DNA of 32,428 bases from Bacteroidota bacterium (GTDB lineage: Bacteria > Bacteroidota > Bacteroidia > Bacteroidales > VadinHA17). The stretch covers positions 1-32,428 of the forward strand of contig DSCJ01000096.1 of assembly GCA_011049175.1 (NCBI GenBank), read 5' to 3'. The stretch's first letter is position 1. Each line of letters starts with the position of its first letter. Positions 1 through 32,428 of this stretch are shown here, piece after piece. The notes below the pieces were generated by a model. The model did not search any database, was not told the DNA's origin, and saw nothing but the letters and a program-made list of their open reading frames with translations. Both the position numbers and the translations under genes were made by a program.

Positions 1-66
1 GAGTAGCTGTTGACGCTCCTCTTCACTGAGTTTTTCAATAGCCTGTTTAATTTCTGACAATTCCAT
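1..66 (-). CDS. Partial small protein, 5' end only (possible addiction-module-like protein)
   Basis: Reading the minus strand from the ATG at 66-64 gives 22 open codons, MELSEIKQAIEKLSEEERQQ followed by LL, running off the window edge. The charged, helical 'SEIKQAIEKLSEEER' start resembles the N-termini of small antitoxin or addiction-module component proteins, which often begin with 'xEIKxAIxxLsxEEr'. That is a resemblance only, because the rest of the gene is missing. A TATATTTG box lies just upstream, which supports a real gene start here. The function cannot be settled from this fragment. Confidence 0.55.
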   Translation of the reverse strand, partial: MELSEIKQAIEKLSEEERQQLL

Positions 67-80
67 AACAGCATTTTTTT

Positions 81-113
81 CAAATATACAAATAATTGCT
101 GATTATGTCATAA
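81..113 (-). promoter_or_regulatory. Candidate promoter/operator of the partial small gene
   Basis: On the minus strand TATATTTG (88-81) matches the Bacteroidetes -7 consensus TAnnTTTG exactly. No good TTTG -33 element lies at the usual distance. Just upstream, TTATGTCATAA (103-113) is an 11-bp palindrome placed where a regulator of the small gene could bind. The leader would be only about 8-10 nt. Antitoxin genes are often autoregulated through such palindromes, but that role is inferred. Confidence 0.35.
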
Positions 114-126
114 CAAAGCCAGAAAA

Positions 127-134
127 CTACGTAG
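127..134. repeat. Single CTACGTAG palindrome
   Basis: This 8-bp palindrome is identical to the unit present four times in the inverted repeat at 31917-31964, at the other end of the window. Here it lies about 60 bp upstream of the small minus-strand gene and downstream of yaaA. One octamer could be chance. It is recorded because of the cluster at the right end. Confidence 0.4.
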
Positions 135-156
135 TCAGGATAGAATAATGTATTAA

Positions 157-179
157 TTAACAGTAATAACTACTGTTAA
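157..179 (-). terminator. Hairpin downstream of yaaA
   Basis: TTAACAGTA and TACTGTTAA form a 9-bp perfect stem around a 5-nt loop (166-170), about 70 bp past the yaaA stop. No U-tract follows on the minus strand, so this is at best a weak terminator. The rest of 67-249 is AT-rich and carries no gene I can see. Confidence 0.35.
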
Positions 180-249
180 AAAAATTATCTGATTACAGAA
201 TGTATGAAAATAATGTGTTGAAATATCCGGTTCCCCGGTTGATTTTTCT

Positions 250-1014
250 TTACCTGACAAATACCAGGGTATCATTTCCGGAAAACGGTTCATAATAGCG
301 GTATCCTTCTTCTTCAAAATGCTTCAGCTCTTCCGGGTCGGTGATCCGGTTCCTTACCAGGAATCGGGCCATCATGCCCCGGGCTTTTTTGGCATACACC
401 GTGATAACACGGTAATCGTCACCCCTCGCTTCACGGAATTCGGGGGTGATGATGCGGTAAGGGAAATCCCAGTTTCCCACGGCTTTAAAATATTCCTGCG
501 AGGCCAGATTGATCAGCACCCTGTTTGCCCCCGATTCCATTTCTTCCACCAGTTTTTCAGCCAGCCTTTTTCCCCAGAAGGCGTACAGGTCTTTTCCCCT
601 CTCGTTTTTCAGGGGAATTCCCATCTCCAGCCGGTAGGCCTGCATCATGTCCAGAGGCCTCAGCAGACCATACAGTCCCGAAAGGATCCGGATATGTTGC
701 TGCGCGAACAGAAGCTCTTCCCGGTCGAATGTCCCGGCCCGCAATCCCCTGTAAACCTCCCCGCTGAATGCCAGAATGGCGGGGCGGGTATTCTCCGGGG
801 TAAAGGGCAGGGTCCAGCGGGTGTATCGTTCAAACGTAAGCCGGGACAGTTCCGGGCTGATGTCAATAACTTTTTCCAGCTCTCCGGGGCTGAACTTCCG
901 GAGTTCCTGCATCAGTCTGTCCGCTTCCCGTAGAAAGGCGGGACAGGTCAGGGGAACCTCCGGCAGGGGGACATCCATATTTATGGTTTTGGCAGGTGAA
1001 AGAAGCGCGATCAT
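250..1014 (-). CDS. yaaA: YaaA/DUF328 family peroxide stress protein
   Basis: This protein of about 254 residues matches YaaA along its whole length. Visible landmarks are the N-terminal 'LLSPAKT', then 'FTPENTRPAILAFSGEVYRGL', 'FAQQHIRILSGLYGLLRPLD', 'YRLEMGIPL..RGKDLYAFWG', 'LINLASQEYFKAV' and 'YAKKARGMMARFLVRNRI', all in family order. In E. coli, YaaA is induced by OxyR and lowers intracellular unincorporated iron during hydrogen peroxide stress; its biochemistry is poorly defined. I chose the ATG at 1014 because 'MIALLSPAKT' aligns with the family start. The in-frame ATGs at 1029 and 1032 (adding (M)MKKQP) are also possible. The open frame extends much further upstream, but that part overlaps the divergent transporter gene and does not look like protein. 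It shares a short divergent promoter region with the MFS gene and fits the dps/oxyR pair 8 kb away. Confidence 0.93.
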   Translation of the reverse strand: MIALLSPAKTINMDVPLPEVPLTCPAFLREADRLMQELRKFSPGELEKVIDISPELSRLTFERYTRWTLPFTPENTRPAILAFSGEVYRGLRAGTFDREELLFAQQHIRILSGLYGLLRPLDMMQAYRLEMGIPLKNERGKDLYAFWGKRLAEKLVEEMESGANRVLINLASQEYFKAVGNWDFPYRIITPEFREARGDDYRVITVYAKKARGMMARFLVRNRITDPEELKHFEEEGYRYYEPFSGNDTLVFVR

Positions 1015-1046
1015 GGGTTGTTTTTTCATCATGAAATTAACATCTT

Positions 1047-1078
1047 TCTGCGGGATTTGTTCTGTTTTTCTATATTTG
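1047..1078 (+). promoter_or_regulatory. Candidate promoter of the MFS transporter gene
   Basis: TATATTTG at 1071-1078 is an exact TAnnTTTG -7 box. A weak -33 candidate (TCTG, 1047-1050) lies 20 nt upstream. The predicted transcript would start about 15-18 nt before the ATG at 1099, which supports that start over the upstream in-frame ATG at 1018. Confidence 0.5.
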
Positions 1079-1098
1079 GGTTGATATTTTTCCCCGCT

Positions 1099-2355
1099 AT
1101 GCCTGTCCGTTTCCGGAAAGATCTGCAGTATTACAAATTCAGCCTGTACGGTTTTCTGAAGAACCTGAAATTTTTCGATCCTTTCCTGCTGCTGTTCTTT
1201 CTGGAGAAGGGCCTGAGCTTCACACAGATCGGCACCCTGTATGCTATTCGGGAGGTGACCCGCAATATTTTTGAGGTTCCCTCGGGGATCCTGGCCGATG
1301 CCATGGGGCGGCGAAAGGCCATGATCACCTGCTTCATGTTCTACATTGCTTCCTTTATCGTATTTTATCTTACCTCGGGATTTACGGCTTTTATTGGTGC
1401 CATGCTGCTTTTTTCTCTGGGAGATGCCTTCCGTACCGGCACTCATAAGGCCATGATCTTCGAATACCTCCGGATCAGAGGATGGGAAGATCAGAAAACC
1501 CATTATTACGGTCATACCCGGGGATGGTCGCAAATGGGCTCGGCCCTGTCTTCCCTGCTGGCAGCCCTCATTGTTTTCCACGAGGGGACGTACCAGTCGG
1601 TTTTCCTGTATTCAACCATTCCATACGTGCTGGATATGTTATTGATGATCAGTTACCCTTCCGTTCTTGATGGGAAAGAGCGGGGGGGCGGGATGAAGAA
1701 AATCGGGCAGAATTACAGAAAAGTGGTGGGGCAGTTCATTCATTCATTCAAAAATCTGGCCGTACTGGGAGCTATTCTGAATGTTTCCTCTTTCAGCGGA
1801 TATTACAAAGCAGTGAAAGATTACCTGCAGCCGTTTATCCGCACTTTTGCCCTGGGATTGCCCCTGATGGCTGGCTTGGAAGACAAGCAACGTGCCGCGG
1901 TACTTGTGGGTGTTTTTTATTTTATCCTGTATTTCCTTACCTCTTTTGCTTCCCGGTCTTCTGGAAAAGTTACCGAACGCATCGGAAACATCGCGCTGGT
2001 GGTGAACCTTACCCTGATCGCGGGGGTTGGGGCCGGTATGCTGAGCGGATTGTTTTATGAACTGGGCTGGGTGCTTCTGGCCATTCTTTTCTATTTTCTG
2101 GTGTTTGTGCTTGAAAACCTGCGTAAACCGGCGGGTATCGCCTATGTGTCGGAAAAACTGGATCAGGATATCCTGGCTTCTGCCCTTTCGGCTGAATCAC
2201 AGGCCGAAACCCTGTTTGCGGCTTTGCTGGTGCTGGTGCTCGGTTTCAGTGCGGAATGGTTTGGGGTGGGATATGGACTGATGGCTACTTCAGGATTCAT
2301 ACTGCTTGTTCTACCCTTGATCAGGGCATGCATAACCTGGCGAAGGAAAACATAA
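1099..2355 (+). CDS. Major facilitator superfamily transporter
   Basis: This 418-residue protein is very hydrophobic, with roughly a dozen membrane segments expected. Loop 2-3 carries a clear MFS motif A at residues 63-73 (GILADAMGRRK), preceded by 'EVPS', as in many bacterial drug/proton antiporters and sugar transporters. An arginine/lysine-rich cytoplasmic segment near residues 195-215 divides the two halves. The protein sits in the inner membrane. Nothing in the sequence identifies the substrate. The open frame starts at 1018, but that ATG is upstream of the TATATTTG box and overlaps yaaA, so I use the ATG at 1099. The gene is followed by a 147-bp AT-rich gap with no clear terminator. Confidence 0.88.
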   Translation: MPVRFRKDLQYYKFSLYGFLKNLKFFDPFLLLFFLEKGLSFTQIGTLYAIREVTRNIFEVPSGILADAMGRRKAMITCFMFYIASFIVFYLTSGFTAFIGAMLLFSLGDAFRTGTHKAMIFEYLRIRGWEDQKTHYYGHTRGWSQMGSALSSLLAALIVFHEGTYQSVFLYSTIPYVLDMLLMISYPSVLDGKERGGGMKKIGQNYRKVVGQFIHSFKNLAVLGAILNVSSFSGYYKAVKDYLQPFIRTFALGLPLMAGLEDKQRAAVLVGVFYFILYFLTSFASRSSGKVTERIGNIALVVNLTLIAGVGAGMLSGLFYELGWVLLAILFYFLVFVLENLRKPAGIAYVSEKLDQDILASALSAESQAETLFAALLVLVLGFSAEWFGVGYGLMATSGFILLVLPLIRACITWRRKT

Positions 2356-2502
2356 CGCCCCGGTCCACATGAATCCCGGCCAATGAAAAGGGAACAAATA
2401 TGCATTAATTGAACAAAACCTGTTTATTTTGTATTGAGTTTGTACAGAAAACCGGTGCCAACTAAAACGGAAGTCACATAAACGTAATAAACACGGCGAG
2501 TT

Positions 2503-3405
2503 ATGAAAAACCTGCTTGTACCTGTCGATTTTAGAGACCCTTCCCTTAAGGCATTCCGGGTGGCCTGCCGCTTTGCCTCCGATCAGAATTTCAGTATTGT
2601 GTTGCTGAATGTGCTGGAAACGCCAGGCCTTCTGGCAGAATTTTTTGCTTCCGGCGACGATCTGGTAAGAATTACCGATCAGGCCAAAGACCGCATGCTG
2701 GAGCTGGCTTCCAGGGTTAAGGAGGAATATCCCGGGTTGAAAATAAGCACCCGGGTGGAGAGGGGAAAGCCGCATCAGGAAATCCTCGAGGTGGCGGAAG
2801 ATATCCGGGCACGAATGATCTTTCTGGGGGAAAACCATCAGGGGTCGGGAGCCGAGCAGGAACTGGGCACCACCGTGTACCATGTAACCCTGAAATCTCC
2901 GGTGCCCGTTCTTACTGTGAAGGGAAATATTGAAAAACTGGGGGATAAAATCGTAGTGCCACTGGATCTGACGCGTAGTGTCAGGCGCCAGTTGTTCAGC
3001 GCACTGGTATACGGACTGAATTACGGGGCAGAAATTCATCTGGTATCGGTGGTCATTGGAGGGATCAGCATCAAGGATAGCAGGATATACCAGAGACTGA
3101 AGGCCGCGAAGAAAAGCCTGGAGGAAAACGGGGTGAAATGCCACATGAAGCTGTTTGAACGTTCGGATACTCTTCCTTATATCAGGGTTCTGGAATACAC
3201 CCGGGAGATCGGGGCCGGGATGATCCTGGTCATGACCCACGAGGAGGGATATACCTATGACAATTACATCGGCGCTTTTGCGCACCATATCATCAATGAA
3301 TCGGAAGTTCCCGTCATGAGTCTGACTTCTTCGGCATCGAAAAAACATTTCGGGGTGACCATCAAGGGAATCGTTGATCCTCTGGGCATGCTGTTTGCTA
3401 CCTGA
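2503..3405 (+). CDS. Tandem-domain universal stress protein (UspA family)
   Basis: This 300-residue protein has two Usp domains, about residues 1-145 and 146-282. The first starts 'KNLLVPVDFRDPSLKAF' with the usual beta-strand/aspartate pattern. It ends in 'GENHQGSGAEQELGTT...SPVPVLTV', a degenerate form of the G-x2-G-x9-G-S/T nucleotide-binding signature. The second starts 'DKIVVPLDLTRSVRRQLFSA' and ends 'SEVPVMSLT' but lacks a recognisable glycine signature, so it may not bind ATP. Usp proteins are cytoplasmic and act in stress survival, with varied partners. The stop is only 28 bp from mrpA, so it is probably the first gene of the Mrp transcription unit. A role in modulating antiporter expression or activity is inferred. 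Confidence 0.9.
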   Translation: MKNLLVPVDFRDPSLKAFRVACRFASDQNFSIVLLNVLETPGLLAEFFASGDDLVRITDQAKDRMLELASRVKEEYPGLKISTRVERGKPHQEILEVAEDIRARMIFLGENHQGSGAEQELGTTVYHVTLKSPVPVLTVKGNIEKLGDKIVVPLDLTRSVRRQLFSALVYGLNYGAEIHLVSVVIGGISIKDSRIYQRLKAAKKSLEENGVKCHMKLFERSDTLPYIRVLEYTREIGAGMILVMTHEEGYTYDNYIGAFAHHIINESEVPVMSLTSSASKKHFGVTIKGIVDPLGMLFAT

Positions 3406-3433
3406 ACCATAAACGGGGCCGGGAGTACCTGAT

Positions 3434-5740
3434 ATGCATCAAGCATTGCTGATATACCTGACCGTGGGAGGTGCGGCTTTTCTTTTTCCGGGAGTCGGCG
3501 GGAAAAGAAGGGCGCTGGTTCCGGCTCTGCTTCTGGCAGGTTTCTTTCTTTTCTTTCTGTTCAAACTGCCCTTCATTGCCGAAACAGGGGCCTGGCACCA
3601 GGTGATTCTGTGGATCCCGGAGCTCGGTCTGAACCTGGAATTTCTGCTTGACGGACTGAGTCTTTTCATGGTGATCCTGGTAGCTGGAATCGGCGCACTG
3701 GTTTTTCTGTATTCCCGGGTTTACATGAAAGAATATCAGGAGACCGGGCGATTTTACCTGTATCTCTTTCTGTTTGCCGGCTCCATGACAGGACTGGTAC
3801 TTTCAGCCAATCTGATCCAGTTGTTCATTTTCTGGGAGCTGACCAGTGTGTTGTCATTCCTGCTTATCGGGTTTTTTCACGAAAAGGCGGAAGCACGCCG
3901 GGCAGCTTTCCAGTCGTTATACATTACCGGATTCGGTGGTTTGTGTATGCTGGCCGGGATTATCCTGCTGGGAAGCATTCCCGGAAGCTATTCCCTGCCG
4001 GCCTGGCTGGCATCTTCTGCTGCGATCAGGGCAAGTTCTTTTTATGTTCCTGGTCTGCTGCTGATACTGGTGGGCGCTTTTACCAAATCGGCCCAGTTCC
4101 CGTTCCACTTCTGGCTTCCTACGGCCATGAAAGCTCCGGCTCCCGTGAGCGCATACCTCCATTCGGCCACCATGGTCAAGGCGGGTTTTTTTCTGCTGGC
4201 CAGGCTGGCTCCTGTCCTGGGGGGTACGCCCGAATGGAAATACATCATTTCTTCGGTGGGCGTGCTGACCATGCTTGTGGGGTCGTATCTTGCCATCTCA
4301 CAAAAAGATATCAAATCCATTCTGGCCTATACCACCATCAACGGGCTGGGCATTCTGGTGCTGCTGATCGGGATCAATACGGAGCAATCGGCCAGCGCCG
4401 CCCTGATCTTTCTGTTTGTTCATGCCATGTACAAAGCCACCCTGTTTATGATGGCCGGAATGATTGAAAAAAAGACAGGGACCAGGGACATAGACCGGTT
4501 GGGCGGGCTGGCCCGCCATATGCCGGTGAGTTTTATCATTGCTCTGCTGGCGGCGCTGTCGATGGCCGGACTGCCTCCCATGCTGGGTTTCCTGGGGAAG
4601 GAACTGATCTATGAGGCCAAGGTGGAACTGCCGGGCATCAATTTTCCGTTGCTGGTGCTGGGGGTTTTGTCGAATATTCTGATGGTAGCTGTTTCTCTGG
4701 CATTCCTGTATAAAATATTTCTGGGCCCGCCACGCCGGTATGCTGTGGCCCCCGATGAAAAAGGATGGCTCTTGCTGGCGGGTCCGGCTGTTCTGGCATT
4801 ATTCAGCCTGGTGCTGGGTTTGTTCCCCGACCTGATTGGGAATACCCTGATAAATACGGCGCTTCCGGTTATGCATGCCGGGGCCGGGGAAGTTGATCTG
4901 AAGATATGGCACGGAGTGAACACGGTGTTTTTCCTTAGCCTGCTTACGGTGTTCTTCGGATTGCTCCTGTCATGGCTGATCATCCGGAAAACCACCCTGC
5001 TGGAAGCGTGGAGGCGAATGAACAATGCGATTTTCTACATCCGGTTCAGCGAACTGTTCTCAGCTGCCATTGACCGGTTTATCGCTTTTTCCGGGCGTAA
5101 GGAGAAAGTAATGCAACACGGGTACCACCGGTACTATATTCTGACCATTGTATCGTTTACCGCCCTTCTGATGTGGGGGAAGGTAATCCTGGGAGGAGTG
5201 GAATGGCCGGAAATGCATGTCCGGGTTGAATCTTTCTTTATCCCGGTCCTGGTGGGGGTGATGGTGCCAGCCGTTCTGTACAGCACCCTTACCCGGTCGA
5301 GAATGGCCGCCATTATTGACATGGGGGTCGTCGGATACGGTATATCACTGATATACATGTATTTCAGTGCGGTAGACCTGGCCATAATGCAGATCCTGGT
5401 CGAAACGCTTACGGTGGTGATATTCGTGCTGGTGCTGCAGCGCCTTCCCCGTTTTGCCATCCTTTCCACCAGGAGGACACGTATCAGAGACCTGACGGTG
5501 GCCCTGGTATTCGGCAGTGTGATGACCATGGTGGCTCTTTTTGCCGTGCAGGCAAATGTGCCGAAACCCGTTTCGGAATATTTTCAGGACCGGAGTTTGA
5601 CCGATGCTTTCGGAAGGAACGTGGTGAATGTGATTTTGGTTGATTTCAGGGCCTTCGATACGCTGGGTGAAACGGTGGTTTTGATCACGGCTGCCCTGGG
5701 TATCCTTGTTTTAATCGGGAAAAAAACAGGAAAAATATGA
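3434..5740 (+). CDS. mrpA: Na+/H+ antiporter subunit A (MrpA/MnhA)
   Basis: This 768-residue membrane protein is the large Mrp subunit. Residues about 1-500 form the NuoL-like proton-channel module, with the conserved TM glutamate E135 ('FWELTSVLSFLLIG'), K218 ('GAFTKSAQFPFHFWLP'), K233, H243 and K249 ('HSATMVKAGFFL'). The C-terminal third (about 570-768) matches the MbhD/MbhE-type extension, including 'DLAIMQILVETLTVVIFVLVL' and the closing 'VNVILVDFRAFDTLGETVVL'. The full-length, two-part form means A and the MbhD/E part are not split here. With MrpB-G it would exchange cytoplasmic Na+ for external H+. Its ATGA overlaps the mrpB start by 4 bp, so translation is probably coupled. Confidence 0.96.
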   Translation: MHQALLIYLTVGGAAFLFPGVGGKRRALVPALLLAGFFLFFLFKLPFIAETGAWHQVILWIPELGLNLEFLLDGLSLFMVILVAGIGALVFLYSRVYMKEYQETGRFYLYLFLFAGSMTGLVLSANLIQLFIFWELTSVLSFLLIGFFHEKAEARRAAFQSLYITGFGGLCMLAGIILLGSIPGSYSLPAWLASSAAIRASSFYVPGLLLILVGAFTKSAQFPFHFWLPTAMKAPAPVSAYLHSATMVKAGFFLLARLAPVLGGTPEWKYIISSVGVLTMLVGSYLAISQKDIKSILAYTTINGLGILVLLIGINTEQSASAALIFLFVHAMYKATLFMMAGMIEKKTGTRDIDRLGGLARHMPVSFIIALLAALSMAGLPPMLGFLGKELIYEAKVELPGINFPLLVLGVLSNILMVAVSLAFLYKIFLGPPRRYAVAPDEKGWLLLAGPAVLALFSLVLGLFPDLIGNTLINTALPVMHAGAGEVDLKIWHGVNTVFFLSLLTVFFGLLLSWLIIRKTTLLEAWRRMNNAIFYIRFSELFSAAIDRFIAFSGRKEKVMQHGYHRYYILTIVSFTALLMWGKVILGGVEWPEMHVRVESFFIPVLVGVMVPAVLYSTLTRSRMAAIIDMGVVGYGISLIYMYFSAVDLAIMQILVETLTVVIFVLVLQRLPRFAILSTRRTRIRDLTVALVFGSVMTMVALFAVQANVPKPVSEYFQDRSLTDAFGRNVVNVILVDFRAFDTLGETVVLITAALGILVLIGKKTGKI

Positions 5741-6162
5741 ATTCGGTTATTTTACAGATTGCGGAAAAGTATATCCGGTGGCTGTTGTTGTTTTTTGCTT
5801 TGACGGCTTTGCTGAGAGGGCATCATTTTCCTGGGGGAGGATTCATTGCAGGGCTGCTGGCTGGTTTGGCCGTTGTTTTCCGGAGTCTTGCCTACTCGGA
5901 AGAAAAGGTCTTCCGTGATTTCCCGGTCAGACCGGTTACCCTGTTAAGTGCCGGCCTGATCATGATACTCCTGAGCTTTCTTCCTGCCTGGCTCACAAAC
6001 AGGCCGTTCATGACAGGTGTCTGGGTGAAGCCGGTCCTCCCTCTGGCCGGGGAACTCAAACTGGGAACGCCCCTGGTATTCGATACGGGGATCTTTCTTT
6101 CGGTAACGGGGGTGATTCTGTTATTTCTTTTTTCCCTGAAAATACCTGAAAAATGGAAGTGA
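5737..6162 (+). CDS. mrpB: Na+/H+ antiporter subunit B (MrpB/MnhB)
   Basis: This 141-residue protein has about four membrane segments. It shows the MnhB signatures 'RGHHFPGGGFIAGLLAG' (residues 27-43) and 'LKLGTPLVFDTGIFLSVTGV' near the C-terminus. MrpB belongs to the membrane hetero-oligomer needed for Na+/H+ exchange and is homologous to part of the Mbh/Mbx hydrogenase complexes. The start overlaps the mrpA stop (ATGA) and the stop overlaps mrpC by 10 bp. Length is normal for the family. Confidence 0.95.
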   Translation: MNSVILQIAEKYIRWLLLFFALTALLRGHHFPGGGFIAGLLAGLAVVFRSLAYSEEKVFRDFPVRPVTLLSAGLIMILLSFLPAWLTNRPFMTGVWVKPVLPLAGELKLGTPLVFDTGIFLSVTGVILLFLFSLKIPEKWK

Positions 6163-6497
6163 TACTGGCCATCCTTGTGGGAATACTGTTCACAGCCGGA
6201 GTATACCTGCTGCTCAGAAGGAGCATTGTAAAATTTATTATCGGGTTTATTTTTATCAGCAATGCCACCAACCTGCTGGTATTTATGGCATCGGGCCTGC
6301 TGGCCGGAGCGCCTGCTTTTATCCGTGATGAAGGGGGCGAAAAAATTATTATGGCCGATCCGGTACCTCAGGCCTTGGTGCTTACGGCTATTGTAATCGG
6401 TCTGGGGATCACCGCCTTTACACTGGCTTTGAAATACCGGTTTTTTCAGGTGACCGGAACCGACGACCTGGACCAGTTGAAACGAACCGACCAGTAA
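6153..6497 (+). CDS. mrpC: Na+/H+ antiporter subunit C (MrpC, NuoK-like)
   Basis: This 114-residue protein has three membrane helices. It is homologous to NuoK and carries the family motif 'DPVPQALVLTAIVIGLGITAF' (about residues 69-89) and 'IGFIFISNATNLLVF' in helix 2. It supports proton and sodium translocation next to MrpD. It overlaps mrpB by 10 bp, and its TAA is followed directly by the mrpD ATG with no spacer, so stoichiometric coupled translation is likely. Confidence 0.95.
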   Translation: MEVILAILVGILFTAGVYLLLRRSIVKFIIGFIFISNATNLLVFMASGLLAGAPAFIRDEGGEKIIMADPVPQALVLTAIVIGLGITAFTLALKYRFFQVTGTDDLDQLKRTDQ

Positions 6498-7994
6498 ATG
6501 AACACCGCCGCCGCCCTGCCCATACTGATTCCTCTGGTGCTGATGATCATTATGATCATCAACCGGTCGGATACCCTGGCCAGGTGGACCGGTGTGGCCG
6601 GAAGCCTGTTATTGCTTGCCTGCTCGGTTTACCTGTTTGCAACGGTGAGGCATTCCGGTATCCTGACCCTGCAGGCGGGGGGATGGAGGGCCCCTTTCGG
6701 AATAACCCTGGTGATTGATCTGTTCAGCGGGCTGATGTTGATGGCCGGGTCGGTGATTCTGGTGGCCGTATCGGTTTTTTCTGTCCGGTTCATCAGGGAA
6801 GATTGCTGCAACAACCGGTTTTATGTTTTTTTCTTTTCGCTTGCCATGGGGCTGAACGGATCTTTCATCACGGGCGACTTATTCAATCTGTTTGTATGGT
6901 TCGAGGTTCTGCTGCTTTCTTCCTTTGTGCTGATTACATACGGCAGTACACCGCAACAATTGAAGGGAGGTGTTAAATACCTGGCCCTGAATTTGCTGGG
7001 ATCTCTGTTCTTCCTGGCGGGAACCGGCCTTTTTTACGGGGAAACGGGGACCCTGAACATGGCCCGTCTGGCAGAACTCTTGCGTGAGGGAGAATATTCT
7101 GCTTCGCTGAATGTGTCGGCCATACTTATTTTTGTGGCATTCGGGATAAAGGGGGCGGTTTTTCCCTTTCACTTCTGGCTGCCGGCTTCTTATCATACGC
7201 CCAATATCACTATTACCTCGTTGTTTGCCGGATTACTGTCAAAAGTAGGGGTGTATGCCATGATCCGGGTGTTTACCCTTTTGTTTATGCACGATCAGGT
7301 GTTCTGGCAACATCTTTTCCTGGTAGTGGCAGGCCTCACCATGGTAATAGGTGGCATGGCCGCCACCGCACAATATGAAACCAGACGGGTGCTGTCCTAC
7401 CACATCATCAGCCAGATAGGGTATATGGTAATGGGCCTGGGTATCTATACCCCGCTGGGAATAGCCGGCGCACTGTTTTTTATGATCCATAATATGCTGG
7501 CCAAAACCGCTGCCTTTATGGTGGCGGGCCTGATCCGGCGGGTGAAGGGAAGTTATGAACTGATGGAAATAGGAGGATTGTACAGGGAAAGACCCTTGCT
7601 TGCCGTACTTTTTATCGTTCCGGCATTTGCCCTGGCAGGGGTTCCTCCTCTTTCCGGATTCTTTGCCAAATTCATCCTGATAAAGGCCGGCCTGGAAGAC
7701 GGCCATTACTGGATCACGGCCATGGCGGTTTTTACTGCCATGCTCACCCTCTTTTCCATGATCAAAATCTGGAACGAGGCTTTTTTGAAAAAAACACCGG
7801 GGAACCACCCCGGAATCAATCCTCCTGTCAGGTTGAACTGGATTGACCTGTTCCCTCCGGCTTTTCTGGGATCGCTGAGCATCCTGATGGGCCTGTTTGC
7901 GGGCCCGGTGTTCCGGTTTGCTTTGGAAGCCGCCCGGGTACTGACCAATGTATCCCCTTATATTGAAAGTGTTATATACGGATTGTCACCATGA
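6498..7994 (+). CDS. mrpD: Na+/H+ antiporter subunit D (MrpD, NuoM/N-like)
   Basis: This 498-residue polytopic protein is homologous to complex I antiporter-like subunits. Key ionisable membrane residues are visible: E136 ('WFEVLLLSSFVLITYG'), K218 ('FGIKGAVFPFHFWLP') and K249 ('GLLSKVGVYAMIRVF'). The histidine-bearing helix 'YHIISQIGYMVMGLG' and the loop 'AGVPPLSGFFAKFILIKAGL' are also family hallmarks. MrpD together with MrpA provides the proton pathway. It starts immediately after the mrpC stop and overlaps mrpE by 4 bp. Confidence 0.96.
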   Translation: MNTAAALPILIPLVLMIIMIINRSDTLARWTGVAGSLLLLACSVYLFATVRHSGILTLQAGGWRAPFGITLVIDLFSGLMLMAGSVILVAVSVFSVRFIREDCCNNRFYVFFFSLAMGLNGSFITGDLFNLFVWFEVLLLSSFVLITYGSTPQQLKGGVKYLALNLLGSLFFLAGTGLFYGETGTLNMARLAELLREGEYSASLNVSAILIFVAFGIKGAVFPFHFWLPASYHTPNITITSLFAGLLSKVGVYAMIRVFTLLFMHDQVFWQHLFLVVAGLTMVIGGMAATAQYETRRVLSYHIISQIGYMVMGLGIYTPLGIAGALFFMIHNMLAKTAAFMVAGLIRRVKGSYELMEIGGLYRERPLLAVLFIVPAFALAGVPPLSGFFAKFILIKAGLEDGHYWITAMAVFTAMLTLFSMIKIWNEAFLKKTPGNHPGINPPVRLNWIDLFPPAFLGSLSILMGLFAGPVFRFALEAARVLTNVSPYIESVIYGLSP

Positions 7995-8344
7995 AGCTCA
8001 TTCTGAGGTTATATTATATTCTCGAGTTTGCCTTGTATTACCTGGTAAAGCTTTTGCAGGCCAACCTGCTGATCGCCTGGGATATAATCAGTCCTACCCT
8101 GCATACCCGGCCGGGGTTTGTGAAAGTGGGCCTTCGTCTCAGGACCGATACCGGACTGTTGTTGTTCAGCAACCTGGTTTCCATGACCCCGGGAACCCTG
8201 GTGACAGATGTCAGCGGGGATAAAATAACGGCCACTGTACACGTGCTTTACATGCAACAGAAAAAGCAAATACTTGAACAAATGGACGACATTCAGAAAA
8301 GGATTGCCCGAATCACCGGACAGATTAACGGTAGAAAACCATGA
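7991..8344 (+). CDS. mrpE: Na+/H+ antiporter subunit E (MrpE), short form
   Basis: This 117-residue protein carries the MnhE core: 'ANLLIAWDIISPT' (about residues 24-36), 'PGFVKVGL', and the diagnostic 'LVSMTPGTLVTDVSGDKITATVHVLY' (about residues 62-87). Classical MrpE is nearer 160 residues with extra N-terminal membrane helices. Here only one N-terminal hydrophobic stretch precedes the core, and the compact form also occurs in other bacteria. ATGA overlaps with both neighbours (mrpD and mrpF) support this start. Confidence 0.9.
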   Translation: MKLILRLYYILEFALYYLVKLLQANLLIAWDIISPTLHTRPGFVKVGLRLRTDTGLLLFSNLVSMTPGTLVTDVSGDKITATVHVLYMQQKKQILEQMDDIQKRIARITGQINGRKP

Positions 8345-8604
8345 TTTATCAAACCATTTTATATGCGGCCATGGCTAACCTGATCCTGGCCATGGCGTTG
8401 ACCCTGGTGAGGCTTGGCAGGGGGCCGGCTTCCGGTGACCGTGTGGTGGCCCTTGACCTGGTTGCATCCATATCCATGGGAATGATCCTGGTATACAGCC
8501 TGTTCACGGAAGAGGCTGTATATCTGGATATCCCTGTTCTGATTGCCATGGTATCGTTTATCGGTACTGTGGCCATATCTGCCTACCTGAAACATAAAAA
8601 ATGA
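8341..8604 (+). CDS. mrpF: Na+/H+ antiporter subunit F (MrpF/MnhF)
   Basis: This 87-residue protein has three membrane helices and the MnhF signature 'RLGRGPASGDRVVALDL' (about residues 24-40) plus the C-terminal 'FIGTVAISAYLKHKK'. The conserved aspartate in 'GDRVVALD' is present. It overlaps mrpE and mrpG by 4 bp each. Homologues in other bacteria have been linked to cholate efflux, but as part of a full operon it should act in the Mrp complex. Confidence 0.95.
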   Translation: MIYQTILYAAMANLILAMALTLVRLGRGPASGDRVVALDLVASISMGMILVYSLFTEEAVYLDIPVLIAMVSFIGTVAISAYLKHKK

Positions 8605-8918
8605 AACAGATCTTTCTGTCGCTTCTGGTTTTTTCCGGAACTCTTTTTATTCTCATTGCTTCGGTGGGCCTGATCCGGTTCAGGGATCTGTACAGCCGGA
8701 TGCATGCCACTACCAAGGCCAGTTCTTTCGGACTGATGCTGATCCTGATCGGGGTCGCTCTGTTTTTCAACCTGTGGCCCGTTTATCTGAAATCCCTTCT
8801 GGTTATAGCTTTCGTGTACCTCACGGCTCCCCTGGCCTCACACGCCGTTGCCCAGTCGCAGAAAGGCCGGGAAGATGACGGGGAAGGAAATGCCGCTCGG
8901 GTAAAAAAGAACGGCTGA
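8601..8918 (+). CDS. mrpG: Na+/H+ antiporter subunit G (MrpG/MnhG)
   Basis: This 105-residue protein has three membrane helices. It carries the MnhG motif 'GLIRFRDLYSRMHATTKASSFG' in two parts: 'GLIRFRDLYSRMHA' (about residues 23-36), then 'TTKASSFG'. The C-terminal tail is charged and probably cytoplasmic. It is the last gene of the antiporter operon, and its TGA (8916-8918) lies inside the stem of the terminator hairpin, so ribosomes finishing mrpG would melt the terminator. Confidence 0.94.
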   Translation: MKQIFLSLLVFSGTLFILIASVGLIRFRDLYSRMHATTKASSFGLMLILIGVALFFNLWPVYLKSLLVIAFVYLTAPLASHAVAQSQKGREDDGEGNAARVKKNG

Positions 8919-8933
8919 GAATTTCTCAGCCGT
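8911..8933. terminator. Terminator between convergent mrpG and dps
   Basis: ACGGCTGAGA and TCTCAGCCGT form a perfect 10-bp stem with a 3-nt loop (8921-8923). On the minus strand the stem is followed by TCTTTTTT, a proper U-tract, so it ends dps transcripts well. On the plus strand a U-rich run (TTTTTT, 8946-8951) lies further away, so it may also end the mrp operon. Confidence 0.8.
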
Positions 8934-8960
8934 CCGCCTGGTGTATTTTTTATGAAGGAT

Positions 8961-9419
8961 TTACACCTTTAGGCTGTTCAGCATCCACAGGTTCTTCTCA
9001 GCTGCCGAGATAAAGTCGCCCATGAGAGCTACCGTTCCTTCGTCGCCGGAATCTCCTGCCATTTCCGCGATCTCGCGGAACTGACCCAGCAGGTGCTCCA
9101 GGTTGGCAATGGTTTTTGCCACGGTTTCCGAAGGAGAGTCCACATTCTTTTCAGCCTTCAGGCTGGCATGCTTGAGATAATCTTCAAAAGTATGCAGTGG
9201 CTTGCCTCCGATCATCAGGATCCTTTCGGCAATCTCGTCAATGTCTTCTGCCGACTGCGTATAGAATTCCTCAAATTTTTCATGCAGCATGTAGAACTGC
9301 TGTCCTTTTACCAGCCAGTGGAAGGCGCGCAGGTTCTGATAATAGATCTGGTAATCGCTCAGCAATTGGTTCAATTTATTTACCAGGTCCGGATGGTTGA
9401 TGTACACATTTGATTTCAT
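8961..9419 (-). CDS. dps: Dps-family ferritin-like DNA-protecting protein
   Basis: This 152-residue Dps/ferritin-fold protein forms 12-subunit cages in the family. The cages oxidise Fe2+ with hydrogen peroxide, store iron and shield DNA. The intersubunit ferroxidase ligands are all present at family spacing: H34, H46, D61 and E65, within 'AFHWLVKGQQFYMLHEKFEEFY' and 'AEDIDEIAER'. The open frame begins at 9461, but the leading 14 residues are low-complexity and lie over the promoter, so the start is placed at 9419 (MKSNVYINHP). The N-terminus is short and not strongly basic, so direct DNA binding is uncertain. The gene is divergent from oxyR across 92 bp containing a large dyad and an exact TATATTTG box. 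OxyR control is therefore likely. Confidence 0.95.
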   Translation of the reverse strand: MKSNVYINHPDLVNKLNQLLSDYQIYYQNLRAFHWLVKGQQFYMLHEKFEEFYTQSAEDIDEIAERILMIGGKPLHTFEDYLKHASLKAEKNVDSPSETVAKTIANLEHLLGQFREIAEMAGDSGDEGTVALMGDFISAAEKNLWMLNSLKV

Positions 9420-9458
9420 AATGGTTAATTTTTCGGTTTTTATTTGTGTTGTTTGAGA

Positions 9459-9493
9459 CAAATATACTATAATTGATATTTATATTAATTATA
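9459..9493 (-). promoter_or_regulatory. dps promoter with overlapping OxyR-operator candidate
   Basis: TATATTTG (minus strand, 9466-9459) is an exact -7 box for dps, giving a leader of about 33-36 nt. No TTTG lies at -33. Instead a 26-nt dyad (9468-9493) fills that place. Its arms, TATAATTgATAT and ATATtAATTATA, are symmetric apart from one position pair and a 2-nt centre. An activator bound there would contact RNA polymerase at the -33 region. The divergent oxyR start at 9512 is 18 bp away, so OxyR binding could also repress its own gene. Confidence 0.6.
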
Positions 9494-9511
9494 TATACAT
9501 AAATATAAGTT

Positions 9512-10471
9512 ATGAATTTTAATCAATTGTTGTATCTGAAGGAATTGATCCATAGCGGAAGCTTTACAAAAGCAGCTGCCAAACTCGGGATTTCACAGCC
9601 GGCCCTGAGCACCCAGATCAAAATGCTGGAACAGGAAAGCGAAATAACCCTGATCGACCGGCATGCCCGGCCAATAAAGCTTACTTCTGAGGGAGAGGAG
9701 GTATATCAGATAGTACTCGAGATTTTGCAACGAATGGAGAGTTTGAGTGAAATTTCCCTGCGCTTGCAGGGGAAGAGGGAAGGAGTGCTGATTCTGGGGA
9801 TCATTCCCACCCTGGCGCCTTACCTGGTGCCCCTGTTCATGGATGAACTGCAGGAAAAATATCCCCGCCTGGAACTGGTGATCGAAGAGCTGATCACCGA
9901 AGAGATCATCCGGCGGATCAGAACGGGGCATCTCGACGGGGGGGTGATTTCCACCCCGGTGGAAGCCGGGAAACTGCATTTCCGGATACTTTTCTACGAG
10001 CAATTCTTTTTATATGTATCCGACCGGCACCCTTTGTACTCCCGGGAATATGTCACCATGAACGACATCGACCTGAACGATCTGTGGTACCTGAAGGAAG
10101 GGAATTGTTTTCAGAACCAGGTGAATGCCGTTTGCCGGCTGGCGGGACGAACAAAAAGCAGGGGCAACCTGGTATATAAAAGCAATTCCATTGAGTCGCT
10201 GCGCCGGATTGTAGAGACCAGGCACGGAATGGCATTTCTTCCTGAACTGGCCACGATGTCCGTTCCTTCCGAAAGGGAAGACATGATCAAACCCATACGG
10301 GGTGTGGAACCAGTCAGGGAGATCAGCCTGGTGACCGGTTCGGTCTATGCCAGGCGCCATCTTCTGGATGCTTTTGTGGAAGTGGTCCTATCGCAACTCC
10401 CTTCCCACATGAAAACCAGGCCGTCGAAATGGGTGGTGGCTACGGAGTTGTCGGTGGGTCAGTTTTCCTGA
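9512..10471 (+). CDS. oxyR: OxyR, LysR-type hydrogen peroxide sensor
   Basis: This 319-residue LysR-type regulator has an N-terminal winged HTH (about residues 1-60, 'GSFTKAAAKLGISQPALSTQIKMLE') and a periplasmic-binding-like sensor domain (about 90-300). The sensor region contains 'EGNCFQNQVNAVC' with cysteines at residues 199 and 208. These are the same positions and spacing as the peroxide-oxidised disulfide pair of E. coli OxyR, checked on the codons at 10106-10108 and 10133-10135. In the family, oxidation forms the C199-C208 bond and switches the DNA contact pattern. It is divergent from dps, its probable target. The gene is convergent with the DUF4914 gene across only 36 bp, with no strong terminator between them. 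Confidence 0.94.
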   Translation: MNFNQLLYLKELIHSGSFTKAAAKLGISQPALSTQIKMLEQESEITLIDRHARPIKLTSEGEEVYQIVLEILQRMESLSEISLRLQGKREGVLILGIIPTLAPYLVPLFMDELQEKYPRLELVIEELITEEIIRRIRTGHLDGGVISTPVEAGKLHFRILFYEQFFLYVSDRHPLYSREYVTMNDIDLNDLWYLKEGNCFQNQVNAVCRLAGRTKSRGNLVYKSNSIESLRRIVETRHGMAFLPELATMSVPSEREDMIKPIRGVEPVREISLVTGSVYARRHLLDAFVEVVLSQLPSHMKTRPSKWVVATELSVGQFS

Positions 10472-10507
10472 TCCTTTCTGAAGGGTTGGTCCGGAGCACA
10501 GGCACAC

Positions 10508-12457
10508 TCAATTGCTTTCCTTTTCATTCCCTTTTTCAAAGTCGTCTACCGTAAGGAAAGAGTACTGGTAACTCATGGGGATAATGGCATTGTAATCCTC
10601 CACCCGGGCGCCCGACATGCAAGCCTCGATAATTTTTCTTCCGGTGGAACACAGTTCCGGGGTCAGATATTTTTCGAGCTCTTTCTGAAAGAAATCGAAC
10701 AGGATCTTTGCGCCGGCATCATACCCATCGGTACCCACATCGGTTTGCTTGTGCACCTGCAGAAAGCGCGATGGGATCTTGGATCCTTCGATGGTGAGGT
10801 AATTCAGTTCATATCCCAGCAGCGGGCACCTGGCTTCCTGGTACTGGTCGCTTCTGAGCTTTGCATTTCCCCGGCGGGTGAGGTATTCTCTCATCAGCAG
10901 CTGGGGTTTGAAACCCACTTTCCATGTGCCGATGTGCTGGTTGGGGACCAGGGTGTACCGCATCCTCGGTGTCTGGATGATCTGTTCCAGGAGTAAATTG
11001 GCGTGGGTTGACATTTTTCCCGTGGCAAAAGGCCAGTAGGATCCCACTCCTTCAGAGCCCATGGCCCCTGCTCCTACAATGCTGGGGTTTCCGTGTCCCC
11101 TGGGAGAAACCAGTCTCCACAGCCAGGCCAGGGCGGGGGGAAGGATATGGAAAAGACCTATGATTCCGTAACTGGGATTTTCCCGTGAGCAGGGAGGAGT
11201 GCGCACCCCGAAACTGCGTACATCCACTTTTACCGGATGGTCGATCACACCGGGTACGAAATCCCTGGGAAGTACCACCCGCGGGTTGGGGCAGGGTATT
11301 CCCGGTTCGTCTTCTATATGATCCCATACCAGGGCGGTGCTGTCGGGGTTGGTCTTGATGTTCAGGAACAGCAGGGGTTTTTCAGAGCGGATGGTCAGTT
11401 TTTCCAGAAAAGGATCGTCTCCGTAATCCCTGATCCCGTCAACCCTGATAAACCAGGCATTTTCGGCATCCAGCACGGTGAGTTTGCCGTTCTCTTTCTG
11501 AAGGGAGGGATGGCACAGGGCCATGTCGTCCGAAACCGGATGGAAGACACAGAACAGGGGGATGCTGATCAGCCGTTTTTCGCCCGTGGTCAGATGTTCC
11601 CCTATCAGTACCTGGCCGGTGGGTTCCCTCACGACATTCTGCAGCATTTCGCTCTTCCCACCCCCGCTGGCCCCTTCGTGCATAAAGGTGGTGATGTTGT
11701 CGTACGGGCTCACAACCTGGACGGTGGAACAGTGGGCAGTGATCCAGCCTTCTTTTTCTCCCTTGTCAAGCAGAGCTCCGTAAAGGCCTTTTTTTGCACT
11801 TGGGCCGGGATAGAGGTTATAGGAATAAATTTCGTGCAGTTTTTCCGATCGTTTGTGCACCACTACCTGTTTCCCGTCAAAGTGGGTGTGGCGGAATGTG
11901 GGGGCCACATAGATCACCGAATCAATGGTTTGTTTCTGCTCCAGTTCCTCCGGAGGAACCAGTCGCTGCAACATGGAAAGACCCATGGCAAAAAAGGCCG
12001 CATTGGCCGGGGCAATGGCTATTCCGCTGAGGCCGATGTTTTTTCTTCCGGCAAAATAGAAAAAAACGGCCAGTTCCTGCTCCTGCAGCCAGGCCAGGGT
12101 TTCATCCTTAAGGGAATCGAAGGCATATCCGAACCTGTCGCGGAAACGCACCTTATCGGTGGGAAGGTCGTCGGCAATAGCCATGGTATTGGGATCCCGC
12201 CTGCGCATGTACGGCTCTGTGTAATTGGCGGCAATGCCGTTGCGCACCCGGTGTACCACCGCCTCGGTTACGGTTCCTTTTCCCGGAATATCGTACTTTA
12301 CCTCAAAGGTGTTCCTGCCGGGGCCTCCAACCGCTGCCACCGCCAGATCATCTACCGATCCAAAAATCCGGAAGCTGCGCGCCCGGCTGAGCAGATCATG
12401 CACATTGGGTGGCAACACAACCTTTTTCTTCTCCAGGATACTGAAAAATTCCCTCAT
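10508..12457 (-). CDS. DUF4914 family protein with PEPCK/HPr-kinase-like P-loop
   Basis: This 649-residue soluble protein matches, from memory, the DUF4914 family found in Bacteroidetes and some other anaerobes. Family landmarks include 'ANYTEPYMRRRDPNTMAIADD' (two parts: 'ANYTEPYMRRRDP', 'NTMAIADD'), 'FFYFAGRKNIG', 'YVAPTFRHTHFDGKQVVVH' and 'SYNLYPGPSAKKGLYG'. Residues 259-270 read MHEGASGGGKSE, a Walker A of the PEPCK/HPr kinase type (GxSGxGKS), followed by 'PLFCVFHPVSDDMALCHPS'. Later come 'DVRSFGVRTPPC' and 'SPRGHGNPSIVG'. This suggests a nucleotide-binding phosphotransfer enzyme, but no reaction is established, and it is not a canonical PEPCK by length or motif order. It is cytoplasmic, with no signal peptide. 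Upstream lies a candidate promoter; the nearest same-strand gene is the MORN-repeat lipoprotein, 94 bp away. Confidence 0.85.
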   Translation of the reverse strand: MREFFSILEKKKVVLPPNVHDLLSRARSFRIFGSVDDLAVAAVGGPGRNTFEVKYDIPGKGTVTEAVVHRVRNGIAANYTEPYMRRRDPNTMAIADDLPTDKVRFRDRFGYAFDSLKDETLAWLQEQELAVFFYFAGRKNIGLSGIAIAPANAAFFAMGLSMLQRLVPPEELEQKQTIDSVIYVAPTFRHTHFDGKQVVVHKRSEKLHEIYSYNLYPGPSAKKGLYGALLDKGEKEGWITAHCSTVQVVSPYDNITTFMHEGASGGGKSEMLQNVVREPTGQVLIGEHLTTGEKRLISIPLFCVFHPVSDDMALCHPSLQKENGKLTVLDAENAWFIRVDGIRDYGDDPFLEKLTIRSEKPLLFLNIKTNPDSTALVWDHIEDEPGIPCPNPRVVLPRDFVPGVIDHPVKVDVRSFGVRTPPCSRENPSYGIIGLFHILPPALAWLWRLVSPRGHGNPSIVGAGAMGSEGVGSYWPFATGKMSTHANLLLEQIIQTPRMRYTLVPNQHIGTWKVGFKPQLLMREYLTRRGNAKLRSDQYQEARCPLLGYELNYLTIEGSKIPSRFLQVHKQTDVGTDGYDAGAKILFDFFQKELEKYLTPELCSTGRKIIEACMSGARVEDYNAIIPMSYQYSFLTVDDFEKGNEKESN

Positions 12458-12477
12458 GATGGTTTGTGTTTATGCAG

Positions 12478-12511
12478 CAAAATAAACAAAAATCATTCAC
12501 TATAAGTCAAA
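12478..12511 (-). promoter_or_regulatory. Candidate promoter of the DUF4914 gene
   Basis: On the minus strand TTTG (12511-12508) is followed after 22 nt by TTATTTTG (12485-12478), a 7/8 match to TAnnTTTG. The leader would be about 15 nt. Spacing is slightly long, so support is moderate. It would let the DUF4914 gene be transcribed apart from the permease operon upstream. Confidence 0.4.
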
Positions 12512-12551
12512 CCTGTCAGTTCCTCCTTCCTCTGTTTGCCTTCCCTGTTTT

Positions 12552-13298
12552 TCAGTCTGTTACTATCCAGCTTCCCCCGATCAGACAGGGTGTGTTTCTT
12601 GGGGTGATGTATTTGGCTACAATGTCGATACGGGTTCCTGACTGGTTTCTGCTGAGGGGGATTTCTCCCGTACCTTTTTCCCCTCCCAGGGGGGGGCGGT
12701 CGGCAGGCAGGTATTTGCCTTCCAGTAACTTGCCCGGATAAAACGTTACCCTGGATGAACGGTTGGAAAGCTGTACCACGAGCAATCGCTGGCCTTCGTA
12801 ATCCCGGTTGCGAACAACCCTGAATACAATGGACGGATAGATTTTTTCCGGGTCGCCTTCGTGATCGAACTCATGGATCACATTGCTGATCATTCCCTGA
12901 TGGAAATACACCTCCGACATCAGCTGGCCGCTTTTGTAATACCGCCTTTCCCATCCATGCTGTATGCCCATCTCATAGGAACGCTCCCGGTACACTTCAC
13001 CGGTTCCGTAAAATTTCTTTTCAATGCCGTGTTTTTTCCCGTCCACATAGTTTACTTCCGTATTTTTTGTACCGTCGGAGTAAAACGAAACGGAAGGTCC
13101 GTTCGGGACGTTGTTTTTCATGGTGACCTTTGAGTACAGGTTCCCCTCTTTGTCGTAGAAATTCCTGACATAGGTATCCGGTTTTTCTGCCAGGGTGTCT
13201 TTTTCACCGGTGGCGGGTTCCGGCCCGGAGGAAGACCTGCAGGCTACGGCCCACAGAGATATGGCTACAGGTATGAGTACGATCAAACGGGATTTCAT
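12552..13298 (-). CDS. MORN-repeat (YwqK-type) lipoprotein
   Basis: This 248-residue protein starts MKSRLIVLIPVAISLWAVAC, a lipoprotein signal with the lipidated cysteine at residue 20. About residues 48-140 hold three to four MORN_2/YwqK-type repeats of about 22-23 residues ('NGPSVSFYSDGTKNTEVNYV', 'HGIEKKFYGTGEVYRERSYE', 'HGWERRYYKSGQLMSEVYFH'). The C-terminal ~100 residues are not recognised and look like a beta-rich domain. It is probably an envelope-anchored protein facing the periplasm or outer membrane. Some databases name such repeats YwqK antitoxins, but no toxin is adjacent here and I do not infer one. It lies 39 bp after the permease genes on the same strand, so it may be the third gene of that operon. 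A hairpin covers the start codon. An in-frame ATG at 13334 would give a poorer signal peptide. Confidence 0.85.
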   Translation of the reverse strand: MKSRLIVLIPVAISLWAVACRSSSGPEPATGEKDTLAEKPDTYVRNFYDKEGNLYSKVTMKNNVPNGPSVSFYSDGTKNTEVNYVDGKKHGIEKKFYGTGEVYRERSYEMGIQHGWERRYYKSGQLMSEVYFHQGMISNVIHEFDHEGDPEKIYPSIVFRVVRNRDYEGQRLLVVQLSNRSSRVTFYPGKLLEGKYLPADRPPLGGEKGTGEIPLSRNQSGTRIDIVAKYITPRNTPCLIGGSWIVTD

Positions 13299-13322
13299 GG
13301 GATGCCTGGTTTTTATCCCATG
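13296..13322 (-). promoter_or_regulatory. Hairpin sequestering the lipoprotein start codon
   Basis: In the mRNA (minus strand) CATGGGAT and ATCCCATG form a perfect 8-bp stem with an 11-nt loop (13304-13314). The final ATG of the right arm is the chosen start codon at 13298-13296. Closing the stem would hide the start, so ribosomes arriving from the upstream permease gene or a regulator could control access. Function is inferred. Confidence 0.45.
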
Positions 13323-13337
13323 AAGATAACACATTTT

Positions 13338-15755
13338 TTACTCATATTTCAGGGTTTCTGCCGGATTGGTCCTGGCCGCCTGCCAGGTCTGGTAACCCAG
13401 TGCCAGCCATACAACCGCCAGGGAAAGGATGCCTGCCGTCAGGAAGATCCACCATTCGAACCCGATCCGGAACGGGAACTGCCTGAGCCATCCCCTGACC
13501 AGATGCCATGCAACGGGCCATGCCAGAAGGTTGGCTACCAGGGTCATTTTCAGAAATTCGGCGCTGACTTCCTTCATCACACGCCCCATTCCTGCCCCGA
13601 ACACCTTGCGAATGCCTATCTCCCGGGTCCTTAGTTCGGTCAGAAACATCGACAGGCCGAACAGTCCCATGGAAGCGATCACCATGATCAGGACCGTAAA
13701 GAGATGGAGCACCTTTTTCAGCCTGATCTCCTCACGGTACATCCGTTTGAATTCATCTTCCAGAGGAGTGACGGAAACATCTGCATCGGGATAGATATCG
13801 AAAGCAGCTGCCATAATCCCTTGTCTTACCATTTCGGACGGGAATCCCTGACCGTATCTCACGACCACTTCCCGGGTCATTTCCGGATCGGGGACAAATG
13901 CCATGGGTTCAAAGGGATTGTGCAGGGAGTGGTAGTGAAAGTCTTCCACCACCCCGATAATATGCCCCAGATCGGTGGTGAAACTCAGGGGATTTTCCAG
14001 GTTCATTCGTGCGGCTGCCGTTTCATTGATAATGACGGCCTCCCGGTCGGTTCCCCTTTCATCAGAGAAGAATCTTCCCTGTAACAGCCTGAAGCCCATG
14101 GTTTCCATGAATGAATAATCCATATAGATCATTTCAATGGCCATGGTTTCTTCGGGATTACCCGGGAGGGATATCTGTGTGTTGAAATAACTGTTGGTAG
14201 GTGGCGCCCAGAGGGTACCGGCTGCAGCCTCCACACCCTGAATCCCCCTGATTTTTTCCAGGAAGGCAGGATAATGGGTTTGAAAGGCGTCGTCCCTGAT
14301 CCTTACCTTCAGGATGTTTTCATGGTGATATCCGGGATCCCGGTGAAGCATGTAATGGATTTGACGTTGTATGAAACCTGTTCCGGTAAGCAATCCCGAG
14401 AAGCTCAGTATCTGAAAGAAAACCAGACTTTTACGAAATATAGCCCTGTTGCGGCCGCTGACCGGTGATCCCTGGATGATCTGTACCGGCGGAGTACGGG
14501 AAATGAAGGCTCCGGTGTACCAGCCCGATAACAGACCGATGATCAGTGTGATCAGCAGGAAAAGCAGGATGATGCCCGGACTGTTGTGGTAGATGCCGAT
14601 CCTTGTTTCGAACAGGCGATTGATCATGGGAAGGTTGATCTCAACCAATATCAGGGCCAGAGGGAAAGCCAGCAATACAAACAGGATGGCTTCGGTGAAA
14701 TGCTGTATGTACAGGTCGCCCATACCGGCTCCCAGCACCTTTCGCACGGCCGACTCCCGGGTCCGTTTCATGGCCGAAGCGGTAGTGAGGATCATGAAGT
14801 TGGTGGTGGCTACCAGCAGGAGCAAAAACCCTATCAGGGAAAAGAGATAAAGATCCCGCAGATTGCCGGCCGGTATCCACAGGTTAAACAGATGACCGGA
14901 GTGAAGGTGTATGTCGTACAGGTTTTGCAGTCTGTATTCTGTGGTCCCTGCGGGATGACGTTTTCCTGTCAGCTCTGCCAGGTTCCTTTCCACCTGTTCA
15001 GGTTCTGTTTTTTCTTCCAGCAGAAGGAACAGGGGGCATACCGCAGCATACCATGAGGTTTTGAGAAATGTTTCGTCCAGTGTTACCTGCCCGTTGGTGA
15101 TCAGATCGTTCCGCATGAACAGGAAAGCCATATCCATTCCGGTGAGGAAATCGGCCGTGATGGATGATCCGGCGGGCATGTCTTCAAAAACAGCCCGGAT
15201 CTCCAGGGAATGTGTTTCTCCTTTCGACCGTACCAGGAGGTTTTGCCCAATGGGATTCCCTTCTCCAAAGAGTTTGCGGGCCTGGCTTTCCGAAACGGCA
15301 ACTTTCCCGGGCCCGGCAAAGACTTCCTGAGGGCGGCCCGCTTTCACCTGGAAAGAAAAAACCCTGAAAAATCCACTGTCTGCACACAGTATGCGGGCTT
15401 CCCCGGAGAATTCGCGGGCAGGCCCCGTTTGTACGCCTGCAGGCCGGTAAGTGAAATTTTCAGTGAAATACAGGGGAACTACTTCTTTTACACCCGGTAT
15501 TTCTTCCCGTATCATATTCCCCAGTACAAGGGGGCCCCAGGGGACATCGGTGTGGTGCAGTGTGTCATGGGCGATTATCCGGTAAATGCGGTCTCCGTTG
15601 GTGTGGAATCTGTCATATGACAGTTCTGTTCTCAAAAATCCCATGATGAGAAAAGAGGATGCCAGGCCCACCGATAATCCGGCCAGAATGATGAATGAAA
15701 CGGATTTTTGCCTGCTGATGATCCTCAGACTGCTTTTCAGGTATTTGACGACCAT
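13338..15755 (-). CDS. FtsX/MacB-type ABC transporter permease (second of a pair)
   Basis: This 805-residue permease has an N-terminal membrane helix (about 20-41), a first periplasmic MacB-like core (about 45-290) and an FtsX module starting near 300 with the coupling motif 'TRESAVRKVLGAG' (332-344). A second periplasmic core and a C-terminal FtsX module follow ('LRTREIGIRKVFGAGMGRV'), ending in 'AARTNPAETLKYE'. Such permeases work with a separate ATPase in mechanotransmission or lipid/peptide export; none is encoded nearby. I place the start at 15755 because AGGAGG lies 7 nt upstream, a perfect Shine-Dalgarno. The upstream in-frame ATG at 15803 overlaps the stop of the preceding permease gene. 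It is paralogous to that gene (same architecture and tail), which suggests a tandem duplication or heterodimer. Confidence 0.92.
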   Translation of the reverse strand: MVVKYLKSSLRIISRQKSVSFIILAGLSVGLASSFLIMGFLRTELSYDRFHTNGDRIYRIIAHDTLHHTDVPWGPLVLGNMIREEIPGVKEVVPLYFTENFTYRPAGVQTGPAREFSGEARILCADSGFFRVFSFQVKAGRPQEVFAGPGKVAVSESQARKLFGEGNPIGQNLLVRSKGETHSLEIRAVFEDMPAGSSITADFLTGMDMAFLFMRNDLITNGQVTLDETFLKTSWYAAVCPLFLLLEEKTEPEQVERNLAELTGKRHPAGTTEYRLQNLYDIHLHSGHLFNLWIPAGNLRDLYLFSLIGFLLLLVATTNFMILTTASAMKRTRESAVRKVLGAGMGDLYIQHFTEAILFVLLAFPLALILVEINLPMINRLFETRIGIYHNSPGIILLFLLITLIIGLLSGWYTGAFISRTPPVQIIQGSPVSGRNRAIFRKSLVFFQILSFSGLLTGTGFIQRQIHYMLHRDPGYHHENILKVRIRDDAFQTHYPAFLEKIRGIQGVEAAAGTLWAPPTNSYFNTQISLPGNPEETMAIEMIYMDYSFMETMGFRLLQGRFFSDERGTDREAVIINETAAARMNLENPLSFTTDLGHIIGVVEDFHYHSLHNPFEPMAFVPDPEMTREVVVRYGQGFPSEMVRQGIMAAAFDIYPDADVSVTPLEDEFKRMYREEIRLKKVLHLFTVLIMVIASMGLFGLSMFLTELRTREIGIRKVFGAGMGRVMKEVSAEFLKMTLVANLLAWPVAWHLVRGWLRQFPFRIGFEWWIFLTAGILSLAVVWLALGYQTWQAARTNPAETLKYE

Positions 15756-15762
15756 TTGGGTA

Positions 15763-15768
15763 CCTCCT
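15763..15768 (-). promoter_or_regulatory. Strong Shine-Dalgarno that sets the permease start
   Basis: The minus strand reads ACAGGAGGTACCCAAATG, with AGGAGG 7 nt before the ATG at 15755. Full anti-SD complementarity is uncommon in this phylum, where most starts in the window show none. It therefore argues for this ATG over the one at 15803, and for strong independent initiation. Confidence 0.7.
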
Positions 15769-15795
15769 GTTTTTAAACGTATTTCCTTTTCGTTA

Positions 15796-18162
15796 TTATT
15801 CATATTTCAATACCTCCGCCGGATTGGTCCGTGCCGATTTTACGGCCTGAAAACTTACCGTCAGCAGGGTGAGCAGAAGGGAAAGCACGGTACCGGCAAA
15901 AAAGACCATGGGATCCAGGCCGATCCGGTACGGGTAGTTCTGCAGCCACTGATGTAAAGCATACCATACCAGGGGATAGGCCAGCAGATTGGCCAGCAGG
16001 ATTCTGGCGGTGAACTCTCTCATGAATAACAGGGCGATGCTCAGGCTGTCTGCTCCCATGGCTTTCCGTACCCCGATTTCCCGGGTGCGCCTTTCGGTGG
16101 CAAAAAGCGACAGGGCAAACAATCCCATGCTGGCCAGGAAAATGGCCAGGATCGTGGCTACAAGCACTGTCTGTGCGAATTTCTTTTCCGTTTCGAACAT
16201 ATGGCTCAGGCGGTCCTCAAGAAACTGACCGTAGAAGGCTGTTCCGGGAAAAATTTCGTCAAAGGCGGTTTCCACCTTCCCAATGGTTTCCGGATGCGTG
16301 TTGCCCAGTTTTACTACCACGTTTTCCCGGCGGTTCCATGGATTCAGAGTAATCACCAGGGGGTTTATTTTTTGCTGTACAGGACTGTAATGAAAATCTT
16401 CCACCACCCCGATGACGGTGAATGTGGTATCGCGGAAAATGGTTTTTCCCAAAGGTTCTTCCCATCCAAGCTCCTTTACCAGGGTTTCATTGACCAGCAT
16501 GGCATACCGGTCGTCGGCCCGTTCTTCCGAAAAATTCCGGCCTTTCCTGATCCTGATGCCAAGGGTGGAGATATAGGAAGGATCAATATCCAGTGCATGG
16601 AACATCATCGATTTTTCGTAACCTTCCGGCCGGTAGCCGTTCATGGTCAGCCCGTAGCCCGGAACTCCCGAACCCATCCCGGCTGCCCTAACCTGGGGAA
16701 TTCCGCTGAGACGGTTCCTCAGCAATCCGGCTTTCTGCTGCATTTCTGCATTGATCATCGGTATGACCAGGATGTTTTCCCGGTCATATCCGGGATCTTT
16801 TTTCTGCAGGTAATCGAGCTGCAGGTAGATGAAAGCTGTGGCGATGATCAGTGCCACGGAAATAATATACTGGATGATCACCAGGGTATTCCTTAACACC
16901 GGTTTCCCGGTGGATGACTCCGTCATCCCGCGGAGGGAACGGATCGGGTCCATCCCCGACAAGCGGACGGACGGGTACAGGCTCGATATACCGCTCACCA
17001 CGATCAGTAACAGGGGATACCCCAGCAGCAGCTTCCAGGGGGTGATCTGGTACAGATGAATTTCGGTGCCTGTGAGCCGGTTGAACGAAGGCAACAGCAT
17101 TTCCACCATGATCAGGGAAAGAATGCCGGCCAGAAGAGTCATCGACAGGGTTTCTGTGGTGAACTGCCTGATCAGTTTGTCGCGGGTGGCGCCCGCTGCT
17201 TTCCTGATACCTATTTCCCGTGCGCGCTGAGAACTGCGGGCGGTAGTCAGGTTGATATAATTAAAGGCGGCGATGAGCAGGATAAGCAGGGCGATCCCGC
17301 TGAAGATCAGGGTGCGGGTAAACGTGCCGGTCCGGCCCAGTTCATAGTCGTAATCGGCAAACAACCTGATCTTCTTTACGGGAAAAAGAGACAGGTCGAC
17401 CCGGGCCCCGTAATTTTCATATTCCCGGTTGATCTTTTCATACACCAGGGGAATGAACTTTTTTTCCAGGGTGTCCGGAGAAACCCCTTCTTCCAGCAGC
17501 AGGTAGGTATAATAACTGTAACCTCCGTCCCAGGATATGTACGGATCGAACAGACGGAAATAATCATCCATCGACATGATCAGGTCGAAATTCAGATGTC
17601 CCTCGTCGGGTGGATCTTCCACCACACCTGTTACCGTACACGCTGTCAAATGGTTCCAGTCGATCGTTTTCCCGACCGGATCTGCTTCCCCGAAAATTTT
17701 TTCAGCCATCGAGCGGGTGATCACCACCGAGCCCGGCCTGGAAAGCACATCGGCCGGATGACCATGCAGCAGGTTAAAGCTGAATACCTGAAAGAAATTG
17801 GTGTCGGCAAAAAAACCTCCGATATCCCTGAACACCTTCTCTTCGTATTCAACCATTCCTCCCAGATCGATCAGCCTGACCTGCGAGCGGATCTCCGGAA
17901 AAGTGGCCGCCAGCGCGGGACCCATTACCGGACTCGAAATTGCCCCCAGGTTTTCCTTCCCCTGTATAACCAGGTTCACCCTTAATCGGTACAGGTTATC
18001 AATGTTTGTGTGGAACCGGTCAAAAGAGATTTCCCGGTTTACATACAACAGGATCAGAAGGGAGCAGCTGATGCCAATGGCAAGCCCAAAAATATTAATG
18101 AATGAAAACATTGCCGAGCGGCGTACAAACCGGATGGTGGTTTTCAAATAATTCCGTATCAT
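15796..18162 (-). CDS. FtsX/MacB-type ABC transporter permease (first of a pair)
   Basis: This 788-residue permease has the same plan as its downstream neighbour: an N-terminal helix ('FSFINIFGLAIGISCSLLIL'), a periplasmic core starting 'NREISFDRFHTNIDNLYRL', then FtsX modules. Their coupling motifs are 'RAREIGIRKAAGATRDKL' and 'RRTREIGVRKAMGADSLSI', and the tail is 'SARTNPAEVLKYE'. The two coupling-helix motifs are the surfaces that meet an ABC ATPase, which must be encoded elsewhere. It is the first gene of the operon, behind a sigma54-like promoter and a 24-bp palindrome, and is divergent from the response regulator/histidine kinase genes. Its stop codon overlaps an in-frame upstream ATG (15803) of the next gene. 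Substrate is unknown. Confidence 0.92.
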   Translation of the reverse strand: MIRNYLKTTIRFVRRSAMFSFINIFGLAIGISCSLLILLYVNREISFDRFHTNIDNLYRLRVNLVIQGKENLGAISSPVMGPALAATFPEIRSQVRLIDLGGMVEYEEKVFRDIGGFFADTNFFQVFSFNLLHGHPADVLSRPGSVVITRSMAEKIFGEADPVGKTIDWNHLTACTVTGVVEDPPDEGHLNFDLIMSMDDYFRLFDPYISWDGGYSYYTYLLLEEGVSPDTLEKKFIPLVYEKINREYENYGARVDLSLFPVKKIRLFADYDYELGRTGTFTRTLIFSGIALLILLIAAFNYINLTTARSSQRAREIGIRKAAGATRDKLIRQFTTETLSMTLLAGILSLIMVEMLLPSFNRLTGTEIHLYQITPWKLLLGYPLLLIVVSGISSLYPSVRLSGMDPIRSLRGMTESSTGKPVLRNTLVIIQYIISVALIIATAFIYLQLDYLQKKDPGYDRENILVIPMINAEMQQKAGLLRNRLSGIPQVRAAGMGSGVPGYGLTMNGYRPEGYEKSMMFHALDIDPSYISTLGIRIRKGRNFSEERADDRYAMLVNETLVKELGWEEPLGKTIFRDTTFTVIGVVEDFHYSPVQQKINPLVITLNPWNRRENVVVKLGNTHPETIGKVETAFDEIFPGTAFYGQFLEDRLSHMFETEKKFAQTVLVATILAIFLASMGLFALSLFATERRTREIGVRKAMGADSLSIALLFMREFTARILLANLLAYPLVWYALHQWLQNYPYRIGLDPMVFFAGTVLSLLLTLLTVSFQAVKSARTNPAEVLKYE

Positions 18163-18192
18163 TTCAAAGTAATATCAATTTTTTTTCCGAAA

Positions 18193-18210
18193 GTTCAATT
18201 GCTGTACCAA
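18193..18210 (-). promoter_or_regulatory. Sigma54-like -24/-12 promoter of the permease operon
   Basis: The minus strand reads TTGGTACAGCAATTGAA. Against the consensus YTGGCACG-N4-TTGCA it keeps TTGG, AC, the exact N4 spacing, TTG and the closing A. It differs at three positions, including A for the usual C of the -12 GC. The predicted start is about 20-25 nt before the permease ATG at 18162. A sigma54 activator gene is divergently encoded next door. Confidence 0.5.
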
Positions 18211-18281
18211 TATAAATAATAAACATATTATCAGGTAAATACAAATTAATTGACAGGTTGGTAAGAGAGAATATGTTTCAT

Positions 18282-18305
18282 AATGATACAAACGTTTGTA
18301 TCATT
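18282..18305. promoter_or_regulatory. Perfect 24-bp palindrome, likely enhancer/operator
   Basis: AATGATACAAAC is followed directly by its reverse complement GTTTGTATCATT, with no mismatch and no spacer. The centre (18293/18294) lies about 85 bp upstream of the sigma54-like -24 element of the permeases and about 58 bp before the regulator start at 18352. This is the usual distance for an NtrC-type enhancer site. The most likely ligand is the adjacent Fis-type response regulator, an inference. Confidence 0.65.
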
Positions 18306-18351
18306 TCGGAACAGATTGATTATCTTGTTCCGGATTCGGATTTCTGATGCC

Positions 18352-19707
18352 ATGAAAAAAGGAACGGTTCTGATAGTGGATGATGACCGCGACGTACTGC
18401 TTTCCGCCCGCGTGGTGATGAAAAAGGAATTTCCGGTGGTGCTGGTGACTACCGATCCGGAGAAAATACCGGAAATTCTGAAGAAGGAAGAGGTGGATGT
18501 GATATTGCTGGATATGAATTTCCGGGCCGGGGAAAGTGACGGGGAAGAGGGGATGAGGTGGTTGCGAAATATCCATGCAGCGGATCCGGATATCCAGGTG
18601 GTGGTGATCACGGCATACGGCGATATCAACCTGGCTGTGGCAGCCATGAAAGAAGGGGCGTGCGATTTTGTGGTGAAACCCTGGGACAACCAGAAACTGC
18701 TGGCAACGGTCCGGTCCTGCTACCGTTACCGGGAAGCCGGCAGGGAGATACGCCGCCTGGAAAACACCCGCCGTGCCATACAGGGTGATGTGCCGGGGCA
18801 GATGATCGGTGTGTCGAAGCCCATGCAAAACCTGTTCGACATGGTGGAGAAAGTGGCTCCCACGGATGCCAGTGTACTGATCACCGGCGAGAACGGAACG
18901 GGAAAGGAACTGGTGGCACGCCGCCTGCATCATCTGTCACACCGGAGCAACCAGATTTTTCTGACGGTGGATCTGGGCGCCCTTTCTGAAAATCTTTTCG
19001 AATCGGAATTGTTCGGGCATGTGAGAGGGGCCTTTACCGATGCCCGGGAAGACCGCCCGGGGAAATTTGAAGTAGCTTCGGGAGGAACCCTTTTCCTCGA
19101 TGAAATAGGAAACCTGTCCGTTCCCATGCAGGCCAAAATGTTGACAGCCCTTCAAAACCGGCAGGTTTACCGGGTGGGATCGAACCGCCCCTTGGAATTT
19201 GATGTGCGGTTGATATCGGCTACCAACAGGCCGCTGCAGGAAATGGTGAAAAACGGCCGGTTCAGGCAGGACCTGCTTTATCGCATCAATACGGTGGTGA
19301 TCCATGTGCCTCCACTGCGCCAGCGGAAAGAAGATATCCCATTGCTGGTAAATCATTTTACCGGTGTGTATGGACAAAAGTACAACAAAACCGGCCTGCA
19401 TGTAAATTCCGATGATATGAAACGGCTGGAAAACTATTCCTGGCCCGGCAATGTAAGGGAGTTGCAGCATATGGTGGAAAGAGCGGTGATTCTGGCCGAC
19501 AGGAATACCCTTGATTTTTCGGGGGTGAAACGGCAGCCGGCTTCACCGGTAGCAACCATGACTGAGAGCCTGAATCTGGAGGAACTGGAAAGGCAGGCCA
19601 TTGCCGAGGCTATCCGGAAACACGGCGGAAATATGTCGCGGGCCGCCGCTGAACTGGGCCTGGGAAGAACCACCCTGTACCGCAAAATGGAAAAATATGG
19701 CCTTTGA
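18352..19707 (+). CDS. Sigma54-dependent response regulator (NtrC family)
   Basis: This 451-residue protein has three modules. The receiver (about 1-120) has acidic residues D10/D11, phosphoacceptor D54, switch T87 and K109. The AAA+ domain (about 150-385) has Walker A GENGTGKE (179-186), Walker B 'GGTLFLDEIG' (244-253) and the arginine-rich 'PPLRQRKEDIP'. A C-terminal Fis-type HTH ends in 'GNMSRAAAELGLGRTTLYRK'. The sigma54-contact loop reads GAFTDA (226-231) rather than GAFTGA, a natural variant whose effect here is unknown. I use the ATG at 18352; the open frame begins at 18283, inside the palindrome. Its kinase follows 24 bp later. The divergent permease operon, with a sigma54-like promoter and an upstream palindrome, is its probable target. 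Confidence 0.93.
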   Translation: MKKGTVLIVDDDRDVLLSARVVMKKEFPVVLVTTDPEKIPEILKKEEVDVILLDMNFRAGESDGEEGMRWLRNIHAADPDIQVVVITAYGDINLAVAAMKEGACDFVVKPWDNQKLLATVRSCYRYREAGREIRRLENTRRAIQGDVPGQMIGVSKPMQNLFDMVEKVAPTDASVLITGENGTGKELVARRLHHLSHRSNQIFLTVDLGALSENLFESELFGHVRGAFTDAREDRPGKFEVASGGTLFLDEIGNLSVPMQAKMLTALQNRQVYRVGSNRPLEFDVRLISATNRPLQEMVKNGRFRQDLLYRINTVVIHVPPLRQRKEDIPLLVNHFTGVYGQKYNKTGLHVNSDDMKRLENYSWPGNVRELQHMVERAVILADRNTLDFSGVKRQPASPVATMTESLNLEELERQAIAEAIRKHGGNMSRAAAELGLGRTTLYRKMEKYGL

Positions 19708-19731
19708 ATCATTCAACAAACTGCCGGCATA

Positions 19732-21084
19732 ATGGGTTCCTGTTTCAGGTTACGGATAGTATTCCGGGTGGTTCTGATCGGTGTGGTCATGGCCTGGCTG
19801 GTATACGTCCTGGGGAAAAATCAATGGTATGTAACCACGGGAGTATCCGCCCTGGTTCTGGTCGGGTTGCTGATCGAACTGGTGAAGTTCCTGGAAAAAA
19901 CCAACCGCGACCTTGCCCATTTTCTGTCATCACTCGAAAGCGACGATCCGGCCGTTATGCCGGTGAACAGGCCTGCCAACCGCTCGTTTGAAGAGCTATA
20001 TGAAGCGATGTCCCGCGTGGCAAGTCGCATGGAAGTAGCCCGTACCGACCGCGAGGTACAGTACAGGTATCTTCAGACAGTAATCAACCACGTGGAGATC
20101 GCCATGATCTGTTTTCGCGAAGACGGTCGGGTGGAGCTGGTGAACCGGGCGGCCCGGAACCTGTTCAGGCTGGAAAGGATCAGAAGGCTCGGCGATATTG
20201 AATCCAGGGATCCGTCGATGTACCGGGTGATACGGGAAATCAAACCCGGCAAACGGGAACTGGTGCGTTTTATGTCGCATTCGGGCATGACAAAGCTGTC
20301 GGTGTCGGCAGCCGCCTTTAATCTGCAGGGCCGGGGATACCGGTTGATTTCCCTTCAGGATATCGGAACGGAGCTGGAGGCCCAGGAACTGGAGTCGTGG
20401 CAGAAGCTGATCCGTGTGCTGACCCATGAGATCATGAATTCCGTAACGCCCGTTTCTTCCCTGAGCAATGCCCTGAACGATATGCTTGCAGGCGAAAACG
20501 GGGATCTGCGGCCGCTGAACAGCCTGGATCCCGGCGAGGTGGAGGATCTGTATGAAGGGTTGCGGGCTATCGAACAGAGAAGCCGGGGCCTCCTGTCGTT
20601 CGTCGGATCCTATAAAAACCTGACCCGTTTGCCCGATCCGCAATTCAGGGATGTTTCCCTGAACGACCTGGTGGCGGGAACCGTTCATCTCATGAAACCG
20701 CAGTCAGAGAAATCAGGGGTCTGCATCCGCCAGAAACTTTCGCAAGAAGATCCTCATGTGCCGGCCGATCCCGATATGATGGAAAGGGTGCTGATCAATC
20801 TGTTACAGAATGCCCTTGACATTCTGGAAGGGCAGGCCGGAGGTGAAGTGGTGGTTTCTACGGGCATCGACCGGGAGAAAGGACACTGGATAGAGGTACG
20901 TGACAACGGTCCCGGAATCCCGCCGGAAATCCTTGACAAAATATTTATCCCCTTCTTTACCACAAAGAAACAGGGCTCGGGCATAGGACTCAGCCTCATC
21001 CGCCAGATCATGCAACTGCACAAAGGGTCGGTCAGTGTCCGTTCCGCACAGGGTGAAGGGGCTGCTTTTATTATCCGGTTCTGA
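19732..21084 (+). CDS. Membrane sensor histidine kinase
   Basis: This 450-residue kinase has two N-terminal membrane helices (about 8-27 and 33-51) joined by only a few residues, so there is almost no periplasmic sensor. A PAS-like domain follows (about 108-215, 'TVINHVEIAMICFREDGRVE'). The H-box is 'LTHEIMNSVTPVSSL' with H232. The ATPase domain has the N-box 'NLLQNALDIL' (N356, N360), G1 'DNGPGIP' (391-397), F-box 'FIPFFTTKK' and G2 'GSGIGLSL' (415-422). It should phosphorylate the regulator encoded 24 bp upstream. With hardly any external loop, the signal is probably sensed in the membrane or cytoplasm, perhaps through contact with the divergent permeases. Confidence 0.92.
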   Translation: MGSCFRLRIVFRVVLIGVVMAWLVYVLGKNQWYVTTGVSALVLVGLLIELVKFLEKTNRDLAHFLSSLESDDPAVMPVNRPANRSFEELYEAMSRVASRMEVARTDREVQYRYLQTVINHVEIAMICFREDGRVELVNRAARNLFRLERIRRLGDIESRDPSMYRVIREIKPGKRELVRFMSHSGMTKLSVSAAAFNLQGRGYRLISLQDIGTELEAQELESWQKLIRVLTHEIMNSVTPVSSLSNALNDMLAGENGDLRPLNSLDPGEVEDLYEGLRAIEQRSRGLLSFVGSYKNLTRLPDPQFRDVSLNDLVAGTVHLMKPQSEKSGVCIRQKLSQEDPHVPADPDMMERVLINLLQNALDILEGQAGGEVVVSTGIDREKGHWIEVRDNGPGIPPEILDKIFIPFFTTKKQGSGIGLSLIRQIMQLHKGSVSVRSAQGEGAAFIIRF

Positions 21085-21157
21085 GACGCAACGGGATCGA
21101 CAGGCCGGATACTTTTTTCACGTTTGTGAATCATTGCCTTTCTCCCCGGAAAATGCC

Positions 21158-21180
21158 TAATTTTGACGTCTGAAAGGAGA
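21158..21180 (+). promoter_or_regulatory. tex promoter -7 box and ribosome binding site
   Basis: TAATTTTG (21158-21165) is an exact TAnnTTTG -7 box. A weak ATTG (21133-21136) lies 21 nt upstream as a possible -33. AAGGAGA (21174-21180) is a good Shine-Dalgarno about 6 nt before the ATG at 21186. The leader would be about 15 nt. Confidence 0.55.
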
Positions 21181-21185
21181 GACCC

Positions 21186-23312
21186 ATGCCGTACGCCGAA
21201 ATCATTGCTGAAAAACTGAATCTGAAACCGGCCCAGGTGGCAGGCACCCTTCGTCTCCTGGAAACGGGCGCAACCGTACCCTTTATCAGCCGTTACCGCA
21301 AGGAACACACAGGCAGCCTCGATGAGGTGCAGATCACAGCGGTGCGCGACATGCACGGGAAGCTCAGGGAACTGGATGCGCGCAGAGAAACGGTTCTGGC
21401 AACCATCCGGGAACAGGAAAAGCTTACTCCCGAACTGGAAGAGAAAATCAAAGCCGCCAGCTCCCTGACAGAACTGGAAGACCTGTATCTGCCATACCGG
21501 CCCAAAAAGAAAACCCGCGGATCGGAAGCCCGCCGCAAAGGACTGGAACCCCTGGCTGATAGGATCCTTGAACAAAAGGAGAGGGATCCGGAAAGGGAAG
21601 CCCGAGACTTCCTGAACAATGAGGTACCCACTGCGGAGCAAGCGCTGGCTGGCGCCCGCGATATCATAGCCGAAAGGATCAACGAAGATGCCGGAGCCCG
21701 TGAAAAATTAAGGAACCTGTTTGCCCGTGAGGCCGTTATCGAAAGCCGGGTGGTGAAAGGCAAGGAGGAGGAAGGAGAAAAATACCTCGATTATTTTAAC
21801 TATTCCGGTTTCCTGAAAAAAATTCCTTCCCACCGCTTGCTGGCGATGAGAAGAGGAGAAGAGGAAGGGTTTCTGAAAGTATCCATCGGGGTCGGTGAAG
21901 AAAAAGCCACCGGTATTCTGGAAGGGATATTTGTCAGGGGACAGGGACCCTGTTCGGAACAGGTAAAGATGGCTTTGACCGATGCTTTCAAAAGGCTCCT
22001 GGCTCCTTCGCTGGAAACCGAATTCAGAAGCCTGTCGAAGGAGCAGGCCGATGAGGAGGCGATCCGGGTGTTTGCAGAAAACCTGCGTCAGCTATTACTG
22101 GCGCCACCCCTGGGGCAGAAAAGGGTGATGGGCATCGATCCGGGTTACCGCACAGGTTGCAAGCTGGTATGCCTCGATGCCCAGGGAAACCTGCTGCATA
22201 ACGAAACGGTCTACCCCCATCCGCCCCGGTCGGAAAAAGGTCCGGCTGCCCGGAAAGTGGCCTCCCTGGCGGAGACCTATAAAACAGAGGCCATTGCCAT
22301 TGGGAATGGCACCGCCGGAAGGGAAACGGAGCAATTTATCCGGAATATTCGCTTTAACCGGGAAGTGCGCGTTTATGTGGTGAATGAAAGCGGAGCCTCG
22401 GTGTATTCCGCTTCTCCCGTGGCCAGAGAAGAATTTCCGGAATTCGATGTAACGGTGCGGGGAGCCATATCCATTGCCCGCCGGCTGATGGATCCCCTGG
22501 CTGAACTGGTGAAGATCGACCCGAAATCCATCGGGGTGGGTCAGTACCAGCACGACGTGGATCAGAAAATGCTGAAAAAAAGCCTCGACCGCGTGGTGGA
22601 AAGTTGTGTGAACCGGGTGGGAGTGAGTGTGAACACTGCCAGCAAGCACCTGCTTTCCTATGTGTCGGGGCTGGGCCCCCAGCTGGCTGAAAATATCGTG
22701 CAGTACCGGAAAGAGAACGGTCCCTTCCGCTCCAGAAAAGAGCTGCAGAAAGTCCCCCGCCTGGGAGCCAGGGCTTTTGAGCAGGCAGCCGGATTCCTTC
22801 GCATTGAAAACGGGTTGCATCCGCTGGATAATTCGGCCGTTCATCCCGAAAGTTATGCCCTGGTGGAACGGATGGCGGCCGACCTGCAGGTGGAAATATC
22901 CGATCTGATGAGAGAGGCTGACCTCCGCAACCGCATCAGGCTTGAACAGTATGTAACGCCAGAAAAAGGACTTCCCACACTGAAAGATATCATGCAGGAA
23001 CTGGAGAAACCCGGCCGTGACCCCCGCGCAGCCATCCATGTCTTCGAATTCGATCCCCGTGTTCGTACCATCGGCGACCTGCAGGAAGGGATGATCCTGC
23101 CGGGCATTGTGACCAATATTACCAATTTCGGGGCCTTTGTGGATATCGGGGTGAAACACGACGGGCTGGTACATATCTCCAACCTGAAACAGGGTTTTGT
23201 AAAAAATCCGGCCGATGTGGTCAAACTGAACCAGCATGTGAAAGTGAAGGTGATTGGGATAGAACCTTCACGGAACAGGATACAGTTGTCGCTCAAAGAT
23301 GTGGAGCAGTAA
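21186..23312 (+). CDS. tex: Tex family RNA-binding transcription accessory protein
   Basis: This 708-residue protein has the full Tex layout. The helical Tex N-domain (about 1-195) includes 'GATVPFISRYRKEHTGSLDE' and 'LEDLYLPYRPKKKTRG'. A YqgF/RNase H-like domain starts near 314 ('VMGIDPGYRTGCKLV'). Helix-hairpin-helix motifs lie near 489-541 ('SGLGPQLAENIVQYR'). The C-terminal S1 RNA-binding domain (about 637-706) reads 'GIVTNITNFGAFVDIGVKHD' then 'GLVHISNL'. Tex is the bacterial relative of eukaryotic Spt6; it binds nucleic acid and affects transcription and stress tolerance. Length is normal. The gene follows the kinase by about 100 bp with its own promoter and RBS, so it is probably separate. 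Confidence 0.96.
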   Translation: MPYAEIIAEKLNLKPAQVAGTLRLLETGATVPFISRYRKEHTGSLDEVQITAVRDMHGKLRELDARRETVLATIREQEKLTPELEEKIKAASSLTELEDLYLPYRPKKKTRGSEARRKGLEPLADRILEQKERDPEREARDFLNNEVPTAEQALAGARDIIAERINEDAGAREKLRNLFAREAVIESRVVKGKEEEGEKYLDYFNYSGFLKKIPSHRLLAMRRGEEEGFLKVSIGVGEEKATGILEGIFVRGQGPCSEQVKMALTDAFKRLLAPSLETEFRSLSKEQADEEAIRVFAENLRQLLLAPPLGQKRVMGIDPGYRTGCKLVCLDAQGNLLHNETVYPHPPRSEKGPAARKVASLAETYKTEAIAIGNGTAGRETEQFIRNIRFNREVRVYVVNESGASVYSASPVAREEFPEFDVTVRGAISIARRLMDPLAELVKIDPKSIGVGQYQHDVDQKMLKKSLDRVVESCVNRVGVSVNTASKHLLSYVSGLGPQLAENIVQYRKENGPFRSRKELQKVPRLGARAFEQAAGFLRIENGLHPLDNSAVHPESYALVERMAADLQVEISDLMREADLRNRIRLEQYVTPEKGLPTLKDIMQELEKPGRDPRAAIHVFEFDPRVRTIGDLQEGMILPGIVTNITNFGAFVDIGVKHDGLVHISNLKQGFVKNPADVVKLNQHVKVKVIGIEPSRNRIQLSLKDVEQ

Positions 23313-23321
23313 ACAGGGAGG

Positions 23322-23344
23322 TATTTCTGCGCATGTCAGAAATA
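23322..23344 (+). terminator. Weak hairpin after tex
   Basis: TATTTCTG and CAGAAATA form an 8-bp stem with a 7-nt loop, starting 10 nt after the tex stop, followed by a U-rich but broken run. It may end tex transcripts. The rest of 23313-23506 holds no gene I can see. Confidence 0.35.
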
Positions 23345-23506
23345 TTTCATACCTTTTACCCGGAATTTGTTGACCGGCCTCTGTCCTGCAATTATTAAAT
23401 CACTGAAAAACAGGTAGTCAAAATTCGACCGGAGGGTTGCCGGAAAATTCTTTCTTTGATATCCCCAGGAAAAGCATGAACCGGGAAAGATAACCACCGT
23501 GAAAAC

Positions 23507-25318
23507 ATGAAAGAAATGTCAGTATTGCCAGCCCATATTATTCGTTTGAACGGTACCGGCCTGTATACTCTTTTCCTGGCGGGAGCCGGAAAGCTGTTTG
23601 AGCACCAGGAGGAGATCAACCTCATTAACGTATTTCCGGTACCCGATGCCGATACCGGTACCAACCTGGCCTCGACCATCCGCGCGGTGATCGACCAGCT
23701 GAAACCCGATAAGTCATTCAAGAACACGGCCGATGCCATGGCACTGGCAGCCCTGACCGGCGCCCGGGGAAATTCCGGGGTGATCTTTGCCCAGTTCCTT
23801 TACGGGATGAGTGCCGAAGCGCCCCGCGAACAGGAGGTTAGTGTTTCGTCTTTTGCCGATTCAGTGAAAAAGGCAGTCAACTATGTGTACGATGCCCTGA
23901 GCCATCCGGTGGAGGGCACCATGCTGACCGTGATCAGGGAATGGGCCGAATATATCCACGCCCGGAAAGAAGAACTGAAAGATTTTAACGAAATGCTGAG
24001 CCGGTCACTGGAAGTGGCCAGAGAGTCGCTGAAAGGAACTACCGAAAAACTGAAGGAACTGTCCATGGCCCAGGTGGTGGATGCCGGCGCCAAGGGTTTT
24101 GTCGTTTTCCTGGAAGGGATGATGGAATATGTAACCGACAGGAACCTGAAAAAAGTGTTGAAAGTGAGCCGCGATGTGGTGCATCTGGATGCCGTACATG
24201 ATACTTCCTACCGGGAAATCAACTACCGGTACTGCACCGAAGTGCTGCTCAGGGGAGAAAATATCGACAAAAACCAGGTGAGGGAACTGGCCGATGCCAG
24301 CGGTGACTCGGTGGTGATCGCCGGCTCGGGACAGACCCTGAGGCTTCACGTGCATACCAATCACCCCGATACCCTGGTGGCCGGTCTCAACCGGTACGGC
24401 CGTATTGCCTTCCAGAAAGCCGACGATATGGTGCGCCAGTACGAAATGATCCACCACCGGAAGTCTTCCGTGGCCCTGGTGACCGATTCCACCTGCGACC
24501 TGCCGGAAGTGATCATGGACCATTACCAGATCTACCAGCTTCCCATACAGGTGGAAATCGGCGGTTCCCACTACCTCGACCGGCTGACCATCAAGCCTGA
24601 ACAGTTCTATTCCCTGATGCAGGATAAAAAATCGGCTCCCACCACCTCCCAGGTCAACGAAACGGCTTTTGTGCAGCTATATTCCCGGCTGCTGAATTAT
24701 TATGATTCGGTGATCGCTGTCCACCTGTCAGGGCATTTTTCAGGTACCTGGAAGAACAGTGTACAGGCGGCCCGGAAAGTGTCGAATGAAACAGGCAGGA
24801 AGATCACAGTGATCGATTCAAAACAGATCTCGGGAGGAATGGGCCTGGGTATTCTGAAAATGGCCCGTGGCCTGGAAGAAGGCAAATCGCACGAAGAAGT
24901 GGTGCGTCTGGGAAAGCGCTGGTTTTCCTCCGCCCGCCTGTTTGTGGGCGTACGCGATCTGAAATACCTGGTACGCAGCGGCAGGGTCAGTCCCCTGAAA
25001 GGATTTATTGGGAAGATGCTGAACATGAAACCCATTATTACGGTCGATCCCGAAGGGAAGGCAGCCCAGTTCGGGAAAACGGTAAGTCAGAAAGGCATCC
25101 TGAAAATGATCCTCCGGGAAATCAGAAAAATCGAGAACCAGGGCGGTATTGAGGACTATGTGGTGCTCCAGGCACGGAATCCGGAAATGACGAACTGGTT
25201 TACCGCTGAAATGAAAAAGATCACCGGGAGGGATCCTGTGTCGGTGGTACAGATTTCCCCGGCCCTGGCCCTGCATGCCGGGGTGGGAACCGTAGCCGTG
25301 GCCTTGCTGAGAAAGTGA
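23507..25318 (+). CDS. Fused fatty acid kinase: FakA-like (DAK2/DhaL) plus FakB-like (DegV)
   Basis: This 603-residue protein joins two normally separate partners. Residues about 10-205 are a DhaL/DAK2 kinase domain with the Mg-ATP motif 'NVFPVPDADTGTNL' (D47, D49, N53) and 'ALTGARGNSGVIFAQFL'. About 206-315 matches the FakA middle region ('YCTEVLLRG', 'LRLHVHTNHPD'). From 321 to the end is a DegV/FakB fatty-acid-binding domain: 'ALVTDSTCDLP' (323-333), 'APTTSQ' (377-382), 'HLSGHFSGTW' (406-415), and the basic 'YLVRSGRVSPLKGFIGKML' near residues 485-503. In Firmicutes, FakB presents an exogenous fatty acid to FakA, which makes acyl-phosphate for phospholipid synthesis. Here one chain should carry both steps, probably recycling or importing fatty acids. 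An ATG at 23516 is an alternative start. Confidence 0.92.
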   Translation: MKEMSVLPAHIIRLNGTGLYTLFLAGAGKLFEHQEEINLINVFPVPDADTGTNLASTIRAVIDQLKPDKSFKNTADAMALAALTGARGNSGVIFAQFLYGMSAEAPREQEVSVSSFADSVKKAVNYVYDALSHPVEGTMLTVIREWAEYIHARKEELKDFNEMLSRSLEVARESLKGTTEKLKELSMAQVVDAGAKGFVVFLEGMMEYVTDRNLKKVLKVSRDVVHLDAVHDTSYREINYRYCTEVLLRGENIDKNQVRELADASGDSVVIAGSGQTLRLHVHTNHPDTLVAGLNRYGRIAFQKADDMVRQYEMIHHRKSSVALVTDSTCDLPEVIMDHYQIYQLPIQVEIGGSHYLDRLTIKPEQFYSLMQDKKSAPTTSQVNETAFVQLYSRLLNYYDSVIAVHLSGHFSGTWKNSVQAARKVSNETGRKITVIDSKQISGGMGLGILKMARGLEEGKSHEEVVRLGKRWFSSARLFVGVRDLKYLVRSGRVSPLKGFIGKMLNMKPIITVDPEGKAAQFGKTVSQKGILKMILREIRKIENQGGIEDYVVLQARNPEMTNWFTAEMKKITGRDPVSVVQISPALALHAGVGTVAVALLRK

Positions 25319-25346
25319 CAGAGGACCGGGGTTGAAGAAATTTTAT

Positions 25347-25354
25347 TACATTTG
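25347..25354 (+). promoter_or_regulatory. -7 box of the oligopeptidase gene
   Basis: TACATTTG matches TAnnTTTG exactly. It lies 38 nt before the ATG at 25393, giving a leader of about 30 nt. No TTTG is found at -33. Confidence 0.45.
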
Positions 25355-25392
25355 TTTTTCTGGTACCATTCGAAAAATCTACCTAAACCAAA

Positions 25393-27567
25393 ATGAAATT
25401 CAAACCATCTGTTTATTTCCGGCCGGCCATGCTGATCACGGGCATGGCTTTTCTTATTCTGTCCTGTGGAAAACAGGGAAAATATCCTTCCGCAGAGCCT
25501 CCCGTGGCAGAGAAAGTGGAGAAAATGCTGGTGATCCACGGGGATACCCGGATTGATCCGTATTACTGGATGCGTTTGTCCGATGAGCAGAAATCGGCCA
25601 AGGAACCCGGCGAACAAACGCGGCGGGTGCTGGAGTACCTGGAAGCCGAAAATACTTACAAAGAGGCCATGCTGGCCCATACGGAAGAGCTGCAGGAAAA
25701 GATCTTTGAGGAAATCGTGGGCAGGATCAAGCAAGACGATGCCTCGGTTCCTTATTTTGAGAACGGGTACTATTATTACACCCGGTACGAGGAAGGGAAG
25801 GAATATCCTTTTTATTGCCGCAGGAAAGGATCGATGGACAGCCCCGAGGAAATCATGCTGGATGTAAACCGGATGGCCGAAGGGCATGACTTCTACTCCG
25901 TTACAGGCCTTTCCGTAAGCCCCGACAACCGCCTGCTGGCTTTTGCCGACGATACCGTGGGAAGGCGCCGCTACACCCTGCGTTTCAAGAACCTGGAAAC
26001 CGGTGAAATGCTGGCCGATGAGATTCCCAACACCTCGGGAGGGACCTGGGCCAGCGACAATAGCACCGTGTTCTATACCGGCAAGAACCTGCAAACGCTG
26101 CGGGCCGAAAGGATCATGAAACATGTGCTGGGAACCGACGTGGCTTCTGACCGGGAGGTGTACTTCGAAGACGACGAAACCTTTTCATGCCGGGTGTTCA
26201 AAACAAAATCGAAGAAATACCTCATGATCGCATCCACCCAGACTCTGTCCACCGAATACCGGTACCTCGATGCCGGAAATCCTGAAGGGGACTTCCGGGT
26301 GATCCAGCCGCGCCGGCGCGACCTGGAATATTATGTGGATCATTTCGGCGATCATTTCTATATCCGGACCAATGCCGGCGGAGCCAAAAATTTCAAGCTG
26401 GTAAAAACACCGGTTACACGCACCACCCTGGAAAACTGGACGGATGTTATTCCCCACCGCCCCGATGTGCTGTTGGAAGGATTCGAGTTGTTCACCGGTT
26501 TCCTGGTGGTGGACGAACGGCTGAAGGGACTGACCAACCTGCGGGTGATCTCCTGGGACGGGGCAACGGATTATTCCATTGATTTCGGAGAAGAGGCTTA
26601 TTCGGCCAGAATATCCGTGAATCCGGAATTCGATACCGAAACTCTGAGGTACAGCTATTCTTCGCTGGTAACCCCCAATTCCGTGTATGATTTCAATATG
26701 AGAACCCGGGAAAAAACCCTGCGCAAGCAGGATGAGGTTCTCGGCGGGTACGATCCTGCAAAGTATGAAGTGAAACGGCTGTTTGCCAGGGCACAGGACG
26801 GAACGGAGATACCCATCTCCATGGTGCATCCGAAAGGGATGAAGCCTGACGGCAACAACCCCCTCCTGCTTTACGGGTATGGATCCTACGGTTCATCCAT
26901 GGATGCAGGGTTCCGCTCCTCCATTATCAGCCTGCTCGACCGGGGAGTGGCGTATGCCATTGCCCATATACGCGGCGGGAGCGAAATGGGACAGGAATGG
27001 TATGAAGACGGCAAGCTGCTGAACAAAATGAATACTTTTACCGATTTCAACGACTGTGCCGCCTGGTTGATTGAAAACCGTTATACCGGTGCCGACAAAC
27101 TTTTTGCCATGGGAGGTAGCGCCGGCGGCTTGCTGATCGGGGCGGTGATCAACCTTCGCCCGGAACTGTACCGGGGGGTAATTGCATCCGTTCCTTTTGT
27201 GGATGTGGTAACCACCATGCTGGATGAAAGCATTCCCCTCACCACCTTCGAATACGATGAATGGGGAAACCCGAATGACAGTGTTTATTACCGGTATATG
27301 CTGTCGTACTCGCCATACGACAATGTGCAGGCCATGGATTATCCCCATATCCTGGTGACCACGGGCTACTGGGATTCACAGGTGCAGTACTGGGAACCCG
27401 CCAAATGGGTGGCAAAGCTCCGCGATATGAAAACCGACAACAACCTCCTCCTGTTCCATATCAATATGGATGCCGGCCACGGGGGGCAGTCGGGTCGTTT
27501 CCGCCGCTATCGGGAAACGGCCATGGAATACGCCTTTATGCTCGACCTGCTGGGAATAGAGGAATAA
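25393..27567 (+). CDS. ptrB: Oligopeptidase B-like S9 serine peptidase, lipoprotein
   Basis: This 724-residue S9A prolyl-oligopeptidase-family protein is closest to oligopeptidase B (protease II), which cuts short peptides after Arg/Lys. Residues about 40-430 form the propeller ('RIDPYYWMRLSD', 'YYYYTRYEEGKEYPFYCRR'). The C-terminal alpha/beta hydrolase has 'AIAHIRGGSEMGQEWYEDGK', nucleophile S576 in 'GGSAGG', D661 ('GYWDSQVQYWEPAKW') and H696 ('DAGHGG'). All three catalytic residues are present. Unlike the cytoplasmic E. coli enzyme it begins with a lipoprotein signal ending LILSC (C25), so it should be lipid-anchored in the envelope and act on peptides outside the cytoplasm. It is convergent with an M28 peptidase, and a hairpin separates the two. 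The symbol is by family only. Confidence 0.92.
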   Translation: MKFKPSVYFRPAMLITGMAFLILSCGKQGKYPSAEPPVAEKVEKMLVIHGDTRIDPYYWMRLSDEQKSAKEPGEQTRRVLEYLEAENTYKEAMLAHTEELQEKIFEEIVGRIKQDDASVPYFENGYYYYTRYEEGKEYPFYCRRKGSMDSPEEIMLDVNRMAEGHDFYSVTGLSVSPDNRLLAFADDTVGRRRYTLRFKNLETGEMLADEIPNTSGGTWASDNSTVFYTGKNLQTLRAERIMKHVLGTDVASDREVYFEDDETFSCRVFKTKSKKYLMIASTQTLSTEYRYLDAGNPEGDFRVIQPRRRDLEYYVDHFGDHFYIRTNAGGAKNFKLVKTPVTRTTLENWTDVIPHRPDVLLEGFELFTGFLVVDERLKGLTNLRVISWDGATDYSIDFGEEAYSARISVNPEFDTETLRYSYSSLVTPNSVYDFNMRTREKTLRKQDEVLGGYDPAKYEVKRLFARAQDGTEIPISMVHPKGMKPDGNNPLLLYGYGSYGSSMDAGFRSSIISLLDRGVAYAIAHIRGGSEMGQEWYEDGKLLNKMNTFTDFNDCAAWLIENRYTGADKLFAMGGSAGGLLIGAVINLRPELYRGVIASVPFVDVVTTMLDESIPLTTFEYDEWGNPNDSVYYRYMLSYSPYDNVQAMDYPHILVTTGYWDSQVQYWEPAKWVAKLRDMKTDNNLLLFHINMDAGHGGQSGRFRRYRETAMEYAFMLDLLGIEE

Positions 27568-27569
27568 AA

Positions 27570-27593
27570 CCCGGCGGGCTGAGGCCCGCCGGG
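27570..27593. terminator. Terminator between convergent peptidase genes
   Basis: CCCGGCGGGC and GCCCGCCGGG form a perfect 10-bp GC-rich stem with a TGAG loop. On the minus strand it is followed by TTTTATT, fitting an intrinsic terminator for the M28 gene. On the plus strand it begins 3 nt after the oligopeptidase stop but has no U-tract. Confidence 0.8.
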
Positions 27594-27661
27594 AACCGAA
27601 TATGCAGAGATACACCCTGTACCAGTCTTCACCTGGCGCCGGGGTTATTGCGCCTTCCTTC

Positions 27662-29209
27662 TCAGAATCCCCTTCTTCCTTCCGTTTCCTCAGGCAGTGG
27701 CTTCCGGGGAAGCTGCTCCTCGCGCATGGCGGCATGGTATGCCAGGGCGGCCACGATCACGGCGTTGTGCCTCAGATCGTCCATTTGGAGTCTCTCATAG
27801 GTGTCCATCAGGGTGTGGTATCCCCTGCCGTATTCAATGGGGTCCTGAATAAACTGGAAAGCAGGCAATCCCAGGGCATCAAAGGAAAGATGGTCCGTTC
27901 CGCTGGTATTCCGTAAAGTAACCGTGGAACAGCCCATGTCGGCAAAAGGCTCCAGCCAGGCCTCGAAAACCGGCCGCAGCATATCGTTCTCCTGCAGGTA
28001 TATGCCCCGGAATTTCCCGGTGCCGTTGTCCATGTTCAGGTACAGGGTGAACTGTTCGTATCCCGGCAACAGGTTTCCTGTAGTATCACGGATATATTTT
28101 TCCACGTACCCCCTCGAGCCGTGCAACCCCATTTCTTCTCCTCCCCACAGGGCAATGCGTATGGTTCGGCGGGGCTGTACGCCCAGGTTTTGCAATATTC
28201 TCATGGCTTCCATCATGACAATGCATCCCGAGGCGTTGTCGGCTGCCCCGGTTCCTCCGTGCCAGGAATCCCAGTGGGCTCCCAGCAGCACCACCTGGTC
28301 CCTCAGGTTCCGGTCGGTGCCGGGGATCTCCCCGATCACATTGGTCACCTGCAGGTTTTCAGTGAATTCATTGCGAACGTCGATTTCCAGTTTCACGGGG
28401 ACCTCGTGCCGCAGGAACCGGACTATCCGGCCGTGGTGTTCAATGGGCATGAGCAGTTCGGTAAGCGGGGGTTCCTCTCCCCAGGCATAATTGGCCCCCG
28501 ATGAACGGGGTACGTTGAATTCTCCCGAGGCGTTGAGCAGGGCCAGGACGCCTTCCTTTTTCAGAAAGGAAGCCAGGGCCAGTTGCAGCTCCATGCGCTG
28601 CCGGTAGGCTTCAAAATCCCTCATCCGGTAGTTGCCCCGGGCACGGTAAGAAGCCTGTGCCCTTGCCTCCAGGTCCTCTTCCGTCAGCCTCCGGGCCATG
28701 GGTTCGTACGATACTTCATAGGTGTCGTCAGAAGGGATTACCACAACTTTTCCTTTCAGCTTTCCGCTGTATGCCTCCAGGTCTTCCGGCCGATTGATTT
28801 CCAGAAGAACGGCTTCCCCTTCAACCTGTCTGCCGGTGCCGGCGGTCCAGGCTTTCGGAACCGCCGTTAACTGGGCGTAGTAAGGTTCCGTCATGGCCAC
28901 ATAGGTGCGGGTATTGTCCCATCCGCCCCTTTCAAATGACCGGGTTTCTTCAATCCGCACATTTTGCAGCCCGTATTCTTTCATTTTATCCCTGGCCAGC
29001 GCATCGGCGCGTTTTTTCATTTTGGAGGCCGTGAGCCGGGGACCGGCCAGATCGGTCATGTAATATGACAACTCTTCTATGTCGGAATTTTTAAACCCTT
29101 CCTGCTTGATCCGGTAAATCATTTCCAGATCCACCTTTTCTTCCTGAGCGTTCAGCAAACAGGGAACCAGAAGGAACGCAATGAAAAAAACATTGAAAAA
29201 ACGTTTCAT
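27662..29209 (-). CDS. Secreted M28 family zinc aminopeptidase/carboxypeptidase
   Basis: This 515-residue protein has a signal peptide (MKRFFNVFFIAFLLVPCLLNA, in parts: basic 'MKR', hydrophobic 'FFNVFFIAFLLV', cleavage after 'LNA'), so it is exported. Residues about 130-290 include a protease-associated-like insert ('GKLKGKVVVIPSD'). The zinc peptidase domain keeps the M28 ligands and base: H312 and D314 ('GAHWDSWHGG'), D324 ('GAADNASG'), E358/E359 ('WGGEEMGLHGS'), D394 ('YLNMDNGTG') and H465 ('GYHTLMDTYERL'). It should release single amino acids or dipeptides from peptides in the periplasm or outside the cell, following the endo-cutting convergent oligopeptidase. The open frame starts at 29275, but the ATG at 29209 begins the signal peptide. 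Confidence 0.93.
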   Translation of the reverse strand: MKRFFNVFFIAFLLVPCLLNAQEEKVDLEMIYRIKQEGFKNSDIEELSYYMTDLAGPRLTASKMKKRADALARDKMKEYGLQNVRIEETRSFERGGWDNTRTYVAMTEPYYAQLTAVPKAWTAGTGRQVEGEAVLLEINRPEDLEAYSGKLKGKVVVIPSDDTYEVSYEPMARRLTEEDLEARAQASYRARGNYRMRDFEAYRQRMELQLALASFLKKEGVLALLNASGEFNVPRSSGANYAWGEEPPLTELLMPIEHHGRIVRFLRHEVPVKLEIDVRNEFTENLQVTNVIGEIPGTDRNLRDQVVLLGAHWDSWHGGTGAADNASGCIVMMEAMRILQNLGVQPRRTIRIALWGGEEMGLHGSRGYVEKYIRDTTGNLLPGYEQFTLYLNMDNGTGKFRGIYLQENDMLRPVFEAWLEPFADMGCSTVTLRNTSGTDHLSFDALGLPAFQFIQDPIEYGRGYHTLMDTYERLQMDDLRHNAVIVAALAYHAAMREEQLPRKPLPEETEGRRGF

Positions 29210-29257
29210 TTTTTTTAAAGGATTAAAATGGGTTTGTGTCATTTGCTGTTGAAACCT

Positions 29258-29292
29258 CAAAAATAGAAAAATCAATTTTCATTGTACCTTTG
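29258..29292. promoter_or_regulatory. Back-to-back -7 boxes of the M28 and mutS2 genes
   Basis: Two exact TAnnTTTG boxes face apart in the 101-bp divergent gap. TATTTTTG on the minus strand (29265-29258) serves the M28 gene, with a leader of about 40-45 nt. TACCTTTG on the plus strand (29285-29292) serves mutS2, with a leader of about 12-15 nt. Neither has a clear -33 TTTG. Confidence 0.5.
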
Positions 29293-29310
29293 CAATGAAT
29301 AAACCTTTCT

Positions 29311-31794
29311 ATGATCTATCCGGCCGCATTTGAAGAAAAAACAGGTTTTTCGCGTATCCGGGCCATGCTGGGGGAGAAATGCCTTAGCTCCCTGGGTGAG
29401 GAAAAAGTGGAGGCCATGGCTTTTATGACCGATCCGGAAGAAGTGAGAAAAGAGCTTCACAAAGTGGATGAATGCCGCCGGCTTCTTGCCGAAGGAGACG
29501 GTTTCCCTTCCGATCACTATGCCGACCTGCGTCCGGCTTTTGCCCGTACACGGGCCGAGGGAAGCCATTTCACCCGGGAGGAACTCCTGGCCCTGCGGCA
29601 ATCGCAGGAAACGGTCCGGGCCATGAGAAGCTTTCTGTTAAAGAAAAGAGACCCGGAAACACCCGAAATGGCTGCACTGGCAAGGCAAACGGTTTTGTAT
29701 CCCATGGTCACCCGCCTCATTGACCAGGTGCTCGACAGGAAAGGGGCCATCAAAGACAAAGCTTCCCCTGAACTGGCCCGCATCCGTTCGGAAATGGCGG
29801 CCAAACACCGGGAAGTATCAGCCAGGATGCAGCAGTTGCTGAAAAAGTCCATACAGGACGGCTGGGTGGACCCCGATACATCTCTCTCGATCAGGCAGGG
29901 CAGGCTGGTTATTCCCGTACCGGCCGGTCATAAGCGAATGATCAGGGGCATGGTGCACGACGAATCGAGCACCGGCAAAACCGTCTATATTGAACCCGCC
30001 GCGGTGGTGGAACTCAACAACGACCTGGTGGAGCTGGAATATGCGGAAAGGAGGGAAGTGGTCCGCATCCTGGTAGAGCTGACTTCCCGCCTGCGTCCCT
30101 ATACGGAAGATCTGGCGGAAAACTATGTTTTTCTGGGAGAGGTTGATTTTGCCCGGGCCCGGGCCCTGCTGGCAGAAGAGATTGGCGGGGTTCTTCCCCT
30201 GGTGAAAGACAGGCCGGCCATGGGGTGGAGGGAAGCAATCCATCCGCTGCTGCTGCTGAACTTCCGGAAAGAGGGGAAGGAGGTTGTACCGCTTACCATC
30301 ACCCTCACGGAGCAGAAACGCATCCTGGTCATTTCCGGCCCGAACGCGGGGGGCAAGTCGGTATGTCTGCAAACGGTGGGTTTGCTGCAGTACATGCTGC
30401 AATGCGGCCTGCTGGTGCCCATGCAGGAGGATTCGGAGACCGGCCTGTTCCGGCAGATATTTATCGATATCGGCGACGAGCAGTCCATTGAGAACGACCT
30501 GAGCACTTACAGTTCCCACCTGACCAACATGAAATATTTTATGAAGCATGCCGGCTCATCCACCCTGGTTCTGATCGATGAATTCGGCACGGGGACGGAG
30601 CCTCAGCTGGGTGGATCCATTGCCGAAGCCATCCTGGGCCGGTTGCTGGAACTGGGAACCTATGGAGTGATCACCACCCACTATACCAATCTGAAACATT
30701 TTGCAGCTTCTGCCGAAGGGGCGGAGAACGGGGCCATGCTGTTCGACAACCATGCCATGCGCCCCCTCTTTCGGCTGGAGATCGGTAAGCCCGGCAGTTC
30801 GTTTGCCTTTGAAATTGCCCGGAAAATAGGCCTTCCGGAGGATATCCTGGAAAAAGCCTCCTCAAAGGTGGGGGAAGACCATGTGGAGTTCGACCGGCAC
30901 CTGAAAGACATTGTTCGCGACAAGCGGTACTGGGAGAAAAAGCGGGCACGGATCCGCCAGATGGAGAAGCAGCTGGAGCAAACCCTGGGAAGGTATGTGC
31001 AGGAGATGAAAACCACCGAGCAGTCGAGGAAAGAGATCCTGGAAAAAGCCCGGGAGGAAGCCAGGGAGATCCTGGACGGGGCCAACCGAAATATTGAAAA
31101 CACCATTCGCATGATCCGCGAGGCCCAGGCCGAAAAGGAAGCTACCCGGAAGGCCCGGAGGGAGATGGAGGAAAAGAGAAAGCGGATGCTGGAGGAAGAT
31201 GACCCGCTGACGGACCGGGTAAAAAAAAGAATTGCCACCCTGGAAAAAGAGCGGCAGCAGCTGGGCCGGCGGACAGGTTCCGTAACGGGGAAACCTGCCG
31301 GCAGGAAGGAAAGGGAAGCCGCCTCGGCCGGCTTTCAGCCCGGCGACCTGGTGAAAATGACAGGACATGATACGGTGGGGGAGGTGCTGGACAGGAACGG
31401 AAGGAGTATCCTGGTCCGTTTTGGCCAGATGATCACCACCCTGGATGAGAAGAAACTGCAGAAAGTATCGGAAGAGGAGTACAGGCGGCAGTCCCGGCAG
31501 CAGGGAGGCGCATCGGATCAGGGATTCAACCTGATGGAGAGGAAGCTTCGTTTTCATCCGGAGAAAGATGTACGGGGCATGCGGGGGGAGGAGGCCCTCC
31601 AGGCCGTGATGCAGTTCATTGATGAGGCGGTGATGGTGGGGGCCGGAGAGGTACGCATTCTGCACGGGAAGGGCGACGGTATCCTTCGCCGGTTGATCCG
31701 TGATTACCTGGCCGGGGTTGATCTGGTACGCTCCTGCCGCGATGAGCACGTGGAAAGGGGTGGAGCGGGAATAACCATCGTAGAGCTCGAGTAG
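29311..31794 (+). CDS. mutS2: MutS2 ATPase/endonuclease (Smr domain)
   Basis: This 827-residue protein belongs to the MutS2 branch, which lacks the mismatch-recognition domain. In other bacteria MutS2 suppresses recombination or splits collided ribosomes. After an N-terminal clamp/lever region comes the ABC-type ATPase: Walker A GPNAGGKS (343-350), 'DLSTYSSHLTNM' and Walker B 'TLVLIDEFGTG' with D423/E424. A long charged coiled coil (about 530-660) follows, then a KOW-like strand region ('FQPGDLVKMTGHDTVGEVLD'), then the C-terminal Smr nuclease domain with 'DVRGMRGEEAL' (from residue 753) and 'LHGKGDGILRRLIRDYL' (H785). All catalytic motifs look intact, and length is slightly above the ~785 residues typical of Bacillus. 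The start at 29311 follows a TACCTTTG promoter box. Confidence 0.96.
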   Translation: MIYPAAFEEKTGFSRIRAMLGEKCLSSLGEEKVEAMAFMTDPEEVRKELHKVDECRRLLAEGDGFPSDHYADLRPAFARTRAEGSHFTREELLALRQSQETVRAMRSFLLKKRDPETPEMAALARQTVLYPMVTRLIDQVLDRKGAIKDKASPELARIRSEMAAKHREVSARMQQLLKKSIQDGWVDPDTSLSIRQGRLVIPVPAGHKRMIRGMVHDESSTGKTVYIEPAAVVELNNDLVELEYAERREVVRILVELTSRLRPYTEDLAENYVFLGEVDFARARALLAEEIGGVLPLVKDRPAMGWREAIHPLLLLNFRKEGKEVVPLTITLTEQKRILVISGPNAGGKSVCLQTVGLLQYMLQCGLLVPMQEDSETGLFRQIFIDIGDEQSIENDLSTYSSHLTNMKYFMKHAGSSTLVLIDEFGTGTEPQLGGSIAEAILGRLLELGTYGVITTHYTNLKHFAASAEGAENGAMLFDNHAMRPLFRLEIGKPGSSFAFEIARKIGLPEDILEKASSKVGEDHVEFDRHLKDIVRDKRYWEKKRARIRQMEKQLEQTLGRYVQEMKTTEQSRKEILEKAREEAREILDGANRNIENTIRMIREAQAEKEATRKARREMEEKRKRMLEEDDPLTDRVKKRIATLEKERQQLGRRTGSVTGKPAGRKEREAASAGFQPGDLVKMTGHDTVGEVLDRNGRSILVRFGQMITTLDEKKLQKVSEEEYRRQSRQQGGASDQGFNLMERKLRFHPEKDVRGMRGEEALQAVMQFIDEAVMVGAGEVRILHGKGDGILRRLIRDYLAGVDLVRSCRDEHVERGGAGITIVELE

Positions 31795-31916
31795 TTGAGG
31801 AAGGAAGGGATGTAAATGCATTATTACAGGTTGTGATGAACTTATTTTTATTCTGAATAATATTTATTATGCATAAATTATGCAAATTATTATTGTATAG
31901 GACGATAATATAATAT

Positions 31917-31964
31917 AACTACGTAGACAACTACGTAGTTATCTACGTAGTTGTCTACGTAGTT
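31917..31964. repeat. 22-bp-arm perfect inverted repeat built from CTACGTAG units
   Basis: Left arm 31917-31938 and right arm 31943-31964 are exact reverse complements around a TTAT loop. Each arm holds two copies of the palindrome CTACGTAG, separated by ACAA or TTGT, so four copies lie in 48 bp. A fifth copy sits at 127-134. It lies 122 bp past mutS2 in AT-rich DNA. It could be a multi-site protein-binding array, a cruciform, or the end of a mobile element. Confidence 0.75.
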
Positions 31965-31988
31965 TAAACCCGCAGCCATTCGCAAGTC

Positions 31989-32007
31989 TTTTTGATACCA
32001 TCAAAAA
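31989..32007. repeat. Small hairpin TTTTTGAT/ATCAAAAA
   Basis: This is an 8-bp perfect stem with a 3-nt ACC loop, the first of a row of hairpins in the gene-free right end. It lies too far from the mutS2 stop, and without a U-tract, to call a terminator. Confidence 0.4.
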
Positions 32008-32033
32008 ACACATATTTTTTTCCGGGTTACTTA

Positions 32034-32049
32034 AAAAGCATCAGCAGCC
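32034..32049. repeat. 16-bp direct repeat, copy 1
   Basis: AAAAGCATCAGCAGCC here is identical to 32413-32428, 379 bp downstream. Copy 2 ends exactly at the window edge, so the true repeat could be longer. Confidence 0.6.
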
Positions 32050-32062
32050 GAAGGGTTTTTTG

Positions 32063-32116
32063 CATGCTTTTTTGCCCCACAAAAAAGCATGTCGCTCCGT
32101 TTCGGGAACGGAGCGA
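32063..32116. repeat. Two adjacent hairpins
   Basis: CATGCTTTTTTG (32063-32074) pairs with CAAAAAAGCATG (32080-32091), a 12-bp perfect stem with a 5-nt loop. The very next base begins TCGCTCCGTT (32092-32101), which pairs with AACGGAGCGA (32107-32116), a 10-bp stem with a 5-nt loop. The back-to-back stems suggest a structured RNA or repeat element. Short open frames cross them on both strands but none looks like a real gene. Confidence 0.55.
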
Positions 32117-32280
32117 AACAGTGGCCGGCGGGATGGATAAATTTAGTATCTTCCAACAGTCCGCTACGAATCAGCCCGATAAAAAGGATGGTTCTTTTGT
32201 CCTCCCATAAGCCCGCACCAGAGAGGCTGTGTGCTGGTATTTCAACGAAATTCACCAAAAGGACCGGACTCTGAGGGTTT

Positions 32281-32412
32281 TATGAGAAAAACAAGGCGGG
32301 GGAAGAAGTGGGAAGGCCTGTGCAGCGATCCTGTCTGAGTCCCTGACAGGCGAAGCGCTGTCAGGGACGAGTTTGGATCGCGGCAGGCTTTCCCCCGCCG
32401 TAGTTTTTCCAT
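32281..32412. repeat. Long imperfect hairpin element
   Basis: The two halves are imperfect reverse complements around an 8-nt loop (32350-32357). The paired blocks, from outside in, are GGCGGGGGAA (32295-32304) with 32390-32399, GCCTG (32316-32320) with 32384-32388, GCGATCC (32325-32331) with 32375-32381, and GTCCCTGACAG (32339-32349) with 32358-32368. The outer flanks TATG-GAAAAAC also match with one extra base on the left. The left half is longer, leaving bulges. This looks like a dispersed repeat (REP- or MITE-like) or a structured RNA. Confidence 0.65.
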
Positions 32413-32428
32413 AAAAGCATCAGCAGCC
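32413..32428. repeat. 16-bp direct repeat, copy 2 (cut by window edge)
   Basis: This is identical to 32034-32049. It suggests that a unit of about 379 bp containing the paired hairpins and the long hairpin is repeated in tandem beyond the window. Confidence 0.6.

Follow-up and report, generated by a model that had tools for sequence, protein, structure and literature searches.

Among the enhancer-dependent circuits of bacteria, those of the NtrC type, such as glnA-ntrBC and zraSR, act together with σ54 and consist of a regulator with receiver, AAA and Fis parts, a kinase partner, and tandem dyads of about 17 bp placed upstream of a -24/-12 promoter element. A second kind of system, the Bce-type module, combines a short-loop kinase with an adjacent FtsX-family permease that carries large extracytoplasmic parts, and includes an ATPase and an OmpR-type regulator. 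The locus considered here lies in a stretch of 32,428 bp (hereafter the window) of contig DSCJ01000096.1 from a Bacteroidota bacterium, and shares features with both. As in glnA-ntrBC and zraSR, a receiver-AAA-Fis regulator is found together with tandem dyads, a -24/-12 element and a kinase; unlike these circuits, the regulator carries a GAFTDA loop, the target is a permease operon without an ATPase, the distance between element and dyads is nearly constant (64–67 bp), and the half-sites vary among paralogues. Likewise, the short-loop kinase (about 12 residues between its membrane segments) and the adjoining FtsX-family permeases are reminiscent of Bce modules, whereas the lack of an ATPase in the operon, the regulator with its AAA+ and Fis HTH domains in place of an OmpR-type one, and the duplicated MacB-type permeases are not. 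The parts are those of classical NtrC/σ54 biology.

The locus is, with good confidence on comparative grounds, best explained as a divergent two-component/σ54 switch for an ABC3-type permease operon. Upon stimulation, the short-loop kinase would phosphorylate the NtrC-type regulator, whose dimers would bind two tandem 17-bp dyads (consensus TGTTTC-N5-GAAACA, 23 bp from centre to centre). The bound dimers would then assemble an AAA+ ring about 65 bp upstream of the -24 box, roughly 100–120 bp upstream of the transcription start, and this ring would open the σ54-RNA polymerase at positions 18194–18209, leading to transcription of the permease operon. One of the two sites lies on the probable housekeeping promoter of the regulator gene, where binding may limit the synthesis of the regulator itself. 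The dyads, their spacing, the element, its fixed distance and the match between operator and recognition helix are established at the level of sequence comparison.

As regards the target genes, a survey published in 2025 reported that σ54 promoters are enriched before COG0577 permeases in Bacteroidia, and its authors call the link between σ54 and FtsX-like permeases new and the first evidence of its kind (PMC12316311). The system described there has the same kind of target gene and the same σ factor as the window locus. The survey scores promoters: its main text contains none of the terms UAS, palindrom- and divergent-, and the available passages describe no operator pair, spacing or operator-helix match (PMC12316311). 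Similarly, a search of open-licence papers returned no description of paired operators, of the fixed distance or of the operator-helix match. While the earlier proposal that σ54 controls FtsX-like permeases rested on promoter scores, here the predicted switch can be seen as a whole, with its regulator, its two sites and their distance from the promoter, as well as a way in which sibling systems may be kept from cross-talk.

Two dyads and a σ54-like element between divergent genes

A sequence-only reading of this DNA had pointed to a flawless 24-bp palindrome as the site of the regulator. The palindrome, AATGATACAAACGTTTGTATCATT, is indeed present at 18282–18305 and perfectly self-complementary; by our own arithmetic, about 0.002 perfect palindromes of this length are expected by chance per 32 kb of even base composition, and a search of the 3.24-Mb assembly with the 8 central positions unconstrained finds its pattern a single time. 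It constitutes the inner part of a 40-bp double dyad at 18274–18313, formed by two predicted regulator sites of 17 bp each: site 1, TGTTTCATAATGATACA (TGTTTC-N5-GATACA, 18274–18290), and site 2, TGTATCATTTCGGAACA (TGTATC-N5-GGAACA, 18297–18313), separated by the self-complementary 6-bp spacer AACGTT (18291–18296). The palindrome is hence made up of the inner halves of both sites plus the spacer. Sites 1 and 2 together score 21.5 of 24, the best of 2280 shuffles reaching 18.5 (sequence shuffles are first-order Markov resamples throughout). The double dyad occurs once in its own genome, the next-best place having 3 mismatches, and on this basis the circuit looks local rather than part of a large regulon, single or divergent sites being of a kind that would escape the dyad search.

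A second genome of the same genus preserves the element, the two dyads and the sequence immediately beyond site 2. Its spacer is GTATGT, and the stretch that separates element and dyads has largely diverged. Since the spacer diverges within the genus and the dyads stay, the double dyad is the conserved object, and the perfect palindrome is partly an accident. The enhancer proposed for this place therefore stands, but the unit that is conserved is the pair of 17-bp dyads. The 24-bp palindrome was discarded as a conserved unit: its centre differs within the genus, and relatives keep the dyads without it. No RNA family was found in the window at gathering thresholds.

The σ54-like -24/-12 element, TGGTACAGCAATTGAA, faces the permease operon from the minus strand (18194–18209), where it reads as GG-N10-GA from 18209 down to 18194. 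Its -12 box lies about 86 bp from the palindrome, in agreement with the earlier description of a permease-facing element at about 85 bp, and the element as a whole is 65 bp from the dyads, as in relatives. Scored on a σ54 consensus it attains 16.2 of 20, a value reached by the best element in 1% of 300 shuffled flanks. The -12 dinucleotide is GA, as opposed to the classical GC; the element is retained within the genus, and relatives have one at the corresponding position. Elements were scored relative to the dyads, and this one ranks best only within 120 bp of them, the best σ54-like string over the 300 bp before the regulator being another one, inside the permease coding region (16.7). From the position of the element, the permease transcript would be predicted to start at about 18184. 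σ54 itself is encoded in the same genome (PF04552, one match, E 1e-51).

Relatives of the regulator were drawn from 60 genomes (30 loci kept), from wider stretches at 20 places and from 80 public-record loci, yielding 130 usable regulator loci, or 114 after removal of repeats and of loci with too little upstream DNA. Upstream of these regulators the expression TGT..C-N5-G..ACA gave ten hit pairs, seven of them non-redundant, with a spacing of exactly 23 bp in each. The double dyad scores 20.5–23 of 24 in eight of the 114 non-redundant loci, again compared with 18.5 for the best of 2280 shuffles. The TGTTTC-type operator is absent from the other 106, many of which have other half-sites, other divergent genes or none. 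The divergent neighbourhood could be sorted at the 111 loci with enough upstream DNA: a permease comes first in 29, an adaptor/ATPase operon with a permease is found in 18 and one without a visible permease in 17 (some of these contigs end early), another gene is divergent in 25, and none is in 22.

A search for the double dyad by DNA alone, allowing at most 2 mismatches, matched 16 of 393 genomes of the order, compared with 2 of 393 for a reversed-pattern control. A permease homologue adjoins 11 of these 16 sites, and in all 11 a σ54-like element lies 64–67 bp away on the permease side, the weakest (13.2 of 20) being that of L143; in nine of the 11, the regulator is encoded within 1.5 kb on the other side. 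Four of the 11 come from one genus, and relatedness inflates these counts. The remaining five sites have no homologue of the window proteins within 1.5 kb (3 kb checked) and no element at 64–67 bp among the two best on either side. When both search routes, which overlap in part, are taken together, 16 distinct sites result (L138, L140 and L146 were omitted as repeats of L076, L052 and the window), and the best element within the search range of 21–115 bp from the dyads falls at 64–67 bp in 15 of them, against 0.72 expected from shuffled flanks. In the sixteenth, L053, the element lies at 55 bp, about one helical turn nearer. Two loci, L135 and L136, have a double dyad and a σ54 element beside a permease and no regulator homologue within 1.5 kb; they are possibly further targets of regulators encoded elsewhere.

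The dyads were also sought without any motif. An inverted-repeat meta-profile anchored on the element (41 of the 114 loci) gave no clear peak, perhaps because dyad centres differ by 1–2 bp. A flexible count of dyads with at least 10 of 12 pairs found them at 63–68 bp in 13 of the 41 loci, against 7 of 205 shuffles and, for six other offsets, 0–5 of 41. Lowering the threshold to 9 of 12 pairs gives 21 of 41 versus 1–18 of 41 for the other offsets, so that separation is clear only at high scores. Motif-free tandem dyads are weak, with three of 114 loci at a length of 17 bp and a spacing of 23, and five of 114 at 16 bp and a spacing of 20 (0.2 expected in each case). At L025, a permease-divergent locus, a long inverted repeat, its arms of 18 bases (one mismatch) enclosing a loop of 2 bases, lies 87–125 bp before the regulator start and sits off the usual distance from the element.

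The single local circuit put forward by the sequence-only reading thus survived comparison with related loci, beside whose genes the dyads, the element and the 64–67 bp spacing are kept. Its NtrC-type regulator and its enhancer at a fixed distance from a permease-facing σ54 element are supported, and the palindrome as a unit had to be given up.

The regulator, its kinase and the operator letters

The gene divergent to the permease operon (18352–19707, plus strand) encodes an NtrC-type response regulator comprising a receiver (PF00072 at residues 6–120), a σ54-activation AAA+ domain with a GAFTDA loop (PF00158, E 5.4e-66) and a Fis-type HTH with the helix GRTTLYRK (PF02954 at 409–449). The phospho-acceptor motif of the receiver, LLDMN, is present here and in 107 of the 114 regulators. 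Named NCBIfam equivalogs stayed under their curated cut-offs for this protein (AtoC 352.9 of 714 bits, ZraR 345.1 of 760, NtrC 351 of 558.6). The next gene (19732–21084, plus strand) encodes a histidine kinase with PAS-like and ATPase domains and two membrane segments joined by a very short loop, the hydrophobic stretches at residues 9–25 and 38–54 being about 12 residues apart. The profile matches confirm the divergent pair of NtrC-type activator with Fis HTH and kinase that had been recognized from the letters, and the short distance between the segments bears out the remark that the kinase has almost no periplasmic loop.

The loop that contacts σ54 reads GAFTDA in 88 and GSFTDA in 24 of the 114 regulators (112 together), versus the usual GAFTGA. 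GAFTDA is listed among the loop variants that maintain activation (PMC4641369), and the NorR variant G266D, changed at the corresponding loop position, is constitutive and escapes repression by the sensor domain (PMC2941729). By analogy with this escape, control of GAFTDA regulators may lie less in a gated loop than in the regulation of their assembly.

In relatives, the gene directly following that of the regulator gave 92 proteins; two segments near the start, with a gap of at most 14 residues, are seen in 80 of them, and one of the 92, at L062, is clearly no kinase. Predicted membrane segments so close together leave these kinases little space for a sensor domain in the periplasm. The prevalence of short loops in the family, and the presence next door of permeases with large extracytoplasmic domains, would be compatible with a variant of the same switch in which the permeases act as the sensor and activate the kinase, as in Bce modules. 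This variant is a tentative possibility on the unlikely side, given an operon without an ATPase, a regulator of the NtrC type, and the many related kinases that are encoded beside adaptor/ATPase operons or other genes.

Irrespective of the sensor, the divergent switch would also bear on the regulator gene. A probable housekeeping promoter of this gene extends over site 2 (18296–18328, plus strand), with TTG at 18296–18298 and TATCTTGT at 18321–18328, as judged against a Bacteroidetes promoter consensus and from a position common to relatives. At 11 of 16 loci a TAnnTTTG-like -7 box starts 4–8 bp beyond site 2, against 2.4 expected, under a lax test in which TA is fixed and two of the four TTTG letters suffice; in seven of the 16 it starts exactly 5 bp past the site. 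A TTG overlapping the beginning of site 2 is seen in 12 of the 16. A σ70 scan was uninformative (3 sites versus 1.8 expected). Since site 2 overlies this promoter, regulator binding there would dampen the regulator's own synthesis, which suggests autoregulation; the earlier idea that the regulator might control its own gene from the same place is consistent with the position of these boxes. At four loci (L116, L115, L090 and L107), a TGGCAC element faces the regulator gene from 54–153 bp upstream, suggesting σ54 autoregulation instead of a housekeeping promoter in some Cytophagales.

The same overlap, seen in most relatives, could be read in another way, namely that the dyads serve mainly the regulator's own gene, the permease operon being controlled separately and the σ54 element being weak or idle. 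Such a division is improbable, in that the element and its distance are conserved facing the permease, even at L135 and L136, where no regulator is encoded within 1.5 kb.

A further line of evidence in favour of the divergent switch comes from paralogous or distant loci, which often keep the frame (element, about 65 bp, two dyads about 22 bp apart) with other operator letters. These are TGTCCA/TGGACA at L021 and L037; TGTTCA/TGAACA at L190, L192, L194 and L195; TGTATC/GATACA at L100 and L123; and TGTTCG with AGTACGAA-CG..ACA at the adaptor-ATPase loci L046, L047, L191 and L199. A cultured species with this frame is Roseivirga seohaensis (L059), where a permease comes first and the element is 64 bp from variant dyads; among the named loci, the exact TGTTTC-type pair occurred in metagenome assemblies only. 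The recognition helices differ along with them: R[TS]TLYRK-like helices accompany TGTTTC, RGALYRR accompanies TGTCCA, RTTLYAK accompanies TGTTCA, and RTSLYRR accompanies TGTTCG. For a quantitative comparison, 35 operators were recorded before the helix of each locus was seen, the loci being author-chosen ones with a legible operator. With merged helix classes (30 loci), the similarity of operators amounts to 0.797 inside a class and 0.624 across classes, the merging and the omission of L003, L189, L193, L196 and L201 both having been decided after the helices were seen. With unmerged labels (33 of the 35 operators, L193 and L201 being left out for having a single dyad only), the values are 0.744 and 0.610, a smaller difference (0.134 versus 0.173). 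In both tests, 0 of 5000 label shuffles reach the difference.

The match crosses orders, the operators of L112 (Splendidivirga corallicola) and L053 (a Cyclobacteriaceae assembly) being in line with those of Bacteroidales-type loci that share their helix class; relatedness contributes to the similarity. Because the half-sites co-vary with the recognition helix, the dyads are very probably bound by the NtrC-type regulator encoded next to them. An unrelated repressor or activator that used the palindrome as its operator on a housekeeping promoter, the -24/-12 match being due to chance, might be invoked from the frequency of AT-rich palindromes among operators, from the TTG/TAnnTTTG-like promoter overlapping site 2 and from the GA at -12, but is the most improbable of the readings considered, as it sits badly with an element at 64–67 bp in 15 of 16 sites (0.72 expected) and with operator letters that track the helix of the neighbouring regulator. 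Under the divergent switch, by contrast, each regulator appears to own a private device, the same layout with other operator letters recurring beside related genes in other Bacteroidota. Loci in which the letters change on a constant frame offer a ready set for deciphering how Fis-type recognition helices read DNA, and the frame assigns regulators to their targets without experiments.

The permease operon and the question of its ATPase

The predicted target operon lies on the minus strand and starts with a duplicated MacB/FtsX-type permease (15796–18162), followed by a second one (13338–15803, with homology from 15755) and, as its probable last gene, by one for a MORN-repeat protein (12552–13334), assigned to the operon by strand and spacing; beyond it lies a DUF4914 gene. 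A search of the PDB matched the first permease to MacB chains (best E 2.3e-11). Both permeases stay below the curated cut-off of the ADOP family (TIGR03434; 292.2 and 247.3 versus 622.3 bits), likeness to which is limited to the duplicated MacB_PCD/FtsX architecture. The match to MacB, and the HlyD-type adaptor, ABC ATPase and outer membrane efflux protein encoded at related loci, recall MacAB-TolC; unlike that system, the window operon encodes no adaptor, ABC ATPase or outer membrane channel.

Where the regulators are among the nearest to that of the window, at L052 and L076, the operon consists of ATPase, permease and CreD. The CreD-type inner membrane protein (L052:1270-2607 and L076:1229-2566) is a possible clue to envelope stress. 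In the window's own genome, with 12 strong permease matches, one close relative of the L052 ATPase (84% identical) is encoded on contig C8. This gene (locus L047) is divergent to a paralogous regulator-kinase pair and is accompanied by an HlyD-like adaptor and an outer membrane efflux protein; the locus has no permease, and its operator differs (TGTTCG). In all, 32 ABC ATPase matches were found in this genome, mostly weaker, and one with 33% identity, in a frame of 514 residues, is encoded about 1.6 kb away from a permease on contig C71.

Across 148 genomes, at the chosen cut-offs, the permease was found in 70 and the ATPase in 80; both are present in 69 of the 70 permease-bearing genomes (the exception being G047), the ATPase only in 11, and neither in 67. 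Per-genome scoring covered at most 7 candidates, which makes any count of 7 a lower bound. A permease and such an ATPase are neighbours, no more than about 5 kb apart, in at least 24 of the 70 genomes that encode the permease, for example in G049, G057, G087, G110, G138 and G179. Positions were compared in eleven genomes: permeases within about 5 kb of the ATPase are two of two in G010, one of one in G019 and one of nine in G042, while none is near the ATPase in G000 (0 of 12) or G002 (0 of 5). In G004, a genome 68% complete with N runs in some stretches, 20 permeases were counted and the ATPase was not found.

ECF transporters draw on a common energy module, and a shared ATPase module may energise surplus permeases here too; the co-occurrence of permease and ATPase could also come from common ancestry of complete systems. 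In its widest form, this would amount to a modular exporter family, in which one highly conserved σ54-controlled chassis of adaptor, ATPase and outer membrane channel would energise permeases encoded elsewhere, each permease operon would answer to a short-loop kinase and an NtrC-type regulator of its own, insulated from its siblings through an operator-helix code on a constant promoter frame, and the permease would be the detector. This is considered doubtful, and the estimate, low from the start, was reduced a little further because permease and ATPase are such close neighbours in at least 24 of the 70 genomes. If permeases that lack an ATPase did draw on a common energy module, this would explain how such permeases work. 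Elsewhere in the window, at 23507–25318, a single reading frame encodes a fused DAK2/FakA-middle/DegV protein resembling a fatty acid kinase.
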